Positions 1 through 64,000 of a DNA stretch of 64,000 nucleotides are shown here, one piece after another (within the stretch, counting starts at the first letter, position 1; every line of letters starts with the position of its first letter). The stretch lies in IMG/VR virus record IMGVR_UViG_3300022851_000011, positions 1 through 64,000 of that record; one strand, 5' to 3'. Source of the DNA: a virus. The translations under genes and the position numbers were made by a program. The notes beneath the pieces are model-generated. The model saw only the letters and a program-made list of their open reading frames with translations. It did not search any database and had not been told where the DNA came from.

Positions 1-101
1 TTGGCGTTTAATGCGCCGCCCGGTTGTCCGGTTCTCGATGGTCTATAGGTGATACTATCAACCCGAGCATGGTATGTATAAGGGAGGGCAGTTAGGTCCA
101 T
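1..101 (-). CDS. Partial unknown gene, runs off the left edge
   Basis: An open frame starts with ATG at 101 and stays open to the window edge (at least 33 codons, beginning MDLTALPYTYHARVD). An AGGAAC ribosome site precedes it and it starts 1 nt after the stop of the gene at 103-318, so it looks like the next gene of the same operon. Too little is visible to assign a function. Confidence 0.55.
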   Translation of the reverse strand, partial: MDLTALPYTYHARVDSITYRPSRTGQPGGALNA

Positions 102-102
102 T

Positions 103-318
103 TTATTTGTTCCTGTGATGAATGGGGCGACGGAAAATCTTCGCACCCTTTTCCCATTGGTTGTCAATAATCAATCCACGATTATTACGACGATCCATAA
201 GACCCCAATAAGTTTTTTGATTATAGAGATCACCTTCTCGAAAGACGAATCCTTCTTCTCGGCAGAAATCACGGAATGTGTCGAGGTCGTTATAGATTTT
301 AGTTACTTCGTTTTTCAT
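103..318 (-). CDS. Small hypothetical protein (71 aa)
   Basis: This is a short basic protein without a recognised domain. It starts at an ATG with an AGGAT ribosome site and lies 9 nt downstream of the sliding clamp gene, so it is probably co-transcribed with replication genes. A small DNA-metabolism accessory protein would fit the place, but nothing in the sequence proves it. Confidence 0.6.
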   Translation of the reverse strand: MKNEVTKIYNDLDTFRDFCREEGFVFREGDLYNQKTYWGLMDRRNNRGLIIDNQWEKGAKIFRRPIHHRNK

Positions 319-327
319 TTTTATATC

Positions 328-1056
328 CTATTGTTTAGCTGGTAAGATGTATTCATAAATAGCAAGGCCGCTATCAACAGTGATTTGTGCGGCACCATCA
401 TCGCTGAATTTCATGGTGATGTCGCCGTTTAGATTTAGGATAGCCAATGTTTGTGCCACTGGCCATTTCCAAGCACGTGCTAATTTGCCTTCAATGCTTG
501 GCTGGAATACAAAGTTACCGGCGTGTGTTGAGTGGTCGCCAAAATAGAAAACAAGATCGCCGTCTTCCGTTTTAGCGATAAAGCTTTCTTCGTCACTGTT
601 TGCTTGGATTTGGTATTTAAACCGCTGGATAGCGGCTGCGCTGGGTTTGAACTCTACGTTCCAGTTTGCGCCTCGGAACTTTACGCTCTTCAGCCTTTCG
701 TTAATAACGTCCATAGTCATAAAACGATAGTCGTTCTTGAAGTCACCAGTAGAGTTTTCGAAGTGAATACCAACTGGAACATTTTCGCCATTGCGATCCT
801 GCGTGGATAACTCAAGCTTTGCATCTTCGGCATATACCGGGATGTTTAGAAGTGTTTGAAGCTTTTTTAGGTTCGGCATCCCAAATGTGCCACTGAACTC
901 GGTCACTGGGGAATTGAACTTTGCTTCAACTACTACAGAACGGTCGTCTGCCATTCCATTTACTGCTGTTTGGTCTACGTCGCCAACAACTTTTACTAGG
1001 TCAATAAAACCCAATCCAGTTGTATGTTGGACGATATCAAGTAATGCGTCTTTCAT
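328..1056 (-). CDS. gp45: Sliding clamp (T4 gp45-like DNA polymerase processivity factor)
   Basis: The 242-residue protein has the length (T4 gp45 is 228 aa) and sequence style of phage sliding clamps: an N-terminal beta-rich domain with the stretch VVEAKFNSPVTEF, a helix LKKLQTLLNIP, and a second similar domain ending in an acidic beta-hairpin (GLAIYEYILPAKQ). Clamps of this family trimerise around DNA, tether the polymerase and, in T4, also the late transcription apparatus. It is loaded by the gp44-like ATPase at 37551-38465. A GGAG ribosome site precedes the ATG. The presence of a clamp together with T4-type late promoters suggests replication-coupled late transcription as in T4 (inference). 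Confidence 0.88.
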   Translation of the reverse strand: MKDALLDIVQHTTGLGFIDLVKVVGDVDQTAVNGMADDRSVVVEAKFNSPVTEFSGTFGMPNLKKLQTLLNIPVYAEDAKLELSTQDRNGENVPVGIHFENSTGDFKNDYRFMTMDVINERLKSVKFRGANWNVEFKPSAAAIQRFKYQIQANSDEESFIAKTEDGDLVFYFGDHSTHAGNFVFQPSIEGKLARAWKWPVAQTLAILNLNGDITMKFSDDGAAQITVDSGLAIYEYILPAKQ

Positions 1057-1118
1057 TTAAACTCCATGTAATTTGTCATTTGTTTATAATATATTATATC
1101 AAACTGCGGATAGTAAAA

Positions 1119-2036
1119 TCAATATGTTTTTTTGATATTTCCAAGAGTTTGACCAGCACGTTGTGTGTAAAATTCTCCGGGCTGCGTGAATTCCAATATG
1201 GATATATTTGGTTCAATATCAGTTGTACTAATATTATCAAATCCTAGCCCATAAACCAAAGGCTCAATGTAATCACGTGTATTGAATAATCTATATTTTT
1301 TAAAGATAGTGTTATCAAGACTCGATTTCAGCAAACAATTATTATAGCTCATAATAACTCGTCCATCAGGTCGAAGAAGTTTTTTAAATTCGGTTAAGTA
1401 TATTTTAATAACATCAAGCGGCAATCTTTCGAAAAATCCAAAACTAAAAATAAGACCCATTTGCCCAACTGGCAATGATCTAAAGTCCACGTCGCCGTGG
1501 GCGTGATATGTGCGCAATCGTCGCTGATACGCATCGTTGAACTTGTTTTTCGTATTAATAAGAGACTCAGAATGCTTATCAACGATATACAAAGGATCAA
1601 GCCCCACCAATTTATCCGTAAAATGATTTATGCCGGGACTTAATTCCATACCGGGATACTGCCATTTGATAGCAAGATTTATTTTTCCTTCTATTATTTC
1701 TTTTGCAGCAACGGGTAAATGCAAATCTGTGTAATATTGGTTGATATGTGCATAGTCGTCAAACTTCATTTCGCTATCATAATAACGATAACTTTGCTGA
1801 ATAAACTCTATCTCATATTTTCGTATTTCTTCTTGAAATTTCTTATCTAATTTTTTTACTGTTCTGCGACCAATGATATGTTGCATTTCAAGTAAGTCTT
1901 TGGCTAAATCTTCACCATTTCGAATAGTGGATGCGATACTGGAATAACTACTCAACGTTTCCGATAACGGTGCATAGTCAATCCGTTTAAATTCATCGTA
2001 TTTCTTAACTAAATCCCAATATTTGTTAGCATCCAT
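1119..2036 (-). CDS. Putative SAM-dependent methyltransferase
   Basis: The 305-aa protein has a helical N-terminal half and a C-terminal part resembling class I methyltransferases: LVGLDPLYIVD could be strand 2, followed by an FSFGFFERLPLDVIKIYLTEF segment and the typical LLRPDGRVIMSYNN post-motif. The glycine-rich motif I is not clear, so the assignment is tentative. The ATG lies only 5 nt after a CATAAATA late promoter, suggesting a leaderless message. Substrate is unknown. Confidence 0.5.
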   Translation of the reverse strand: MDANKYWDLVKKYDEFKRIDYAPLSETLSSYSSIASTIRNGEDLAKDLLEMQHIIGRRTVKKLDKKFQEEIRKYEIEFIQQSYRYYDSEMKFDDYAHINQYYTDLHLPVAAKEIIEGKINLAIKWQYPGMELSPGINHFTDKLVGLDPLYIVDKHSESLINTKNKFNDAYQRRLRTYHAHGDVDFRSLPVGQMGLIFSFGFFERLPLDVIKIYLTEFKKLLRPDGRVIMSYNNCLLKSSLDNTIFKKYRLFNTRDYIEPLVYGLGFDNISTTDIEPNISILEFTQPGEFYTQRAGQTLGNIKKTY

Positions 2037-2041
2037 ATACC

Positions 2042-2049
2042 TATTTATG
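2042..2049 (-). promoter_or_regulatory. T4-type late promoter, leaderless spacing
   Basis: The octamer CATAAATA on the minus strand is followed by GGTAT and then the ATG of the gene ending at 1119. In T4 transcription starts about 5-7 nt after the octamer, which would put +1 at the start codon. Confidence 0.6.
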
Positions 2050-2060
2050 TGTGTATATTA

Positions 2061-3050
2061 CTATACATCAAATAGTGTATTAAAAGTCGAAGTAACGTCT
2101 GTTTTAGTATCCAAATCCCACTTCATAACACCAAGCAAGTTTTTAATTTTTTGATCCACAATAGTTGCAAGCATTAACTCGTTATCAAACGGCAAATCCT
2201 TAAACCAGTCTGGAATATGTGGTTCATCAATCGGATACCCGATGCTCGTATATCCAAGCGGATTATTCTTTAACTTACACACAATAGTCTTTTGACCGTC
2301 TTGAATATCCATTGAATAGTTATCAGAATAGAACTTTTTTAACTTATTCCAATGAATAGCTGCCGATACGTGACCGGGAATCATTACGCCTTTCATGCCC
2401 TTATTTTCATACATCTTGGTGTACTTGGTAAGGTTGTTCACACGTTTTGGCGTACCTTTTTCCCAAGGCGGACGTTCTACAAACTCTTTTTTGAAGTCAA
2501 AAATCTTACCAATGATTTCATCTTCTTCTTTGTCTGTTAACACATCGATAAGGATTTCCATAAGAAATTCTTGCATATACCCCGGCGTATCCGAACGCTT
2601 CAAGTCCAAGCCCATAGCTTTGACTTTGCCCTCTTTGCCATCAACATCACGGCGTGTTCCTTCGTCGTCATAAATCATAAGACCATACCGCTTCTTCTTT
2701 ATGAACAATCCTTTTGTTGCGATAAGTTCTCGGCCACCTTCAATGATTTCGCCCATATGTTGCGGACAGTTAAATGCTTTCTTCATAAACGGAGGAAACG
2801 ATTCATTTACGGCTTCCGACACCTGATCGTATACTTCGGTGCAGATTTTTTTCGACCATTCCATTTCACCATTATTAACCGCATCTTCGATAACTGGCCA
2901 CATTGAAAAATACACGCTGTTATGAACGAGAATGTTGTTGCCGAAGAACCATGGATGCTCTTCATTCTTCATGCCTATGTCATAGACATATTCATCATCA
3001 AAGTTGTCTAACTGTTTGACAGATTTTACTTTAGCTTTTTTAACTTCCAT
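2061..3050 (-). CDS. gp43: DNA polymerase C-terminal fragment with C-terminal half of a split intein
   Basis: Residues 1-44 form a C-intein: block F is EYVYDIGM...HPWFFGNN and block G is ILVHN, with Ser45 as the +1 extein nucleophile. Residues 45-329 continue the polymerase right after motif C (SVYFSMWPVIED) and include KKKRYGLMIYD, the equivalent of the T4 gp43 KKRYALNVWD strand, followed by the thumb domain and a C-terminal TSTFNTLFDV that resembles the clamp-binding tail of T4 gp43. The start is the ATG at 3050 with an AAAGGA ribosome site. Trans-splicing with the N-intein on the piece at 3159-4112 would rebuild YGDTD-SVYFS. Confidence 0.88.
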   Translation of the reverse strand: MEVKKAKVKSVKQLDNFDDEYVYDIGMKNEEHPWFFGNNILVHNSVYFSMWPVIEDAVNNGEMEWSKKICTEVYDQVSEAVNESFPPFMKKAFNCPQHMGEIIEGGRELIATKGLFIKKKRYGLMIYDDEGTRRDVDGKEGKVKAMGLDLKRSDTPGYMQEFLMEILIDVLTDKEEDEIIGKIFDFKKEFVERPPWEKGTPKRVNNLTKYTKMYENKGMKGVMIPGHVSAAIHWNKLKKFYSDNYSMDIQDGQKTIVCKLKNNPLGYTSIGYPIDEPHIPDWFKDLPFDNELMLATIVDQKIKNLLGVMKWDLDTKTDVTSTFNTLFDV

Positions 3051-3162
3051 TCCGCCATTCCTTTACTCGTTGTATAATAGTATATTGGTCGTGATACCAA
3101 TCATTTTCCCAGATAACAAATACCTCGTATCCATTATTGGTAGCATATGATGAAGACCTTAT
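3040..3162 (-). pseudogene. Remnant of a Vsr-like homing endonuclease between intein halves
   Basis: Between the two intein genes there is an open frame of 40 codons without a start codon. It contains GYEVFVIWENDWYHDQ and ends in a conserved-looking basic helix, matching the C-terminal strand (GYxVxxIWExDW) of Vsr-like endonucleases, the family known from fractured genes with split inteins in environmental phage DNA. The N-terminal catalytic part is missing. The frame begins inside the stop codon of the N-intein gene and ends 11 nt inside the C-intein gene, in other frames. I read it as the decayed tail of the nuclease that once mobilised the intein. Confidence 0.6.
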
Positions 3163-4112
3163 TCAGTAGTAGTAATAAGTAAATCATCCTTCAATATATC
3201 TCGTGGTTTTATTTCCATCAATACGCCATCTCTCTCAACCATAACTGAGTGATCGCCAGTTACACGAATGGTATTACCATATTGATCCTCAATTTCCCAT
3301 TGTTCTTTAGATACCTTATGCCTGTAGATATAATTGATGTGCCCGTAATACGCTTTGCCTTCTTCCGGGTTATACGAAAGAACCTTCAAATCATCGTTAG
3401 CACTATATTCCTTTGTATCATCCTTGGCATCATTCCAATAACGCTGCCCTCGGTTGAACAATTCTTCTACGGTAAGCTCACCCCAATTGGTCTTGTGTAT
3501 GGTTTCGGCAAATTCTGAGTCTGTGTCGCCATACACAATACTTTTTCCAGTATGATCGTATTCACCCGCCAGTGATTGATTCACGTATGCTGACATATGC
3601 TTTGCAATACACCGACCAGTTAGTGTGGTTGACTGTCCGATATCAAAGACGTAGAAACGACAATGCTTATTCAATACAGCACCATACACATTTATATTCC
3701 ACATAAGTCGTTAGTTTATGTGCGTTCTCTCATGAACTGCTGTATGTCGCCATACAGATTAGACTATATCACCAACCTTGAAGGTTGCTCCCCGTTTCGT
3801 ATCACTTGATACTACTGCTTTCGCATAGTCGTTGAACCTTCCCTTACGGGCTTGGCTGCGGATTGTCTCGGTGAGAGTTCCCCGCAGTTAGAGGAGTTTT
3901 TCATTATATATTACTATATAAAGTCGCAATATTTACGAATTCAAGTTGATCTTTTTGACCAACTGCCGCTTATCCCGGAATGCTACTGCACCCCTATCTT
4001 TGTTTTCAATCTTGCCGTTTCTTACAACCAAATCGTTTTCTCTCATCACTTGTTCTAACTTTTCAGTTTCGTTATTGCTGATGAGGTCTTGGATTGTAGA
4101 GACTAAATCCAT
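3159..4112 (-). CDS. gp43: DNA polymerase middle fragment, two exons around a group I intron, with N-terminal half of a split intein
   Basis: Exon 1 (4112-3935, 59 codons plus 1 nt) begins MDLVSTIQDL with an AGGAG ribosome site and ends FRDKRQLVKKINLNS. Exon 2 (3688-3159) continues LYGAVLNKHCRFYVFDIGQ, so removing 3689-3934 restores motif B of family B polymerases (KINLNSLYGA). The polymerase part ends at motif C, IVYGDTD, whose two aspartates bind the catalytic metals. From there a 119-residue N-intein starts with Ser1 (SEFAETIHKTNWGELTVEELF, block A) and includes block B, VTGDHSVMV. The spliced product is 235 aa. Unspliced, translation of exon 1 would stop at once at TAA after ...NS. Start, exon joints and intein ends are read directly from sequence; splicing itself is inferred. 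Confidence 0.82.
3689..3934 (-). ncRNA. Compact ORF-less group I intron in DNA polymerase motif B
   Basis: The intron interrupts codon Leu of NSLYGA. The 5' exon ends UCGU and the intron begins AAAUAUUGCGA, so UCGU pairs with GCGA as a P1 helix with the usual U.G wobble at the splice site. The last intron base is G. The core contains GAGACAAUCCGCAGCC, CCCGUAAGGGAAGGUUC, AACGACUAUGC and later GAUAUAGUC, the typical P4-P6 and P7 strands of T4-phage-like group IA introns. It is only 246 nt and encodes no endonuclease. Insertion at this motif is also the known pol-a intein site of archaeal polymerases, showing convergence on conserved codons. Confidence 0.85.
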
Positions 4113-4302
4113 TCAATTCTCCTATCTCTGTGAGTTTATATTTGGCAACACCTAAATCTTTTAGGCATTTCCCGTGATATTCACCGAAAAAGTTTTTCCT
4201 ATCTTCACGCATATTGTGATGAGGTTTAGGAAAAGACATTTCTATATCATCCACGTATTTTCTTGGAATATCTATTTGATTCTCTTGTAATAATGATATC
4301 AT
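4072..4302 (-). CDS. Unknown ORF inside the insert that splits the DNA polymerase gene
   Basis: This ORF lies in the insert between the N-terminal and middle polymerase pieces. The first ATG is at 4302 (76 aa), but the same frame is open without any usual start codon to 4428 (KQYEFLKENEVES...), so the 5' end may be lost. Its last 14 codons overlap the start of the middle polymerase gene in another frame. In related T4-like phages with split gp43 the insert carries a homing endonuclease; I see several His residues (NHxMREDR, EYHGK) but no definite nuclease motif. It may be a decayed endonuclease. Confidence 0.45.
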   Translation of the reverse strand: MISLLQENQIDIPRKYVDDIEMSFPKPHHNMREDRKNFFGEYHGKCLKDLGVAKYKLTEIGELNGFSLYNPRPHQQ

Positions 4303-4450
4303 ATTTTTGCCGCCAATAGCAATATAATCTTTATACTTATAGCACTTTATATTTTTAACAGAATGCCCGTCATAACGGTAATGGTGACTTTCAACTTCAT
4401 TCTCTTTTAGAAACTCATATTGTTTGGTTTATTTAGGACAAAAGACGAGA

Positions 4451-6094
4451 TTAGTCGTCTATCAAATCCTTTCCAAGTTTAGACATAATATCATTAGGTA
4501 CTTCTATGGTAGAATCATCAATAACCGCCGCTGCCTTCTTCTTGGCTTGTAGTTCTTGGCGTTCTGCGTACCATTTTTCAAGTATGCCGGGAATGATGCC
4601 TTGCTTATTATACTCAAATACTGTGCCGTTACCGCTTACTACCCATTTTTCACCACCATGGAAAATAATATCGTTAATTTCCTTGCCAGTATGTGTGGTT
4701 TGCTTGCCATCTGCCCATTGTACTTTGAGTGGTGTGGTATCATCTTTATCATCCATAAAGGAATATTCAAGTGTACCAAATAACCCTTCCCATGCTCCTG
4801 CAAACGACTTGCCTTCAGCCATTCGTTTTTCAATAAGCGGACGTGTATGTGTAGGCAATAACTGTGCTACAAATGTCTCGGGACTCATATTCAATGCACG
4901 AATAGCCGATGGATATAGTGAGTTAATATCGATAGCACCTACCCATTTATGTGTGCCTTTCTTCGGATGCGCCACATAAGCACCAGCCGCACGGTGATCT
5001 TCGTCGTCGCCATAATGAACCTTATTAGGCACAACCATATCAAGTGAATGCGCATAGTTGATAAGGGCTTGGTCAGTAACACCAACGGCACCCATAGCTG
5101 CCGCAATAAGCACTGTATTATCGTGTGCGATTTCATTGCATAGATCAATAAACTGTAGCTTATCATCAAGTTGCTTTAATAGCAAAGTATCCTGACGGTT
5201 GTATTCAATGAACTTATAAAAGTCGTCATTGTATAACTTATCTAGCGATCCTGCGTATTGGATTTTACGGGCACCTAGTTCATATTCAGAAATGGTATCC
5301 AACGAATACGAATGCATTTCGTGATAGGTATATTGCTGATACAATGATAGGCTATCCAAGTGAATACGTCCACGTAAATCATACGTCTTTTGCATCTTGC
5401 CATATTTTTCGTATTCACGTTCTTTTGGGAGTTGGTCAAGTAAACAGAAACGGCGTGTGTCATTCTTACTAAGAACCCGTGCCGTTCGGTTAACCATATA
5501 CGGAATATCGTAGCCTTCACTGTTCCAACCCGTAAGCACATCGGCTTCTTGGATTAAGTCAAGGAACGTTTCAATCATATCCCCTTCGTTACTGAATAGG
5601 TATGTGTTGGGGAAATCCATCATTGCCTCGGCTTCTTCAAGCGTCAGTGTATTTGGTGGAATAGCTAACGTAACCATTTCATCCATCCACGAACAATATA
5701 ATGAGATAGCCGTTACTTTATTGAACGGGTCATCGGGTGGCGCAAAACCAAGCGTAGGCGAAAAGTCAACCTCAATATCGAAGAAGCACACGTTTAGCTT
5801 GGGCGACATCTGCCCAATATAGTGACGTTCAAGTGTCTTATTAACAATATTTATATCACTTTCCCATACACGTGTCTGACTACGACTTTTCAACTCACGA
5901 TGAAATTCCTTTTTACTATCAGATTCGAATTTGGAAACAGGATTACGAAAAATAGTATTATACTTTCCAGCTGGATCGTCATAATAAAACGTCCATTTAC
6001 ACGGATGTTCGGTTACTATTCGTTTACCATTCAGTCTTTCAACTACCTTAACAACGTTATTTCGTTTATCGTAGATTGCGTCAACGTAACTCAA
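4451..6094 (-). CDS. gp43: DNA polymerase N-terminal fragment: 3'-5' exonuclease and palm up to motif A
   Basis: The 547-aa product holds all exonuclease motifs of family B polymerases: Exo I FFDIEVDF, Exo II LTGWNSEGYDIPY and Exo III YNRQDTLLL. It then has motif A as AIDINSLYPSAIRALNMSPET and the WYAERQELQAKKK finger helix, and stops at ...GKDLIDD before motif B. Together with 116 residues from the middle piece and 285 from the C-terminal piece the polymerase would be about 948 aa, close to T4 gp43 (898 aa). The stop is followed by a 338-nt insert and then a separately translated piece, so this is a split gene rather than an intron at this joint. Conserved motifs look intact, so the enzyme is probably functional after assembly. 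Confidence 0.9.
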   Translation of the reverse strand: MSYVDAIYDKRNNVVKVVERLNGKRIVTEHPCKWTFYYDDPAGKYNTIFRNPVSKFESDSKKEFHRELKSRSQTRVWESDINIVNKTLERHYIGQMSPKLNVCFFDIEVDFSPTLGFAPPDDPFNKVTAISLYCSWMDEMVTLAIPPNTLTLEEAEAMMDFPNTYLFSNEGDMIETFLDLIQEADVLTGWNSEGYDIPYMVNRTARVLSKNDTRRFCLLDQLPKEREYEKYGKMQKTYDLRGRIHLDSLSLYQQYTYHEMHSYSLDTISEYELGARKIQYAGSLDKLYNDDFYKFIEYNRQDTLLLKQLDDKLQFIDLCNEIAHDNTVLIAAAMGAVGVTDQALINYAHSLDMVVPNKVHYGDDEDHRAAGAYVAHPKKGTHKWVGAIDINSLYPSAIRALNMSPETFVAQLLPTHTRPLIEKRMAEGKSFAGAWEGLFGTLEYSFMDDKDDTTPLKVQWADGKQTTHTGKEINDIIFHGGEKWVVSGNGTVFEYNKQGIIPGILEKWYAERQELQAKKKAAAVIDDSTIEVPNDIMSKLGKDLIDD

Positions 6095-6103
6095 TATTCA
6101 CTC

Positions 6104-6382
6104 CTAAAATGCTGCATTCAATAAGCCCACGATGTTCATTAAGGAATACCATCCCATAAGAACAAACATCCACGAGCTTTTTCTCATATACATTGCTGCC
6201 ATTAATAGCACACTACCCACAAGATAGCAGATAAAGATGATTAGCAATGGTGGTGTTGGGGTTAGAAACGCCAGTAAGAAACTGGCAATAACGCTTACTA
6301 TTGTGGCAACGGCTTCACACCAAAACAATGGCTTATTGTCGTGCCACGTTTCTACCCAAAACGCCCATATATTTTTAATCAT
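6104..6382 (-). CDS. Small membrane protein
   Basis: The 92-aa protein has about three hydrophobic helices (around 22-42, 45-64 and 70-88) and a short charged N-terminus (MIKNIWAFWVETWHDNKP). It lies between the DsbA-like gene, with which it overlaps by one base, and the polymerase. I do not recognise the family; an inner-membrane role during infection is only a guess. Confidence 0.65.
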   Translation of the reverse strand: MIKNIWAFWVETWHDNKPLFWCEAVATIVSVIASFLLAFLTPTPPLLIIFICYLVGSVLLMAAMYMRKSSWMFVLMGWYSLMNIVGLLNAAF

Positions 6383-6645
6383 TAAATGCGTTTTACTGAA
6401 GCCAATATAGTTTCGAGCAAGTCGTGATCTTCCGATTTGTTTTGGAAATCATCTTTTTGTGCGGTTTTAATCGCTTTCTTTAAAACGGCTGGTTTGATTT
6501 GTAGTTCTTCAGCGATAGCCTTAACGGTATCGTTTAGACCTTCTGTTAAATCTTCTACTTCTTGCAGGGTTTGTACACCTTCACGCATAAGATGGTCTAG
6601 TTTAGTTGTTTCTTCCGACGAGAACACTCGGTTATTAGCAGTCAT
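6382..6645 (-). CDS. dsbA: DsbA-like double-stranded DNA binding protein
   Basis: The 87-aa protein has the pattern of T4 DsbA: an N-terminal helix ending in LMREGVQTLQEVEDLTEGLNDTV followed by KAIAEELQIKPAVLKKAIKTA. T4 DsbA binds double-stranded DNA and is linked to late transcription. A GGAG-type ribosome site precedes the ATG. It is the first gene of the minus-strand replication operon and faces the flagellin gene across a divergent intergenic region. Confidence 0.8.
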   Translation of the reverse strand: MTANNRVFSSEETTKLDHLMREGVQTLQEVEDLTEGLNDTVKAIAEELQIKPAVLKKAIKTAQKDDFQNKSEDHDLLETILASVKRI

Positions 6646-6750
6646 ATTATCTCCTTAAATGATTACCCATTATAGCAGCATATGCACCCCTGTATCAATA
6701 TATTTCTTTTAAAAAAAGATATAGACAAATATATACTTATCACGTATAAT

Positions 6751-6758
6751 GATAAATA
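6751..6758 (+). promoter_or_regulatory. T4-type late promoter for the flagellin gene
   Basis: GATAAATA followed by TAAATGAAGC lies about 80 nt upstream of the flagellin start. A GAAGGAG ribosome site follows at 6824-6830. Late control would make the flagellin a virion- or lysis-stage product (inference). Confidence 0.6.
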
Positions 6759-6838
6759 TAAATGAAGCAAGAATGTTTCATTACGCTCTCCAAGAATGGA
6801 AAGCGCCACATAGACATATATCCAGAAGGAGAATATAA

Positions 6839-7671
6839 ATGTCAAACGAAGTAACTCTATCTGCGAGTATTCGCAGTAACCTAAACTCACTACAAAATAC
6901 AACTAACCTCTTAGAAATGACACAAGGACGCCTTTCGTCAGGAAAGAAAGTCAACAATGTTATTGATAATCCATCATCATTCTTTATTGCACGTGGTTTA
7001 AGCAGTCGGCATCCGATCTATTGACGGTAAAAGAAAACCTAGCAAACAACATCGTTACTGTACAAACAGCTACTGATGCTCTAGAGTCCATTGAAGGTCT
7101 GCTAAAGCAAGCAAAAGCTGTTGCTGAATCTGCTAAAGCATCTTCAAGCGTGGCAGAACGTACTACATTCTCAGCACAATATGATGGTATTCTTGACCAG
7201 ATCAACAACACCAGTGCAGACGCTACATTCAATGGTGTTGGACTACTGAAAGCTACGCCAGATAGCTTGACCGTGAAGCTAAACGAAACCACAACAACAT
7301 TGACGGTTGCGGGTATTGCTTCTGATCAAGTTGGTCTTGCAGTAACCGACGCTGGTGATTGGGAAAACGCCACCATAGCAACTGGTACGACCGCCATTGA
7401 TGTTGATATCGCAAAGATTGATGCAGCATTGTCAACTGTTCGTACATCAGCTAAGACGCTTGGTACAAATGCAGCGTTGATTCAGTCACGTGAAGAGTTC
7501 ACAGCTAATATGATTAACAGCCTCAAAGAAGGCGCTGGTAACTTGGTCAACGCAGACCTAAACGAAGAATCAGCTAACTTGCTAGCTCTTCAGACACGCC
7601 AAGCACTAGCTAACAACTCGTTGAGTCTTGCTGTTCAATCTGAACAAGCAATCCTTAGTCTTTTTAGATAA
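6839..7671 (+). CDS. Phage-borne flagellin with an internal frameshift
   Basis: The two frames together encode a flagellin of about 277 aa. Frame one (6839-7024) has the N-terminal D0/D1 signature (SASIRSNLNSLQNTT, RLSSGKKVNNVIDNP, SFFIARGLSSR). Frame two (from about 7014 to 7671) continues SDLLTVKENLANNIVTVQTATDALESIEGLL, a short variable centre, and the C-terminal helices ending LALQTRQALANNSLSLAVQSEQAILSLFR, like alphaproteobacterial flagellins. One missing G near 7010 (SSR then ASDLL) causes a stop at 7022-7024. Otherwise the gene is undamaged, so this may be a recent mutation, a sequencing error or, less likely, programmed frameshifting. No other flagellar gene is present. Flagellin in a T4-like phage is unusual; an adhesive or decoy role is speculation. 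Confidence 0.85.
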
Positions 7672-7681
7672 GGGATAATGG

Positions 7682-7710
7682 GTGGGGGTGAAATTCCCCC
7701 ACTATTTTTT
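7682..7710 (+). terminator. Intrinsic terminator after flagellin
   Basis: GTGGGGG and CCCCCAC form a 7-bp stem with a 7-nt loop, followed by TATTTTTT. It sits 10 nt after the flagellin stop, and the ribosome site of the next gene follows directly, so it may limit rather than abolish read-through. Confidence 0.8.
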
Positions 7711-7721
7711 AGGAGATAAAA

Positions 7722-8036
7722 ATGGATGATCTAACAATTACGGGGCGTCCTTTGTCCACGGACAACGGACAATTACCCAAAGTAACACAAGTTGTCGAGG
7801 AAGTTACGCAGACTGAAGAAGAAAAAGAACAAAAGTCTGAGTATGAAAAACAACAGGAACGCCGTGAAGCACGTGCGGAAGAACGCCGTGAAAAAGAGCT
7901 ATTCTATCAAAGCCTTCCGACAAAGCAGTTGATTGATATGCTTGAAGCAGCACAAGGTGAAATATTCCCTGCACCCACACGTATTCAAGCGTATGAGCGG
8001 GTACTAGCAATGGTAGAGAATATACCTAACAATTAA
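7722..8036 (+). CDS. Hypothetical coiled-coil protein downstream of flagellin
   Basis: The 104-aa protein is highly charged, with a Glu/Arg/Lys-rich segment (about 28-62) likely to be helical or coiled coil, and a C-terminal helix (IQAYERVLAMVENIP). AGGAG lies 7 nt before the ATG. Its position right behind flagellin makes a linked function possible, but it does not resemble FlaF, FlbT, FlaG or FliS as far as I can tell. Its stop overlaps the stop of the convergent gene by 4 nt. Confidence 0.65.
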   Translation: MDDLTITGRPLSTDNGQLPKVTQVVEEVTQTEEEKEQKSEYEKQQERREARAEERREKELFYQSLPTKQLIDMLEAAQGEIFPAPTRIQAYERVLAMVENIPNN

Positions 8037-8239
8037 ACTAAGATATTAATTTTTAAACCACGAGTCACATTGATGGAACTTACGTCTGTTGGACCGTAGG
8101 TTTCATCATATGATTGGCGTTTTTCTATGCTTGCCAATTCATATTCACGTGCCATTGCACTACGACTACGATTTTCATAAGCCATCGCCGCACCACGGCT
8201 GTCAAGGTTAATGTTAACACTTGATGGTAATATTTTCAT
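8033..8239 (-). CDS. Small hypothetical protein (68 aa)
   Basis: The start ATG overlaps the stop of the upstream gene (ATGA) and an AAGG site precedes it, so it is translationally coupled to 8236-9291. The sequence is Ser/Arg/Tyr rich (YENRSRSAMAREYELASIEKR) without known domain. Confidence 0.6.
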   Translation of the reverse strand: MKILPSSVNINLDSRGAAMAYENRSRSAMAREYELASIEKRQSYDETYGPTDVSSINVTRGLKINILV

Positions 8240-9291
8240 TTTACACCTTTTGCTGCTGCAATGTTGGAAATCCAGTTCTTACGTGGTTCCCTTGTGCTTT
8301 CAAAATGGAATTCCCGCCCACGGATACGTGAATATCCTTCTTCGGCAGTACCCATCGTGAACTTTCCAAGGTTGATGTTCTCGCCGCTATTCAATAACAA
8401 ATGAACTTCATTGCCACCAGCGGGTTTGAATAGAACACCATCTTGATCATACTGTACCATAAGTTTCTTAACAAGACCTTTAAGATTACCACTATCATTC
8501 TCGTTTCCGACGATGAATACGGTATCTTCTTCAACTTTTTGTTCTTCGGGTGTGCCTTGATTTTCAATCCAGCCGCCGTCGATAAACGTATATCCATACC
8601 CGGCTTTCTTTACTTGTCCAGCAAGTTGGCGGTTACGGCGTAGATTTTCGTGACGATTTTCCTGTCCGCCACGGAACGCAGTAATAAACGCTACGGGACG
8701 ATTTGGGTTATCAAGATGCTGGAAAATACGACCAAGTGACGATTCGCCAATCATGTCATGAACTGATTCAACCACACTTAACGTAATAAGTTCACCGCCA
8801 TCGTCTTCAATGATAAATGCTTCTTTTAGCTGACCATCTGCAATCTTGATAAGTTGACCGATATCTTTTGTTTCTGCTTCATCGCCCTTAGAAAGTTTAA
8901 CATCAGCGAAGTTACCAGCCTGTTTGCCGATATCGGTACGTTCGGTATGATACTTTGCCCATTTAATTATATTATCATACGTAACGTTAGTCATACGATT
9001 GATATTCATTGCCCAGAAATACTGTTTGCGATATAATCGAGTTCTAATCCACCCCCTTTTGACAAGTGCCAAAATGATTTGTTCACGTGCTTTGCCCTCA
9101 GTGCCCATAGGCTCATCAAAGTCGGCGTAAAGTTTATCAATATATTCCTTGGTTAGCCCGAACTTCTCAGGACGTTCAATAACTGTCTGAATATGCATTT
9201 GACCAGCAATATCCAATATCTCACCACGTGGTGAAATCCAGTATGCCATTCCCGGCGCTAAGTTTGGGTTTGCTATTTCATTTAATCTCAT
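8236..9291 (-). CDS. Putative virion or ejected protein with a YWISPxG module
   Basis: The 351-aa protein begins MRLNEIANP, one of a set of similar leaders in this window. Residues about 17-125 (AYWISPRGEILDIAGQMHI...RPEKFGL...ALVKRGWIRTRL) match a segment of the giant neighbour at 11871-15266 (KYWIHPASKKIIELASEGEHH...KPQKYGV...YANGWVRF), so they share a module. The middle has YDQDGVLFKPAGGNEVHLL near the end and a FITAFRGGQENRHENLRRNR segment seen in related phage proteins of unknown function. Expression with late structural genes suggests a virion-linked role. Confidence 0.6.
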   Translation of the reverse strand: MRLNEIANPNLAPGMAYWISPRGEILDIAGQMHIQTVIERPEKFGLTKEYIDKLYADFDEPMGTEGKAREQIILALVKRGWIRTRLYRKQYFWAMNINRMTNVTYDNIIKWAKYHTERTDIGKQAGNFADVKLSKGDEAETKDIGQLIKIADGQLKEAFIIEDDGGELITLSVVESVHDMIGESSLGRIFQHLDNPNRPVAFITAFRGGQENRHENLRRNRQLAGQVKKAGYGYTFIDGGWIENQGTPEEQKVEEDTVFIVGNENDSGNLKGLVKKLMVQYDQDGVLFKPAGGNEVHLLLNSGENINLGKFTMGTAEEGYSRIRGREFHFESTREPRKNWISNIAAAKGVK

Positions 9292-9330
9292 AATCTATCC
9301 ACTATATATTAAACGTAGGTTAAAGTCAAC

Positions 9331-11187
9331 TTATTTGTCGTCCTCGGAAGGATGCTCGGTTTTGTGTTCCATATGATGATATACTTTCGACAAGTAATCA
9401 TTTGCTGTTGTCAACTTGGATTGAACCCATGATTGTAGGTTATCATCGTCGTCTAGCTTCATAATGAGTTTTTCAAGTTCCTGTGCGTGTTCAATAATGG
9501 CGGATAGTTGCGAATGTGCCATTGATATTTCGTGATCATCGCTGTCCATTAATGCACCCATTTTTTCGTCTGGTTTCAGTTCACGGTGTTTTGCTTTTTG
9601 ACCACGGCGCTTCTTATATGCACTGTCAGTGTTTTTGCTATCCCGTGCTTCAGCATCAGTTTCATCCCACCCCATCATATCTTTGGCTTTATCCATAATA
9701 CCTTCGCCCATCGTATTCTTGGTAACATCGGTTGCCATAAATGGACCTCTTCTCATTAATTTGAAAGGAACTTTTATTTGTTCGCCGTGTAAATCATTTG
9801 ATGGATGTCCGTTGCGAGGAAGAACTTTGAGTGTAACCATTCCAGAATTGTTATCAATATTTTGAAGTTCAAAATCAACTTCATCATATTTCTCACCTTT
9901 TAGTGTAAGTCCGAATCCTGTTATATACTTTTGCACTTTTCCACCAGCAACTGCCTGTTTTGCTTCATCGATTCCCTCGCCTTCTTCCATCTTATCTAAA
10001 CGATCATAATAATCTGGTAGTTCAGCTAGGTGGTCACGGGCAATCTCGTCTGCTACTTTTGCATCATCTGTGTGTTCTTTTTCAATCTTACGACCTTTAA
10101 CCAACTGCTTAACGATTGAAGTAATATCAACGCCATGCTTTTCAGCAATCTCTTTTGCTGTTGGTGTTTTGCCACCCATTACATCTTGTGGGCTATCTAG
10201 TTGGGCATCAGCTTCTTCTTCGGACTCTGGAACACAGTTAGGAACTTTTTTGCCGTTCTTTTTCTTCATTCCTATTTGCTTATGTGAATCCCAGCATGGA
10301 TCATCATTTTCTGTGGTTTTTTCCCATTTTGATGTTTGGACACTATCGTATCTCTTCCATCCTTTATTAAGGTATTCGTCAACTTCTTCTGGCGAAACCC
10401 ATTTATCTTTCCCGATATACGCCCCGTTTTGGTCTGGCATTGTCATTTTAATGTGATTAGTTTTAGGTGACGGTCTATCATTGCCAAAATCTCTTGATTT
10501 TTTACGCATAGATGGGGATGGTCGCCCTTTAGATTCTGTTTTCTTTTTAGGCTCTTCTTTAGGCTTTTTAAATGCGTTCGGTGCATTCTTTTTCATTATT
10601 TTCATAAGGCGATCACGGTTTTGACTTGCGGATAAACCTTCATCAACATCATCAAATAGTGGTCCATCGGGATCGGTCACTTTCTTAGTGCCTTTCTTTT
10701 GAACATCACGTGATTGACCTTTGATACCACGATTGAATTGCTTTGGTTTGGCATCTTCGTCAGATTCTGCTGTCTTCATATAGTCGCCCATTTCACGTTT
10801 CATTTGTGTAACAATATCTTCTTCTAACTCGTCTTCTGCTACATACTGCGATAGGAATCCATAATCTTCTTCAACACTTTTCTTCAACACTTTGATATTA
10901 ACCCAACGTGTGTCGTTATCTCTCTTTGAATATATTTGTAGTCCTTTTTCGTCACCAAACATTTTTGGACCGCCAACAACTGTTACAAGTTCACCATCAA
11001 ACATAAACTCGTCATGCCCGCCAGCTTCAACTTCATCATTCCATCCTTCTCCGACCAAACGATCCTTGAAAGGATGTTCGCCGTTCTTTGACTTCTTAGC
11101 TTTTTCTTTACCCTTGACTTGATCGGCGGGTGCATTTTCATCTAATCGTTGAATATTTTCTACAAGACTTCTAAAACTATTATCCAT
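9331..11187 (-). CDS. Large acidic-basic virion-associated protein (618 aa)
   Basis: The protein starts MDNSFRSLVENIQRLDE, a leader resembling capsid-targeting peptides of T4-like phages. Long low-complexity charged stretches alternate with short folded parts. The motif DPCWDSHKQIGMKKKNG followed by KKVPNCVP is shared with structural proteins of T4-like marine phages, which supports a head or prohead role. The centre (about 425-495) is a compact beta-like segment (GFGLTLKGEKYDEVDFEL). The C-terminal helix (EISMAHSQLSAIIEHAQELEKLI) may oligomerise. It overlaps the next upstream gene by 8 nt. Exact role is unknown. Confidence 0.6.
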   Translation of the reverse strand: MDNSFRSLVENIQRLDENAPADQVKGKEKAKKSKNGEHPFKDRLVGEGWNDEVEAGGHDEFMFDGELVTVVGGPKMFGDEKGLQIYSKRDNDTRWVNIKVLKKSVEEDYGFLSQYVAEDELEEDIVTQMKREMGDYMKTAESDEDAKPKQFNRGIKGQSRDVQKKGTKKVTDPDGPLFDDVDEGLSASQNRDRLMKIMKKNAPNAFKKPKEEPKKKTESKGRPSPSMRKKSRDFGNDRPSPKTNHIKMTMPDQNGAYIGKDKWVSPEEVDEYLNKGWKRYDSVQTSKWEKTTENDDPCWDSHKQIGMKKKNGKKVPNCVPESEEEADAQLDSPQDVMGGKTPTAKEIAEKHGVDITSIVKQLVKGRKIEKEHTDDAKVADEIARDHLAELPDYYDRLDKMEEGEGIDEAKQAVAGGKVQKYITGFGLTLKGEKYDEVDFELQNIDNNSGMVTLKVLPRNGHPSNDLHGEQIKVPFKLMRRGPFMATDVTKNTMGEGIMDKAKDMMGWDETDAEARDSKNTDSAYKKRRGQKAKHRELKPDEKMGALMDSDDHEISMAHSQLSAIIEHAQELEKLIMKLDDDDNLQSWVQSKLTTANDYLSKVYHHMEHKTEHPSEDDK

Positions 11188-11602
11188 TTTTCATTGCCTT
11201 TACAAGAATCTTTTCAACAACATGTTCCATTTCTTCCCATTCATACCAACCTTCGTAACGGGAGTTCATTTCAGCGTATACGTTATTATCAACGATATGT
11301 TCAACGGCTGCTTTAAACTCTTGTGCATTTCTTGGATCAAGCTCAGTTGAAAGGCGACCCATTTTCATAAACTCTCTAACACCTTGTTTTGCAAGATATA
11401 CTAGTTCGCTATGTACTTCATTTTTTTCACGTTCGCTTGGCTCGTTGTCGGATGGTATCCCACTAAAGTTATCAGGATATGCTTCGTCGGTTTTTTTGCG
11501 ATAAACGCCTTGGTCACCACGACGATTAGTTTTACCCAATGGCATTGCAACGGAAGCTACACTTCCACTACTTGTCATTTCCATAATATCCTTGATCTTC
11601 AT
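11180..11602 (-). CDS. Hypothetical virion-linked protein (140 aa)
   Basis: The start MKIKDIMEMTSSGSVASVAMPLG followed by KTNRRGDQGVYR combines the leader seen in neighbours with a Gly/Ser linker motif that recurs in phage structural proteins. The C-terminal part is helical (VYLAKQGVREFMKMGR...EWEEMEHVVEKILVKAM). It overlaps both neighbours by 4-8 nt. Confidence 0.55.
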   Translation of the reverse strand: MKIKDIMEMTSSGSVASVAMPLGKTNRRGDQGVYRKKTDEAYPDNFSGIPSDNEPSEREKNEVHSELVYLAKQGVREFMKMGRLSTELDPRNAQEFKAAVEHIVDNNVYAEMNSRYEGWYEWEEMEHVVEKILVKAMKNG

Positions 11603-11874
11603 AGCTTAAACTCCCGTCCGTTGAATAAGGTAGTGGTTTTACCATCAACCCTTATCGTATTTATCTTTAGTGAACCATTCTTTGGATATAAATTCTCGAC
11701 GTTAATAGTATGCACACCTTCGCCAAGAAATAACGGCACCACTTCAGTTATATATTGTTCTTTATTATCCCACACATAGTCTCGTTCTGTCATTAGTTCG
11801 TCGTTAACATATATCCGATATGGAATACTATCACGTTGAATATCCGCATATAAATCAATCTCTAGTTTAATCAT
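11599..11874 (-). CDS. Beta-sandwich protein resembling carbohydrate-binding modules
   Basis: The 91-aa protein is predicted all beta (PYRIYVNDELMTERDYVW, GVHTINVENLYPKNG, LKINTIRVDGKTTTLFNG). The pattern of a strand with 'VND', a strand ending 'HTINVEN' and a strand 'INTIRVDG' resembles small calcium-type xylan-binding modules and the related 143-aa protein at 15654-16085. A glycan-binding appendage on the virion is plausible but unproven. Confidence 0.5.
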   Translation of the reverse strand: MIKLEIDLYADIQRDSIPYRIYVNDELMTERDYVWDNKEQYITEVVPLFLGEGVHTINVENLYPKNGSLKINTIRVDGKTTTLFNGREFKL

Positions 11875-14800
11875 TTAGCGGTCTTTGCTCTTTTGGCTTC
11901 AATACGTGCAGTAATCTGATTTTGTTTTTCCATAGGCAATTCGTCAAATCGTGGCAAATCTGCAACACCGGCAGCGGAGTTAATGGCTAAAACTTCTTCG
12001 TGGGATAAAACCTTGACAACTTTCATTTCACCACCGATTAGCCATTCCCCTGTCATATTGGCATTGGTTTTGTATCTGTAATGACCGCCCTGCGGAACCT
12101 GATCGGTGATGTGGGCAGTTCTTGGAACAATATCGCCCTTTTTATTACGATCTGCTCTTTTGTTAGCCTCATCCTGCCAATCTACATCATTCGCAAATAA
12201 TACTTCTGCCCATACTTGGTTTTCAAGACGATAATCTGGTTTTGTTTGCGAAGCGCCGCCACTCTTTCCGCCAATGTGTGTTGCTATAGGTAGATTACCA
12301 CCGTGCCAACCGGGGCGCATAGCCAATGGTCCAAGTGAAGATTTCACTTTACCGCCGGTAGGTGTCATTTCGCCGATTTTTGCTGGTAACCATTTACCTA
12401 CTGGAACAGGTGTTTTAGCATCGATATACAGTGGATAAATCTTTCCGCTGGCATCAGTTTTAAACAACTTATATAGAATAACAGTTTTGACTGGACTTTC
12501 AATTTCATTCAACTGTGTCTCGGGCATTAATTTCTTTACACGACCTTTGAATATTTGCTGGTCGCCTTTATCGGTTTTCGCTATCGGCTGCTGGTGTTTG
12601 TCTTTCTTAAAGCCTTTGACAGTAGCCTTGCGGTTCTTGAACTTCCCAACCATAAGTTCGTCGCCAACGTCGATGTCAGGTAGTTCCAAAGTTTCATCAT
12701 CTTTCAACTGACTTTCACGGAATGCTGCCATCTTGGACACTGGTTTTTTACCTGTTCTCTTGAATTCACGCATTGCAGCGTTTGTATCAAGGTTAACATT
12801 CTTCCCTGTTGCTTCATTTTCCATAGTAGCAACTTTGATATGAATGTTATTGTCAGTAATAAGTGCTAATGCTTTTGCTAGCTTCATATTATCGTCGCTA
12901 GTGAAGTATCCGTTACCACTTTCAGAACTGAAACGCACCCAACCATTTGCATACATAATCATAGCAACGGGAATATCATAATACTTACTGGTAGGCGTGT
13001 AATTATCGCCAAGCTCTTTAAAGCTCACACCATATTTTTGTGGTTTTAATAAAGCATCCTGTGTATGATGTTCACCTTCGCTGGCTAGCTCAATAATCTT
13101 CTTGCTGGCTGGATGAATCCAATACTTAGACACTGGGCTTTCGTTTATCTTGGTTTCATCATTCAGGAAATCGTATCCTTCTGCAATACCAAGGTTGTAT
13201 GCTGCTTCGGTGTTCTCTTTTGACGATAACTTGCGACGACGATTCCCACCACTTAACAATGGCGGGTAGCCATCACTGTCAACGTCAAATCCGAACTTTT
13301 TTCCCTGCACTCGTGTCTCATCCTTACCAACATCGTCGGTAGTGTTGTAATCAGTAATACGTCCTACGCCTTCTTCAAGTTCTTTGTAGAATGTCTTCGG
13401 AAACTTGCGTAGATAGCCCATCAATTCTTCGATGTCGATGCTTGTCTGTGTGATGTTAATAGGTTGACCGACGTTGTATGCTGCTAACCAACGATGATGT
13501 CCGTCAGCAATATAGTTGTCAGCACTTACCAATAATGGCTTTGTTGAAATACCACGCTTAATACTTTTTTCAATCTTTTCGTCATCAAACTCACCTTGTG
13601 TGGGTTTCAATGATTTGGTATCGACGCTTTTGTTACGGAATGAAACGCCACGATCTTCGAGCCATTTAACTAGCTCTGGCATATCATCGCTGCTTACTTG
13701 TGGCATTTTGTTACGTGGAATATCCCAACGGGTATCTGTCGGTTTAATGATTTTTAATTCTTTTAAAGCAATCGCTTTCTTTAAACTAAATGATTCGTTT
13801 GTTTTTTTATCACCCCACATAGCATAGATAAGCAAATCACCCGAAAGTGCCTCGCCTTCAATATCATCTGCATACTCTGTGCCAAGTTTTGCCATCGCTT
13901 TGTGATACCGGTCATCGGATAACTTACCGTCCGTCCAAGCCTTTCTTAACTTTTCGGATTGGTCTTCCTTTTCTTTGCTGAATGAATCATTGTAGTGTGG
14001 TTGGTGTGTGTCCAATGGTCCTTCAATCTCATCGTCTTCTGCGTCATAATGCAGTGGCATTGGTCCGTCACTGTAGCCACTAATCTCACCCCACGCAACC
14101 ACGTTAGGATGTGCAACAATCTTTTTCCATAGTTTGATGGCACCTTCAGATTGCGTTTCATCGGATATAATCGTCCAACCAAGGCTTTTCATCAACCACG
14201 TATACAAACGGAAACCAACGTTGTATCCTTGGATACTCTCGTGGATTGACATATCCGCCATAGTATAACCTGCGTCTGTCTTCCAATAACTAAGCATACC
14301 TTTTTGTGTGCGACTGTCATCGTCGCCACGTTGAAATATTTGGACTTCTTCAATTTCTTCACATAACCAAAACTCAATATTTAAGCTGGCTACCTTGCCG
14401 ATGAGTTCCATATTTTCTTCTTCAACACTCTCCGCAAATTCGGCGGCATTTAGTGTCAATACCAGTGAATCATTGAACTTACCTTTAGTAATGGTATTCA
14501 TTGCAACTTCGTGTACAAAACCATATCCTTCTGTCGTAATAGGTTGCTCTGTGTGTACGGTTTGTTCCAGCGATTCGAGTCTATCCAAAATATCTGTAAG
14601 AATACGTTGGTTTGACATAGTGATATCATCATTACTGCCTAAATCGGTTTCAATATCGCCCATCTCCTTGGCACCATCACCTACTTTTGAATCTAAGGCT
14701 TGAACAAGTTTAGCCAATGCCTCAATCTCATTATGTGCGGTAGGAAAGCGATATAATGCTTTTTTGATAAATGGATAGATGCTCGGGTCAAAGTTAGATA

Positions 14801-15266
14801 GGTTGATTTCGTCGTTACCGCCTTTTTTATCTTCTTTTTTCTTTTCAGATAGATTCTTATTTTCAACTTTGAACTGTTTTTTAATGATACCAGTTGGCTT
14901 GAATGCTTTCTTCTTCATCATCGTTTTGGTAACCAACTGAAAACGAGGTGCATCAGGGTTGCGGTCGTGTCGTGGATTGTCAAGGATAACGAAAGGAACA
15001 TTCAAATCATTTGATAGATCAGTCATAACTGCTTCCATATCAGTACCAAGATGCTTTATCTTGTTGCCGTGTTTGCTTTGAATTTTTACGAATAAATCAT
15101 ATACTTCTTTTTGTGTTACTGGCTTTGATTTATGTTCAGGACGGTTAAAACGGTCAGCGAAGTGTTTTGTGAATACTACATCGATGCCTAGTTTAGACCA
15201 AAGACGATCAAGTGCTTGATCCAATCCTTGTAAATCCGACATTGTTACTTCGGTTAGATAACTCAT
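11871..15266 (-). CDS. Giant multidomain (polyvalent) phage protein with ParB-like and acetyltransferase-like domains
   Basis: The 1131-aa protein is a chain of modules. Residues about 15-105 contain VVFTKHFADRFN and a helix typical of a phage domain of unknown function. Around 285-400 a GNAT-like segment ends YTWLMKSLGWTIISDETQSEGAIKLWKK. Around 590-640 VSADNYIADGHHRWLAAYNVG is a ParB/sulfiredoxin-type motif (DGHHR). Around 735-840 the YWIHPASKKIIEL module is shared with the gene at 8236-9291. Around 880-930 DVGDELMVGKFKNRKATVKG resembles an SH3/KOW fold. The C-terminal 190 residues (LGPLAMRPGWHGGNLPIATH, GGHYRYKTNANMTGEWLIGG) form a conserved phage domain. Such proteins are often packaged and injected; that is inference here. 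Confidence 0.65.
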   Translation of the reverse strand: MSYLTEVTMSDLQGLDQALDRLWSKLGIDVVFTKHFADRFNRPEHKSKPVTQKEVYDLFVKIQSKHGNKIKHLGTDMEAVMTDLSNDLNVPFVILDNPRHDRNPDAPRFQLVTKTMMKKKAFKPTGIIKKQFKVENKNLSEKKKEDKKGGNDEINLSNFDPSIYPFIKKALYRFPTAHNEIEALAKLVQALDSKVGDGAKEMGDIETDLGSNDDITMSNQRILTDILDRLESLEQTVHTEQPITTEGYGFVHEVAMNTITKGKFNDSLVLTLNAAEFAESVEEENMELIGKVASLNIEFWLCEEIEEVQIFQRGDDDSRTQKGMLSYWKTDAGYTMADMSIHESIQGYNVGFRLYTWLMKSLGWTIISDETQSEGAIKLWKKIVAHPNVVAWGEISGYSDGPMPLHYDAEDDEIEGPLDTHQPHYNDSFSKEKEDQSEKLRKAWTDGKLSDDRYHKAMAKLGTEYADDIEGEALSGDLLIYAMWGDKKTNESFSLKKAIALKELKIIKPTDTRWDIPRNKMPQVSSDDMPELVKWLEDRGVSFRNKSVDTKSLKPTQGEFDDEKIEKSIKRGISTKPLLVSADNYIADGHHRWLAAYNVGQPINITQTSIDIEELMGYLRKFPKTFYKELEEGVGRITDYNTTDDVGKDETRVQGKKFGFDVDSDGYPPLLSGGNRRRKLSSKENTEAAYNLGIAEGYDFLNDETKINESPVSKYWIHPASKKIIELASEGEHHTQDALLKPQKYGVSFKELGDNYTPTSKYYDIPVAMIMYANGWVRFSSESGNGYFTSDDNMKLAKALALITDNNIHIKVATMENEATGKNVNLDTNAAMREFKRTGKKPVSKMAAFRESQLKDDETLELPDIDVGDELMVGKFKNRKATVKGFKKDKHQQPIAKTDKGDQQIFKGRVKKLMPETQLNEIESPVKTVILYKLFKTDASGKIYPLYIDAKTPVPVGKWLPAKIGEMTPTGGKVKSSLGPLAMRPGWHGGNLPIATHIGGKSGGASQTKPDYRLENQVWAEVLFANDVDWQDEANKRADRNKKGDIVPRTAHITDQVPQGGHYRYKTNANMTGEWLIGGEMKVVKVLSHEEVLAINSAAGVADLPRFDELPMEKQNQITARIEAKRAKTAK

Positions 15267-15613
15267 TATGCTTGTGCCTTATATGTTGCTAGTTTGTCAC
15301 GAATAGCACGTAACTGTGTGATAACCTTGTCATACACTTCTGCTTCGAAATGCCCTTGCTTGATAGAAGGATTGTTCATTTTATCAAGGATTTCGCTGGC
15401 ACGTTGGATATATTCGCTAGCACTTTGCACGATTCCAGTTTTGCCGGGATAGATAGCTCTGCCGCGGCGTGAAAATCTCATTTCATCTGGTGGTGACGAT
15501 GAACGTGGCTGATCCTTAATGTCGGGACCGCCTAGTTTAATGCCTTCGAGTAGTTCGTTGCATTCTTTAATTAGTGTTTCGTGTTCGGGTGCGCTAATAT
15601 CTGTTAAAAACAT
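15266..15613 (-). CDS. Hypothetical helical protein (115 aa)
   Basis: I choose the ATG at 15613 (MFLTDISAPEHETL) because an AGGA ribosome site and a GATAAATA late promoter precede it; the longer frame from a GTG at 15643 would start inside the promoter. The protein has two helical halves (LIKECNELLEGIKLGG and SASEYIQRASEILDKMNN) around a basic Ser/Pro-rich linker. Its stop shares one base with the ATG of the giant gene. Function unknown. Confidence 0.6.
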   Translation of the reverse strand: MFLTDISAPEHETLIKECNELLEGIKLGGPDIKDQPRSSSPPDEMRFSRRGRAIYPGKTGIVQSASEYIQRASEILDKMNNPSIKQGHFEAEVYDKVITQLRAIRDKLATYKAQA

Positions 15614-15633
15614 AATGAAAATCCTATTTAATG

Positions 15634-15641
15634 TATTTATC
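15634..15641 (-). promoter_or_regulatory. T4-type late promoter
   Basis: GATAAATA on the minus strand lies 20 nt upstream of the ATG at 15613, with an AGGA ribosome site in between. It could drive the long run of putative virion genes from 15.6 down to 8.0 kb. Confidence 0.6.
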
Positions 15642-15653
15642 ACTATTAGCGTA

Positions 15654-16085
15654 TTACATATTTTCTAGCAAAAATATATAAAATGGTGTATTAAACTCGA
15701 TAAACCATACGCCATTCCATCCAAGGTCCATATGATTGCGTAATACGGGTGTATCGGGATGATTTTCAGCATACCATCTATCTGACGGAATATATTTGGA
15801 TTTAAACCGACAAAGATTGGTGATATCAATCTCATCTATTTCTATTTTTTTAATATGCAATAGTTGATCTTTGATTACATTACCCTCGTCATCAAGAACA
15901 ACATCGGATTCTTTCTTATTACCCAACTCAATATTTAATTTGTTTTCTTCGCCGCATTCTACTTCAAATGTGATAATCTTCTCTTCGTGGATAATCGAAT
16001 CATCTATCAATCTATCGTTAATGTGTACTAGTGCATACGGCGTACCAGTGGACGCCAGCGTAATCGCAAAACTTAGTTTTTCCAT
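15654..16085 (-). CDS. Beta-sandwich protein resembling carbohydrate-binding modules (143 aa)
   Basis: The strand pattern (ALVHINDRLIDDSII, IITFEVECGEENKLNIELGNK, LHIKKIEIDEIDITNL) is like that of the 91-aa protein at 11599-11874 and of small glycan-binding modules. The C-terminal 50 residues (DRWYAENHPDTP...GWNGVWFIEFNTPFYIFLLENM) are extra. A TATAAATA octamer lies at 16116-16123 inside the end of the upstream gene. A tail or fibre accessory role is possible. Confidence 0.5.
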   Translation of the reverse strand: MEKLSFAITLASTGTPYALVHINDRLIDDSIIHEEKIITFEVECGEENKLNIELGNKKESDVVLDDEGNVIKDQLLHIKKIEIDEIDITNLCRFKSKYIPSDRWYAENHPDTPVLRNHMDLGWNGVWFIEFNTPFYIFLLENM

Positions 16086-16089
16086 AAAT

Positions 16090-17307
16090 TTATACCTGTA
16101 ATTCTTTAACTAAGGTATTTATACGCCCCAATTTCGATGCAAGAAAAACTCGTTGATTGTATTCAAGTAACGGCTTCAATTCACGCATAACCTTACGATG
16201 TGCATTATCATCATATGTAGCCAGTTTATAACACTCGGTAAAACAACTATGCATCCGCTTTTCACCATTTTCTACACTATCATAATCTTCGAATATATAG
16301 TCGTCGAATGTCTTGTATCCTAAATCATGTAAAACCATTAAACTGCCGGGATTACCAATAATCACAAACGGCTGTAGGTTTAATATACATTTAAATGTCT
16401 TTTCTGTCAGAAAAATAGTATCGTCGGTATAGTGTGTCTCGGTAACAAAATTCCAATATGCGTCATCGAAGAAAGGTTTATGAATGATGCTATGATTGTT
16501 GTGTTCATCATCGGTCATATCATCGCACGATAACGGCGTGTATAAATCAAACTGTGCAACCAGTCTGTCCACGTCATTCCAGTAATCACACCATTCCATA
16601 GGATCATCGTCACGAATATCAAAAGGATCGTGGCTGGTTGTATATTGTTTATCTTGGTAACTAAAATAACTGTCATTTTGCAGACCGTGTTGCCATAATG
16701 ATGCAGCAAACGCTTTGCGCCACGGTTTGTCTATTCTATTCAAGAATGTAAACTTCTTACTGCGTGGCTGCATATTGACTTCGGTTACATAATCTTTTTT
16801 ATGTATATGTAGATAACGATAATATAACTCGTCGTCGGGAAAGTACACAAATGAGTTCCCATATGTCGGTGCTAATGCGTTGGCACAAACAAATTTTACA
16901 TACTCACGGCTTATATTATGCCTAATACAAAGATCATTTATATGGTCGGCAATGCCGTCATCAAGCCAATCGCCTTCACTATAATAGAATACAAATACGA
17001 GGCGTTTGTTGCGTAACATCTTCCTTGATCTTTTTTCCATCAATTCAAAGTAGTCTATGTCGATATCGAAGAAATTTAGATTTACCATATAATGCCCGAT
17101 TTGGTCTAATGGCAATTCGGTCGATAGCATTTCACGATGCGGAGCATTATCCAATCGCATATATTTTACTAGACGGTTTTCTTGTGAGAATGGGGTTTTT
17201 AGTGCTAGATCATACCACTCGGTTGATTTAGGTACAAGGGTGGTATCTTTTACAAGATTTGGGAGATAGGTTTGTTCGTTTTTAAAGTCATAAACGAAAT
17301 TTATCAT
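16090..17307 (-). CDS. Putative glycosyltransferase
   Basis: The 405-aa protein carries near residues 300-345 the signature TEKTFKCILNLQPFVIIGNP followed by GSLMVLHDLGYKTFDDYI, which is typical of a family of phage and marine bacterial glycosyltransferases related to the fucosyltransferase-like GT10 group (E-K-T-x-K nucleotide-sugar site). The N-terminal half (VFVFYYSEGDWLDDGI, YVKFVCANAL) looks like a Rossmann-type domain. It sits among carbohydrate-binding-like and fibre proteins and could modify virion proteins or host glycans. Confidence 0.6.
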   Translation of the reverse strand: MINFVYDFKNEQTYLPNLVKDTTLVPKSTEWYDLALKTPFSQENRLVKYMRLDNAPHREMLSTELPLDQIGHYMVNLNFFDIDIDYFELMEKRSRKMLRNKRLVFVFYYSEGDWLDDGIADHINDLCIRHNISREYVKFVCANALAPTYGNSFVYFPDDELYYRYLHIHKKDYVTEVNMQPRSKKFTFLNRIDKPWRKAFAASLWQHGLQNDSYFSYQDKQYTTSHDPFDIRDDDPMEWCDYWNDVDRLVAQFDLYTPLSCDDMTDDEHNNHSIIHKPFFDDAYWNFVTETHYTDDTIFLTEKTFKCILNLQPFVIIGNPGSLMVLHDLGYKTFDDYIFEDYDSVENGEKRMHSCFTECYKLATYDDNAHRKVMRELKPLLEYNQRVFLASKLGRINTLVKELQV

Positions 17308-17678
17308 TAATAGTTCAGTTGTACTTTCGTTATACTTCCTTCAGAAAATCCAGAAACAGCCGCTCTAAGATAAACAAAGTTTCCAGTGAAGTTGTATGTA
17401 ACGGCGACTGAACCAGCAACCGCATTGGTCATTGTTGTGCCATCTATATCAAACCAATCAGTCGATGTTGGCGTTGTTGCCAATGAACCTTGCATTTTAA
17501 TAGTGCCAATAAATAGGTTCGGAAAGTAAGCCACGGTATGGATTCCATCATACCCATAATATCCATCGCCTTTAACCTTATCGGTTTGGAACGACGCACT
17601 TGAACCATCATAGTTCAAGTTTTCATTTGGTGTTCCCTGTGAAATTGACGGGATTAGGGTTAGTGATGTTGCGGGCAT
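17307..17678 (-). CDS. Putative virion structural protein (123 aa)
   Basis: A Gly/Ser/Thr-rich beta protein (IHTVAYFPNLFIGTIKMQGS, WFDIDGTTMTNAVAGSVAV, NFVYLRAAVSGFSEGSITKV). The pattern of a per-axis tolerance value with 'TDWFDIDGT' recurs in neck or fibre-associated proteins of T4-like marine phages. It shares a terminal base with both neighbours. Confidence 0.5.
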   Translation of the reverse strand: MPATSLTLIPSISQGTPNENLNYDGSSASFQTDKVKGDGYYGYDGIHTVAYFPNLFIGTIKMQGSLATTPTSTDWFDIDGTTMTNAVAGSVAVTYNFTGNFVYLRAAVSGFSEGSITKVQLNY

Positions 17679-17845
17679 TAAACTTCCTTAATGATTTCTA
17701 CTAGTTTGCCTTCGCCTACTAGTTCTTGAACTACAGCTTCTACGCCTTCTAGCATATCGTCTGTCAGAATTGCTGATGCGTTAGCATCGTCTTTAATTAG
17801 TTCTGATACTTTAATCACAACCATTTCTTCATTCATTTTAGCCAT
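17678..17845 (-). CDS. Small acidic protein (55 aa)
   Basis: The start at 17845 (MAKMNEEMVVIKVSEL) is preferred because AAGGAG lies 11 nt upstream; a longer frame from 17887 would start before the late promoter leader. The sequence is one acidic helical unit (DDMLEGVEAVVQELVGEGKLVEIIKEV). Function unknown. Confidence 0.6.
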   Translation of the reverse strand: MAKMNEEMVVIKVSELIKDDANASAILTDDMLEGVEAVVQELVGEGKLVEIIKEV

Positions 17846-17867
17846 CTGATAACTCTCCTTAATATAG

Positions 17868-17875
17868 TATTTATC
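17868..17875 (-). promoter_or_regulatory. T4-type late promoter
   Basis: GATAAATA on the minus strand with an AAGGAG ribosome site 11 nt downstream precedes the gene starting at 17845. It lies at the very end of the upstream 60-aa gene. Confidence 0.6.
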
Positions 17876-18056
17876 ATTTGCTGGCAAAGAATGTTAAATA
17901 AAAATCTTCGAATTCCTCTTCGGACAGATACTCAAGTGCCCATTCATGCAACGAAGCAGGGGGCATACCCGCCACACCTATGACTAATAGCTTACGCAAT
18001 AAATCTACTTCGCATTCCATCAATGCTGTTGTAAATTGTTTGTTATTATAGTTCAT
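17874..18056 (-). CDS. Small hypothetical protein (60 aa)
   Basis: A short acidic helical protein (ALMECEVDLLRKLLVIGV, EYLSEEEFEDFYLTFFASK). The start overlaps the upstream stop by 4 nt. No family recognised. Confidence 0.55.
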   Translation of the reverse strand: MNYNNKQFTTALMECEVDLLRKLLVIGVAGMPPASLHEWALEYLSEEEFEDFYLTFFASK

Positions 18057-18382
18057 TGTATATCACTTATTTCATAATCATTTATATATTCGCTTATCCA
18101 TAATTTAGAATAAGGTATATGATGTGAATCCCATTGAAATGTCAATACGTATCCTTGTGCCTCAAAATCTCTATAGCACGTAACATTTTTCATTCCATAA
18201 TAATCAACCAGATTTTTTTCTAGTGTTGTGCGTGTGTGTGGATTTTCCAGTACATTCGGATATCTCTGTATAATCACCCATATTTCTTTTATTATTTTAT
18301 GGCGCTTAAACTGTCCAATATCGGTGGATAACACTCCTATGAAATCTTCTTTACTAATATCGTCGTTCATACCAATATCCAT
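18053..18382 (-). CDS. Hypothetical protein (109 aa)
   Basis: I place the start at the ATG at 18382 ([13 protein letters not shown]); the frame extends upstream to 18436 but that would overlap the preceding gene by 83 nt. ATG 18370 is an alternative. The protein ends KLWISEYINDYEISDIQ. No recognised domain. Confidence 0.5.
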   Translation of the reverse strand: MDIGMNDDISKEDFIGVLSTDIGQFKRHKIIKEIWVIIQRYPNVLENPHTRTTLEKNLVDYYGMKNVTCYRDFEAQGYVLTFQWDSHHIPYSKLWISEYINDYEISDIQ

Positions 18383-18617
18383 TGTAATTGATTCTGATAA
18401 GTTTTTTATCCCGCTCTGGTTCATACGTTTCTTCAATCGTCACCGTGATATTGTGTTTATTCCTGATATAATCTACCATTGAATTACACATATCCATATG
18501 ATAATGGGGATTGATATTCTTATCACATATCAGTTGGTCAAGTTCCAGAAATACATCGGATATCGGTTGCGGTTCACTTAATGCGTTCCAAAAATCTTGT
18601 TTTTCTTTGGTGGTCAC
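18354..18617 (-). CDS. Hypothetical protein (87 aa)
   Basis: Starts [20 protein letters not shown], overlapping the end of the thymidylate synthase gene by 4 nt (ATGA-type coupling). The '[14 protein letters not shown]' start recalls short phage proteins beginning KEQFWDDL as in 51516-51752. Function unknown. Confidence 0.55.
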
Positions 18618-20266
18618 ACTGCCATCTTTGCTTTTATAGTGTCCTGTGGATTGTAGTTCTCAAGCTTGATATCATCCATTGTGAAACTATCAATATCTTT
18701 AATATCAGGGTTCAACCATAGCGTTGGTAAATCCTGTGGTTCTCGTGATAGCTGTTCATTGACTTGATCGAAGTGATTGCTATAAATGTGAGCATCGCCT
18801 AATGTCAGGATTAGTTCACCTACATCAAGCCCGCATACTTGAGCAATCATATGTGTAAGTAAAGCATAACTGGCGATATTGAATGGAACGCCTAAAAAAA
18901 GGTCACAAGAACGCTGGTTCATATGGCATGATAGTTTGCCATTAGCCACATAGAATTGAAAGATCATATGACACGGTGGTAGAGCCATATCTTGAAGTTC
19001 TCCCGGATTATACGCTGTAACGATATGTCTACGGCTGTCAGGGTCATTCTTAATGCTTTCAATGACATCAGCGATTTGATCTACAAAAAATTGCTGTCTC
19101 CATTTATATCCGATTGGCGGTGATTTTTTGCTAAATGACCAATTTATAGAATTGCCGTTTTGTTCACGGAATGCTCTATTTACCATATCAGTATCTTTAA
19201 TATCTTTTTGTTTATAGAACAAGGATGGTGTTGTGAATTTGAATTCTTCATTAGATTTCTTATTGGTCGCAATAATCAAATCATTATTATGTTTAGGTAA
19301 AATATATTGATTATACCACATAGGTAGAAATATAGTTGATTCTATTCCATAAAATTTATTACCAAAATAATCTTTATCTAATTCATATTTTGAATGGTTA
19401 ATAACCCATTTGTCAAATCCAACCAAACCATGAATATCTCTGTAAAAATTACTAAAACATCTCCACTTAGAATCCACATAAATACCTTGTTGTTTATAAA
19501 ATAGTGTCTTCTCAGTATTTTCACCATGACACCGCTCCATCATATTGAGCCACATATTATATGCTGATGTTAAATATTTTGATCGTTTATCGACTACTCC
19601 ATAACACCCAGCACCTTCAGCCGCAGTCATGGCATATGGGTTCTTTACAGTTTTTGAACGAATGTTAGGACGAGAGCAGTCTATGATGGTGTTGATACCT
19701 TCTAAAAATTGAACTCGGTAATACGAATTGCCATTTCTCACATCAAGTTTTTTAAGAATTTTTATTTGCCCTGATTGATTTGTATCAAAAATCTTTCCTA
19801 CAAAATCATCACCACCTGTGTAATCTACTTGTTCTAAATCAAAATCCAAGGAAAATGGTTGATCGTCACCAATTTTAGTGCCCTGTTCTATTAGAGTTAC
19901 AGAATCTCGCCAAGAATCATATTTTGACCATTTTCGCCATTGGTAGCCATATACTTTTTGGAGGTCGCCTTCGAACTTTGCTTTGGGTTTCCAATAGTCA
20001 GCTTCAGCGTTAGCAGTCCAGATTGTGCGTTCAGTGCCATTGATTTCAGCTAATCGTCTTTCATCACCAGACCCTTCTAGGAACCATAGCAGTTCACTCT
20101 TTACAGCTTTGAACGCCAGCTTCTTGGTTGTAACGGCTGGAAAGCCTTCTGACAAATCAAATCGCATCTGGTGAGCGAATACAGAGCGTGTGCCTGTGCC
20201 CGTTCTATCGCCACGATCTACGCCGTTGTCCATGATGTGTTTAAGTGTTGTTAGGTAGTTCTGCAT
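18614..20266 (-). CDS. thyA: Thymidylate synthase with an in-frame AP2/HNH endonuclease-like insertion
   Basis: Residues 1-113 and 394-550 together form a normal thymidylate synthase of about 270 aa (NDRTGTGT-type [19 protein letters not shown], catalytic Cys432 in [28 protein letters not shown]-terminal KMAV). It makes dTMP from dUMP with methylene-tetrahydrofolate; the folate product is recycled by the DHFR at 21485-22018. Residues about 114-393 are foreign: an AP2-like segment ([18 protein letters not shown]) then an HNH-like phage endonuclease pattern ([46 protein letters not shown]). The reading frame is open throughout, there is no intein C-terminal HN-S/C/T and no group I core, so the insert seems to stay in the protein or uses an unknown removal route. 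The site is a surface loop before the VDQI helix, different from the T4 td intron site. Confidence 0.82.
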
Positions 20267-20537
20267 CTGATGTTTCTTTCATTTTTGTACTAAGCCATAT
20301 TATTCTGAAGTTACCTTTTCTGGCGGCTCTTTCACACCAGCGAAGTTCGTTAGCGGTTGGAATACCACGCAAGGATACTGCGACTACATTGCGATCCTGT
20401 TGTAACTTAGGTGTCATCAACATTCGGTACATAGTATGAGCGATGTCCCAATTACGCACATCAAACACAAACGGCTCGTTGGGGAAATCTTCCCCTCTTG
20501 TCCATTGATCTGTTCTATAGCGTGGTAATATTTTCAT
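20241..20537 (-). CDS. Hypothetical protein (98 aa)
   Basis: The start [12 protein letters not shown] at 20537 is chosen because GGAGAAG lies upstream and it directly follows the stop of the HNH gene. The centre ([34 protein letters not shown]) looks like a strand-helix-strand unit. It overlaps the thymidylate synthase start by 26 nt. No family recognised. Confidence 0.55.
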
Positions 20538-20538
20538 G

Positions 20539-20829
20539 TCATCTTCTTCTCCGGTTTGAATCTTTGCTTCCGTCATAGTAGCTGGGGTCTTTCTTTTGGA
20601 CCCACTTCACGAAAGTCTGGATTTGCTCATGTTCCCTAAGTCTTTCCCAAGTATGATAATGTTTTAGTAACTCTCGTTCAGTAAAGGTTGCGTGTATCTT
20701 TCTGTGACATATTTTATGTAATGGTTCTTTTGCTTTACCCTTGAAAGTTTTAGGAATCAAGTGATGCTCGTCTATGTTCACTATTCCTAGTACACGCCAA
20801 CATAATGGACAGATTTCAAACAGTGACAT
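20539..20829 (-). CDS. HNH endonuclease
   Basis: The protein has the HNH layout CPLCWRVLGIVNIDEHHLIPK, then LHKICHRKIHATFTERELL, where the HH pair, the Asn-equivalent and the second His form the metal-binding core. The start at 20829 (MSLFEICPLC) forms a TAATG overlap with a short upstream frame that encodes KCSKCKQTYMYGWS; an ATG at 20862 is the alternative. Such enzymes are common free-standing nucleases in T4-like phages, and this one lies next to the interrupted thymidylate synthase. Confidence 0.75.
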   Translation of the reverse strand: MSLFEICPLCWRVLGIVNIDEHHLIPKTFKGKAKEPLHKICHRKIHATFTERELLKHYHTWERLREHEQIQTFVKWVQKKDPSYYDGSKDSNRRRR

Positions 20830-20898
20830 TATGACCATCCGTACATATAAGTCTGTTTGCATTTGCTACATTTGAACACATATGGATACCAATCACAT

Positions 20899-21492
20899 TC
20901 ATATTCTTCCAGTTAATTCACGCATACGCCGGGTGCCGAATACCGCAGCAGTTTCGTTTATATATGAGCTTTCCGAAATAATAAATTGATATTTACGGAA
21001 ATCTGTATCCGCTTGATGATATTTTTTTAGATCATTTTTATTTAAAATCTTAAATGACCTACCCGGTTCGTTTTTATTATACACGGATATTGAATGTCCC
21101 TGATCTATCAATCTCTCCCAGATACTAAACCCCTCATTGGATAATTGAACATCACTCATAATTCTAATAGATTTGTGAGTATCTTTCAACACACGGTTGT
21201 ATAGGTCAGATGCATAGGGCATTGATCCCTTGTATTTTTTTCCTACCGAATTGACAACATATGATTGTGGCTTCACATCAAATTCTGCTGCTAATAATAT
21301 TTCACCATTTTTTTCATACCAATAGGATACCACTTCATTACCCATCTTGAACCAATTATCGCCCAATGATACTTTACTGGTATGTTTTAGGCGATCTTTG
21401 ATATGGTATTCCAACATATCAAACAGTTCAAAATCGCCTATATTCTCTGGCATTTCTGTTAGCCAAGTATCGTCAAAACTTTCTCTACTCAT
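20899..21492 (-). CDS. Hypothetical phage protein related to the GNAT-like module of the giant protein
   Basis: The ATG at 21492 overlaps the DHFR stop region, so I prefer it to the longer frame from 21615 that would lie inside folA. The 197-aa protein has a beta-rich start (NEVVSYWYEKNGEILLAAEF) and the motif IRIMSDVQLSNEGFSIWERL, which resembles SDETQSEGAIKLWKK in the 1131-aa protein. Related motifs occur in many T4-like marine phages next to GNAT folds. Function not known. Confidence 0.5.
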   Translation of the reverse strand: MSRESFDDTWLTEMPENIGDFELFDMLEYHIKDRLKHTSKVSLGDNWFKMGNEVVSYWYEKNGEILLAAEFDVKPQSYVVNSVGKKYKGSMPYASDLYNRVLKDTHKSIRIMSDVQLSNEGFSIWERLIDQGHSISVYNKNEPGRSFKILNKNDLKKYHQADTDFRKYQFIISESSYINETAAVFGTRRMRELTGRI

Positions 21493-22018
21493 AATCTGGT
21501 ATACGTTCCCACGCTTCCATTTTACATTCTGGATGTTCGATTCGCTGAATGCATTCAAAGTTACCAATATGAAGACCAAGATCATGGGTAATATATGTAT
21601 CGGCTTCAAATACACCTTTAAATGTCGTTAGGTATATTTTATCACATATATCAAACGTTTGTCTATATATTTCAGCCCCGCCTATGATAAACGTGTCACA
21701 TGTAACAGGCGGGATGGATAGTTGGTTGCGTAGATGTAGATTAATAACAAAATTTTTCCAATCATCCCCCAATACCATCGCATAGGCTTCATTGCGTCCA
21801 ATATCACGCTGTGTTAGAGTTTTAGAAACGATCAGACTTAAACGGTTCGGCAGGGGTTTGCTCGGCAAACTATCCCACGTCTTTCGCCCCATAACGACAT
21901 TGTTATTTTTAGTTAGGTTGCGAAACCATTTCATATCGTGATCACTACGGGGCCACGGTAACGCACCTTTGTTACCGATAGCCCCGTTTTCATCAATGGC
22001 TAAGATTGCTGAAATCAT
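21485..22018 (-). CDS. folA: Dihydrofolate reductase
   Basis: The 177-aa protein has the classical DHFR features: SAILAIDENGAIGNKGALPWP (the Met20 loop with catalytic acid position), DMKWFRNLT, VVMGRKTWDSLP, and FIIGGAEIYRQTF for NADPH binding. It regenerates tetrahydrofolate consumed by thymidylate synthase (18614-20266). Length is as in the family (about 160-190 aa). It shares one base with the upstream gene. Confidence 0.93.
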   Translation of the reverse strand: MISAILAIDENGAIGNKGALPWPRSDHDMKWFRNLTKNNNVVMGRKTWDSLPSKPLPNRLSLIVSKTLTQRDIGRNEAYAMVLGDDWKNFVINLHLRNQLSIPPVTCDTFIIGGAEIYRQTFDICDKIYLTTFKGVFEADTYITHDLGLHIGNFECIQRIEHPECKMEAWERIPDYE

Positions 22019-22422
22019 TATGCGTACGGATCAGCCCAACCAACCAACTCGTCTTGGTTATCATAGTCTTTCCAAATAATCATATTCGGTAAACTAATGT
22101 CAAACTTTTGACGGGCACGTAGGTCTTCCAATGTACGGTCAAAGTCTTTGACCTCGTAAACCTTCATACCATTCATTTGGTGGTTATCGTTATCAAGGAT
22201 ACGTGATGAGCCATAATACCACGTGCCATCCTTTTCACGGAATACAAGCATAAAGTCTGGCTCATAATCCTTTAGTTCACCATCATTTCCTTCTTTAAGA
22301 ATATCAAGTTCTTTGTCTTTGATCTGCTCGATACGCCCCAACGTTTCAATACGCTTCTTTGTTTCTTCGAAGGTTTCCTTATTGCCAGCGGTTACACTGT
22401 CTTTTTTACTCTTTTTAACCAT
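22018..22422 (-). CDS. Hypothetical protein (134 aa)
   Basis: Start at 22422 (MVKKSKKDSV) with an AAAGGA ribosome site; an upstream ATG at 22449 would lie inside clpP. A basic N-terminal helix (about 15-45) is followed by a beta-rich domain (FMLVFREKDGTWYYGSSRIL, VYEVKDFD). It shares a base with both neighbours. No known family. Confidence 0.6.
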   Translation of the reverse strand: MVKKSKKDSVTAGNKETFEETKKRIETLGRIEQIKDKELDILKEGNDGELKDYEPDFMLVFREKDGTWYYGSSRILDNDNHQMNGMKVYEVKDFDRTLEDLRARQKFDISLPNMIIWKDYDNQDELVGWADPYA

Positions 22423-22976
22423 TAATATGTTTCCTTTATTTTGTCGCAAATACCAAGCGCCAATGCTTCTTCGGCATCAAGCCATACATCGGATTCTGGT
22501 AACAACTTCTTGCGAACTTTCTTTTCTGATAAACCAGTGCACTTAGTGTAATGATCTAATAATCGTCTGCTTGTAAGATTAAACTCTTTTGTTACTGAAA
22601 ATAGTTCGTGTTCCTTACCACGTGATCCCCCGCTATATTGATGTGACAAGATAGACGTATTCGGTGTAAGAGTACGGTGACCTTTTTCACCAGCCATGAA
22701 CATAAGTAAGCCACAACTTGCGATCATGCCAATGCCGACTGTGCGGACAGGGATAGAAGAACCCTTCATTGTATCAATCAATGCAAAACAAGCATTTACG
22801 TCGCCGCCGGGTGAATTGACAATAAGTGTGATATATTTCTTTTTCTTGGCTTGAAGATTTTCTTCAATAATCCATTCGATGACTGGTTTAAGTGACGCTT
22901 GTGTAACTTCGGTCATAAAAAGATACATACCGTTATCGTTTAGTGACTTCTTTTCATTTTTATTATCTTCAGACAT
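22422..22976 (-). CDS. clpP: ClpP-like serine protease
   Basis: The protein (about 184 aa from the ATG at 22976) has the ClpP fold signatures: ITLIVNSPGGDVNACFALID, the catalytic Ser in MIASCGLLMFMAG, the catalytic His in SILSHQYSGG, and the Asp in ESDVWLDAEEALALGICD. ClpP rings degrade proteins fed by a AAA+ unfoldase, and a ClpA homologue is encoded 1 kb downstream of the same strand's 5' side (23976-26276). The start overlaps the upstream gene by 8 nt. Phage ClpP-like enzymes can also act as head proteases, but the ClpA neighbour favours regulated proteolysis. Confidence 0.88.
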   Translation of the reverse strand: MSEDNKNEKKSLNDNGMYLFMTEVTQASLKPVIEWIIEENLQAKKKKYITLIVNSPGGDVNACFALIDTMKGSSIPVRTVGIGMIASCGLLMFMAGEKGHRTLTPNTSILSHQYSGGSRGKEHELFSVTKEFNLTSRRLLDHYTKCTGLSEKKVRKKLLPESDVWLDAEEALALGICDKIKETY

Positions 22977-23295
22977 CTGTTTTGGGTTTCCTTCCCGGTT
23001 TGAGTCCGACAGCACGTGGTGTGCCATCAATATTTAAATCATACGATTGTGCTAATCGTTCTATATTCATTCCGTCAATCCTGTGAATATCTCCATACGT
23101 AATAGTATAGGTAATATGTGGATCACGGGGGCTAATACCGGAACACCCGGCGTCTTCTACTCGTTGAAGGACTAGTTCTTTATTGATTCTAACCTTCTCG
23201 TATCCGATACCTTTGGCATTAACGGTGGCATGAACTTTTGTTTCGTATTGAATAATACCAAGCTCACGAAATTTATTAACTAATGTTGTCTTCAT
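22969..23295 (-). CDS. Hypothetical protein (108 aa)
   Basis: Basic protein beginning MKTTLVNKFRELGIIQYETKV and ending GLKPGRKPKTDV. No domain recognised. It lies between clpA/23276-24004 and clpP with overlaps on both sides, so it is part of the same operon; an adaptor role is a guess. Confidence 0.55.
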   Translation of the reverse strand: MKTTLVNKFRELGIIQYETKVHATVNAKGIGYEKVRINKELVLQRVEDAGCSGISPRDPHITYTITYGDIHRIDGMNIERLAQSYDLNIDGTPRAVGLKPGRKPKTDV

Positions 23296-24004
23296 TTTCT
23301 AACCTATATTCCTCCACTTTTTTAATTACGTCACCCATTGCGAGTGACATTGCAAACATATCTTTTTTGGTTTTTGCCCACACGAATGGCTGTGAATTAT
23401 AAAAAAAATACCCTGATGAGGATGATAATCTATCCATGGTATAGTCGCTAGTTAAATACCCGTCCGTTTTAATAAGACGCACCAAATCGTCTGCTCGGTC
23501 CATTGCCCTGTCGGTAGAAAGATACATCTTATAGCGATAGCCACCATGTGGTAGTGTGTCTTTGCGAATAACCACACTTTGATGTTGATCTTCTACCATC
23601 GTATGAGAAATATCATTGATAGTAATCGGCTTGTATCCACGGTTTTTCTTTGCGTAGTTATCAGCCCATGTCTTGACCGTTTCCAGCAGTAACTCAAGTT
23701 TATCGTCGCCCTGTATTACAAATAGGCTGATACTGATATAATCATCTCGGAATCTACAACCATCTGTTGTGTAGATATCTCTAGCAATTGTTTTGACTTC
23801 ATGCACAAGATGGTCATATGTTCCGTATCTACGCCGCCCGTCGATAACATATTCTGAATCAATACGAAATGAAATACGGGTATTGAATTTACTAAACCAC
23901 ATTTTTCCGTGTTCTGACACACTATACTTGTGTGAATCTACGATTTTAACAGTATTGATATCGTCCAATGTTTTCTTAATCGATTTCGATAATACCTTGG
24001 TCAT
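23276..24004 (-). CDS. Hypothetical protein (242 aa)
   Basis: Mixed alpha/beta protein (MWFSKFNTRISFRIDSEYVI, RRRYGTYDHLVHEVK, GGYRYKMYLSTDRAMDRAD). It overlaps the end of clpA by 29 nt. No relation to known Clp adaptors is visible. It resembles uncharacterised T4-like phage proteins. Confidence 0.55.
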   Translation of the reverse strand: MTKVLSKSIKKTLDDINTVKIVDSHKYSVSEHGKMWFSKFNTRISFRIDSEYVIDGRRRYGTYDHLVHEVKTIARDIYTTDGCRFRDDYISISLFVIQGDDKLELLLETVKTWADNYAKKNRGYKPITINDISHTMVEDQHQSVVIRKDTLPHGGYRYKMYLSTDRAMDRADDLVRLIKTDGYLTSDYTMDRLSSSSGYFFYNSQPFVWAKTKKDMFAMSLAMGDVIKKVEEYRLENEDNIS

Positions 24005-26276
24005 TAATGGCCTCTTTTTCTAAATTTTCAATTGGAAGGGGATTTGTGAAGTCAAATGTGACCTCTTTATCCTTATAGTTTACCACAATAATGCTACCTT
24101 TGTCAAGTTTTTCGAACAGCATCTTCTTGGCAAGCGGGACTTTGATTTCTTGATCGATGATACGTGCCAATGGACGTGCACCCGTCTTTGGATCAAAGCC
24201 ACTATCTACAAGGTATTCTACAAGTTCATCCGTGGTACGAATTTTCATATCACGTTCACTAAGAAGTTCATTAACATCATTCATGAACTTATTGACAATC
24301 TTTTTCATCGCCATTTTAGATAACTTGCCGAATTTACATACAGCATCGACACGGTTACGGAATTCTGGTGCAAAGTATGCTTCATACTCTTTATCTTCTT
24401 CACCTGATTTCTGCAACGCTGCACCGGATAATCCGAAGCCGATGTTGTTTTTCTCGTTTGCCGCAGCACCCAAGTTTGATGTCAAAATGATAACACAGTT
24501 ACGTGCATCTGCTCGTTGACCTTTGGCACTGGTGACATAACCTTCGTCCATCATTTGCAACAAGATGTTTAGAACATCAGGGTGCGCCTTTTCAACTTCG
24601 TCAAAAAGAATGATAGCGTTAGGATTTTCTTTGATGTCTTTAATCAAAAGACCCGGTGTATCGTCGTGACCTACGTAACCCGCAGGGGCACCAACGAAAC
24701 GTGCAATGGCGTGTTTCTCTTGATATTCACTCATATCATATCGCAACAGTTTCATTGCAAGTTCACGTGACAGCTGTTTCGCCAACTCGGTTTTACCCAC
24801 ACCCGTTGGACCCATAAACATAAAGGAACCAATCGGCTTGTCGTGTGATTTCAATCCAGCCTTTGCCACGAAGATTTTATCAAGAACTTTATCAACTGAA
24901 TCATCTTGACCGAACACATTGGTTTTGATATTGATTTCAATATTTTGCAAGTTCTCGGACTTTTCTTTATCGTCCATTGTATTCATTGGAACACCCGTTG
25001 CACGGGCTAACTCCGTCAATACATCAACTTTCTTGATTACGAAGTTCTTATTACCAAGCAACCGTTGCTTTGCACAAGCCGCATCAATCAAATCAATCGC
25101 TTTGTCGGGAAGTTTCTTATCGGCTTGATAACGAACGGAATAATCAACCGCCGCTTCGATGGCATCCTTTTTGATAGCCTTTGCGCCATGATGTTCACGA
25201 ATATATACCGAAATCGCCGCAACAATATCCTTGGCAACTTCTGGCGTTGGTTCATCAACGGTCAAACGATAGAAACGCCGCATCATAGCACGGTCTTTTT
25301 CGAATGATGTGGTATATTCATCCCATGTTGTTGATGCAATAACCTTGATTCCGCCACGACCAAGTGCTGGCTTCAGCATATTGGCGAAATCTGGACCGCC
25401 GCCAGTGCCAGCATTGCCAGCACCACGCATCGTGTGCGCTTCGTCGATAAACAAGATTGACTTGCCACGTGCTTCAAGTGCTTCAATGGTTTCTTTGATT
25501 TTCTCTTCAAACTCACCACGGAACTTACAACCTGCAAGCAATGACCCAACATCAAGGTTCCACACCGCCCATCCTACAAGATAGTCAGGCACTTTGCCTT
25601 CGTTGATTTTCAATGCCAATCCTTCTGCAATCGCAGTCTTACCAACGCCGGGATCACCGACCATTAGCACGTTTGACTTTGTGCGTCTTGCAAGAACTTG
25701 TGCAATATCATCAAGTTCGGCATCACGTCCAATAACGGGATCAATCTTTCCGTTATCTGCCATCTCGTTAAGATTGCTACAGTATTCTTCAAGCAACTCT
25801 TGCGCTTGGGTTTCGTTCATTTTTTTAGATTTATTTGTTGCGCCCTTTTTGTCCTTGGGCTGATACATTTCCATGATATCGTCTTTAGAAGGAAGATATT
25901 TAAGAAGATAATATGCGGCGTGTGAGTTGGTTTCGGCAAGGATGCTCAAATATAGGTCAATGCTATCCATACGGCTTCGACCACTGAACAACACTTGTGT
26001 ATAGGCACGGTTAAATACACGCTCAAGGGCATGTGTTCGCTTTGGTGTGCCTGTATGCCGACTGATAAGTTCTGGACGATCCCGCATATAAGTTACTAAC
26101 TCATCACGAAGTCCTTCAACGTCAACCTTGACTTCTGCAAGAATGGTTGAAAACTCTCGGTCTTTGATCAACCCGAACAAAAGGTGTTCAAGTGTAACAT
26201 ATTGATGCTTTAGTTTTGCTGCATAGTCTTGTGATGCATCAATGATCTTGTTGATATCTGGATTTTCTTCTAACAT
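23976..26276 (-). CDS. clpA: ClpA-like AAA+ unfoldase
   Basis: The 766-aa protein has ClpA length and order: an N-terminal Clp-N double repeat (about 5-140), AAA-1 with Walker A GDPGVGKT (about 207-214) and Walker B ILFIDEAH, AAA-2 with GPTGVGKT and IILFDEVEKAH, and a sensor-2 GARPLARIIDQEI. NNIGFGLSG in AAA-2 contains an IGF tripeptide at the place of the ClpP-docking loop (IGL in E. coli ClpA). No ClpB-type middle domain is present. It can therefore pair with the phage or host ClpP. A GGAG ribosome site precedes the ATG, 4 nt after the dnaJ-like gene. Confidence 0.93.
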   Translation of the reverse strand: MLEENPDINKIIDASQDYAAKLKHQYVTLEHLLFGLIKDREFSTILAEVKVDVEGLRDELVTYMRDRPELISRHTGTPKRTHALERVFNRAYTQVLFSGRSRMDSIDLYLSILAETNSHAAYYLLKYLPSKDDIMEMYQPKDKKGATNKSKKMNETQAQELLEEYCSNLNEMADNGKIDPVIGRDAELDDIAQVLARRTKSNVLMVGDPGVGKTAIAEGLALKINEGKVPDYLVGWAVWNLDVGSLLAGCKFRGEFEEKIKETIEALEARGKSILFIDEAHTMRGAGNAGTGGGPDFANMLKPALGRGGIKVIASTTWDEYTTSFEKDRAMMRRFYRLTVDEPTPEVAKDIVAAISVYIREHHGAKAIKKDAIEAAVDYSVRYQADKKLPDKAIDLIDAACAKQRLLGNKNFVIKKVDVLTELARATGVPMNTMDDKEKSENLQNIEINIKTNVFGQDDSVDKVLDKIFVAKAGLKSHDKPIGSFMFMGPTGVGKTELAKQLSRELAMKLLRYDMSEYQEKHAIARFVGAPAGYVGHDDTPGLLIKDIKENPNAIILFDEVEKAHPDVLNILLQMMDEGYVTSAKGQRADARNCVIILTSNLGAAANEKNNIGFGLSGAALQKSGEEDKEYEAYFAPEFRNRVDAVCKFGKLSKMAMKKIVNKFMNDVNELLSERDMKIRTTDELVEYLVDSGFDPKTGARPLARIIDQEIKVPLAKKMLFEKLDKGSIIVVNYKDKEVTFDFTNPLPIENLEKEAINDQGIIEID

Positions 26277-26279
26277 TGT

Positions 26280-27122
26280 TTACTCCGATTTTGCTTTCTT
26301 GATAAAATCAAGTTGTTTAGGGGTTAGATTTTTTGGTGTCTTAACGCTCACTTGGATAAAGATACTTCCCTTCTTTTCTCGGAAACGAAGACCTTCATCT
26401 CTTAGATTCAGAACTTGTCCATTGTCTGTCCCTGCTGGGATTTTCACTTTCAAGTTCTTTCCTGATAATGTCTGTATTATTTCTTCACACCCAAGAATGG
26501 CGTCAAGACTATCGATAACCATAGTAGAAACCAAGTCCAACCCTTTCTTTTCAAAGGTTTTATGAGGACTAAGCATTATAGTAACATACAAGTCACCCCT
26601 TGTCAATGATGGATTGGCATTATCTCCAAGACCAGCGATATGAAGTGTTTCGCCATGTTGAATATAAGGCGGAATGTTGACTTTTACAAGTTCACGTTCA
26701 CCATTACTCATTCTGATGCTTAAATGCTTTTCAACAGATACATCGGTTTCATTCATTATAAGTTCGTCAAGTGTTACATTTAGTGTAATGTTCAGATTAT
26801 GGTTTTTTGTTTGACGTGGACGAAACCCGCCGCCTCTTGCTGCCATTTGTTCTTCCATTTGGCGTAGAATATCTTCCATTCCTCTACCACTTCTGAACTC
26901 TTCAAATCGGTTTTGTTGGCGTCCACCAAACTGTGAACGTGCATCATATGCCTGTCGTGTCTCAGGGTTCTTTAATGTGTCATACGCTTCGCTGATTTGT
27001 TTGAACTGATTTTCATCACCGCCCAAGTCTGGATGATGCTTTTTAGCCAGTGTCTTGTATGCTTGTTTGATTGTATTGTCCGAAGCGTTTTTTTCTACCC
27101 CGAGAACTTGATAATAGTCCAT
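26280..27122 (-). CDS. dnaJ: DnaJ/CbpA-type co-chaperone
   Basis: Residues 1-65 form a J domain (DYYQVLGVEKNASDNTIKQA, HPD in KKHHPDLGG). A Gly/Arg-rich linker follows, then two beta-rich substrate-binding domains (GDLYVTIMLSPHKTFEKKG, GSIFIQVSVKTPKNLTP). There is no cysteine-rich zinc domain, so it is the CbpA-like class. It would recruit and stimulate the host DnaK. It lies directly upstream of clpA, suggesting a common proteostasis operon. Confidence 0.9.
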   Translation of the reverse strand: MDYYQVLGVEKNASDNTIKQAYKTLAKKHHPDLGGDENQFKQISEAYDTLKNPETRQAYDARSQFGGRQQNRFEEFRSGRGMEDILRQMEEQMAARGGGFRPRQTKNHNLNITLNVTLDELIMNETDVSVEKHLSIRMSNGERELVKVNIPPYIQHGETLHIAGLGDNANPSLTRGDLYVTIMLSPHKTFEKKGLDLVSTMVIDSLDAILGCEEIIQTLSGKNLKVKIPAGTDNGQVLNLRDEGLRFREKKGSIFIQVSVKTPKNLTPKQLDFIKKAKSE

Positions 27123-27125
27123 ATT

Positions 27126-27323
27126 CTATTTACCCATCTGTTTCATTGTGCCATTTCCAGAATATACGATCATTCTCAAGACACTCATACCCGCATGGGT
27201 TACATCTGGGTGGTTGCAAGCTGCTGGGTAATAGGCATTATGCACACAAGTCATGCACCCACGCCTAACATCGTCGGGGGTTTCTTCACGTGCCATAGCT
27301 GGCCAAAATAGCTTTTTATTCAT
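27126..27323 (-). CDS. Small cysteine-containing protein (65 aa)
   Basis: Start at 27323 (MNKKLFWPAMAREETPDD). Four Cys/His positions in RGCMTCVHNAYYPAACNHPD suggest a metal-binding site. A TATAAT hexamer lies at the start of the leader (near 27330-27336) right after a terminator, so this may be the first gene of the dnaJ-clpA operon. Function unknown. Confidence 0.55.
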   Translation of the reverse strand: MNKKLFWPAMAREETPDDVRRGCMTCVHNAYYPAACNHPDVTHAGMSVLRMIVYSGNGTMKQMGK

Positions 27324-27339
27324 TGGAGTATTATACAAT

Positions 27340-27365
27340 AAAAAAGGAGGCTTGTCCACCCCCTT
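27340..27365 (-). terminator. Intrinsic terminator after the lysis cassette
   Basis: On the minus strand AGGGGGT pairs with AGCCTCCT (seven pairs, two wobbles) around a short loop and is followed by TTTTTT. It starts 4 nt after the stop of the outer spanin gene. Confidence 0.65.
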
Positions 27366-27369
27366 TTAG

Positions 27370-27600
27370 TTATTTTTCTGATGGACAGTTCGCATCATAT
27401 TTTTTGTTATGTGCGTCTATCGCTTCAAGGTCTAACCTTATGTTGCGGTCGCCTTTACGAAGACCCGGTTCTAAGGCTGTAATAGTTGCTTCGGATAGGT
27501 TGATTGGGTCTGTCCACACGCAACCATTCGAAACAATTCCGTCAACCTTTACGGTTACGCAAGCTGTCAAGGAGATCATCATCAGACTGACGACGAACAT
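27370..27600 (-). CDS. Rz1-like outer spanin lipoprotein
   Basis: The start at 27600 (MFVVSLMMISLTAC) has a GAGGA ribosome site and gives a 14-residue signal with lipobox LTAC. The mature part (GCVWTDPINLSEATI...DAHNKKYDANC) resembles small phage lysis lipoproteins with the C-x-W-x-x-PI pattern. The first 59 nt overlap the end of the upstream gene in another frame, the classical nested Rz/Rz1 arrangement. It would fuse outer and inner membranes at the end of lysis. Confidence 0.65.
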   Translation of the reverse strand: MFVVSLMMISLTACVTVKVDGIVSNGCVWTDPINLSEATITALEPGLRKGDRNIRLDLEAIDAHNKKYDANCPSEK

Positions 27601-27781
27601 CGTCCTCAATATCGCCAGCTTCTTTAGCTCGTTCAACTTCATCTTTAAGTTGCTCCTTTATTACTTTATCTGCGCCTTTTTCAATATTAGTAGCATCACG
27701 CTTGCTTGATTCCCAAGCTTTGATAACACCACCAACAAGGCTGTCAAATAGTTTTCCAGCAAGGCTCGCTAAAAAGTTCAT
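27542..27781 (-). CDS. Putative inner-membrane spanin partner (Rz-like)
   Basis: The 79-aa protein has an amphipathic or weakly hydrophobic N-terminus (MNFLASLAGKLFDSLVGGVIKAW) and a long charged helix (KVIKEQLKDEVERAKEAGDIEDDVRR), as in short inner spanins. Its 3' end contains the start of the lipoprotein gene. It starts 1 nt from the holin stop. Role is inferred from cassette position. Confidence 0.55.
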   Translation of the reverse strand: MNFLASLAGKLFDSLVGGVIKAWESSKRDATNIEKGADKVIKEQLKDEVERAKEAGDIEDDVRRQSDDDLLDSLRNRKG

Positions 27782-28152
27782 TACTTCTTAGCTGGCACGT
27801 CGAGTTTAGTAAGAACCAACTCTTTTACCTGATCTTCAGACAACTTGAACTTCTTAACAGCGTCAGGAACCTTAGTAAGAACGTATGATGCTGCGTGAGC
27901 GACCAATGCATTCTTTGTTTCAACTTTAGCCCAATCGGCATCTTTAAGTTCTTCTTCGGCTTTGTGCTTGCCGTAAGTAACGCCACGCTCAATAGCGCCC
28001 ATAACTACTTCACGAATTTTGTCTTCGTTTTCTAGTCCAAACTTCTGCTGAACTTTGTATAATGCCCAACTACCAACTGCTAGAACAACACCGCCGAGGC
28101 ATTGTAGTAGGATGGTTAGAACTGGACTTAGATCGATTACTGATGTTTCCAT
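27781..28152 (-). CDS. Holin of the LLH type
   Basis: The 123-aa protein has one N-terminal transmembrane helix (LTILLQCLGGVVLAVGSWALY) and a soluble C-terminal domain with the typical KVETKNALVAHAASYVLTKVP segment of LLH-family holins. Holins form pores that release the lysozyme encoded just upstream. Two tandem late promoters (28182-28214) and an AGGAG site precede it. Confidence 0.72.
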   Translation of the reverse strand: METSVIDLSPVLTILLQCLGGVVLAVGSWALYKVQQKFGLENEDKIREVVMGAIERGVTYGKHKAEEELKDADWAKVETKNALVAHAASYVLTKVPDAVKKFKLSEDQVKELVLTKLDVPAKK

Positions 28153-28172
28153 TTTGATAACTCCTAGTTATA

Positions 28173-28222
28173 TATGTATATTATTTATCTTAGTTAATAT
28201 GTATATTATTTATCTTAGTTAA
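28173..28222 (-). repeat. Duplicated 25-bp unit with two tandem late promoters
   Basis: A 25-bp unit is repeated head to tail; each copy contains GATAAATA on the minus strand (28182-28189 and 28207-28214). The pair lies between the lysozyme stop and the holin start. Doubling the promoter could raise holin expression. Confidence 0.8.
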
Positions 28223-28899
28223 ACGGTTCGCATACGTTTTACGAGTCGTTCTGCACGATTGGTTACTTGTCGATACCAACGTGAGTTAACCATTTCATCT
28301 GCTGCTTTAATCCATTTTGCGTTATCAATGAAAGCAATGGTTCGTTGGAACTTACCCAAACGATTTCTACCCATATTAAACGCCATATTTGCAGTGATAA
28401 GTCTAACTTCTTCGGGTAGGTTATCCCAATCTGCGAATAGTTGGCGACAATCATTGATGGATATTTGGATATCTTCTCTGAATGCGTCGTAGCAACGTTC
28501 TTTTGATACTGGTGTGCCAACTGGTTTTCCGTATTCTGGATCACTGGGTTTAACTAAGTGACCAATCCCGAACGTAGGATATCCAAGATGGTCAAGATAT
28601 ATTTCATATTTAATACCTTCGTCACGCTCTAAGTCGCTACGTAGTTTAACAATAAAGTCTTCTGTAGATATTGTTTGTTTGCGTTCTTTAGCGATATCGG
28701 CAGATGCTTTCGTTGCGTCTACGGTTGCCTGTTTCTCTGCTTTTTCATCGGCTTCTTGTTGGGTTATTGCTTTTTGGCGTTGTTTTTCACGAACGGCGAC
28801 TGCCTTTTCTTTTTTCTTTTGTGCCTTACTGCGGTTAACTTCAAGTTCGCTTTTCTGCTCGGTCTTAAATATATTTTTTAACCAACTGAAAAAACTCAT
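28219..28899 (-). CDS. e: T4-type lysozyme (GH24 muramidase) with coiled-coil N-terminus
   Basis: Residues about 82-226 match T4 lysozyme: catalytic Glu in LERDEGIK, Asp in IYLDHLGYP and Thr in PTFGIGHLV, then NMAFNMGRNRLGKFQ and the C-terminal WYRQVTNRAERLVKRMRTV. Residues 1-80 are an added charged helix (KAQKKKEKAVAVREKQRQK) that could anchor or delay the enzyme. It cleaves peptidoglycan between MurNAc and GlcNAc. First gene of the cassette lysozyme-holin-spanins; it overlaps the upstream gene by 4 nt. Confidence 0.9.
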   Translation of the reverse strand: MSFFSWLKNIFKTEQKSELEVNRSKAQKKKEKAVAVREKQRQKAITQQEADEKAEKQATVDATKASADIAKERKQTISTEDFIVKLRSDLERDEGIKYEIYLDHLGYPTFGIGHLVKPSDPEYGKPVGTPVSKERCYDAFREDIQISINDCRQLFADWDNLPEEVRLITANMAFNMGRNRLGKFQRTIAFIDNAKWIKAADEMVNSRWYRQVTNRAERLVKRMRTV

Positions 28900-29513
28900 C
28901 GTCTACCCCTATCTAAAATCTTAAATCCATTTACAGCAAGCCCTGCGGACATACGCATTTCGTATTGTTCTTTCGTCAAATCCTTATACGGTGTTCGCTT
29001 AATATTACTGTTTGTTAACATACTTTCTAACGCAAGTGTTTCTTCTTCTTCTTGTGTGTGTATTTCACGATATTTTTGTGGACTCATCGGAACAATGCGT
29101 TTCAAGTTATTAACTGTTAACTCCCATTCTGGAACATTACGCTTACGTGATGCGCCATAACGAAATTTCCATTTATCCACGTTACTGATATTTTTTAATT
29201 CTTTAAGGATAAGCATAAGTTGCTCTGGGAATGTAAGTCTGCGTTCAAACTCTACAAATACCAAATACCAACCATCTTGGAACTCGGCTTTACCAGCTTC
29301 TGCATCCAATACGATGTCATATCCTTTTTCAAGAAAGCTTTCTAGATCAGCTGCTGCTGCTCGATATTTTACCTTGAAGCTAACTACAATAATCTGATCA
29401 TCATCGCCCATTTTGGCTTGAAACTCATCAATGTGAATTTCATCATGGATAAGATCACGTAGCTCCTGTTCTTTTAACCCTTCGTTAAGTGGTTTATTGA
29501 TAAAACTATACAT
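28896..29513 (-). CDS. Putative virion structural protein (205 aa)
   Basis: Starts MYSFINKPLNEGLKEQELRD, again a capsid-targeting-like leader ending in N-E-G. The body (DDDQIIVVSFKVKYRAAAADLESFLEKGYD, WYLVFVEFERRLTFPEQLMLILKEL) resembles a conserved structural protein of T4-like marine phages. It shares a base with the next upstream gene and precedes the lysis cassette. Confidence 0.6.
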   Translation of the reverse strand: MYSFINKPLNEGLKEQELRDLIHDEIHIDEFQAKMGDDDQIIVVSFKVKYRAAAADLESFLEKGYDIVLDAEAGKAEFQDGWYLVFVEFERRLTFPEQLMLILKELKNISNVDKWKFRYGASRKRNVPEWELTVNNLKRIVPMSPQKYREIHTQEEEETLALESMLTNSNIKRTPYKDLTKEQYEMRMSAGLAVNGFKILDRGRR

Positions 29514-30052
29514 TAAAACTCTAATCCTAATTCTTCGTCGGCTGCATCTTCGATACCGCCTTCTGCTGCACCTTCTTCGTCCAAATCTTCTTCCATAGCC
29601 TGATCGATATCTTCCATATTAATATTCTGACCTTCAATCTCAATAAATCCTTGACGAATATCGCCAATCAAGTCTTTAGGCATACGAATAGTTACCAACC
29701 ATATAGGCACACTGCGTTGTTTTGGTAGTTGTGTACCGGGTTTAAAGTCGTCGGGTGTTTCTACCTTAACTGGTGTTTGTAGCTCTGTTTTTTGGAAATG
29801 CACTTTGCAGTTATAATCAAGCAAACGTCTTGAAGCGGCTGGATCGGGCATTAGTTTGTATGGATACATAAACTGACAAGTAACCCAATACTTCTCAACT
29901 TCTGGTCCAGCTACTAGCTCGCCCTTAATCCAATGCTTGAATGCATATATATCCACACTATCTAGAACACGTTCGAAATCAAGTAATGATGACAGTATAC
30001 TATCTGTCATATAAAGATTTCGGGTATTGTCAACTACATTTTTTAAATCCAT
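29513..30052 (-). CDS. Putative virion structural protein (179 aa)
   Basis: The sequence LLDFERVLDSVDIYAFKHW, KYWVTCQFMYPYKLMPDPAA and SVPIWLVTIRMPKDLI is characteristic of a conserved T4-like marine phage protein seen near structural genes. The C-terminus is a very acidic tail. A CATAAATA late promoter and a GAGG ribosome site precede the ATG. Confidence 0.6.
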   Translation of the reverse strand: MDLKNVVDNTRNLYMTDSILSSLLDFERVLDSVDIYAFKHWIKGELVAGPEVEKYWVTCQFMYPYKLMPDPAASRRLLDYNCKVHFQKTELQTPVKVETPDDFKPGTQLPKQRSVPIWLVTIRMPKDLIGDIRQGFIEIEGQNINMEDIDQAMEEDLDEEGAAEGGIEDAADEELGLEF

Positions 30053-30075
30053 TTGGTGATCACCCTCGTTTTAAG

Positions 30076-30083
30076 TATTTATG
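30076..30083 (-). promoter_or_regulatory. T4-type late promoter
   Basis: CATAAATA on the minus strand lies 23 nt upstream of the ATG at 30052. It would drive the two virion proteins and perhaps lysozyme. Confidence 0.6.
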
Positions 30084-30087
30084 CTTT

Positions 30088-30204
30088 TCAATACTTTCTT
30101 TCGGGAAAATAATCTTCCATTTCACCTTCACGATAAAGATCAAGTGTGATACAATGAAGTCCACCATCCCAAAAATATCGGTGTCTAATCCCCCAATCGG
30201 TGAG
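30088..30204 (-). pseudogene. C-terminal remnant of an amidinotransferase-like gene
   Basis: A 38-codon frame without a start codon (stop on both sides) reads LTDWGIRHRYFWDGGLHCIT then LDLYREGEMEDYFPERKY. GGxHCxTxD is the catalytic-cysteine motif of glycine amidinotransferase-like enzymes, which are carried by T4-like marine phages. Only the last part is left, starting 14 nt beyond the tctC stop. I read it as the tail of a gene replaced by the tctA-tctC insertion. A different frame offers a 49-codon ORF from ATG 30217, which looks like a shadow. Confidence 0.6.
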
Positions 30205-30217
30205 CTAACGTGTATCA

Positions 30218-31258
30218 TTAATCAACAAGTTCTTTCTTATACACACTACTTAAACCAAGCACTTCACTATTAAATCTAACCAATGCCCGCAACGATGATT
30301 CTGTTACAAAGCTCATAATACGGTCACGATGTGCATTTCCCACTTCGCCAATCTTCCATTCGTATACACCAACTTTAGATTGGATAATCTTTACTGATTC
30401 TGGATCATTAGCCATTTCTGTCAATGCCTGACGCAATCTTTCAGTATTAGGATTGCCCTTACGCACCCACAATGCCTTCTGTAAACCATCACGGAAGCTT
30501 GTAACTAGATTATATGCTGCATAAAAATCACTTGATTGTGTATCTAACGATAATGCAGTTATTTTGGTATTGCCAGTGTTTGGATCGGTAGTGTGTTTAC
30601 CCGATTCAGTATCTAATACACCGTGGTCAAACCAATATGATGCTTCACCCGATTCAATCATCGGATTAACGTGCTTCTTGAATGCTGCTGGATTTTCACG
30701 AGTTGCGGTTAGTTCGCCTCTGCGGAATGCTAGTCTGCGTTCGCCGCCACTCATTCCTTTAACCCATACCACATTGTCACTGAAACACTTAGCATAATAT
30801 GCATATGTTTGTGCTTTGCCATCATCGCATAACAAAATAGACATAGCCAATGCTTCTGGAACCATACCAGAACCTGCGGCGAATCTAATCTTGCCAGATG
30901 CATCCGCTCTCTTGGCTACTAAAATATTCAAGTTCATTGAACCAATGCTATCATAATCAGCATAGTTATAATCTACTTCTTCTTGTAGAAAACTAACAGC
31001 ATTACCGCCGTGTGAAATCATCACCATATTATCATCGTGCTGCAACTCATTATGAAACTTATTAAAGCCGGGAATGTCTCTTGCACCGGGAATGTGGCGA
31101 ATAACAATCTTTTCGCCAAGTTTCTTTTCAAGTTCAGTAGCAACAATCTGTGCCCAAACACTTGTTCCGCCACCGGGTTTCTGTGGCACAACGAATGTGA
31201 TATCGGCGGATACTGGTGTAGCCAACACCAAAAATAAGGCTACTAAAAATTTACGCAT
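30218..31258 (-). CDS. tctC: TctC-type substrate-binding protein of a tripartite tricarboxylate transporter
   Basis: Start at 31258 (MRKFLVALFLVLATPVSA, a Sec signal peptide cut after VSA) overlapping the tctA stop by 8 nt. The mature protein begins DITFVVPQKPGGGTSVWAQI, the conserved first strand and PGGG loop of TctC/Bug binding proteins, followed by IVIRHIPGARDIPGFNKFH. Total length (about 346 aa) is near the family norm. It would bind an organic acid in the periplasm and deliver it to TctA. The substrate cannot be deduced. Confidence 0.85.
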   Translation of the reverse strand: MRKFLVALFLVLATPVSADITFVVPQKPGGGTSVWAQIVATELEKKLGEKIVIRHIPGARDIPGFNKFHNELQHDDNMVMISHGGNAVSFLQEEVDYNYADYDSIGSMNLNILVAKRADASGKIRFAAGSGMVPEALAMSILLCDDGKAQTYAYYAKCFSDNVVWVKGMSGGERRLAFRRGELTATRENPAAFKKHVNPMIESGEASYWFDHGVLDTESGKHTTDPNTGNTKITALSLDTQSSDFYAAYNLVTSFRDGLQKALWVRKGNPNTERLRQALTEMANDPESVKIIQSKVGVYEWKIGEVGNAHRDRIMSFVTESSLRALVRFNSEVLGLSSVYKKELVD

Positions 31259-32675
31259 ATTTGATTTTTCCTTTCTTGAAACTAAATGCGAACACCGCAA
31301 TGATTATAACCATTAAAATCAAGAACAGCGGTCTTTCTATGAGGGTAGTGAAATCGTATAGGGTTGTAAGTTGTATCGATAATGCTTCTACTTTGCTTGC
31401 TAGAATAAATGCAACCAACAACGCCGGTCGTGAATATTTATATCTTTTCATACCCACTCCAAAAAAACTAAAGAATGCCAACACCGCAAAATCTTCCCAT
31501 CCACCCGTGTATTGCATACACGCCCATACTATCATTACCAATAACAACGGAAAATAGTATATGTATGGAATACTCGTGATTTTGCATACGGTATTAACGA
31601 ATATTAATGAAATGATACCAACGATTAGGGTGGCGGCAAGAAAACCGATACTCATACTTTGAAAAAACTGTGTGTCATTCATAAGGTCAGGTGAACCCAA
31701 CTCTATGCCAAGATACGCAAACAATCCCATTAGAACCGCTGCGAATGGTGCACCGGGAATACCGAACAATACAGTCGGAATCATACTGGTAGCTTTTTGT
31801 GCATTATTAGAGCCTTCAGGTCCAATCACGCCTTTGATGTTGCCGTTACCAAACTCTTCATTTGGGTTACTTGCAACAGCCTGTGAATACGATAACCAAT
31901 CACTGACCGATCCGCCAAGACCCGGCAATAATCCAACAAGCGCACCTATAAATCCACCACGCATCGATAACCATTTGTTATCCCATACTGCCTTCATTCC
32001 TTCAATAGTTTCACGTTTTGCAACCGTTGTGGTGGCACGGCGTTTCTTAAAACCTTCAAGCAACTCGGGAACCGCAAATAATCCTGCCACCACTGGAATC
32101 AACTGGATACCATCTTGTAAATAGAACCATCCCATTGTGAAACGGGGGTCATTGGTAGCTGGGTCAACCCCTACTAATCCAAGGAAGATACCAGCACCAA
32201 TGGCGATTATACTCAATAGTGGCTTGTCTGTTGAAAGAAACCCCACTGTCGCCAATGCCAATACAGTGAACGCCCATAGTTCTGGTATACCAAAGATTAA
32301 TATGACTTGACTGTATATAGGAAGTAACAGGAACACGATAGAACCCCAAAATAATCCGTTGACCGTAGATGTGGTGACGGCGGCAGAAATGGCATAACTT
32401 GCCCGACCCTGTTGTGCTAATGGAAATCCGTCAACCATCGTGGCTGCTGAACTATTGGCACCGGGAATACCCAATAAGATACTGGTGAAACTATCGGCGG
32501 TTGTTGAGGCCGCTACCACCGCCATTAAGAATACCACGCCCGCATATGGGTCAGCCAATAAGAACGGCATTACTGCATACAATGCAACCAATCCTGTGGT
32601 CGCACCCGCTGCTGGAACGATACCAACTATAAATCCATAAAGAATACCCGCTATTAATGCTGCTGCTATAATCAC
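31251..32675 (-). CDS. tctA: TctA-type large membrane subunit of a tripartite tricarboxylate transporter
   Basis: The 474-aa protein is almost wholly hydrophobic with about 11-12 transmembrane helices. It carries the TctA hallmarks GIVPAAGATTGLVALYAVMP, SILLGIPGANSSAATMVDGF and a second inverted half with LVGLLPGLGGSVSDWLSY and PTVLFGIPGAPFAAVLMG. The small TctB subunit is not encoded next to it, so it would be absent or host-supplied. An organic-acid importer in a T4-like phage is best read as an auxiliary metabolic gene. It overlaps its upstream gene by 4 nt. Confidence 0.9.
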   Translation of the reverse strand: MIIAAALIAGILYGFIVGIVPAAGATTGLVALYAVMPFLLADPYAGVVFLMAVVAASTTADSFTSILLGIPGANSSAATMVDGFPLAQQGRASYAISAAVTTSTVNGLFWGSIVFLLLPIYSQVILIFGIPELWAFTVLALATVGFLSTDKPLLSIIAIGAGIFLGLVGVDPATNDPRFTMGWFYLQDGIQLIPVVAGLFAVPELLEGFKKRRATTTVAKRETIEGMKAVWDNKWLSMRGGFIGALVGLLPGLGGSVSDWLSYSQAVASNPNEEFGNGNIKGVIGPEGSNNAQKATSMIPTVLFGIPGAPFAAVLMGLFAYLGIELGSPDLMNDTQFFQSMSIGFLAATLIVGIISLIFVNTVCKITSIPYIYYFPLLLVMIVWACMQYTGGWEDFAVLAFFSFFGVGMKRYKYSRPALLVAFILASKVEALSIQLTTLYDFTTLIERPLFLILMVIIIAVFAFSFKKGKIKYA

Positions 32676-33211
32676 GGCTTATACACTGCCACCCATACAT
32701 CATCGGTTTTTGGAGATTGTTGATGCCACGCTAGATTATGTAATGCCGCAAAATCCAGCATAAGTTGATTCTGTTCTTCGATACGTGCATACATAAGTTT
32801 GTCGTTAACGTACCAATCGTAGTTCGGATATGTAATATTCCATCCACCCGCTTGTTTCCACCAATCAAAACATTGTTCTGAATCTCGCCACACAAAGACA
32901 ATCCAATCATCGGGGAATACTCGCTGAATCTCTGGTAGTTTATATACCCATTCGTGTGACTTCAATAATGGAATACCTTCGTCCGAATACGGCTTCTTTA
33001 AAATCCAATCATCTACAAGGGCTGGAAACTCCATACCTGTGCCGAAATATGCACCTATATGACCACTGAACTTGCCGTGGCTGTATTGCCTATATGGCGT
33101 TCTGTCCGATGTATCAAATCCGTGATTCTGCTCGAACTTCTGGGCAACACCGCTCCACTTGCTTCCCGGCGCACCTGTATAGAAGATTTTTTCTGGTAAT
33201 AATGAAATCAT
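32672..33211 (-). CDS. Putative P-loop sulfotransferase-like protein
   Basis: Start at 33211 (MISLLPEKIFYTGAPGSKWSG); an ATG at 33229 lies inside the promoter palindrome. The N-terminal KIFYTGAPGSKWSGVAQ resembles the PAPS-binding loop of sulfotransferase-fold proteins, and WIVFVWRDSEQCFDWW resembles the 3'-phosphate-binding R..S region. Length 179 aa is short for the family. It may modify carbohydrate or protein; confidence is limited. Confidence 0.45.
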   Translation of the reverse strand: MISLLPEKIFYTGAPGSKWSGVAQKFEQNHGFDTSDRTPYRQYSHGKFSGHIGAYFGTGMEFPALVDDWILKKPYSDEGIPLLKSHEWVYKLPEIQRVFPDDWIVFVWRDSEQCFDWWKQAGGWNITYPNYDWYVNDKLMYARIEEQNQLMLDFAALHNLAWHQQSPKTDDVWVAVYKP

Positions 33212-33226
33212 ATAAATATTTATATG
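33209..33226. promoter_or_regulatory. 18-bp palindrome holding two divergent late promoters and both start codons
   Basis: CATATAAATATTTATATG is a perfect palindrome. On each strand it reads TATAAATA, five bases (TTTAT), then ATG: plus-strand gene at 33224, minus-strand gene at 33211. The two octamers overlap by two bases, and transcription from either would begin at about the ATG. Confidence 0.6.
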
Positions 33227-33739
33227 CATACATTACTTAAAAAATATTTTTCAACAACGTGGTTACAGCGTGATAGGACATTGGATCAATATGAGCATTC
33301 AGGTTGGGCATTGCTTGACAAGATTGGACACGAACGTGTATTGGATGTTGGCTGCGGCACCAACCCATTTAAAGGAAAACTAGATGTGTATGGCATAGAT
33401 ATCACGGATGTGGGTGCTGATGAAGTGGTGGCTATTGAAGATTTCAAGCCAAAAGAATATTTCGATGTGGCTTTTTGTCTCGGCAGCATAAACTTCGGTA
33501 CATATTCCGATATTCGAAATCAGATAAAATGTGTAGACGACGCATTATGTAGTACCTCCGCCCGAATCTTCTGGCGTTGCAATCCCGGACAACACGATCA
33601 CGGAAACGATGATTTCAAAGGCATACAAGTGTTTGAATGGAGTGAAGATTTATTGCGTCATTTTGCGGCATTATTTGGGTATGACGTTGTTGATTTTCAG
33701 CAAGACGGAAAAAGATTGTATTGTGAATGGAAAAGATAG
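33224..33739 (+). CDS. Class I SAM-dependent methyltransferase
   Basis: The 171-aa protein has motif I as ERVLDVGCGTNPF, an acidic end of strand 2 in YGIDITD and the motif IV region YFDVAFCLGSINFG, as in small methyltransferases of phage gene clusters with glycosyl- and sulfotransferases. Ribosome site is absent; the ATG lies 5 nt after TATAAATA. Substrate unknown. Confidence 0.7.
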   Translation: MHTLLKKYFSTTWLQRDRTLDQYEHSGWALLDKIGHERVLDVGCGTNPFKGKLDVYGIDITDVGADEVVAIEDFKPKEYFDVAFCLGSINFGTYSDIRNQIKCVDDALCSTSARIFWRCNPGQHDHGNDDFKGIQVFEWSEDLLRHFAALFGYDVVDFQQDGKRLYCEWKR

Positions 33740-33815
33740 CCCTTTTATCTTTTATATAAATTTATAATATACCTACTTCTAAAACATTTTTTTAAAGTAA
33801 ATAATATTGTGAGCC

Positions 33816-33859
33816 AAGGTAAACGAGGTTTCGCAATAAAAGCACATAGTGTTTACCTT
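33816..33859 (+). promoter_or_regulatory. Inverted repeat in the phoH leader
   Basis: AAGGTAAAC (33816-33824) and GTTTACCTT (33851-33859) are perfectly complementary across a 26-nt loop, 34 nt before the phoH ATG. The leader from the methyltransferase stop is 154 nt and AT-rich upstream (TATAAATTTATAATAT). The hairpin could be a regulatory RNA element or a protein-binding site. Confidence 0.45.
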
Positions 33860-33893
33860 CTGGGTCACCATATAACAATGGAGAAGAAAACAT

Positions 33894-34610
33894 ATGTCAA
33901 GAAGAAAACGCGCACAAAAAGCACCAAAAGACAACACCATTCAATTCAATGAATTCGTTCAAAAGAAACAATCCGTTCAAATGATTCCACGTTCACTGAA
34001 TCAAGAAGAATACATTGACAATCTTCTAAATGAAGATAAATTGATTGTGTTCGCTACTGGACCAGCTGGAACAGGTAAAACCCTGTTGGCTGTGATGGCG
34101 GCGATTAAAGCGTTCAAAGAAGGAAAAGTAGAAAAGATCGTTGTGACACGACCAGCAGTTGGCGTTGACGACGAAAAACATGGCTTCTTGCCGGGTGACC
34201 TAAATGCAAAGATGGCACCTTGGACACGACCTATTTTTGATGTATTGGAAGAATATTACTCTGCCAAAAGCATTGAAACATACGTTAATGAAAATGTCAT
34301 TGAGATTTCACCATTGGCTATGATGCGAGGACGAACATTTCGAAATTCATACATCATCGCTGACGAAGTTCAAAATACCACTGAAAACCAGATGAAAATG
34401 CTACTAACACGCATTGGAGAAAACAGTAAACTTGTCCTAACGGGCGACTTGGCACAAACCGATATTATTAGAAAAAACGGCTTGGTTGAGTTTATTGGAC
34501 TTATGCAACAGCGTTCGTCTGATGTTATTTCACATTCATCGTTTGATAAAACAGACGTACAACGAAGTGAAGCAGTACGAGAAGTATTGCGGATTTATAA
34601 CGACGATTGA
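33894..34610 (+). CDS. phoH: PhoH-like P-loop ATPase
   Basis: The 238-aa protein has Walker A GPAGTGKT (about 57-64), VVTRPAVGVDDEKHGFLPGD and Walker B-like YIIADEVQNTT, then a sensor LTGDLAQTD. This is the PhoH helicase/ATPase core, common in marine phages; its function in infection is not settled. The N-terminus is a basic extension (MSRRKRAQKAPKDN). GGAGAAG precedes the ATG, and a strong terminator follows. Confidence 0.9.
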   Translation: MSRRKRAQKAPKDNTIQFNEFVQKKQSVQMIPRSLNQEEYIDNLLNEDKLIVFATGPAGTGKTLLAVMAAIKAFKEGKVEKIVVTRPAVGVDDEKHGFLPGDLNAKMAPWTRPIFDVLEEYYSAKSIETYVNENVIEISPLAMMRGRTFRNSYIIADEVQNTTENQMKMLLTRIGENSKLVLTGDLAQTDIIRKNGLVEFIGLMQQRSSDVISHSSFDKTDVQRSEAVREVLRIYNDD

Positions 34611-34620
34611 TTCCGATAGC

Positions 34621-34652
34621 AAAAACCCCGGTCATAACAAACCGGGGTTTTT
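34621..34652 (+). terminator. Strong intrinsic terminator after phoH
   Basis: AAAAACCCCGGT and ACCGGGGTTTTT form a 12-bp perfect stem around an 8-nt loop, ending in T5. It begins 10 nt after the phoH stop and is symmetrical enough to work on both strands. Confidence 0.92.
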
Positions 34653-34779
34653 CACGATTGATAACTTTCCCACCATACAAACAACGCCCGACCTTACTTG
34701 TGGATTTTGACCTATAGCAAGTTATCTTTTATGTGACTTCGTGTAAACCATTTTCTAAAAGGGTAAGGTTCGGGTATTC

Positions 34780-35109
34780 TTAATCTAGTCGTGAATCAGC
34801 ATAAACATCAAGTCCCGTTAGTTCGCCAAACTTAGCAGCGTATGCTTTTGCGCCAACTTCTTTGATGTCAACATTTTGGACATTAAGTCCGCCGGGATTC
34901 CATAGATCATACCGCTTGGGATACACGCTTTTGCGAAAACCCATCTTAACCAGTGCTGCGGCAGTCTTACGGTTGCGACCATCAAGTTTGACTGATACCC
35001 AAGCAAAACCACAATAAAAGGCATCGCCCGTTTTGTCATAAACTTCTTTGGACGCTTTGGCGGCTTCGAACTTGGCTGCGTAATGTGCATCAACGAGTGC
35101 TTTAGTCAT
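34780..35109 (-). CDS. Hypothetical protein (109 aa)
   Basis: Start at 35109 (MTKALVDAHYAAKFEAAKAS) with a GGAGAT ribosome site. The region FAWVSVKLDGRNRKTAAALVKMGFRKSVYPKRYDLWNPGG has the look of a small conserved phage protein. Function unknown. Between this gene and the phoH terminator (34653-34779) there is only a loose inverted repeat CCCGACCTTAC/GTAAGGTTCGGG. Confidence 0.6.
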   Translation of the reverse strand: MTKALVDAHYAAKFEAAKASKEVYDKTGDAFYCGFAWVSVKLDGRNRKTAAALVKMGFRKSVYPKRYDLWNPGGLNVQNVDIKEVGAKAYAAKFGELTGLDVYADSRLD

Positions 35110-35131
35110 TTTAATATCTCCGTTTATTGGG

Positions 35132-35551
35132 TTAAGCAATCAAGCCGTTCACGACTTGATCAACAGTAAACTTGTAACGACCGCCTTGTTGACCGACGCC
35201 TGAGAATGGATACTTGTAGCGGGATTTCTTAACACCGACTAGTGTAAAGATACGACCACCGATTTCAAACTGTCGGCCACGAAGCGATGCTGGCAGAACG
35301 TTCGTAAAAGCAGTTTCACGAATCAGTTCGGCTTCATCGGCGTTTTGGGACATTGCTTCCCAAAACTGTTCTTTTTCGTCGGGAACTGCGGTTACACTAG
35401 CGTTCATTGTGACACGGAATGCTTTATCTTCAAAGCGAATGTTGCCAAGGTCAAATGCTACGCCGTGCTTTTCGCCAACTTCAGCAAGTGCTGCCATAAC
35501 GTCACTGCGAACTGCGTTTAGGTTACCACGATTAAATGTCTTGATGGTCAT
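35132..35551 (-). CDS. Hypothetical protein (139 aa)
   Basis: The alpha/beta protein (HGVAFDLGNIRFEDKAFRVTM, ASLRGRQFEIGGRIFTLVGVKKSRYKYPF) is well formed, with a GGAG site before the ATG. No family recognised. It is 22 nt upstream of the next gene. Confidence 0.6.
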   Translation of the reverse strand: MTIKTFNRGNLNAVRSDVMAALAEVGEKHGVAFDLGNIRFEDKAFRVTMNASVTAVPDEKEQFWEAMSQNADEAELIRETAFTNVLPASLRGRQFEIGGRIFTLVGVKKSRYKYPFSGVGQQGGRYKFTVDQVVNGLIA

Positions 35552-35611
35552 TTTTCAATCTCTCCGTTTGAATCAACTTACTTTTGGAGTATAGCAGGAT
35601 TGTCGGCGTTG

Positions 35612-35752
35612 TCAATCATTATTTTGATGTTCGGTGTTATCAAACGGTTCGGGCATAAATCCTGCATAGTTACCATTCCTATCAAAGCACGGGGTTCCGC
35701 CATACTCTTCTTGATATTCACGGAAGGTTTCTTTGCTTACGTGTGATGTTCC
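35612..35752 (-). other. In-frame open extension after the HAD phosphatase stop codon
   Basis: The frame continues for 46 codons directly after the TAA of the HAD gene (GTSHVSKETFREYQEEYGGT, then CFDRNGNYAGFMPEPFDN) and has no start codon of its own. It is protein-like (hydrophilic, with a FDRNGNYAGF strand pair). It may be a former C-terminal extension or separate gene lost by a stop mutation, or a read-through product. Confidence 0.4.
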
Positions 35753-36334
35753 TTACTCTGAAATGATTTCGTAGATTTCTGCCCACGTTTCGATTGGGTG
35801 AATGTCGTCGTGTGTGAAGTTTACACTGTGTCCGTGCTTAACCAAGATAGTTTCTAGACCCAACTCGTGACCGTCTTTTGCATTGCCGATTGAATCTTCA
35901 ATCCAGAAACGTCCAGTGTCACGGTATTTGGTCAAGTGATGAATCTTGTTTGGTATATCACCAACCAATGTCAGCTTACTAATCGCTGAACCATACAGGT
36001 CAGTCAGATTCTTCAACCGACGCTCGTAAATCTCAGGAGTATCTTCAATGGCGGTGATTACGTGGAACACAAAGCCTTCGCTATGCAACTTCGCAACATA
36101 CTCTTGTGCGTCACGAAATGGTGCTAGGCGACCAATGTAATCAGAACGATTGAACTCTTCAACGAATGCAGCGCCTTCAACGCTTGTCACGCCGGGAATA
36201 CGGTATTCAACTTTATAAACACCTTCTGACTCTGGCTCAAGTTCACGATCATGAGTTTCTTTCAGCCACTCTTCAAAGCCGCCAACCCAGTCTGCGACAA
36301 CTCCATCACAGTCGCACAAAATCGTTTTGTTCAT
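35753..36334 (-). CDS. HAD-superfamily phosphatase (5'-nucleotidase-like)
   Basis: Start at 36334 (MNKTILCDCDGVVADW). DCDGVVADW is the DxDxV/T nucleophile motif I; FHVITAIED is motif II; the Lys around NKIHHLTKYRD and the acidic GRFWIEDSIGNA are motifs III and IV. Length 193 aa suits phage 5'(3')-deoxyribonucleotidase-like enzymes involved in nucleotide recycling. An upstream in-frame ATG at 36358 is less likely because the ribosome site (AAGGAAA) lies between. Confidence 0.78.
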   Translation of the reverse strand: MNKTILCDCDGVVADWVGGFEEWLKETHDRELEPESEGVYKVEYRIPGVTSVEGAAFVEEFNRSDYIGRLAPFRDAQEYVAKLHSEGFVFHVITAIEDTPEIYERRLKNLTDLYGSAISKLTLVGDIPNKIHHLTKYRDTGRFWIEDSIGNAKDGHELGLETILVKHGHSVNFTHDDIHPIETWAEIYEIISE

Positions 36335-36407
36335 ATTGTTTTTTTCCTTGTTTCTCATTACTATGTACTACCAAATGCAGCGGTGTTTGTCAAGCTAAAA
36401 TGACCTA

Positions 36408-37175
36408 CTATACCACCTTGACGTAGTTTAGTTCTGTTTCTTTGGCACGGGTGTAATCGCTAACCTTAGTGCGCTTTACTTTACCCTTAATACGACATGT
36501 TTCGCCGAACACTTCGGGTGCCTTCTGCGACCAGAAAGTAACAGCATTCTCGCCCGTCGAAGCATTATAAACATAGCAACCAAACTTCTCAATGAACTTG
36601 CTGGTGATGATTTTAATATCAACCTCAATCTTGTCACCGACCACGCCGATATATTCACTTGTATGTGCAAGTTCGTCGATTTCTTCTTGGTGCTTCTTAT
36701 TGACAGCATCACGTTCAAATGAACTAGGCATTGATGCGACGATACCCATATTTCGTGGCGTAACTTCGCCAGAATCAATGATATCATAAATCAACTGCGT
36801 GTAATCATTTAACTGACCACCGAGTGCACTGAACATCAGTTTCTGAAAGTGCTTGATAATCTCGTCAGCCTTGGCATACGTTTCTTCGGTTACATTAAGT
36901 TTTGGAATATGATGCTTTTCGCTATTCCAGTACGTAACTGATTTGTGTCCGAAAAACTCTTTCACGATGTCTTTATTTGCGAATACATATGGTTCGCCAT
37001 CATACACCCCGTCATATCCTTCGGGCACTGCTACTGTTTGAACTGTGCCATCAAAAATACGGCGGTTTACTGGATACGCTGCTTTAACGTATCCCAACTT
37101 TTCAAAAGAGTTAACATCGCTTGCTGCGACAGCTACTGCTAAAACTTCACGAAGTGGTAAAGGCTGCTTTTTCAT
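36408..37175 (-). CDS. Hypothetical protein (255 aa)
   Basis: The N-terminal half is helical; the C-terminal part (DKIEVDIKIITSKFIEKFGCYVYNA, FGETCRIKGKVKRTKVSDYT) looks like an OB-type beta barrel, as in single-strand-binding proteins. A GGAG-like site precedes the ATG. It lies in the replication-linked stretch upstream of small genes and the clamp loader, but no family assignment is possible by eye. Confidence 0.6.
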   Translation of the reverse strand: MKKQPLPLREVLAVAVAASDVNSFEKLGYVKAAYPVNRRIFDGTVQTVAVPEGYDGVYDGEPYVFANKDIVKEFFGHKSVTYWNSEKHHIPKLNVTEETYAKADEIIKHFQKLMFSALGGQLNDYTQLIYDIIDSGEVTPRNMGIVASMPSSFERDAVNKKHQEEIDELAHTSEYIGVVGDKIEVDIKIITSKFIEKFGCYVYNASTGENAVTFWSQKAPEVFGETCRIKGKVKRTKVSDYTRAKETELNYVKVV

Positions 37176-37216
37176 TGTATTGCTCCGTTATGATTTAACT
37201 GTAGTATAACGCAAGG

Positions 37217-37540
37217 TTATGTCAAGCGTTGTTTATCAGATAACCGCAAATAATCATTGATATAGTGTTCGTAGTTTTGAGCATAGTAGTCGTATAACTT
37301 GTCGTAATCATTTTCACCGTCATTAGCTTTCCAGTTTTTAACGATCCGTTTTTCGTCAACATCGAGAATAACCTGTGCTTCCAGTTCGTCACGTTTACGT
37401 AAACCGTCAGTCATTTTCATTGTTTCGTCCCACTGAATATTACGATCATCATTCATCCAACCTTTGATGTGGGTTGGAACGCCTTTGCGTGGTTTTAATG
37501 CGTAATATGCAACGATGTGTCTGTTTTTTACTCTAGCCAT
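37217..37540 (-). CDS. Hypothetical protein (107 aa)
   Basis: Basic N-terminus (MARVKNRHIVAYYALKPRKG) and helical, Tyr-rich C-terminus (YDKLYDYYAQNYEHYINDYL). It lies 10 nt downstream of the clamp loader large subunit. The T4 counterpart at this place is gp62, the small loader subunit, but the length and sequence give no support for that. Confidence 0.55.
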   Translation of the reverse strand: MARVKNRHIVAYYALKPRKGVPTHIKGWMNDDRNIQWDETMKMTDGLRKRDELEAQVILDVDEKRIVKNWKANDGENDYDKLYDYYAQNYEHYINDYLRLSDKQRLT

Positions 37541-37550
37541 TTTATTTCCT

Positions 37551-38465
37551 TTATTTGATTCCTAATAAGTCACCAGCCGTAGCGGTAACGTGAATGTCTG
37601 GGTGTGCGATACTCGGAATAGCCACGATAGCATCACGAATAATCTTGTTTGCACGAAAGTATTGTTCATCGGTTTCAGCAAACAGGTTAACGTTGTTATA
37701 AAACCATACGAACATATCTTCAATCTCGTCTTGGCGAATGTTATCCGACAATAGCTTAACTGCCTCACGATAACGTGAATCCTTAACCAACTCAACAAAC
37801 GCCAACTTGATGTCTACCGTTGTTTCGCTAACTGTCGGAATCTTCAACTTGCCATCAATCGTATTTTGTTGGACCAAGTTCAATGCTTTACGCAAACTTG
37901 GATACGTTGCCTTTACGTAGTTGTCAAGTAAGTCAATGTCAAAGTCTACTTCTTCATTGATTAACACTTCGGCAACACGTGCGGTAAACTCGGTATGATC
38001 TTGTTTTTCAATCTTAAAAACCTGACAACGATCTTGAATCGCTGGCATAATCTTGTGCACGTAGTTACACGTCAGAATGAAACGACAACTTGTATTTTCA
38101 ACCATCGGGGTTCGTAGGGATGGTTGGACTGAATGTAGGTTTAGGTAATCAGCCTCATCAATCAATACAATCTTGAAGTTACCGAATGGCATCGTTTGTG
38201 TAAAGCCATCAAGTTTGGCATTGAACTCATCGATTTTACGACCTTCTTTTGAACCATTGAGCATCATTACGTCATACTCATCAATATCTAGTTCGTTGAT
38301 AAGAACTTTTGCCAATGTGGTTTTGCCAGTACCCGGTGGACCGTGGAATAGGATATGTGGAATATCCCCTTTCTTAATCCATTCGTTTACTTGTGCTTTT
38401 TGTTCGTCACCGTGAAACACATAGTCGTCTACGGTTTTCGGTCTGTATTTTTCCGTCCAGAGCAT
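37551..38465 (-). CDS. gp44: Clamp loader large subunit (T4 gp44-like AAA+ ATPase)
   Basis: The 304-aa protein starts MLWTEKYRPKTVDDYV, has Walker A GPPGTGKTT (about 42-50), Walker B IVLIDEADYLN, sensor 1 ILTCNYVHKIMPAIQDRC with the SRC-like arginine, and a C-terminal collar domain. It matches T4 gp44 (319 aa), which loads the gp45 clamp. No small subunit gene is recognised in the window. Confidence 0.9.
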   Translation of the reverse strand: MLWTEKYRPKTVDDYVFHGDEQKAQVNEWIKKGDIPHILFHGPPGTGKTTLAKVLINELDIDEYDVMMLNGSKEGRKIDEFNAKLDGFTQTMPFGNFKIVLIDEADYLNLHSVQPSLRTPMVENTSCRFILTCNYVHKIMPAIQDRCQVFKIEKQDHTEFTARVAEVLINEEVDFDIDLLDNYVKATYPSLRKALNLVQQNTIDGKLKIPTVSETTVDIKLAFVELVKDSRYREAVKLLSDNIRQDEIEDMFVWFYNNVNLFAETDEQYFRANKIIRDAIVAIPSIAHPDIHVTATAGDLLGIK

Positions 38466-38520
38466 TTATTACCTCTATTAAGTGTGTACATTATTATACG
38501 ATATATTAAAACTATTGTCA

Positions 38521-38590
38521 ATAAGATAAATACCATAACAGGAGATTTATCTTATATAAGATAAATACCATAACAGGAGATTTACCAAAT
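38521..38590 (+). repeat. Tandem 35-bp repeat duplicating a late promoter and ribosome site
   Basis: The 35-bp unit starting ATAAGATAAATACC occurs at 38521-38555 and again from 38556 to about 38584. Each copy has GATAAATA (38525-38532 and 38560-38567) and AACAGGAG. Only the second AGGAG is next to the ATG at 38589. Two stacked late promoters drive the single plus-strand gene. Confidence 0.9.
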
Positions 38591-39272
38591 GAGAGTTAAC
38601 GACTTTAGAACACTGCTTGAAGGCTTCAATGATATCGAAGAAGCGGGCACCCGTGACCCCAGTATAGATTATAAAGAAGAGGGTAAATCAAAAGCAGATA
38701 AAGTCATTGGTGATATCACCAAAGTTACTGCAATGGTAAAAGGCACAACTTCTGAAAAGCTAACTAAACTATCGAAGCGTTATCTTGTTCTGGATCGTGC
38801 CACCAAAGAGTTCACCAAACGCCGTGAACTTGTTAAAGAAGAAGAAATGCGTCCTATCTTTGACTTATTATTTGCCGCCGAAGATGCTGCTTTGACCCGT
38901 GTTATTGAAACAGTATCCCTTACTGTTCAAATGGGCAAGGATGTAGAAGCATCGACGACCGAAGAAGAAGTGTTAGATACCGAGAAGTTTATGGGTGAAC
39001 TTATTCAACTTCTTGACAAAGACCTTATTCCAGTAGTTTTGAAACTAAAAGAAAAACATACTAAGCTTGAAAAGAAAGTCAAAAAGGGAAAGATCGGTGC
39101 TATTACACAGCCCAAAATGAAGAAAGAAAGTATCGTTCACGAAGGTGTTGCCGATACACTTAAAAAGTATATGTCACAACTATTAAAGTGGACCCAAACT
39201 GAACTTATGGACTTCGATGAAGACTTCGCACAAATCCAACAAAACTATAACGGTCGCCGCCCTAAGTTTTAA
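38589..39272 (+). CDS. Putative internal virion protein (227 aa, helical)
   Basis: Starts MRVNDFRTLLEGFNDIEE, the clearest capsid-targeting-like leader in the window (L-L-E-G like the T4 prohead protease site). The rest is helical and highly charged (TSEKLTKLSKRYLVLDR, VLKLKEKHTKLEKKVKKGK), as in prohead core or internal proteins. It stands alone on the plus strand behind duplicated late promoters, so strong late expression is expected. It overlaps the convergent groES stop by 4 nt. Confidence 0.65.
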   Translation: MRVNDFRTLLEGFNDIEEAGTRDPSIDYKEEGKSKADKVIGDITKVTAMVKGTTSEKLTKLSKRYLVLDRATKEFTKRRELVKEEEMRPIFDLLFAAEDAALTRVIETVSLTVQMGKDVEASTTEEEVLDTEKFMGELIQLLDKDLIPVVLKLKEKHTKLEKKVKKGKIGAITQPKMKKESIVHEGVADTLKKYMSQLLKWTQTELMDFDEDFAQIQQNYNGRRPKF

Positions 39273-39637
39273 TACGCAGTAGCCGTATCGGTGCTTGCAA
39301 CGTAAGCATCATCGGGCACATCGTCTTGCACACCAAGAATATCATCTGGGTCTGCCATACGAACTTCTTGCATATTGCCATCAACTTCATACTGAATACC
39401 ACGTGACCATCGCCCGTGCGCTACTAATACCCATTGTCCCGGCTCAACAGAATCTTGTTCTGGACCAACGGCTAAAACCTTGCCCCAACGTGGACGAATA
39501 CCACGCTGCTTACCATCATCGCCCATCAAAATAAGACCAGCTTTAGTAGTGCGTTCGCCAAAGTTCATATCATAGATTAGGATATTCTTTTTAATCGGGG
39601 TGATTGTTCCACGTACAATAGTGTTATTCACTGGCAT
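39269..39637 (-). CDS. groES: GroES/gp31-like co-chaperonin
   Basis: The 122-aa protein follows the GroES layout: start strand PIKKNILIYDMNFGERTTKA, a mobile loop (KAGLILMGDDGKQRGIRP) with the hydrophobic GLIL tripeptide that docks on GroEL, then RWGKVLAVGPEQD and VEPGQWVLVAHG. T4 gp31 acts with host GroEL in folding the major capsid protein; the same is likely here. Confidence 0.82.
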   Translation of the reverse strand: MPVNNTIVRGTITPIKKNILIYDMNFGERTTKAGLILMGDDGKQRGIRPRWGKVLAVGPEQDSVEPGQWVLVAHGRWSRGIQYEVDGNMQEVRMADPDDILGVQDDVPDDAYVASTDTATAY

Positions 39638-39899
39638 TTGGCGTTTCCTTTACTTCTTCTGCTGGCGCAGCAACATCTTCATCAGGTGTCAACTGATTTG
39701 GTGTCTGCGATTTATCGGTATTCTTGTAATGTTGTTTCATAATCTCATCACGAGTGCGAGTAATATTACCCGACGAATCGATTTCATCGCCCCGTGCATT
39801 CACACTGACATTACCAACTGCTCGGACTTTCTCGTTTTTTAATACAAAGCTTTGCATATCTAATGCCTTGCCTTGTGCTGTTCTATACTCTTTTCCCAT
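39624..39899 (-). CDS. Hypothetical conserved phage protein (91 aa)
   Basis: Starts MGKEYRTAQGKALDMQSFVLKNE and continues KVRAVGNVSVNARGDEID, a sequence style seen in a conserved small protein of T4-like marine phages. The C-terminus is acidic and Pro-rich. It overlaps groES by 14 nt. Confidence 0.6.
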   Translation of the reverse strand: MGKEYRTAQGKALDMQSFVLKNEKVRAVGNVSVNARGDEIDSSGNITRTRDEIMKQHYKNTDKSQTPNQLTPDEDVAAPAEEVKETPNASE

Positions 39900-40408
39900 T
39901 ATCTTAAAAACTCCTTAATATCTAGTTCGTAAAAGAGGCTGTCGATTTTGTGGGTTCCGATTAAGTATAACACGTAACTGGCTACACTTGACCCACGACC
40001 AACCCCCCATACTATTTTATTTTTTCGCATCGTATCTACGAAATATTTTAGGTATTGTAATAACCCAAACATATCACGTTCTTGAAATAGTAATAGTTCT
40101 TCTGCACATCGTTGCAGTTCGGCATCGGTTTTACATTGACCCAATACCCATTCGGCGATATCCATATCTTTATATTCTTCTGGCATTCGCCAACGACGAT
40201 TTATATCATCGTGACTTTCGGTGCCTTCTAACGATCCAAGCTGCAATAACGGCTCTTCAAAATGTGCCTCTGCTGCCGTACGGTATGAATGATACATAAC
40301 CGTATCAACCGTTTGAAACAATGATAAGTCTAAGTCTGGATTCTTGTATAGCTCGTTTAGTAAATCTTCTTCGTCAAAATATACAAAACCGTTACAATCT
40401 GTCAACAT
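39899..40408 (-). CDS. DNA polymerase III alpha-like fragment protein
   Basis: The 169-aa protein ends KIVWGVGRGSSVASYVLYLI then IDSLFYELDIKEFLR, which matches the GxGRGSxxxSLVxYLLGIT...ERFLN segment of DnaE-type replicases, without any other DnaE part. Such short DnaE-like proteins recur in T4-like marine phages. It cannot be a polymerase by itself, since the catalytic palm is missing. Function unknown. Confidence 0.65.
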   Translation of the reverse strand: MLTDCNGFVYFDEEDLLNELYKNPDLDLSLFQTVDTVMYHSYRTAAEAHFEEPLLQLGSLEGTESHDDINRRWRMPEEYKDMDIAEWVLGQCKTDAELQRCAEELLLFQERDMFGLLQYLKYFVDTMRKNKIVWGVGRGSSVASYVLYLIGTHKIDSLFYELDIKEFLR

Positions 40409-40589
40409 TATGTTCTACTAACTCTTTTTCTAGTTCTCTTCTAAGTATAGCATATTTGGCTTCTTGCTGTCTATAAAATAAGGTAGCATTAATACAACTA
40501 TTGCGGACGTGTTTATCGTAGTCTTTTTCATCTACCCAAAAAACACTATTAATACCCATACCGTTATGCATTTTAATCATCGGTATCAT
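40392..40589 (-). CDS. Small hypothetical protein (65 aa)
   Basis: MIPMIKMHNGMGINSVFWVDEKDY then a helix LFYRQQEAKYAILRRELEKEL. It overlaps both neighbours by 17 nt and may be a separate N-terminal partner of the DnaE-like fragment. Start may be any of the first three Met codons. Confidence 0.5.
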   Translation of the reverse strand: MIPMIKMHNGMGINSVFWVDEKDYDKHVRNSCINATLFYRQQEAKYAILRRELEKELVEHNVDRL

Positions 40590-41214
40590 TTGGTTTTCCT
40601 TCTACAATCTTTGGTCTAAACTTCTTTACGTCGATAATCTTGCCTTCTTTTTCTTTATCACCGTCCCACGTCAATCCAATATGTTCCCAGTTAAACTCTT
40701 GGTCATGGATTGATAGTTCATCGTCTTTTTCAATGATTATATCCATCGTGGATATGTCGGGTCTACCCCACCAAGCACACTTGCCCGGTAAAATATCTTC
40801 AGTAAGAATATCAGGATATTCGAATGTTTCTGAATCGAATACGTATTCAAGGTTTCCCATAGTGCTGGACAGTGACATATTCGTAATAAAGCATCGTTGT
40901 TCAAGAATAGCCGATAGTTTACTATGAAGTATGATCGTAAACAACTGATCGTATGGATCATCTGGTAGAAACATCACGTTTGTTACGTAGGTTTCCATCA
41001 GCTTTTCTAAGTTTTTGTTTTCAAAACTACTAAGAATACTCCCGCTTACAATAGTTTCGCAAAATACACGTAATCGTTCTAATGCGATAGCCTGTTCCTC
41101 AACGTGTTTTGTGTTGGGAATAAGTTCAATCTTTAAAGAGTATCCATTAGGTATGAGTTCATCTTCTAACGCCAATGTTGTTAGAAAATCAGTCTTCCAT
41201 ATGATGTTGGTCAT
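40573..41214 (-). CDS. Hypothetical protein (213 aa)
   Basis: Alpha/beta protein starting MTNIIWKTDFLTTLALEDEL with a conserved-looking stretch LTEDILPGKCAWWGRPDIST and FNWEHIGLTWDGDKE. Similar proteins lie near the clamp loader region in T4-like phages; function unknown. Confidence 0.55.
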   Translation of the reverse strand: MTNIIWKTDFLTTLALEDELIPNGYSLKIELIPNTKHVEEQAIALERLRVFCETIVSGSILSSFENKNLEKLMETYVTNVMFLPDDPYDQLFTIILHSKLSAILEQRCFITNMSLSSTMGNLEYVFDSETFEYPDILTEDILPGKCAWWGRPDISTMDIIIEKDDELSIHDQEFNWEHIGLTWDGDKEKEGKIIDVKKFRPKIVEGKPNDTDD

Positions 41215-41453
41215 TTAATGTTAACATTATCCGAAAAGAAATCAGTGCCCAATGCTTCTTCGATTTCTTTATCGTGTTCGGCTTGACGCTGCAACATTTC
41301 TGCATTGTAGTCGTCAATAAGGGCATAGATTTGTGATGCTAAATAGGGATTTGCACGTGAAGCATACGCATATTTGCTATGTAACTCACCAAGCTTCATA
41401 GTAAGTTCTTCGTCGCTCAAATCGGTTAGTTTGTTTACTAGTGGATGTGACAT
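41211..41453 (-). CDS. Small conserved phage protein (80 aa)
   Basis: The start at 41453 (MSHPLVNKLTDLSDEEL) is chosen because related short phage proteins begin near 'NPLxxKLxxLSxEEL'; it follows CATAAATA by only 4 nt. The frame extends to 41495 inside mazG. The rest is a helical pair (LGELHSKYAYASRANPYLASQIYALIDDY). Function unknown. Confidence 0.6.
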   Translation of the reverse strand: MSHPLVNKLTDLSDEELTMKLGELHSKYAYASRANPYLASQIYALIDDYNAEMLQRQAEHDKEIEEALGTDFFSDNVNIK

Positions 41454-41457
41454 ACTG

Positions 41458-41465
41458 TATTTATG
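41458..41465 (-). promoter_or_regulatory. T4-type late promoter, leaderless spacing
   Basis: CATAAATA on the minus strand, then CAGT, then the ATG at 41453. No ribosome site is visible between. Confidence 0.55.
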
Positions 41466-41466
41466 C

Positions 41467-41874
41467 CTATATATCACCCTCTTTGCGATTTTCACTGTAA
41501 TATGGGTTAAACTCGCCGCCGGGATACCGTGCTTGAAGTTTTTCTACATTCATATTAATGATGTCGTTAGGGTCTTCGCCCAATGCGATACACGCTTGCA
41601 TCCAATACCAAATGACATCACCTAGCTCTCGCTTCATGTGATATATGGTATCTTCATCCATAGGTTTGCCTTGGAAGATACATTTCTTGATGATTTCGTT
41701 GAACTCACCTCCTTCGCTTGACATACCAATACCAGCCGTAAGAAGGTTTGACATTTTTACACCAGATTCTGCTTGTAGGCGGAGAATGGTGTTAATCATT
41801 TTGGCAGCATCGCTGCTTTCGTCGCTAGTGACTTCATCTACGAAGTCTTTGTATTTGTTTAAATCAATGTTCAT
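41467..41874 (-). CDS. mazG: MazG-like nucleotide pyrophosphohydrolase
   Basis: The 135-aa protein has the all-alpha MazG metal site: GMSSEGGEFNEIIKK (E-x-x-E) and HMKRELGDVIWYWMQACIAL (E-x-x-D), followed by NVEKLQARYPGGEFN. Phage MazG enzymes hydrolyse nucleoside triphosphates; a role in nucleotide or alarmone pools is debated. It overlaps its upstream gene by 11 nt. Confidence 0.85.
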   Translation of the reverse strand: MNIDLNKYKDFVDEVTSDESSDAAKMINTILRLQAESGVKMSNLLTAGIGMSSEGGEFNEIIKKCIFQGKPMDEDTIYHMKRELGDVIWYWMQACIALGEDPNDIINMNVEKLQARYPGGEFNPYYSENRKEGDI

Positions 41875-42169
41875 TTATTTTCCTTAGATTTTCATTTACT
41901 TCTTTGGCATATACGTGGATAGTATAGCCTTCTAGTGGTTCATACTTGACGTATTCCAATAGATCATCAAAATAATATGCGTCATTACAGATGACCTGAT
42001 ACACAGGCTCCTTAGAGTCATGTTTTTTGGCAAGTGCATTCATTGCGATGTAGCCGCCAAACTCAACGGGATGGTCACTTAGCCAGTTCATAACATAGTG
42101 TTTGAACATAGGGGTATGATTTACACACACGCCGGGGTTTGGCTCAAAGTATAATATAACTTGTTCCAT
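41864..42169 (-). CDS. Hypothetical protein (101 aa)
   Basis: Small mixed protein (VILYFEPNPGVCVNHTPMFKHYV, EPVYQVICNDAYYFDDLLEYV). No family recognised; part of the mazG operon by overlap. Confidence 0.55.
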   Translation of the reverse strand: MEQVILYFEPNPGVCVNHTPMFKHYVMNWLSDHPVEFGGYIAMNALAKKHDSKEPVYQVICNDAYYFDDLLEYVKYEPLEGYTIHVYAKEVNENLRKINEH

Positions 42170-42353
42170 TTTGTTCTTTCGTTAGTTGTTCAATACGTTC
42201 TTTGGCGTGAAGTTTAAGTTTTTTCTCATCAACCAATCGTTTCTTGGCGGATGAACTACGGTCGGTTTCACGCAGTTTTTCAAGACGGCGCACCCTTTCG
42301 GAATGCATTGCGAATTTGGTAGTATAATGGTCGAGTTCTTTTTGTTTGTCCAT
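42144..42353 (-). CDS. Small coiled-coil protein (69 aa)
   Basis: Start at 42353 (MDKQKELDHYTTKFAMH) with GGGAG 6 nt upstream. The whole sequence is a charged helix with heptad-like spacing (VRRLEKLRETDRSSSAKKRL). Function unknown. Confidence 0.6.
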   Translation of the reverse strand: MDKQKELDHYTTKFAMHSERVRRLEKLRETDRSSSAKKRLVDEKKLKLHAKERIEQLTKEQNGTSYIIL

Positions 42354-42415
42354 ATTAACTCCCAAATTCCACGCTTTGAATACCCAGTATACTACACTGG
42401 CGGAGTCAAGTCAAC

Positions 42416-44110
42416 TTAAATCTTGGATAAACGTGTGATGTCTTGAAGGAGTTTGTCCGTTTTTTTGGATTCGGTCATTTTAAACTCACGCTCAAAATAA
42501 TCAAGGGCTTTTGCCATATCAACACTTGCTTGATTAGTTAATGTTTCAAGATATTTATCCTGCCCATCTTCATCATTGATAAGTTGCTCACTGGAATATG
42601 AACCAAACATTTCTCTATAATCGTAACCTTCTTCTTGATATCCCCAACCCAACATAATGATGTCGTAAATCCTTCCTTCAAACTCATCATCGTAATCAGA
42701 CCCACTTGCTTCAAGTGCATCCAATAACGTGTCAACGGATACAATAAGTTGGATTTCACTGTCATAGTTAACAATCCTCACTTGAAGTGAGGATGGATTA
42801 AAAGCAGTATATTGTATATATTTAACAGCACGTTCTTTTAGATTTTTAATAATCTCATCTTGGCTTCCCTCGCCGATTTTGAATGCTTTTTCAAAAGAAT
42901 CAATCATAAGATTATAGTATCGATGTCCTTCTCTTTCAAGTCTCCAAAATGCACGTTGTGGGTCGTCTGTATTACCCGCCGCCTGAAAGATTTTGTCCTG
43001 ATAATATGGTTCCAATAATTCAATCATTTTGGCATAATAATCATCGGGAATATCGGTTGGTTCAAAATCAGTTAGTTCACCCAGCATATCTGGGTCTTCG
43101 ATAATATTGATCAATGTGTGAACCGGGTGATCGCTATTAAGTTTATCATTTGCAAAATCAGCAACATCACTGAAATCTTCAATCATAATATCTTGACGAG
43201 TATCAGTGCTTGATTTATCCATCTGTTGAAAATTATGCGGTGCGACACCTTCATCACGTAGCGCATCGTAAAGAACATTAAGGTTGTCTTTCGTAACACC
43301 GCCCTCTTTACGTATATCTCGAATAATAGTAAAACTTGGTGGCAATAGATCACGTTCTTGAAATACATCAAAGATTGTTGGATGTTCTTCGAAGAAGGTT
43401 CCCAACTGAATTTGATGATCCTGTTCATCCATATATTGCTTTGATTCAAAATGGAATTGCCATCTTGAATTCGTTGGTTTATGTAAAATGATATACATTG
43501 GTCCCTGTGCGCTATACTGGTTGTGATAACTATCATTGTCAGCCGCAGTCGTGCACCATTTTGTATTTTTACCGAAATAGCAACTTGCCTTATGCGAATG
43601 TGGAATAATTATCTTATATTCTTTGTCGTTGAATACAAGTTCAGCATCACCGCTGGCATACATTTCCTGTTCAATACTAACCTTCTTTTCCTTCTTACTG
43701 GAAAGAACGTCCGACGCTACTGTTTCGGTATAGGAAGCAACTGCGTCAACGAATTGATCTAAGTTTTTAAATCGATTGATATCACGGTGTTCTGGATTTA
43801 GCTTTTTCTTTACAGCTAGTTTAGCATAGATTGTTAATGCTGGTGTGATTTTTGATGGGATATCTTCGAGGCGTTGAATACCACCTTTAAGGTATCTGGT
43901 AATCATCCAGTTTACGTATTTTTTATTCTGCGTTGGGTCTTGTTCAGCAAGCCAATCGGTCCAGTTTTCACCTTCTTCGCCAATCTTATCTTTATACATA
44001 CCGAATGAGTTATCTCGGTTCATTCGTTTCATCAATACTTCATTATTGTAGTCGTAGTATTCAATAAGAATATTTTCAAGTAGTTTTATTTTATTCAATA
44101 TATCACGCAT
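42416..44110 (-). CDS. Large putative virion or ejected protein with a conserved WCT motif (564 aa)
   Basis: The ATG at 44110 (MRDILNKIKLLENIL) follows GGAG; the frame starts formally with TTG at 44122. The domain at about 170-240 (CYFGKNTKWCTTAADNDSYH then GPMYIILHKPTNSRWQFHFE) is found in many uncharacterised proteins of large myoviruses. The C-terminal 200 residues are helical and acidic. The leader fits the capsid-targeting-like set. It overlaps the metallopeptidase by 8 nt. Confidence 0.6.
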   Translation of the reverse strand: MRDILNKIKLLENILIEYYDYNNEVLMKRMNRDNSFGMYKDKIGEEGENWTDWLAEQDPTQNKKYVNWMITRYLKGGIQRLEDIPSKITPALTIYAKLAVKKKLNPEHRDINRFKNLDQFVDAVASYTETVASDVLSSKKEKKVSIEQEMYASGDAELVFNDKEYKIIIPHSHKASCYFGKNTKWCTTAADNDSYHNQYSAQGPMYIILHKPTNSRWQFHFESKQYMDEQDHQIQLGTFFEEHPTIFDVFQERDLLPPSFTIIRDIRKEGGVTKDNLNVLYDALRDEGVAPHNFQQMDKSSTDTRQDIMIEDFSDVADFANDKLNSDHPVHTLINIIEDPDMLGELTDFEPTDIPDDYYAKMIELLEPYYQDKIFQAAGNTDDPQRAFWRLEREGHRYYNLMIDSFEKAFKIGEGSQDEIIKNLKERAVKYIQYTAFNPSSLQVRIVNYDSEIQLIVSVDTLLDALEASGSDYDDEFEGRIYDIIMLGWGYQEEGYDYREMFGSYSSEQLINDEDGQDKYLETLTNQASVDMAKALDYFEREFKMTESKKTDKLLQDITRLSKI

Positions 44111-45337
44111 TTTTTGCTCCAAGGGTCAAAAGACCTTCCATCCATTCTTTTGGTTTACCATCCAATGAGTTATTTACATAGAATGAAAATATTTCACAGA
44201 ACCATTCTTCGTGATCTTTCTGAGAATAACTAGTCGGAAACCAATCTGATTTATTGATGTAGTCAGTGGTTTTCGGTGGACTCATATCAACACCTTCTAT
44301 TTTCCATTTTCCACCAAGAATAAACGCTGGTGTTCCCGTTAATGTGCCGCCGTGTAAAGCATTAAGAACTAGCTGTTCAGAAGATACGGCTGTAATAGTA
44401 AACGGGGAGTTGCTCTTATATGTTCGTTTCCTGCCAAGATAATGCACTTCTTGACCTACTTTAAGTTGTGGAATAATACCTGCCATATACTCATCACGTG
44501 TGCTTTGGTGAATATTGCTATATTTTTCAACGCCTTTAATCTTTTCAAACATATTTTTGATATGGGTATGATGTTTATCGGTCATATACTCATACCAGAA
44601 TTTATGCCCATATTCGTGAATGATTGTATAGATTACTTCCTGTGTTTTCTTAGCAGAATATTGGATGATAATATTACGGGAAGACTTATTATATGTCCCG
44701 ATTGTTTTGCCGGGAAGTTTGCTAAAACGAATGTCACTATCATCAATAAGAAAGTTTAGTTTTTTTGCATCTAATAGGTTTTCAAAGACATCAAGCAATG
44801 ATAACATATTTTTCTTTACGGATTCTCTGATATTATCAGGAAAGAATACTCTGGCATCGTGATATGCAACGTAGTCATTGTCATCAAAGTCAGTCGGTGC
44901 ATCACCCAGATAACGCTCAAAAGTCTCGGATGGCATACTAAGGTCAACAGTGAGATACTTAAAAAGTTCTACACGACTTGTTAACTCTTTTGTTTTGTAG
45001 AAACCCGTTTCATCAATCGAATGCAATGCATACGGATCGTCTTCAAGCTTAATCACGTTAATGAGGGTTGACCTATCATAATCGTTACCACGGCGCTGAT
45101 ATACCTTTAAAAGTTCAAGGGTTTTCTTTGGTTTGAAAATAAAAGTTCAAGGGTTTTCTTTGGTTTGAAAATAACAGCGGTAAATGTGCCCGATTCTACG
45201 GTGCTGGAATTGTACCAGTCATCGTTGAAAACTATAAGATACGGAACTTGTGCCTTACTACTTCCATAGAATGCAATACCACGTTCAGTCTCTCGTAGAT
45301 AACTATAGGTGTATGCTTCTTCTAGAACCTTGGACAT
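44103..45337 (-). pseudogene. Zinc metallopeptidase-like gene split by a 32-bp tandem duplication
   Basis: Two frames make one gene. The first (45337-45107) encodes MSKVLEEAYTYSYLRETERG...AVIFKPKKTLELL and then runs out of frame to a stop. The second reads KPKKTLELLKVYQRRGNDYD through IKLEDDPYAL to 44103. Deleting one repeat copy gives a continuous protein of about 400 aa. The second part has HEYGH in VIYTIIHEYGHKFWYEYM (HExxH zinc site) and a possible third ligand in DHEEWFCEIFSFY. If the second frame is expressed alone it would use a GTG at 45056. Role in virion maturation or entry is open. Confidence 0.75.
45111..45174. repeat. 32-bp perfect tandem duplication in coding sequence
   Basis: AAGTTCAAGGGTTTTCTTTG plus 12 further bases occurs at 45111-45142 and 45143-45174. 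As 32 is not a multiple of 3, it shifts the reading frame of the metallopeptidase gene. Loss of one copy by slippage would restore it. Confidence 0.95.
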
Positions 45338-45347
45338 TTTTCAGTCC

Positions 45348-46076
45348 TTAGTATGCACTAATCGCAGCACGTTTCCAAATAACTGTCGAACCATCATATG
45401 TTCCAGTGCATACATATACGTATGATGCATCTGCGGCAATCTTGCCTGCAACGTCGCCTGCTACACCAACGTTTACTGGTGTGCGTTGAGCAACCTGATC
45501 ACCCGAAGATCGGGTTAAGTCTTGGATAGCAATGACTGCTCCACTGTCATGGGTTGTAAATTCTAGAATATATGTTCCAGTTGCATCAAACGTAATAATA
45601 TTCGATGCATATCCCTGAATGTATGCGGTGCCTACAGTAACAGTAGCCGGTAATGTAACCGTATGGGCAATGCTAGAGATAGAAACTTCAACACGCATAC
45701 GTCCAAGTTTACCAGATGCAGGAAAGTTTGAAAATGCAAATGATAATGAACCACTCGATGATACCGTTTGATATCCACCCTCAGTGTAGTTGAATGTAAC
45801 CGTTCCGCTTGTTGAACCTTTAGCAAGACGTGTCTCCGAGAAGTCACGGATTTCAAAGTCTTTAAGAAGCGCACCGCCACCAGCGTTATCAATCGTTGTG
45901 CCATCCAATGCCGATTTTAGCATTACCTTACTTTGAAGGTCTTCAATCTCAGTTTTTGCTTCAGTAAAGTTGTTCTTAGTATTGGTTGCGTTATCTCTAA
46001 ACCCCTGTGATGAATTATCTTGTCCGGCAACTGGGAAAGTTCCGTCTATATTGTTCGGATTTATGTTACTTGCCAT
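45348..46076 (-). CDS. Putative tail fibre or neck structural protein (242 aa)
   Basis: Starts MASNINPNNIDGTFPVAGQD then NSSQGFRDNATNTKNNFTEA, a widespread N-terminal module of T4-like marine phage fibre proteins. The middle is Gly/Ser/Thr beta-rich. The last 35 residues (YVCTGTYDGSTVIWKRAAIS) share a C-terminal module with the gene at 49636-50163. TATAAATA and GGAG precede it. Confidence 0.7.
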   Translation of the reverse strand: MASNINPNNIDGTFPVAGQDNSSQGFRDNATNTKNNFTEAKTEIEDLQSKVMLKSALDGTTIDNAGGGALLKDFEIRDFSETRLAKGSTSGTVTFNYTEGGYQTVSSSGSLSFAFSNFPASGKLGRMRVEVSISSIAHTVTLPATVTVGTAYIQGYASNIITFDATGTYILEFTTHDSGAVIAIQDLTRSSGDQVAQRTPVNVGVAGDVAGKIAADASYVYVCTGTYDGSTVIWKRAAISAY

Positions 46077-46099
46077 TTTTTATATATCTCCATTTGTAG

Positions 46100-46107
46100 T
46101 ATTTATA
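46100..46107 (-). promoter_or_regulatory. T4-type late promoter
   Basis: TATAAATA on the minus strand, 23 nt before the ATG at 46076, followed by TGGAGAT as ribosome site. Confidence 0.65.
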
Positions 46108-46114
46108 CATGTAT

Positions 46115-46405
46115 TTAGCAATTTATTGCCTTTGGCAATATTATCATTTGTAAATTCCACGGCACATGCAATCCACAAACTGTTTCGCCCTGTAATGGGA
46201 TTATATGATCAACATGGTGTTTTTGTTCTAAAATCTTTTCTCTATTATTTTCTCGGTATTGCTTACCTCGTATTGCTATTTCCTCTTTATTGTTTTCATA
46301 GCGTATCTTATCCTGCGCCGCCAGTTTTTCTTTATTGGCTTTACGATATTCTCGCTTATACGCAGCAAGTTTTTCTTTTTTCTTTTCTTCTTCGGGTAAA
46401 TACAT
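46115..46405 (-). CDS. HNH endonuclease, possibly with a frameshifted C-terminus
   Basis: A basic Lys/Arg/Glu-rich helix ([23 protein letters not shown]) precedes the core [24 protein letters not shown], as in phage HNH nucleases. The expected ending (WNLQ..xxNxxKGNK) is present in the next frame ([10 protein letters not shown]), while the actual frame gives [10 protein letters not shown], so one base may have been gained or lost near 46150. The gene sits between two late structural units, as typical for mobile HNH genes. Confidence 0.65.
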
Positions 46406-46476
46406 TTGCTGATACTCCTTTTCAGTATTAGAGTAAGCGGATGTTGTCGCATCGTGGCTTACATTCTATTTATGTT

Positions 46477-46484
46477 GATAAATA
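46477..46484 (+). promoter_or_regulatory. T4-type late promoter
   Basis: GATAAATA is followed after 9 nt by AAGGAAA and the ATG at 46505, driving the single plus-strand P-loop gene. Confidence 0.65.
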
Positions 46485-46504
46485 CTTCAAATAAGGAAAC
46501 ACTT

Positions 46505-47179
46505 ATGCGAATTAATCAAATCATTGAAACTATTATAACCGAAGGACCACACGATCCGAGCATCTTCAAGGCTATATTCCTTGCTGGCGGTGGTGGTTCA
46601 GGAAAAGGTATGATTGCCCGCCAAACCACACAGGGAATGGGATTTAAAACAGTTAATAGCGATGATGTATTTGAATATCTTATGCGTAAGAACAATCTAA
46701 GTTTACGTATGCCTCCTGAAGAAACAGAAAAACGGGATGCTGTTCGTAAGCAAGCACAAGACATCACTGCAAATCGCCTTGGTAACTACATTGAAGGTCG
46801 CCTTGGGTTGATTATTGATAGCACAGCTGCCGATATCACTAAATCGACGCAGATTAAAGATCGTCTAGAAGCGTTGGGCTATGAAACAAAGATGATTTTT
46901 GTTAATACTGACCTTCAGGTAGCATTGGATCGAAATGACCAGCGCAATCGTCGTGTTCCGGTAGATATTGTAACTGATGCGTGGACTAGCACCCAGAAAA
47001 ACAAAGCAACCTTCCAGACGTTGTTCGGCAATGAGGATTTTTACAGTGTTAATAATTCATCGTTGATGACACCAGAACGTAGTCAAGAGCTTACCGATAC
47101 TATGTGGAAGCCTATCAAACAATGGACTGAAACGCCAGTGCATAATCCTGTCGCTACGAAATGGTTAGCATCCATTTAA
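46505..47179 (+). CDS. P-loop kinase-like protein with capsid-targeting-like leader
   Basis: Start at 46505 (MRINQIIETIITEGPHDPS); the frame extends upstream but the late promoter and ribosome site lie there. FLAGGGGSGKGMIAR is a Walker A loop, followed by VNSDDVFEYLM and LIIDSTAADI, the pattern of zeta-toxin/polynucleotide-kinase-like enzymes; NDQRNRRVP gives a possible lid arginine. Leader plus late promoter suggest that the enzyme is packaged and injected. It overlaps the convergent gene stop by 4 nt. Confidence 0.65.
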   Translation: MRINQIIETIITEGPHDPSIFKAIFLAGGGGSGKGMIARQTTQGMGFKTVNSDDVFEYLMRKNNLSLRMPPEETEKRDAVRKQAQDITANRLGNYIEGRLGLIIDSTAADITKSTQIKDRLEALGYETKMIFVNTDLQVALDRNDQRNRRVPVDIVTDAWTSTQKNKATFQTLFGNEDFYSVNNSSLMTPERSQELTDTMWKPIKQWTETPVHNPVATKWLASI

Positions 47180-49602
47180 CCTAGTATTTTACTATCAATA
47201 TTTGTCAATGGGAATTTCAAGAAAGAATCGCCATCATCACGACTGGATTTATACAAGAATGAATCGGTTATAAATCGTGTAGACCCGCCATCGAAGAAGG
47301 TTTCATCCGCAGCATTGACACTTAGATCAAACGTAGTCTCTGTTTCTGTTCCCCACTCATCATTAGCGATATCAAAGTTCACAGTCATATCATTATCCCA
47401 GATATATCTGTCAATAATAAATTCAATATCTTTCAAGTCAATATCGGTGCGACGTTTAATATTGAAAATGATTTCATCTGCCGAACCCGGTGTAACGTAT
47501 GCAATAACAACGGCAGGAGTGAATCCAAGTATGCTTCCATTTTCTTGTTTAGAACGCATCCATAGTGGAAGACTAGTCAGTGCAAGTTGCCCTACGTTAT
47601 CCAATAGTTGTTGGTTCATATTCTCAAAGGAGTTTGGATAGAATACGTGTTGATCACTATCACCAGCGTCAATGCCATCGTAGTCTCCTGTAAGGTTTGT
47701 GTCAGATACTAACGCAGGATTACTCCATATATCGTTATGGTTTTCATAAAAATCAATACTCAATCCTGTTGATTGTTTTAATGAGTTTGCTTCGGTATCC
47801 AATACATCAAGATATACAACTTCATACTGAACCACGCCGTCACGAACTGCTCGTGCCTTTTTAATTTCTCCAAATGCAACACGTTTATTGTAATGGTTTT
47901 TAGCGATTGCCGATATCATTTCAGCAGGAAGACTAGGGTTTAATCCCGTACTAAGAATGATTCTTATATCCTGCTGTTTTCCATAATAATAATCATTCTG
48001 GCGATAGATCAAATCTGGTGGAAAGTCATCGGGTGAGTTAATAAGAGAAGACCATATGTCACGTTGCTCTACCTTTGGATATGCTTTTGCCCACAGATTT
48101 TCATACGGAATAAAATCGCCGGGATCAATAACTATGGTAAACGTTTTAAAAGCAGATACATCGCCATCGGAATCAAAAGCTTCTACTGTAAATGTATATG
48201 TGCGTTCAAACGTGGTTTCATTAATAACGAAGCTCTCGGAATCAAATGATGTTGTTCCGCCATCTATCATAAACGTTTTAAATGCTGGTCGTCCGACAAT
48301 AAGTCCATCCAAGTTAAGGTTTAATCCTTGTGGCAACTTACTATTTGATCTTGATTTCAAGCGATACTGTAAATTTTTATTTAAGGTATTGGTAGCTTCT
48401 ATAGAAATAGTGCTGATTTCACCCACGGCAATGGTGCCTATATCTTCGGGCGTAATCCAGTTAACTATCGAACGAATATCGCCAACAATTGTCATCGTGA
48501 AGAATTTAAAATCGCTTTTATATGTTGAATCATTTGCTTTAAGAACACGCACGGTGAATGTATATTCGGTTTGCGTTGCTGCTAGATTTGGTATATAGCC
48601 ATATAACCAACCTGTTGTTGAATCCAAAACAAGACCCGGCGGCAGTTCAAGATCGCCAACATCAAATCCGTTTATTTCGCCGTCGAATCCTAAATCGTTA
48701 TCGTAACCTTCGCCACCACCTACACCTAGACTATATTCGATTGGATCGCCATCGAAATCCATTCCAGTGAATTGGTATGCGAAATAGTTGTCGTGTGTGA
48801 CTATTCCAATATCTGCTTCAGCCGTTAATAATACTGGTGGACGAAGCGAATTTTGGTCAGTAGTAAACGGAAATCCTGCCATATCTGCGGTAAGATCAGC
48901 GTTGTCGGCGGTAAATGTATTGCCAGCATACACGTATATTGTATAATTTCCAGCAACTGTTGATTTACCATCTGTCACTGCAACTGTGAATTGAAAGTTT
49001 TTATTTTGCGCAATCGTGCGGAAATCAAAGCTATTCACATCAAATGCGTTGGCATCAAACCCCGGTGTTCCCGTAAGCAATGGCGTAGGTTCGATGTATC
49101 CAGTAATATAACCATCATTACTAATCGTTACGCCCGGTGGTAATTCACCATCTAAAATTCTAAAAGTAAGTGTATCGTCGGGATCAGCATCGGTGGCAAC
49201 AATCTGTTCATTTACATATTGCCCATCACGGTATATACCAAGTTCTCCGTCAGCTGTAAGAATAAGGGGGTCATCTTGTCCCACAACAGTCAATTCAAAT
49301 GTGCGGTCACTCACGATACCATCATAACTTGTCGCACGTAGGACAAATCTAGATGTTACATTTTGACCAACGTTTGTAGGAACACCTGCAATAAAGATTT
49401 CACAACTTGGACGCCCTTCCATCAGACCTTCTCGTGTAATACGTAGACCAGTTGGCATTGTTCCTGATTGTAAGTTAAATCTTGGTTGCAATTCGTCGCT
49501 AGGGGCTTCAGGGTCTTCTACAATAACCTGAAAGTCATAAAACTCAGCTTCCTGAATTTTTCCTAAATCACCTGCTGGTGTTACCCATACTGGAATTCCC
49601 AT
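47176..49602 (-). CDS. Tail-associated protein with Ig-like (He_PIG) repeats (808 aa)
   Basis: Residues 1-500 contain four to five Ig-like repeats with the signature LPPGVTISNDGYITG, LPPGLVLDSTTGWLYGY and LPQGLNLNLDGLIVGRP, each ending in a TFTVxAxD strand. Residues 500-808 form a distinct C-terminal domain (NPSLPAEMISAIAKNHYNKR, DIEFIIDRYIWDNDMTVNFD). The start MGIPVWVTPAGDLGKI is typical of such phage structural proteins. Ig-like repeats on virions bind cell-surface glycans weakly. Late promoter GATAAATA lies 18 nt upstream. Confidence 0.8.
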   Translation of the reverse strand: MGIPVWVTPAGDLGKIQEAEFYDFQVIVEDPEAPSDELQPRFNLQSGTMPTGLRITREGLMEGRPSCEIFIAGVPTNVGQNVTSRFVLRATSYDGIVSDRTFELTVVGQDDPLILTADGELGIYRDGQYVNEQIVATDADPDDTLTFRILDGELPPGVTISNDGYITGYIEPTPLLTGTPGFDANAFDVNSFDFRTIAQNKNFQFTVAVTDGKSTVAGNYTIYVYAGNTFTADNADLTADMAGFPFTTDQNSLRPPVLLTAEADIGIVTHDNYFAYQFTGMDFDGDPIEYSLGVGGGEGYDNDLGFDGEINGFDVGDLELPPGLVLDSTTGWLYGYIPNLAATQTEYTFTVRVLKANDSTYKSDFKFFTMTIVGDIRSIVNWITPEDIGTIAVGEISTISIEATNTLNKNLQYRLKSRSNSKLPQGLNLNLDGLIVGRPAFKTFMIDGGTTSFDSESFVINETTFERTYTFTVEAFDSDGDVSAFKTFTIVIDPGDFIPYENLWAKAYPKVEQRDIWSSLINSPDDFPPDLIYRQNDYYYGKQQDIRIILSTGLNPSLPAEMISAIAKNHYNKRVAFGEIKKARAVRDGVVQYEVVYLDVLDTEANSLKQSTGLSIDFYENHNDIWSNPALVSDTNLTGDYDGIDAGDSDQHVFYPNSFENMNQQLLDNVGQLALTSLPLWMRSKQENGSILGFTPAVVIAYVTPGSADEIIFNIKRRTDIDLKDIEFIIDRYIWDNDMTVNFDIANDEWGTETETTFDLSVNAADETFFDGGSTRFITDSFLYKSSRDDGDSFLKFPLTNIDSKILG

Positions 49603-49619
49603 TTATATCCCCTTTAGGG

Positions 49620-49627
49620 TATTTATC
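49620..49627 (-). promoter_or_regulatory. T4-type late promoter
   Basis: GATAAATA on the minus strand precedes the Ig-repeat gene (ATG at 49602), with AAAGGGGAT as ribosome site. Confidence 0.65.
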
Positions 49628-49635
49628 AGTTTTAC

Positions 49636-50163
49636 TTAGAAAGCGGACAGCGTAGAACGAACCCAAATCACGGTCGAACCATCATATACACCCGTGCAAT
49701 AATAGAAGAAACTATTGTCTACTGCAACGTCGCCTGTTGTGTCGCCGGGACTTCCCACTGATGATGCTGGGGTGTATGTGGTTGAAATATTATATCTGTC
49801 TGCGCCGATATTAAGTGAGGATAATGTTCCCACGGATGTGATTGTTGGTTGAGCGGCAGTTGTTACTGTTGCCGCTGTTGTTGCCGTATCCGCATTACCA
49901 GTTAGGGCACCAGTCACATTACCAACCAAACTACCGCTGGCAATAGTCACATTGCCCGTTCCGTTTGGATCAAGAATAATAGCTCCATTTGAATCTTCTG
50001 AAGAAATAGTATTACCTATAAAGTTGAGGTTACTAAGCGTTGTGCCGCCTAACTCGGTATAGATTTCCGAAAAGTTGTCGTTTACTTTATCAAACGCAAC
50101 ACGAAGATCATCGCCCGTTCCGTCATTTGCTGCTGCGCCGATACCAATAGTTTGTTTAGCCAT
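49636..50163 (-). CDS. Putative tail fibre protein (175 aa)
   Basis: Starts MAKQTIGIGAAANDGTGDDL then RVAFDKVNDNFSEIYTELG, the conserved N-terminus of many myovirus fibre proteins. A repetitive Gly/Thr/Ala collar (VTGALTGNADTATTAATVTT) follows. The end (YYCTGVYDGSTVIWVRSTLS) matches the C-terminal module of the gene at 45348-46076. Confidence 0.75.
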   Translation of the reverse strand: MAKQTIGIGAAANDGTGDDLRVAFDKVNDNFSEIYTELGGTTLSNLNFIGNTISSEDSNGAIILDPNGTGNVTIASGSLVGNVTGALTGNADTATTAATVTTAAQPTITSVGTLSSLNIGADRYNISTTYTPASSVGSPGDTTGDVAVDNSFFYYCTGVYDGSTVIWVRSTLSAF

Positions 50164-50182
50164 GTGAGACTCCTGTTTCTAG

Positions 50183-50207
50183 TATTTATCTTTTTCCGTG
50201 ATAAATA
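50183..50207. promoter_or_regulatory. Divergent pair of late promoters
   Basis: GATAAATA occurs on the minus strand (50183-50190; followed by ACAGGAG and the ATG at 50163) and on the plus strand (50200-50207; followed by TAAT and the ATG at 50212). The plus-strand copy has leaderless spacing. Confidence 0.6.
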
Positions 50208-50211
50208 TAAT

Positions 50212-51210
50212 ATGCGTATATTAATCATAATGGCAATTTTATTGCTACCATTCCAGTCATTTGCACATAGCAACGAGGAATTTTTGGATACGGTTGAAAA
50301 TGTAAGAAGTTCAATCGTCTTGGTTGAATCCAAGAGAGAAGGCGTAATACCCGGTTCAGCGTTGGACAAATACCTAAATAAAAACAAACCAAACCGAGAA
50401 CCGGTCAGTGTAGGCACAGGATTCGTCATTGACGGGCAATATATCATCACAAATAACCACGTGATTGATAAAGCTAAAGTCATTACAATAAGTTTTGAAA
50501 ATTCCACAAAACGACATATAGCAAAATTGATTGGCACTGATGCACTATCTGATATTGCAGTATTGCGTGTTGAAAAGGGTATGCCAAAAACCATACCAAT
50601 GAAATGGGGCGATAGTGATAAACTACGTGCTGGACAAGAAGTATGGGCGATGGGTCATCCACGTGGATTAATGTATACAGTGTCAAAAGGCGTAGTTAGT
50701 CATATTCATCGTCGTATATCAAGCGGTTGGCAGACAGTAGTTCAAAGCGACGTGTCTATTAACCAAGGAAATAGCGGTGGACCATTAATGGATATGGCAG
50801 GTAATGTTATCGCTATCAATACATTAATCCTATCGAAAGACGGCGGTAGCGACGGGTTGAGCATGAGTGTGGATAGCAAGTTGGCGCTGTATGTCATTAA
50901 GAAGTTGATTGAGAATGGACGTATCGATAGACCAAGGATAGGCACAGGACTTGACTATAATCCTGCGCTGGGTAGGGTGTTTGTCAATATGGTTGAACCT
51001 AGTTCAGCTGCTGAAACGGCTGGCGTTAAAATAGGCGATGTTATTATTGAAGCCGATGGTGCAAATATCGAAAGCGTAGATGACTTGTTCGACGTATTGC
51101 AATACAAGTTACCATACGAAGATTTCAAGCTAATGATTATGCGAGATGAAGTTGTAATGCATATCGATATGCAGCTAGGATTAATGGAACCAGCGTCAGA
51201 TACTAAATGA
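50212..51210 (+). CDS. HtrA/DegP-type periplasmic serine protease
   Basis: The 332-aa protein starts MRILIIMAILLLPFQSFAHS, a signal peptide cut after SFA. The trypsin-like domain has the triad His in YIITNNHVIDKA, Asp in LSDIAVLRVE and Ser in INQGNSGGPLMD. A single PDZ domain (PRIGTGLDYNPALGRVFVNM, GVKIGDVIIEADG) follows, as in DegS-like or short HtrA enzymes. It would act in the periplasm, on host envelope or unfolded phage proteins. The start follows a late promoter by 4 nt; an alternative Met lies at 50230. Confidence 0.88.
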   Translation: MRILIIMAILLLPFQSFAHSNEEFLDTVENVRSSIVLVESKREGVIPGSALDKYLNKNKPNREPVSVGTGFVIDGQYIITNNHVIDKAKVITISFENSTKRHIAKLIGTDALSDIAVLRVEKGMPKTIPMKWGDSDKLRAGQEVWAMGHPRGLMYTVSKGVVSHIHRRISSGWQTVVQSDVSINQGNSGGPLMDMAGNVIAINTLILSKDGGSDGLSMSVDSKLALYVIKKLIENGRIDRPRIGTGLDYNPALGRVFVNMVEPSSAAETAGVKIGDVIIEADGANIESVDDLFDVLQYKLPYEDFKLMIMRDEVVMHIDMQLGLMEPASDTK

Positions 51211-51519
51211 CGTTGCACATCCACAAGATGATGTTGCGATAGGATTTGAAAACGCAAAGCGTGAACCCATCACATCAATCTTATAGTCAATCTCTGTACC
51301 AGCGACAGCGAATACGCTAGCCTTATCAAGAACGATTTTAACACCATCGAAGTCGATTACTTCATCACCTTCATTGGCATCGTCTAACTTAGTTTCTTTT
51401 AAAAGATAGTTAAAACCAGCACATCCACCACCAGATGCACCGAAAATGAATGCTTCAAATCCATTGTCTTCCATCATTGTCGTAAACTGCTTTTTAGCAT
51501 TTTCGGTTATTGTAATCAT
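51196..51519 (-). CDS. iscA: HesB/IscA-type iron-sulfur carrier
   Basis: The 107-aa protein has the A-type carrier layout with conserved cysteines: Cys in FGASGGGCAGFNY, and CGC in SSCGCATSF near the C-terminus. These bind an iron-sulfur cluster and hand it to target proteins. HesB-like genes are known auxiliary genes of T4-like marine phages. It overlaps the stop of the convergent protease gene by 15 nt. Confidence 0.88.
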   Translation of the reverse strand: MITITENAKKQFTTMMEDNGFEAFIFGASGGGCAGFNYLLKETKLDDANEGDEVIDFDGVKIVLDKASVFAVAGTEIDYKIDVMGSRFAFSNPIATSSCGCATSFSI

Positions 51520-51752
51520 TTGTAAATACTTCCTTTTTGTCCCGGTTCATTACTGTTAGTACATGCACGTGCATGATGCGTGTGATGCGGGCACCGTTTA
51601 TTGCCGCAGATTTCACATGCATACAGAAAGTTGGGCGACATCATCATACCTGCACTTGGACGGGCGCAACTAACACACCCGCAGTTTTCTGGTGCAAACG
51701 GTGCTTTTAAATCGTCCCAAAACTGTTCTTTATCTTTGTCTTTGTCCATCAT
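51516..51752 (-). CDS. Small cysteine-rich protein (78 aa)
   Basis: Two metal-site candidates are visible: [12 protein letters not shown] and [19 protein letters not shown]. The [12 protein letters not shown] stretch is shared with small proteins of T4-like marine phages and is reminiscent of zinc ribbons. It is translationally coupled to both hesB/iscA and infA (4-nt overlaps). Function unknown. Confidence 0.65.
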
Positions 51753-51970
51753 TTATGCCTATAAGTTACTCGACCTTTTGAAACGTCATATGGTGACACT
51801 TCGATTTTAACCTTATCGCCCAATACCAACTTGATTTTGAACTTGCGCATCTTTCCGCTAAGATATGCCAGAACTATGTGTTCCGAATTATCCACTTTGA
51901 TTTTAAACATACTTTGTGGTAAAACGTCAATGATTTCACCCTCTAATTCTAGCAATTCTTCTTTAGCCAA
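51749..51970 (-). CDS. infA: Translation initiation factor IF-1
   Basis: The 73-aa protein has the length and all signatures of bacterial IF-1: [54 protein letters not shown] and the C-terminal [17 protein letters not shown]-1 is an S1-type OB fold that sits in the ribosomal A site during initiation. A phage copy may favour initiation on phage messages. It follows a 54-aa gene by 2 nt and overlaps the next gene by 4 nt. Confidence 0.93.
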
Positions 51971-51972
51971 TG

Positions 51973-52137
51973 TTAAGTTTTATCCTTTAATTCTTGATAA
52001 CGATGTGCCAAAAACTGTTTGACAATCTCTAAGTTTTTGTCGGCATCTGCTGCCCACGGTGTGTTAACGCTTGTTGCTGATACACGATGTAAAATACGCT
52101 CACAGCCTGTCATTTCGATATATTCTAAACTATCCAT
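51973..52137 (-). CDS. Small hypothetical protein (54 aa)
   Basis: A short ORF starting [20 protein letters not shown] with a GGAGAT ribosome site, ending [14 protein letters not shown]. It fills the gap between a terminator and infA and is probably the first gene of the infA operon. No family recognised. Confidence 0.6.
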
Positions 52138-52152
52138 TTTTCATCTCCGCAC

Positions 52153-52196
52153 AAAAAAAGAGGTCAACAGCATCTTTGAATGGGCTGTTGTACCTC
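52153..52196 (-). terminator. Intrinsic terminator upstream of the infA operon
   Basis: On the minus strand GAGGTACAACAGC pairs with GCTGTTGACCTC (one bulged A) around a 12-nt loop and is followed by TTTTTTT. It ends transcription from the two small genes at 52231-52595. Confidence 0.88.
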
Positions 52197-52230
52197 GCAA
52201 ATAGTAGTATTCTAGTCGATCATATTGTAT

Positions 52231-52440
52231 TTATCTTGCCTCGATTTTTTCTTTATTTTCACGGATTCCATTTGGTAACTGCAAGCGGCAGTCAAAATAA
52301 CTGACGGATATATCACGTTTCGCATTCATTTTCTGCATCATACGGTCACAATGCCCATATACAGAAAACTTACCAAGTGGTTTCAAGTCTACGACAGGAT
52401 TACCGGTTAAAACAGATATTAGCACAAGTGACCAAATCAT
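52231..52440 (-). CDS. Small exported protein (69 aa)
   Basis: The N-terminus MIWSLVLISVLTGNPVVDLK is hydrophobic and could be a signal or anchor; two cysteines (GHCDRMM, YFDCRLQ) might form a disulfide in the periplasm. It overlaps the upstream small gene by 4 nt (ATGA). No family recognised. Confidence 0.55.
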   Translation of the reverse strand: MIWSLVLISVLTGNPVVDLKPLGKFSVYGHCDRMMQKMNAKRDISVSYFDCRLQLPNGIRENKEKIEAR

Positions 52441-52595
52441 TTATTAGCTTCTGCTGCCTGACCGTTCATTTCAATAATACGGGCGGCTTCTTCACGCTTG
52501 GGGTTTTGGTTGACCAAAATAGAGTTGATTTCGGACATAAATGCTGCCATTTCGCTGGCGCTAATGTTGTCGCTGGTGTCCATATAAATCTGCAT
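52437..52595 (-). CDS. Small hypothetical protein (52 aa)
   Basis: A short ORF starting MQIYMDTSDNISASEMAAFM with a GGAAGAG ribosome site, ending ARIIEMNGQAAEANK. It begins a two-gene unit with 52231-52440. Similar short helical proteins occur in T4-like phages. Confidence 0.55.
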   Translation of the reverse strand: MQIYMDTSDNISASEMAAFMSEINSILVNQNPKREEAARIIEMNGQAAEANK

Positions 52596-52715
52596 TTTCT
52601 CTTCCTTTTCATTATGATGTAACTATACCCACAAATCAGTAGATTGTCAACCCATAAATATGTATTATATCAAATACTCGTAATAATAGTCAATATGTTT
52701 ATATAATCTTTTATA

Positions 52716-52746
52716 TTGAAATCACCACCTGTGCGCATGGTATAAT
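52716..52746 (+). promoter_or_regulatory. Host-type (sigma-70-like) promoter of the restriction island
   Basis: TTGAAA (52716-52721) and a perfect TATAAT (52741-52746) are separated by 19 nt. The gene at 52784 follows with an AGAAAGAG ribosome site. The island therefore seems to use host RNA polymerase early rather than the late apparatus. Confidence 0.6.
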
Positions 52747-52783
52747 AGTTTATAAATTCAATCACACAGAAAGAGACATTTTA

Positions 52784-53365
52784 ATGACTAAACAATTAAT
52801 AACAAAGAATTTTCTACCGCAATCCTTAATTTACAATGTGTTGGATAAAAAAGGTCCATGCGATCATCCATATTTTAATCAAGATGATTATAACAGTTGT
52901 ATAACAGAACACTATGGGGTATCTCATAGTAGATTCGAAAAAACGTATCATGTACCGTGTGTTTATATCGGTGGTTCTGGACACCTAATATATGGATTAT
53001 CTGAATCGAGTGGCGGTTTCCCAATTATAGATATACAAAATCCAATTAAATTCTCGTTCGAAGGAACCGCAAGTAAAGTTGGACAATCCAATGATATGGG
53101 TGCGATATATAGAGGAAGAAATCAATCAGGATCGTCTTGGGGCTTTGGCGCATTATTACACACACAAGACAGTCGAATGCTAGAAAAACTTGTGTCTATA
53201 GCAGCGAAAAATTATCACATCGGAAAAGACCTTGTTTCTGATAACCAACAAGAACTATATGCATTCACTGGCGCTCGGGCACCAATAGATTTTTTGGCGG
53301 TCGTGTTAGCAGACCCCGATGTGGCTAATTTAGTTACAGATGTTACGAAGTTCTATAAAAAATAA
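52784..53365 (+). CDS. Unknown protein of the restriction-modification island (193 aa)
   Basis: The protein begins MTKQLITKNFLPQSLIYNVL and has a beta-rich middle (VPCVYIGGSGHLIYGLSESS, IKFSFEGTASKVGQSNDMG). It does not look like a methylase, specificity subunit or C-protein. It is the first gene behind the host-type promoter and precedes the EcoRI-like nuclease. It could be part of the same defence unit. Confidence 0.6.
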   Translation: MTKQLITKNFLPQSLIYNVLDKKGPCDHPYFNQDDYNSCITEHYGVSHSRFEKTYHVPCVYIGGSGHLIYGLSESSGGFPIIDIQNPIKFSFEGTASKVGQSNDMGAIYRGRNQSGSSWGFGALLHTQDSRMLEKLVSIAAKNYHIGKDLVSDNQQELYAFTGARAPIDFLAVVLADPDVANLVTDVTKFYKK

Positions 53366-53502
53366 GATTTAGCCATTTCAAAGGCTGTCTCTGGGTCATA
53401 TCCATATTCAATAAATACAGAGATAATTAAATCTTCCATATCGCCGCCATCTTGTAGAAACTTTTCTACTTCTTTAAGATCAAGATCGATATCTTCTAAC
53501 AT
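53353..53502 (-). CDS. Small acidic protein (49 aa)
   Basis: A short minus-strand ORF, MLEDIDLDLKEVEKFLQDGG to ETAFEMAKSYFL, with an AGGAA site before the ATG. It is convergent with the 193-aa gene and overlaps its last 13 nt. The acidic helical nature would suit an inhibitor or DNA mimic, but that is speculation. Confidence 0.45.
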   Translation of the reverse strand: MLEDIDLDLKEVEKFLQDGGDMEDLIISVFIEYGYDPETAFEMAKSYFL

Positions 53503-53524
53503 TTACGAGGTTCCTATGTGCCTA

Positions 53525-53610
53525 ATTGTTAAATGAAGTGTAATCTATTAAATCAATGATGTCAATCATTGTTAAATGAAGTGTAATCTATTAAATCAAT
53601 AATGTCAATC
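53525..53610. repeat. Two tandem 43-bp repeats upstream of the nuclease gene
   Basis: The 43-bp unit starting ATTGTTAAATGAAGTGTAAT occurs at 53525-53567 and 53568-53610 with one mismatch. It ends 21 nt before the ATG at 53632 and so occupies the promoter/operator position of the restriction endonuclease. Confidence 0.9.
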
Positions 53611-53631
53611 ATTTTTGGAAAGGATAAATAA

Positions 53632-54180
53632 ATGACAAAAGTATTAAGCACTTACAATAAGGACTTCCGTGGCGGTATTCAAGCGGGAACTACAGCATAC
53701 GACACGGATTCTAAAAGACTGGACGAAATGTTAAAGAATACAAAGTCCATGACCATTGAAGGATATACATGCAAATCTTCAATCACTGGCAATGGCATCT
53801 TTGGCAAAGATGGATGCGTTGGTATGTCACCCGATGGCGGGATGTGGTTCGATAAGGATGACCAACTAGTATTGGTTGCCGAAGCAAAGAAACAAGGTCC
53901 AGTAGGAAATGCATGTGAGCGTTGGTTTAAAAATCGGGCGGTTGCACAGCATATAAATCCAGACGTTATGTATGTTACTTTTTGTAGCGGCACAGGTACT
54001 CTACCAAAGTCAACCATGTATCGCACATTCAACGTAGCGTTGGCTATTGACGAAGCTGTGTTTAAAGACACCCGTGTGTGGAATGAACTGTATACAAAAG
54101 GCAGTTCTTTCTTCGGTCACGAAGAAGGGTTCACACAAGAATACGTTAATAGTATTATCGAAAAGGCATTAAAACAGTGA
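53632..54180 (+). CDS. EcoRI-family restriction endonuclease-like protein
   Basis: The 182-aa protein has an EcoRI-like catalytic core: MSPDGGMWFDKDDQLVLVAE followed by AKKQG corresponds to EcoRI KPDGGIVEVKDD...VVLVAEAKHQG, giving the PD...ExK metal site (Asp and Glu-x-Lys). Next GNACERWFKNRAVAQHI aligns with EcoRI GNAIERSHKNISEIANF, and VMYVTFCSGTG with PYVLFLEGSNF. It is about 95 residues shorter than EcoRI, mostly at the N-terminus and in loops. AAAGGA precedes the ATG. Its stop overlaps the methylase start by 4 nt (ATGA), so both are coupled. Specificity cannot be inferred. Confidence 0.75.
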   Translation: MTKVLSTYNKDFRGGIQAGTTAYDTDSKRLDEMLKNTKSMTIEGYTCKSSITGNGIFGKDGCVGMSPDGGMWFDKDDQLVLVAEAKKQGPVGNACERWFKNRAVAQHINPDVMYVTFCSGTGTLPKSTMYRTFNVALAIDEAVFKDTRVWNELYTKGSSFFGHEEGFTQEYVNSIIEKALKQ

Positions 54181-55037
54181 AACCATTATACATATGGGCT
54201 GGCGGCAAGAACAAAATGCTCAAGCATTACCAGCCATTCTTTCCGAATGGTGTAAAAACATACTCCGAACCCTTCTTTGGTGGCGGAGCTATGTTTTTAC
54301 ACGTCATTAAACGCTATGATCCAAAAACTTGTTATATCAATGACATTAACCAATCATTGATAAACATTTACATTGCGATTAAGAATAACTACGGCGAGTT
54401 TACGAATACCATTAACGCATACGAAGCGAAATACCTTCCGTTATCCAAAGAAGATCGTAAAAAATACTACTATGATATTCGACAGGAACACGCATATGAT
54501 TATCAGAAGTGGTCAATGCCAGAAGAAGCGGCAACTTTGTATTTTCTTATGAAGACCGGGTTTAATGGTATATGGCAAATTAACAAAAACACCAATAATC
54601 GCTATGGCACACCGAGTGGGTTACTAACCCAAACAACTGCGGTATATGATAGAGAAGTTATGGAATGTTGGCACACACTATTATCTAATAAGAATATCGT
54701 GATCACGTGTGGGGATTGGTCTAATGTTCCAATATCTGATTTTACATTCTATGATCCACCATATCGTAATTCGTTCGCCGATTATAATGCGGCATTCGCC
54801 GATAGTGAAACCGAAAAACTCATTGGCGTTGTAGAGAATAATTATAACGTATGGTTGTGTAATCGGGATTCTGGCGACGGGTTCTTTGATAATAGGGCAG
54901 CTAGAGTTCATAGGTTCCCAGTCACATATACTGCCGGTCGTCGCAAGGTGGTCGAAGGCGGTCACGAAGCAAAGAAAGCTACTGAGATTCTTATGTACAA
55001 CTCAAAAGATGACAGGTTTTCATCATTGTTTGAATAA
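54177..55037 (+). CDS. dam: DNA N6-adenine methyltransferase (Dam-type, D12 class)
   Basis: The 286-aa protein has the Dam order: motif X YIWAGGKNKMLKH, motif I YSEPFFGGGAMFLHV, YINDINQSLINIY, FLMKTGFNGIWQINK and catalytic motif IV DPPY in FTFYDPPYRNS. Length is close to E. coli Dam (278 aa). As partner of the EcoRI-like nuclease it would protect phage DNA; GAATTC occurs several times in this window, so protection would matter if that is the target. Confidence 0.9.
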   Translation: MKPLYIWAGGKNKMLKHYQPFFPNGVKTYSEPFFGGGAMFLHVIKRYDPKTCYINDINQSLINIYIAIKNNYGEFTNTINAYEAKYLPLSKEDRKKYYYDIRQEHAYDYQKWSMPEEAATLYFLMKTGFNGIWQINKNTNNRYGTPSGLLTQTTAVYDREVMECWHTLLSNKNIVITCGDWSNVPISDFTFYDPPYRNSFADYNAAFADSETEKLIGVVENNYNVWLCNRDSGDGFFDNRAARVHRFPVTYTAGRRKVVEGGHEAKKATEILMYNSKDDRFSSLFE

Positions 55038-55041
55038 TAGC

Positions 55042-55069
55042 TTGACATATATACTAGGTATGGTAATAT
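55042..55069 (+). promoter_or_regulatory. Host-type (sigma-70-like) promoter
   Basis: TTGACA (55042-55047) and TAATAT (55064-55069) with a 16-nt spacer lie 27 nt before the gene at 55096, which has a consensus AAAGGAG ribosome site. Confidence 0.75.
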
Positions 55070-55095
55070 ACTAACTTAAACACAAAGGAGTTATT

Positions 55096-55299
55096 ATGTA
55101 TCACACAGAAGCAGAACTTGAGCCATATGCCATTGAAGCAATCAAAGCTAACAATGGGTACATCACTACTGACCGTTTGAAAGAATATATCAAATCGAAA
55201 GTTGATCTTCTTCCCGGCGATAATGAAACTATCGCTTCTCGTTCCAAAGCTACTAACGAGACAGAACTAAAATCAGAAGCAGAAGCAATGATGATTTAA
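55096..55299 (+). CDS. Small protein resembling an Mrr N-terminal winged helix
   Basis: The 67-aa protein (LEPYAIEAIKANNGYITTDR, LKEYIKSKVDLLPGDNET) has the helix-turn-helix-wing rhythm of Mrr_N-type DNA-binding domains, without a nuclease domain. It has its own host-type promoter and terminator, so it is probably expressed early. It might regulate the neighbouring restriction island; evidence is weak. Confidence 0.5.
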   Translation: MYHTEAELEPYAIEAIKANNGYITTDRLKEYIKSKVDLLPGDNETIASRSKATNETELKSEAEAMMI

Positions 55300-55324
55300 T
55301 ATAGTTTAAAGGATTAGATTAACG

Positions 55325-55353
55325 AAAACCCAGCTTTTATGCTGGGTTTTTTT
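55325..55353 (+). terminator. Intrinsic terminator, usable in both directions
   Basis: AAAACCCAGC and GCTGGGTTTTTTT form a 10-bp stem around TTTTAT. It follows the gene at 55096-55299, and the stop codon of the convergent nucleotidyltransferase gene (55337) lies within it. Confidence 0.92.
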
Positions 55354-56527
55354 GTTGGATTAACTGATCTTTACTCAACGTAAAGTCACTGTCTTCCCAA
55401 CGCTTACGCATTGCTGCCAACGCCGCACCCATTTCTTTGCCGGATGTCATACCAGTTGCCAACAGGTCTTTTCCAGTGACGGGAAATTCTGGTGCTTTCC
55501 AACGCTTCAATGAATTCGCCAATTTACTTTTGCCTTGGTAGTGCAATACTGCACGAATCTTGCTTGGTTGTGCCTTTGGTTTAGACATCAAACGCTTTGC
55601 ATTTTCTACTGTGATATTGATGTCACGGTTAGCAACAATGAATTCAATCATATCATTTTCGTTATTGCTAAACTTCCAACGCTTTCGTAGTGTCTTCAAT
55701 TGATTCATATCGTCAACCAACGATGCTGCCAGTAGGTTGTAATTGTTAGTGATTTGCTTTACACGAGTAAATTCATTCAAGTTATTCATCGGCAATCCGA
55801 TAGCATCTGCCACACCAGTATTATCCATCATCTTCAAGATTTCTTCGGCGTGATTACCTGACAGGATTTTAGTCAATTCCATCCATACACGCTCACCGGA
55901 GATACCAGTCAATCCTTCTGCCTTTTCGGCGACTTTGGACAATGTTTCTTTATCCCATTGCGGGGTAGGCATACGGCCTTGAAAACGGAAGAAGCGCAGG
56001 ATACGCAGGAAGTCTTCTTCCATACGCTGACCAGCATCGCCAACAAACTTAGCCTTACCAGCCTTCAAGTCTTCAACACCACCGAAGTAGTCAAACAGGT
56101 TACCATCCAAGTCCATTGACATAGCGTTGAACGTCAAGTCACGGCGTTCAGCATCAACTTTCCAATCTGTGGTAAACTCTACATCAGCGTGGCGACCATC
56201 AGTTTCTGAATCGATACGCAAGGTTGTGATTTCAATAGGCTCACCGTCCAATACAACGGTCAACGTGCCGTGTTCTAAGCCTGTAGGCACCCACGAGATA
56301 CCCGCACGGTCAAACACTTCAATCATTTGATCAGGGGTGGCGTCTGTCGCCATATCAATGTCTTTGGGGTCTTTACCTAATACCAAGTCACGGACTGCAC
56401 CGCCGACAATACGGATTTCAAAACCGCCTTTACGCATAACATCGTCAAGATGCGTTACTGCTGGTGTCAATAGATGCTGAAACTTTGACTGGCTCATTTT
56501 CGCCTCGGTGAATTCGTTTGCTCTCAT
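55337..56527 (-). CDS. cca: tRNA nucleotidyltransferase / poly(A) polymerase-like protein
   Basis: I choose the ATG at 56527 (MRANEFTEAKMSQS) since it gives the common leader; the open frame reaches 56665 only because of a 17-bp duplication. The catalytic head has IRIVGGAVRDLVLGKDPKDI and the DxD of DIDMATDATPDQM, then EITTLRIDSETDGRHADVEF, RRDLTFNAMSMDL and FLRILRFFRFQGR, the full class II CCA-adding enzyme/poly(A) polymerase set. The C-terminal half is helical. The leader suggests that it may be packaged in the virion. Confidence 0.85.
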   Translation of the reverse strand: MRANEFTEAKMSQSKFQHLLTPAVTHLDDVMRKGGFEIRIVGGAVRDLVLGKDPKDIDMATDATPDQMIEVFDRAGISWVPTGLEHGTLTVVLDGEPIEITTLRIDSETDGRHADVEFTTDWKVDAERRDLTFNAMSMDLDGNLFDYFGGVEDLKAGKAKFVGDAGQRMEEDFLRILRFFRFQGRMPTPQWDKETLSKVAEKAEGLTGISGERVWMELTKILSGNHAEEILKMMDNTGVADAIGLPMNNLNEFTRVKQITNNYNLLAASLVDDMNQLKTLRKRWKFSNNENDMIEFIVANRDINITVENAKRLMSKPKAQPSKIRAVLHYQGKSKLANSLKRWKAPEFPVTGKDLLATGMTSGKEMGAALAAMRKRWEDSDFTLSKDQLIQQKNPA

Positions 56528-56549
56528 AATGTGTTTGCTCTCATAATGT
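56516..56549. repeat. 17-bp tandem duplication at the cca start
   Basis: GTTTGCTCTCATAATGT (plus strand) is repeated at 56516-56532 and 56533-56549. It duplicates the start region ATGAGAGCAAAC on the minus strand: the first copy opens a frame that stops after six codons, the second is the real cca start. It also joins an upstream small frame from 56665 in frame with cca. Confidence 0.92.
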
Positions 56550-56670
56550 GATACTACCATACTGATCTTAACTGTCAAGGTATTTATATAAGTTTCGGGC
56601 AAACCATTATCAATAGCGAGTGATAGTTGGTCAAGTAAACGTTCGCATTCCTGTACAGGTTTCATAAGAA

Positions 56671-56678
56671 TATTTATA
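56671..56678 (-). promoter_or_regulatory. T4-type late promoter, leaderless spacing
   Basis: TATAAATA on the minus strand, TTCTT, then ATG at 56665 (MKPVQECERLLDQL). That short frame (46 codons before cca) has no ribosome site. Confidence 0.6.
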
Positions 56679-56688
56679 AAAACGGCGG

Positions 56689-57045
56689 TTAAAGTTTTTC
56701 TATAGACTTACGTAGATTCTCACCATCATCGGTGGTGCCACTCCACACAACATTGTCGGATGTGCTGCCATTAAGTGCCTTGACCATTTGTGATCCAATG
56801 CTCTTGCGACGGAACTCTGGCAATACCTCAATCATTTGAATCTGGGTTTCGCCCTGATAACTTACCCATTCGATGTAACCATAGATGCCCGGTCCTTCGA
56901 CTTGTTTTGCATCGAAGCCTCGTTGGTATTTTGTCGGGTCATATGCCCACAACACACCGTTTGTCTGTCCAGAGTGTGAATCTGTGACGCCACTATAGAA
57001 CTTCAAGGATGGAATCTCTTTTTGGTCAAACTCGAATATACGCAT
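56689..57045 (-). CDS. GNAT-type acetyltransferase-like protein
   Basis: The 118-aa protein has QIQMIEVLPEFRRKSIGSQM, the motif A strand plus R/K-x-x-G-x-G/S acetyl-CoA loop, followed by a helix. It starts MRIFEFDQKEIPS, a leader of the recurring type. It shares one base with the next upstream gene. Substrate unknown. Confidence 0.65.
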   Translation of the reverse strand: MRIFEFDQKEIPSLKFYSGVTDSHSGQTNGVLWAYDPTKYQRGFDAKQVEGPGIYGYIEWVSYQGETQIQMIEVLPEFRRKSIGSQMVKALNGSTSDNVVWSGTTDDGENLRKSIEKL

Positions 57046-57950
57046 TACATCACAAATATGCGGCCAATAGATTGGCTAAACATATTTTCTACATAATATT
57101 CAAGGTCACGTGATAATGTTTGAATCATTTGATTTGACATATCTTCATCATTGCGAAGATAAATCCCATCTGCGTCATTACCCCAAGCCTTCGTTAAAAT
57201 GATTTTCTGCGGAATCGGATTAAATGTTATTTTTCCAGTGATAATGTATTGTGCAATGACTTCATTCAAAAACTCGAAATCAGCACGAAGTTTTTTATTT
57301 CTTGCCGAACGAAAGGTGCCAATCTCTTCAAAAAACTTTTTACGTATCTTTTCATATCTTACCGTCGATGTTCTGTCATTTCCATATTTATCAGTAGATG
57401 GCGGCGTATACCCATAACTTGTCTTTAAAATATCGGCAACGGTATCGTTAATGGAACGCTCGGCTTCACTATATTCATTGATGTCCCTACCACCTTGCCA
57501 TTTGCCACGTGCCATTGCGTGTGCAAGACGATGTGCCATAATCCAAGGCGTCATAGGAACCTTCTCGGCACCCTTGTTGTTTGTGTATAAAATAGTAATA
57601 CCGTCTTCGTGTTGTGGAATGTGTGGGGCAATGGCTGGCATTTGTGTCTCAAGCCATTCACGAGTTACTACGCCGACCTCTGTGTGATCCCTTGCTTCTT
57701 TGCTATTAACCACATAAACATATACATCTTCGCCAATCTTTTCCCACTTTTTCTTTAACTGCTGAACTGCTTTTGGATTCGTTGTAAGAACACGATCACG
57801 TTTATCAGTGAAACTTGATGACCGCTTTGCAAATGCTTCTGGGTCTTTACTGATAGCCGTTGGGTCACCCCGCTGACTGGATGGTTCATCGCTTATTGTC
57901 TGATAGTCACTAATAGGTGCTTCGCCGACAGCTATTTCTGATATGCGCAT
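57045..57950 (-). CDS. Putative ejected or virion protein (301 aa)
   Basis: Starts MRISEIAVGEAPISDYQTI. The segment VPMTPWIMAHRLAHAMARG is shared with proteins of T4-like and jumbo myoviruses and looks like a helix with HRxxH, but a complete zinc site is not evident. A late promoter (57972-57979) and GAGG ribosome site precede it. Function unknown. Confidence 0.6.
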   Translation of the reverse strand: MRISEIAVGEAPISDYQTISDEPSSQRGDPTAISKDPEAFAKRSSSFTDKRDRVLTTNPKAVQQLKKKWEKIGEDVYVYVVNSKEARDHTEVGVVTREWLETQMPAIAPHIPQHEDGITILYTNNKGAEKVPMTPWIMAHRLAHAMARGKWQGGRDINEYSEAERSINDTVADILKTSYGYTPPSTDKYGNDRTSTVRYEKIRKKFFEEIGTFRSARNKKLRADFEFLNEVIAQYIITGKITFNPIPQKIILTKAWGNDADGIYLRNDEDMSNQMIQTLSRDLEYYVENMFSQSIGRIFVM

Positions 57951-57971
57951 TCTAAATCCTCACTGATATGT

Positions 57972-57979
57972 TATTTATA
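57972..57979 (-). promoter_or_regulatory. T4-type late promoter directly behind a terminator
   Basis: TATAAATA on the minus strand starts 2 nt after the T-run of the terminator at 57981-58013 and drives the gene at 57045-57950. Confidence 0.65.
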
Positions 57980-57980
57980 C

Positions 57981-58013
57981 AAAAAGGACGGCACCCGTAG
58001 GAACCGCCCTTTT
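57981..58013 (-). terminator. Intrinsic terminator after the LPP20-like lipoprotein gene
   Basis: On the minus strand AAAAGGGCGGTTCC pairs with GGTGCCGTCCTTTT around TACG (one bulge/mismatch), followed by T residues. Confidence 0.8.
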
Positions 58014-58031
58014 CTAATATATCAATGTTCG

Positions 58032-58628
58032 TTATTGTGCTACTTGTTTTTCAAGCTCTTTATACAAAGAAGCTTTACGCTTATCACGTTCAGCAAGCTG
58101 TTGCTGTTGAATAACACGTTTCAATACTTTATTGATTTCTTCGTCACCGTATTCCAATAGGATATATGTTTGATACACCCCACCCGATTTAGCTACGATT
58201 TCTTTGTTGGCAATACGATAACCGTATACCGCAGTGTTACGAACAACGTTTTTGGTCGCCCGTTCCATTTCTTCAAAGACCGTTGGATCATCGCTGGACC
58301 CAATCTCGGTGGCAAACTCACGAATAACTTCGCTCAACTCACCAGCCATGCGGTCTGCAAGCTGACGTTTTGCCGATAGGGTTGCTTTGGTAAGGGACAT
58401 ATCCAGACTTTTGGATGCACCCGAACCCACTGTATATACAGCGATATTGCTCTGTGGTGGATCAATAAACCAGTCTGGAATATTGTCTACCTGTTCTTGA
58501 ATGGCTTCTTGTTTCGCTTCTTGTGCGTCAAGATAGGCTTGATAACGGGCTTCTGGCGAACCGGGGTCTGCCGCACATCCAGCCAAGAACATTACACCGG
58601 CAACTGCCGATAGAAGTTTAGTATTCAT
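58032..58628 (-). CDS. LPP20-like outer membrane lipoprotein
   Basis: MNTKLLSAVAGVMFLAGCAA is a lipoprotein signal with lipobox LAGC. The domain PDWFIDPPQSNIAVYTVGSG then MSLTKATLSAKRQLADRMAG is typical of LPP20-family bacterial lipoproteins. The C-terminus is a coiled coil (VIQQQQLAERDKRKASLYKEL). It has its own perfect host-type promoter, so it is likely made early, perhaps altering the host surface (superinfection exclusion is a guess). Confidence 0.75.
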   Translation of the reverse strand: MNTKLLSAVAGVMFLAGCAADPGSPEARYQAYLDAQEAKQEAIQEQVDNIPDWFIDPPQSNIAVYTVGSGASKSLDMSLTKATLSAKRQLADRMAGELSEVIREFATEIGSSDDPTVFEEMERATKNVVRNTAVYGYRIANKEIVAKSGGVYQTYILLEYGDEEINKVLKRVIQQQQLAERDKRKASLYKELEKQVAQ

Positions 58629-58666
58629 AGTGATATCCTCTTTATTGTTAAAGTTTAACTGTAATC

Positions 58667-58696
58667 ATTATACACACATTGGTATCGTTATGTCAA
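58667..58696 (-). promoter_or_regulatory. Consensus host-type (sigma-70-like) promoter
   Basis: On the minus strand TTGACA and TATAAT are both perfect with an 18-nt spacer, 38 nt before the lipoprotein ATG, which has an AGAGGA ribosome site. Confidence 0.88.
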
Positions 58697-58701
58697 GTCT
58701 T

Positions 58702-59016
58702 TTATTCACTTAGTTCATAAATAAATTTTAACTTGTCATATGCATTTTTGTATTTCGGATCGTCTTTTAGATAAAAATACAGTTTCAATAACATATCAAG
58801 TTCAGCAGGATCACAAGTTTCTGATGGTAATACACCGCATTCGCCAGTATATCGATTCTTCTCAATACATACCCGTCGCCCTTCCCAAGCATCATCACCA
58901 AAGCCATGCCGTATAGAAATAATAACGTCAGAATGCATCATTGTATCTATAACTGATTTACCTTTGCCAGTGCCGCCAGAAATGACGTTCATTGCACCTG
59001 ATTTGATTCCGTTCAT
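58702..59016 (-). CDS. Small protein of a tandem paralogue pair (104 aa)
   Basis: The protein ends LYFYLKDDPKYKNAYDKLKF, matching the end of the preceding gene. The middle (SDVIISIRHGFGDDAWEGRRVCIEKNRYTGECGVLPSETCDPAELD) parallels that gene too. GGTGKGKS near the start mimics a Walker A loop but the protein is too short for an NTPase. It overlaps the restored end of its paralogue by an ATGA. Confidence 0.55.
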   Translation of the reverse strand: MNGIKSGAMNVISGGTGKGKSVIDTMMHSDVIISIRHGFGDDAWEGRRVCIEKNRYTGECGVLPSETCDPAELDMLLKLYFYLKDDPKYKNAYDKLKFIYELSE

Positions 59017-59038
59017 TCACTTAACTCATACATGAACT

Positions 59039-59248
59039 TTAACTATCATATGCATCTTTGTATTTTGGATCATTCTTTAATCCGATAAACATCTTCCAAA
59101 GCATTTTCAACTCGTCGGGTGGATATGCAACTGGATCAAGATTACCTGTCCTGCCTTGTCTATTCTTGTCAACGGATACCCTAGATACCCCGTCTTCTTC
59201 ATAAATGGATACAATGAATTTAGCACGATATGCTGATGATAGTGACAT
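59039..59248 (-). CDS. Frameshifted paralogue of the next gene (69 aa as it stands)
   Basis: Start at 59248 (MSLSSAYRAKFIVSIYEEDG). It runs parallel to the 58702-59016 protein (VDKNRQGRTGNLDPVAYPPDELKML / GLKNDPKYKDAYD). After KDAYD one A is missing: adding it gives KLKFMYELSE and a stop at 59013-59015, exactly overlapping the next ATG as ATGA. So the last ten codons were lost by a single-base deletion. Confidence 0.6.
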   Translation of the reverse strand: MSLSSAYRAKFIVSIYEEDGVSRVSVDKNRQGRTGNLDPVAYPPDELKMLWKMFIGLKNDPKYKDAYDS

Positions 59249-59249
59249 T

Positions 59250-59786
59250 TTAGTAACGATCCATTTCAACCCAACGGTTTGGGCGTAGTTGACACATAAT
59301 GACAGTCCATTGATATAGGTCACGACCTTCTACTACGGTTTCAAAATAGCGGTCGCACGTTTTTCCTTGGTATACAAATCTATTGCCACTGATTTTAGAT
59401 AAGCCTTCTAAACCAGTTAAATCCTTTTCTTTATTTGAATCATCACAAACAAGTTCAGCCTTGCTACGGATTTGTTGTGGATATAACTCTTCAAGCATTA
59501 ACTTTTTACCAGTTTCATATGCCACTGCACACGCTTTGCCTTCATCTTTATGGAATACATAAGACCCAAGACCCTGATGCCAGTTGCCATCGACTTGTGC
59601 CTCGAATGAAACCATACACTTCTGCTTGTTTTCACGCCACGGAACAACGTTCTTTGTAATGTTACGAACGCTTTCAATAGTGCCTAGTTGCTTTGCATTA
59701 GTGGTTTCTTTTAAGACGCACTCGGCAGCTACAGGTGTAGCAAACAAGACACTTGCAAGAATACTATACTTTAAGATTTTCGCCAT
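59250..59786 (-). CDS. Exported hypothetical protein (178 aa)
   Basis: Start at 59786 (MAKILKYSILASVLFATPVA), a signal peptide cut after VAA. The mature protein has six cysteines (ECVLKE, KCMVSF, ACAVAY, LVCDDS, TCDRYF, MCQLRP), suggesting disulfides in the periplasm. It overlaps the upstream edge of the paralogue pair by 1 nt. Family unknown. Confidence 0.6.
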   Translation of the reverse strand: MAKILKYSILASVLFATPVAAECVLKETTNAKQLGTIESVRNITKNVVPWRENKQKCMVSFEAQVDGNWHQGLGSYVFHKDEGKACAVAYETGKKLMLEELYPQQIRSKAELVCDDSNKEKDLTGLEGLSKISGNRFVYQGKTCDRYFETVVEGRDLYQWTVIMCQLRPNRWVEMDRY

Positions 59787-59844
59787 TGGGAATATCATCC
59801 GTAAAATTGGTCCAAATTTGTGACTTCAACTCGCCTCTTTGATG

Positions 59845-60129
59845 TCATAGTTCAGTCTCTTTAAATAACTGATTGGTTAGGCGTCCGCTTTCACGTTCAA
59901 CAAAATGTTCAAACTTAGCGATAGCAATAGTCGCCGCAATCTTTAACTGATCGTCGGTTGCTTGAAACGTATCATCATCCATGCCCAAATCATCGGCAGG
60001 AATAGCGAATGAAACCGTGCTGTCGCCTACTGGAAATTGAAAAGTGAATTCAAACTTCGGCATAGGGTGATACGCATAATTAATTAGCGGTAATAGTTCA
60101 CTAAGGTAGTCTACATTTTTATCACTCAT
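59845..60129 (-). CDS. Hypothetical protein (94 aa)
   Basis: Acidic protein with a beta pair (PKFEFTFQFPVGDSTVSFAIP) and a C-terminal helix (LKIAATIAIAKFEHFVERES). AAAGGAAA precedes the ATG. No family recognised. Confidence 0.55.
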   Translation of the reverse strand: MSDKNVDYLSELLPLINYAYHPMPKFEFTFQFPVGDSTVSFAIPADDLGMDDDTFQATDDQLKIAATIAIAKFEHFVERESGRLTNQLFKETEL

Positions 60130-60148
60130 GGTGTGTTTCCTTTAAAAG

Positions 60149-60460
60149 TTACGGGCATTGGGTTCTTAAATCCCAAATCAAATTTTTAGCAATCTTATCA
60201 TATTCACGATCAGCGAGTGCCTTCTGTTGTGTATAGGTGCCGTTGATAGCCCCCATCAATCCACTAAGCATTCCACGTGTATGGTAGGTTGCAGATAAAC
60301 GATCCCATTCGGTTGACATTTGCGTTTCAAGAAACTTGATTTGCGCTTCTTTATTTGCACAATCAATCTTCATATAACGAAGGTCATAAATATCCATACG
60401 ATGGGTAGAAGAACATCCCGCAAGGGTTGCTACTACTAGCAATGCTGCTGCGATCTTCAT
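60149..60460 (-). CDS. Small lipoprotein (103 aa)
   Basis: Start at 60460 (MKIAAALLVVATLAGCSSTH): signal with lipobox LAGC. The mature part has a helix (MKIDCANKEAQIKFLETQM), a small Gly patch and a C-terminal Cys (WDLRTQCP). The ATG overlaps the stop of a 42-aa membrane protein (ATGA), so both are coupled. Confidence 0.6.
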   Translation of the reverse strand: MKIAAALLVVATLAGCSSTHRMDIYDLRYMKIDCANKEAQIKFLETQMSTEWDRLSATYHTRGMLSGLMGAINGTYTQQKALADREYDKIAKNLIWDLRTQCP

Positions 60461-60585
60461 GATAGCAACATAAATACAAGTGGCACGACAATCAGTAAAA
60501 TGCCGCAAATGTTTTCGATGCGTTCGTCTTTTTTCATTTCTTCCTCGTCAGATTCTGGTTCAGTTACATTATCATCATTATACAT
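60457..60585 (-). CDS. Small single-pass membrane protein (42 aa)
   Basis: A short ORF MYNDDNVTEPESDEEEMKKD followed by a C-terminal transmembrane helix (ICGILLIVVPLVFMLLS). It overlaps the stop of the zinc-finger-like gene and the start of the lipoprotein gene. Tail-anchored topology is likely. Confidence 0.5.
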   Translation of the reverse strand: MYNDDNVTEPESDEEEMKKDERIENICGILLIVVPLVFMLLS

Positions 60586-60814
60586 TATCGTCGTCTGTTG
60601 TCAATCGTTTTCTTTCTAGAATATCCGCAAATATTTTTTTTGGGTCTGTTTTTTCTTCTTTTTCTTTTTGCTTACGCTCTTTATATTTAATAGCCGACAC
60701 TTCTCGCATACAGGACTTACACCAAGATTGGTAATATCCAGTGGCTTTAATAAAGAAGAATTCGGTGGCTATTTCCTGTTCGATTTCACATCTAGGGCAT
60801 TTTTTTTGATCCAT
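60578..60814 (-). CDS. Small zinc-ribbon-like protein (78 aa)
   Basis: KCPRCEIEQEI and SWCKSCMREV form a CxxC...CxxC metal site, followed by a charged helix (KERKQKEKEEKTDPKKIF). This pattern recurs in phage proteins sometimes associated with HNH nucleases, but no HNH core is present. It shares one base with the upstream gene. Confidence 0.6.
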   Translation of the reverse strand: MDQKKCPRCEIEQEIATEFFFIKATGYYQSWCKSCMREVSAIKYKERKQKEKEEKTDPKKIFADILERKRLTTDDDNV

Positions 60815-61392
60815 TAGAACTCTATTTCAATTTCACTAATAGCTGCATAGTTTGCTTTCTTCTTTTTTGATATACTATTAAGTAATGTCCAACTTGATGC
60901 TATACCATCTGACCGCAACTTATCACTTTTCTGTGTGAACTGTGAGTTTGATGGATCAAGAAAAGCCAAAATATCTGCTTCAGTATTATCGGGATATGAA
61001 TCAATCCATTTTTTGCAGTTGAATGCAAACTCACGCTTGGTTTGCGACCACCAACTATGATAAACACTTTCACAAGATTCAGTATACTTACTGCCGACCA
61101 AATGATTGTTGGCAGCGTCATCAAACAATGCTTCCTTCATCAATGGTGTAGGACGGATAAACCAACGGTAATCAGATACCAATGCCACAAATGTGCGATG
61201 CGTGAACATACGTGTTTTTGTTAATACATAAAGATGTTCTACACCTTTGACATCCAAGGTGACCATAGTAGGTTGCTCGGATAGTGATGCCCACATCGAT
61301 TCCTTTTTCCACATTGAATCGATTGGCACAAAGCTACTCGAATCGTTATCTGAATCTGAATCTGGTAGTGATACATTAATATTAAATGCCAT
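60814..61392 (-). CDS. Hypothetical protein (192 aa)
   Basis: Starts MAFNINVSLPDSDSDNDSSS, an acidic linker, then an alpha/beta domain (QPTMVTLDVKGVEHLYVLTK, WWSQTKREFAFNCKKWIDSY). No family recognised. It starts 2 nt after the upstream stop. Confidence 0.55.
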   Translation of the reverse strand: MAFNINVSLPDSDSDNDSSSFVPIDSMWKKESMWASLSEQPTMVTLDVKGVEHLYVLTKTRMFTHRTFVALVSDYRWFIRPTPLMKEALFDDAANNHLVGSKYTESCESVYHSWWSQTKREFAFNCKKWIDSYPDNTEADILAFLDPSNSQFTQKSDKLRSDGIASSWTLLNSISKKKKANYAAISEIEIEF

Positions 61393-61394
61393 AA

Positions 61395-61946
61395 TTAATA
61401 CCCCGGATCATTGCGAAAATCATATTGTAAATCAGAATCTGCGGAAAGCTTTGTAAGTGTTTCCTGTTTAATCTTGTAGCCGTATGCATAATATTTCACA
61501 AGGCGTTTCAGAATCGATTTCGGACGGTAGCTCACAATGTCAATGTCGTCTTCGTTCCAATCAGGATTGCCCCACGCCGAATAGCCATCTGAAATAAGTT
61601 GGGCTTGTGCGAAATCAAAGTCATTAACTACATCAAGTGGATTTTGAAACCACTGCTTCTTGATAAGTTGGACATCAATATCATCCGCACGGTATGTGAC
61701 TGCGTTCTCGGAATCAAAGGCTACGCTGAACCCAGCGTCGGTTAGTCGATCCGCAATGATTTTTGATTGCTCTTGACTAGAACAATATACATCAAAATCC
61801 GACTTAACTGTTCTGCATTGTAGTAGTTGCCTAATGGCACCGCCCGCTACCCACGGACCTTTTTCAAAGTCTGGTCTAACATAATAGAATACGTGGGCTT
61901 GTTGGGGGGATACAGTGATCCCCCCAAGATGTGTTAACTCTTTCAT
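61395..61946 (-). CDS. Nucleotidyltransferase-fold protein
   Basis: The 183-aa protein has GPWVAGGAIRQLLQ and SDFDVYCSSQEQ, the GG...DxD nucleotidyltransferase signature as in the head of CCA enzymes, then DIDVQLIKKQWFQNPLDVVNDFDF with the third acidic residue. There is no RNA-binding tail. It may be a stand-alone NTase of toxin-like or adenylation type. It overlaps the 56-aa upstream gene by 4 nt (ATGA). Confidence 0.68.
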   Translation of the reverse strand: MKELTHLGGITVSPQQAHVFYYVRPDFEKGPWVAGGAIRQLLQCRTVKSDFDVYCSSQEQSKIIADRLTDAGFSVAFDSENAVTYRADDIDVQLIKKQWFQNPLDVVNDFDFAQAQLISDGYSAWGNPDWNEDDIDIVSYRPKSILKRLVKYYAYGYKIKQETLTKLSADSDLQYDFRNDPGY

Positions 61947-62113
61947 AGTGGTGATGTGCCAGTCAATAAACGGTTCACTGCGGCTTCTGCTTGATAGTCT
62001 TCGGTGTTGTCAACATTGTTTCTAACAAACCGAACAGCAGCATCGTGGTCTAGTTGAAGTCCGAAGATAGCCTCGTCGGCAGCGTCGTGTAGTTCTTTTT
62101 CAAAAGCATCCAT
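61943..62113 (-). CDS. Small hypothetical protein (56 aa)
   Basis: A short ORF MDAFEKELHDAADEAIFGLQ to AAVNRLLTGTSPL with AGGAG before the ATG. It is the first gene after the promoter at 62153-62181 and is coupled to the nucleotidyltransferase gene, so a partner or antidote role is conceivable but unsupported. Confidence 0.55.
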   Translation of the reverse strand: MDAFEKELHDAADEAIFGLQLDHDAAVRFVRNNVDNTEDYQAEAAVNRLLTGTSPL

Positions 62114-62152
62114 ACTATTTCTCCTATAAAGGTTGGTTTAACTCAATGAACT

Positions 62153-62181
62153 ATTATACTACATTAGGAAGGGTTAGTCAA
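62153..62181 (-). promoter_or_regulatory. Host-type (sigma-70-like) promoter
   Basis: On the minus strand TTGACT and TATAAT with a 17-nt spacer lie 40 nt before the gene at 61943-62113. Confidence 0.8.
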
Positions 62182-62186
62182 CATTA

Positions 62187-62597
62187 TTATGATTGTCTTA
62201 GTGTAAGATTTACAGCAAAAAGGTCACGTTGTTTTTTCAATCGAATGATAAAACCTTGTCTGCCGCCATCAAGCATCGGATATTGCCATTTTCTAATACC
62301 AATCTTATTCTTCTTACATTTTTCAAGGAGTTCTATAAACTTGTCACCTTGTCTGCCGCCAATCCTCGCATATTGCCAGTTTTTAATACCAATCTTATTC
62401 TTCTTACAGTATTCAAGGATTTCTATAAACTCGTCATAATCTGCCGTTATGATGTTAGGCTCCCAGTCATTAACTATCGTTCGCTGATCCACCCCCAACC
62501 ACCAGCTGGGAACATCACGCTTGTTTTGTTTATCGGGATCATACGAAGATTCCCACGCTTTTGATTTTTTACTCACGGACACATTCCTCTGTTCCAT
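62187..62597 (-). CDS. Protein with an internal duplicated motif (136 aa)
   Basis: The ATG at 62597 (MEQRNVSVSKKSKAWESSYD) is chosen because the longer frame lies over the lipoprotein gene. Two consecutive repeats read FIEILEYCKKNKIGIKNWQY then ARIGGRQGD, and FIELLEKCKKNKIGIRKWQY then PMLDGGRQG. The repeat is also visible in DNA (about 90 bp). Function unknown. Confidence 0.55.
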   Translation of the reverse strand: MEQRNVSVSKKSKAWESSYDPDKQNKRDVPSWWLGVDQRTIVNDWEPNIITADYDEFIEILEYCKKNKIGIKNWQYARIGGRQGDKFIELLEKCKKNKIGIRKWQYPMLDGGRQGFIIRLKKQRDLFAVNLTLRQS

Positions 62598-62934
62598 TAA
62601 CCAAATCATAACAAATCTTTTCAGTGACACATACGCCACCATCACAAATGCTGTAGATGCGCTTGTTGCCTGTTCGTGCTGGTGGTGGCGGTGCCTCACG
62701 TACGCTGCGGTCACCATGAATATCAAGTTCAAGGCATTCATAACTGTATGCCGTTTCGCAACGTTTACGGAATTGCCACATCTGAAAGTCCCTACCCTTT
62801 TGACCAGTCTTGCCAGCCCACGATTTTGGTTGGTTTTCTTCCCACTGAAGTTGTCGCTCGTAACTTGATAACTCACGCACACAACCCGTTAAAACGATTG
62901 CAGCCATTGTAATGGTTACAACAATAGTTTTCAT
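62569..62934 (-). CDS. Small lipoprotein (121 aa)
   Basis: Start at 62934 (MKTIVVTITMAAIVLTGCVR): lipobox LTGC. The mature part has four more Cys (KRCETAYSYECLEL, ICDGGVCVTEKICYDL). GGAG precedes the ATG, and it overlaps the upstream gene by 4 nt. No known family. Confidence 0.6.
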   Translation of the reverse strand: MKTIVVTITMAAIVLTGCVRELSSYERQLQWEENQPKSWAGKTGQKGRDFQMWQFRKRCETAYSYECLELDIHGDRSVREAPPPPARTGNKRIYSICDGGVCVTEKICYDLVNGTEECVRE

Positions 62935-63284
62935 TTCCAATACTCCACTTTTTTATAGTCAGCCGATAGGTCAAAGAACATTCGGGATTTTTCGTCATCT
63001 ATTACGAAATCAATATCATCGATTTGAACATCAGCACATTCTGTTAGATATGCAACCAGTATTTTTTCAAACCCGTCCATATTAGAAATCGTTACACGAC
63101 GATTATATACTTCGGCTTTGTCAACCCCAAACATTTCTATGTCTGCGGTCGATGCGTAGCGAAAAATGAACTCCAAATCTTCACGAACGTGCTGTATTCT
63201 TTCTTCACGATCCGATGCGACATACTCATAGTAATCCAACCGGAATATATTTGAGTCTGATAAATATCGTAGTTCGCCGTTCAT
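62931..63284 (-). CDS. Hypothetical protein (117 aa)
   Basis: Mixed protein MNGELRYLSDSNIFRLDYYE with a C-terminal ferredoxin-like pattern (VQIDDIDFVIDDEKSRMFFDL). Coupled by 4-nt overlaps to the phosphoesterase and the lipoprotein genes. No family recognised. Confidence 0.55.
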   Translation of the reverse strand: MNGELRYLSDSNIFRLDYYEYVASDREERIQHVREDLEFIFRYASTADIEMFGVDKAEVYNRRVTISNMDGFEKILVAYLTECADVQIDDIDFVIDDEKSRMFFDLSADYKKVEYWK

Positions 63285-64000
63285 ATCTCTACTGTCAAAT
63301 CCTCGTCAAAGTTAGGATTAAGTTCGCTCCCTTTGTAACCTCTCGGATTACATACCACACGTGTGTCGCCGACCATATAATCAAATGAATCGTGAACGTG
63401 ACCGTGGCAGAATAATGCCGGTTTCGTGTCCAATATAAGGTCAGACAAATCACTGGCATAACATCCAGACAACTTATCGCCTCGGAATCTTGCGTGAATA
63501 CTCTTATACGTTGGTGCGTGATGCGTTACAACCACGTCGCCTTCCTTAACGTTATCAGCAAGGAACATCTTTGACACGTTATGTCTGGTGTGAATACCCT
63601 GTGGTTTAATAATCGAATACTTCTCGTCACGGATTTGCCTGTAATCATTCATCGACGATTGTGCAGCGTGATACGTAAGTGGATCGCCTTTATTAAAATC
63701 AGACCACAATGTGCAGCCGTGGAAATTTACACCATCCAGCATCACTGAACTATCATCAAGGACATGCACATTACTTGGTAGACTTTCGACAGTATGACGT
63801 TTCACGCTATCAAAGTTACTCTTATAAAACTCATGATTGCCGTATACATAGACAACGTGCGGAAAATGTTTAGACATTTCCACAATCCATTGCACACGGC
63901 TTTTAGTAGTGATATCCCCCGCCAGAACAAGCACATCTGCCCCATTCCAGTTTGGGTTGTAAAGTGCGTCACAAAACTCCATTGGAGTATTGTCAAATTC
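63281..64000 (-). CDS. Calcineurin-like metallophosphoesterase, 5' end beyond the window
   Basis: The frame is still open at 64000 (EFDNTPMEF...), so the start and the first metal motif (D-x-H) lie outside. Visible motifs are LVLAGDITTKS (GDxx), YVYGNHEFY (GNHE), VVVTHHAPTYKS (H) and LFCHGHVHDSFDY (GHxH), giving the binuclear metal site. Such phage enzymes hydrolyse phosphodiesters or phosphate monoesters; the substrate is unknown. Confidence 0.88.
   Translation of the reverse strand, partial: EFDNTPMEFCDALYNPNWNGADVLVLAGDITTKSRVQWIVEMSKHFPHVVYVYGNHEFYKSNFDSVKRHTVESLPSNVHVLDDSSVMLDGVNFHGCTLWSDFNKGDPLTYHAAQSSMNDYRQIRDEKYSIIKPQGIHTRHNVSKMFLADNVKEGDVVVTHHAPTYKSIHARFRGDKLSGCYASDLSDLILDTKPALFCHGHVHDSFDYMVGDTRVVCNPRGYKGSELNPNFDEDLTVEI

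What the first reader, a model, noticed from the sequence alone, without database searches (positions are those of the whole stretch)
2061..6094. One DNA polymerase gene interrupted by three different element types
The gp43-type polymerase is encoded as three polypeptides. Joint 1: an intercistronic insert (4113-4450) splits the palm before motif B. Joint 2: a group I intron interrupts motif B. Joint 3: a split intein interrupts motif C. To make one enzyme the cell must splice an RNA, trans-splice two proteins, and assemble a two-chain complex. All catalytic motifs (Exo I-III, A, B, C) are still intact, so the locus seems functional. Split gp43, polymerase inteins and phage introns are each known; I do not know of this combination in a single gene.
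Basis: partly seen in the sequence, partly recalled or inferred. Interest (0 to 1): 0.95.

Follow-up and report, generated by a model that had tools for sequence, protein, structure and literature searches.

The report
Triply interrupted phage DNA polymerase gene
In this virus of bacteria the gene for the main DNA-copying enzyme is cut by three parasitic elements, so the enzyme must be pieced together by RNA splicing, protein splicing and pairing of two chains; the same combination already sits in deposited Aeromonas phages, and relatives found here show how it is put together repeatedly by moving blocks of DNA.

Summary
Confirmed. The minus-strand gp43-type polymerase (2061-6094) is broken at three places: a 338-nt insert, a 246-nt group I intron and a split intein at DTD|S. 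Corrections: joint 1 lies in the fingers, not the palm; its insert is the C-terminal fossil of an HNH-like homing endonuclease (HEG) that is full-length at the same joint in relative L122; the gap between the intein halves holds the end of a Vsr-like HEG. The combination is not unprecedented: Aeromonas phages Aes508 and Aes516 are annotated with all three elements; Aes512 and AS-gz show them by Rfam plus annotation. IMG/VR adds L121, L122 and L154. In a polymerase tree the triple state lies on four separate, supported branches; the window's sister L004 has none of the elements. L121 and L122, about 70% identical in flanking polymerase, share the joint-1/intron block at 89-98% and, separately, the intein at about 90%: two moving blocks. 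The HEG-less intron probably travels with the HEG of the split joint (collaborative homing, a known idea). Motifs are intact and evolution is not clearly faster than in L004, so the enzyme is probably functional. Splicing and assembly are inferred, not shown. Side finding: two inteins separated by only Thr-Asp in three relatives.

The parts
4451..6094 (-). Chain 1: exonuclease domain, palm motif A and first part of the fingers (547 aa; TTG start with AGGAG upstream)
   Evidence: PHROG 262 E 2.5e-114, Pfam DNA_pol_B_exo1 E 1.1e-21; start region
4113..4450 (-). Joint 1 insert
   Evidence: Absent from uninterrupted L004/L010
4102..4422 (-). C-terminal fossil of an HNH-like homing endonuclease; its end overlaps the ATG of chain 2 and holds its AGGAG site
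   Evidence: Matches residues 287-383 of the 397-aa ORF at the same joint in L122, 26% over 99 aa, E 1e-8, 0 of 2000 shuffles as high
3935..4112 (-). Chain 2, 5' exon: 'head' of about 40 residues plus motif B up to LNS
   Evidence: Head matches a model of other split heads (23.7 bits; best of 1000 shuffles 9.3)
3689..3934 (-). Group I intron, 246 nt, no ORF of its own; in-frame stop TAA at its start
   Evidence: RF00028 105.8 bits; junction enumeration; covariation over 5 introns at the same site
3519..3688 (-). Chain 2, 3' exon: rest of motif B to YGDTD of motif C
   Evidence: Alignment with L004, T4 and RB69
3159..3518 (-). N-intein (119 aa, Ser1, TGDH block B) and stop
   Evidence: Pfam and NCBIfam; alignment with PA5oct, Aes508 and others
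3043..3156 (-). C-terminal fossil of a Vsr-like homing endonuclease (38 codons); overlaps the start of chain 3 and holds its AAAGGA site
   Evidence: Matches the C-terminal end of the ORF between the intein halves in L014, L016, L017, L018, L021 and lies between the halves in 17 of 17 further IMG/VR loci with a match
2919..3050 (-). C-intein (44 aa, ends HN)
   Evidence: Alignment; Pfam Intein_splicing E 0.0077
2061..2918 (-). C-extein: Ser+1, rest of palm, thumb and C-terminal end
   Evidence: PHROG 1918 E 4.4e-50

Best explanation
A probably working T4-type (gp43) replicative polymerase in which three elements have settled. Three separately started chains are made (547 aa; 235 aa after RNA splicing; 329 aa). 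A group I intron is removed from the second coding segment, a split intein joins chains 2 and 3 at DTD|S, and the resulting chain of about 401 aa pairs with chain 1 through the fingers, perhaps with help of the extra N-terminal head of chain 2. The elements came as two mobile units: (a) a homing endonuclease that split the fingers, travelling with the head and a downstream endonuclease-less intron; (b) a split intein with a Vsr-like endonuclease between its halves. [quoted passage not shown] Shown: anatomy, homology of the fossils, RNA covariation, recurrence on the tree, block-wise identity between two relatives. Inferred: splicing, trans-splicing, two-chain assembly, the role of the head, and that the joint-1 endonuclease mobilises the intron.
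For: Anatomy and motifs. Intron: (31 of 75 predicted pairs with changes on both sides; the exon-intron P1 pair is U-A in four and G-C in L127). Intein residues Ser1, TGDH, penultimate His, Asn, Ser+1. Fossils. Function: no overall rate increase against uninterrupted L004 with 9 of 11 outgroups; no other PolB and no PolA found in 3 of 3 records. Mobility: the triple state on 4 separate branches, all 4 forced by starred branches; L121/L122 identity 69.6% in chain 1, 88.6% tail to stop, 91.2% head, 98.0% intron, 78.2% 3' exon, 89.5% and 90.2% intein halves, 71.4% C-extein; L122 and L125 share 91% of chain 1 but L125 has joint 1 and the intron site empty.
Against: No RNA or protein data. With outgroups L033 (chi2 7.42) and L060 (4.00) the window changed faster than L004, and with L033 markedly so in chain 1 (11.13). 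Intron and split are not strictly tied: L127 has the intron without the split, and L113, L140 and L148 the split without the intron; the tree-aware test gives p 0.125 and cannot reach 0.05 with so few pairs. The chain-1 tail of the window does not match other tails. The L122 endonuclease has only a sub-threshold NUMOD3 hit; HNH is read by eye. Higher identity of introns than exons can also come from RNA constraint.
Confidence: 0.8

Rival explanations
1. The interruptions arrived independently, one by one; split and intron occur together only because the fingers and motif B are separate hot spots.
For: L127 has intron without split; L113, L140 and L148 split without intron; tree-aware pairs p 0.125. 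Endonucleases of several kinds use the joint: HNH-like in L122 and L148, Vsr-like on the other strand in L154, GIY-YIG in Aes508.
Against: L121 and L122 share joint-1 tail, head and intron at 89-98% on a background of about 70%, as one peak; 4 of 5 intron bearers are split against 3 of 57 others (Fisher 3e-4, not corrected for kinship).
Confidence: 0.3
2. The gene is a decaying pseudogene or an assembly artefact.
For: Three breaks in one essential gene; both endonuclease remnants are decayed.
Against: Three contigs agree; motifs intact; no overall excess of change with 9 of 11 outgroups; each chain has an upstream purine-rich site; the same arrangement recurs in other viruses.
Confidence: 0.05
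3. Ribosomes bypass or shift across joint 1 so that chains 1 and 2 are one polypeptide.
For: Bypassing is known from T4 gene 60 (recalled).
Against: 338-nt gap, change of frame, own ATG and AGGAG for chain 2; split relatives show very different gaps, from overlapping or nearly so in L113 to about 1.3 kb in L122.
Confidence: 0.03
4. The elements are kept as regulators: intron or intein splicing responds to conditions and gates replication.
For: Two splicing steps at the active site of one enzyme; the idea of inteins and introns as sensors is in print (title in the reference list shown).
Against: Nothing in the sequence tests it; close relatives replicate without the elements (L004, L125 at two of three sites).
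Confidence: 0.07

Closest known systems
gp43A / gp43B-1 / gp43B-2 of Aeromonas phages Aes508 (JN377894) and Aes516 (JN377905); also Aes512 (JN377903) and AS-gz (MF479730)
   Same: Polymerase split in the fingers, group I intron in motif B region, split intein at DTD|S; Aes508 has a GIY-YIG and a Vsr-like endonuclease in the two gaps, Aes516 has none annotated
   Different: Only about 25-32% identical in the polymerase; intron 12 nt further downstream (YGA-L|GN instead of NS-L|YGA, read by eye); the window has fossils of an HNH-like and a Vsr-like endonuclease
Split gene 43 plus intron of Aeromonas phage 25 (NC_008208) and coliphage G2285 (MK327933)
   Same: Split with an endonuclease ORF in the joint and an intron downstream; for phage 25 a free-standing endonuclease is predicted to move the intron (PMC2993671, passages)
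   Different: No intein; intron at YGA-L|GN
Split PolB inteins of Pseudomonas phages MIJ3 and PA5oct
   Same: Homologous split intein at DTD|S (PMC6892783, passages)
   Different: No intron found, chain 1 and 2 continuous, endonuclease ORF full-length
IMG/VR relatives L121, L122, L154
   Same: Split joint 1, intron at the same site, split intein
   Different: L122 keeps the joint-1 endonuclease ORF, L154 one on the other strand and an ORF between the intein halves; L121 has the joint-1 ORF internally deleted
nrdA of phage Aeh1 split by mobE
   Same: Endonuclease insertion splits an essential enzyme that stays functional as separate chains (PMC2988022, passages)
   Different: Other enzyme, no intron or intein; assembly through element-derived tails is recalled only (paper not held)

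Membership tests
Family B polymerase, T4 gp43 type | Exo I-III and motifs A, B, C | tested here: met
   Aligned context with T4 and RB69; PHROG 262 and 1918
Split gp43 (43A/43B type) | Two chains divided in the fingers before motif B | tested here: met
   Frames, stop and start; RB69 residue 515
Split gp43 (43A/43B type) | The chains assemble into an active enzyme | not testable with these tools
   Bench test needed
Group I intron (RF00028) | Conserved core and structure over the gathering score | tested here: met
   105.8 bits, gathering 50; covariation
Group I intron (RF00028) | U at the 5' splice site paired to G, terminal G, reading frame restored | tested here: met
Group I intron (RF00028) | Self-splicing | not testable with these tools
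   No RNA data
Split intein / fractured gene | Both halves with splicing residues, on separate ORFs | tested here: met
Split intein / fractured gene | Vsr-like endonuclease gene between the halves | tested here: met
   As a 38-codon fossil only; the fossil itself hits MTES_1575 at E 0.016, below cut-off
Split intein / fractured gene | Trans-splicing activity | not testable with these tools
   Bench test needed
Collaborative homing cassette | HEG-less intron close to a free-standing endonuclease gene | tested here: met
   Fossil in the window; ORF present in L122 and L154
Collaborative homing cassette | Endonuclease gene and intron move together | tested here: inconclusive
   Block identity L121/L122 and co-occurrence 4 of 5; exceptions L127, L113, L140, L148
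Collaborative homing cassette | Endonuclease cuts the intron's empty site | not testable with these tools
   Bench test needed

The most novel reading that the evidence does not exclude
The fingers-splitting endonuclease, the head peptide at the start of the downstream chain and the endonuclease-less intron in motif B form one mobile, polymerase-splitting cassette that brings its own re-assembly module; a second cassette (split intein plus Vsr-like endonuclease) has moved into the same active site. The triple arose on at least four branches of this clade and separately in Aeromonas phages, where the intron sits 12 nt away.
Probability: 0.4. Interest if true: 0.7.

Novelty: new variant of a known kind. 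Interest (0 to 1): 0.55.

Why it matters
Reviews leave open whether split gene 43 came from endonuclease insertion (PMC2988022, passages) and how collaborative-homing arrangements arise (PMC10448857, passages). Here one joint is seen in several states: empty (L125), with an endonuclease ORF (L122), internally deleted yet still split (L121), and as a fossil (window). That supports insertion followed by loss as a source of lasting splits, and gives natural material to test whether endonuclease, head and intron home as one block. The set also offers related split inteins and split polymerases for protein engineering.

Tried and rejected
Without use: structure prediction of the joint-1 open frame (mean pLDDT 45.6), so no fold search was run; phage-collection search with that frame (34 records, best E 0.1, all Arthrobacter phages) and a weak PHROG 4210 hit (E 0.0028), set aside after L122 gave a match at the same joint; IMG/VR scan with that frame found only the two contigs of the window's own virus; genome-contig scan with the N-intein gave 5 loci, not examined further. 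Rejected: homology of the chain-1 tail with the tails of other split polymerases. In one search the T4 residue numbers from motif B on came from memory and were off; motifs were judged from the aligned context. Ten loci were not placed in the tree (listed), among them L128, which by eye has a split joint 1; L015 was dropped from the second tree for its long branch. Both trees are the quick kind and warn of long branches. The Rfam call on relatives covered 13 chosen loci of the 54; for the others the absence of an intron at motif B rests on unbroken matches, not on Rfam.
Full report
What is there. The window is part of a virus record of 121,548 bases. On its minus strand lies a gp43-type family B polymerase in separate coding stretches. 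Chain 1 runs from TTG 6094 to a stop at 4451. After 338 nt chain 2 starts at ATG 4112 in another frame, is interrupted by a group I intron at 3934-3689, and ends with an N-intein at a stop at 3159. Chain 3 starts at ATG 3050 with the C-intein. Each start has a purine-rich site upstream: AGGAG, AGGAG and AAAGGA. The conceptual mature enzyme has 948 residues, 547 + 116 + 285. Its exonuclease and polymerase motifs align with T4 and RB69.

Splice sites. Rfam RF00028 gives 105.8 bits over the whole model. Of 51 x 120 junctions tried, the best restores LNS-L-YGA as in uninterrupted L004 and has the canonical U and terminal G. Five introns at this site (window, L121, L122, L127, L154) show 31 of 75 predicted pairs with changes on both sides; the P1 pair between exon and intron is U-A in four and G-C in L127, where the Ser codon is Ala. 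Rfam found the intron in 7 of the 13 relatives given: L121, L122, L123, L124, L126, L127, L154, at 92.9-96.8 bits.

The two gaps are endonuclease fossils. The open frame in joint 1 matches residues 287-383 of the 397-aa ORF at the same joint in L122 (26% over 99 aa, E 1e-8 in a one-to-one comparison, 0 of 2000 shuffles as high). That ORF has a sub-threshold NUMOD3 hit; its HNH-like motif is read by eye. In L121 the same ORF has lost its middle, but the split and the ribosome-binding site remain. Between the intein halves, 38 codons match the C-terminal end of the ORF found at that place in L014, L016, L017, L018 and L021, 5 of the 7 records of this set with an ORF there (L012 and L015 gave none). 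In the IMG/VR set 17 of 52 other loci match, all 17 between the halves. In the phage collection the only two hits, at a weak E of 0.07, are in that ORF of two Klebsiella phages.

Not unique. Aes508 and Aes516 are annotated with split polymerase, intron and split intein, and Rfam finds the intron; Aes512 and AS-gz show the same by Rfam plus annotation. Aes509 has split and intein without a detected intron. Their intron sits at YGA-L|GN, 12 nt downstream of the window's site, as read by eye. Phage 25 and coliphage G2285 have split plus intron there; JSE has its intron in motif A. I found no paper that describes the triple (searches; two Aeromonas phage papers, PMC5539321 and PMC6043867, do not contain the words intein, intron or split), but most subscription papers are not held.

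Relatives. An IMG/VR scan with the N-intein gave 54 loci, classified. Triple: the window's virus (L110 and L111 are the contigs of L002 and L003), L121, L122 and L154. L123, L124 and L126 have split, intron and N-intein, but their contigs end there; L124 is 99.97% identical to L122. In a tree of 63 polymerase rows the triple rows are window (sister L004, none of the elements), L121 (sister L084, none), L122 (sister L125, intein only) and L154 (sister L156, intein only, contig ending in it): 4 rows, 4 changes, 4 forced by starred branches; shuffled labels need 3.9 on average, so the state is scattered. Of 62 rows, 4 have intron and split, 1 intron only, 3 split only, 54 neither (Fisher 3e-4, not corrected for kinship; tree-aware pairs p 0.125, which cannot reach 0.05).

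Moving blocks. L121 and L122 are 69.6% identical in chain 1 and 71.4% in the C-extein, but 88.6% from tail to stop, 91.2% in the head, 98.0% in the intron, 78.2% in the 3' exon and 89.5% and 90.2% in the intein halves (sliding view; the last 75 nt of the 5' exon 98.7%). So there are two peaks with a trough between them: a joint-1-plus-intron block and an intein block. In 9 of 9 pairs of intron bearers compared the intron is more alike than chain 1, for example window/L127 77.6% against 52.6%; RNA constraint may add to this.

The head. The 37 distinct loops of unsplit polymerases that my pattern caught are short (17-31 aa, 32 sequences) or long (95-98 aa, 5 sequences). The window's head matches a model of the other split heads (23.7 bits, best of 1000 shuffles 9.3) and the five long loops match too (18.0-33.8 bits); 12 short-loop polymerases and T4 do not (best 1.5 bits). 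The window's chain-1 tail does not match the other tails. Whether the head comes with the element or merely tolerates it is open; L122/L125 and L140/L143, about 91% identical in DNA over chain 1, differ in head and split together.

Function. Against L004 the window shows no significant overall excess of change with 9 of 11 outgroups; with L033 (7.42) and L060 (4.00) it does. PolB matches in the three records are the pieces of this gene, and PolA was found in none of the three, which may be incomplete. I therefore hold the enzyme to be functional, which implies RNA splicing, protein trans-splicing and two-chain assembly; none of these was observed.

Verdict. It is a fossilised, endonuclease-less instance of a recurrent arrangement with deposited precedents, hence a new variant of a known kind. 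The added value is the series of states and the evidence for moving blocks.

Noticed in passing
L112 5533-6619, L113 5524-6501, L127 6004-7890 (IMGVR_UViG_3300020198_000887, 3300043449_000599, 3300009194_000009): Two related inteins sit at YGD|TD and TD|S of motif C, so that the extein between them is only Thr-Asp and holds a catalytic Asp; in L113 both lie in one open frame. Joining only the outermost ends would lose the dipeptide. My two looks at papers showed no such case, which is far from exhaustive.
   Followed up: partly
L013 and L017, compared with window 3518: The related inteins of Salicola phage SCTP-2 and Klebsiella phage KP13-7 sit two codons upstream, at YGD|TDS, while window, PA5oct and Aes508 have DTD|S.
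   Followed up: partly
6839-7668: Phage-borne flagellin in two reading frames: Flagellin_N E 4.9e-5 (below cut-off) and Flagellin_C E 1.7e-7; the region is identical in L002 and L003.
   Followed up: partly
8239-9291: Minus-strand ORF with an S-adenosylmethionine lyase match, E 1.1e-9.
   Followed up: no
6687: The window has one extra base here relative to both L002 and L003, outside the polymerase.
   Followed up: no
L114 and L115, about 3629-4518: The exonuclease part of the polymerase is interrupted by about 890 nt with a 247-aa open frame that looks HNH-like by eye; Rfam saw no intron in L114.
   Followed up: no
L154 4350-5348: At the same fingers joint a Vsr-like ORF lies on the opposite strand (Vsr E 6e-4, below cut-off), so endonucleases of different families use this joint.
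   Followed up: partly
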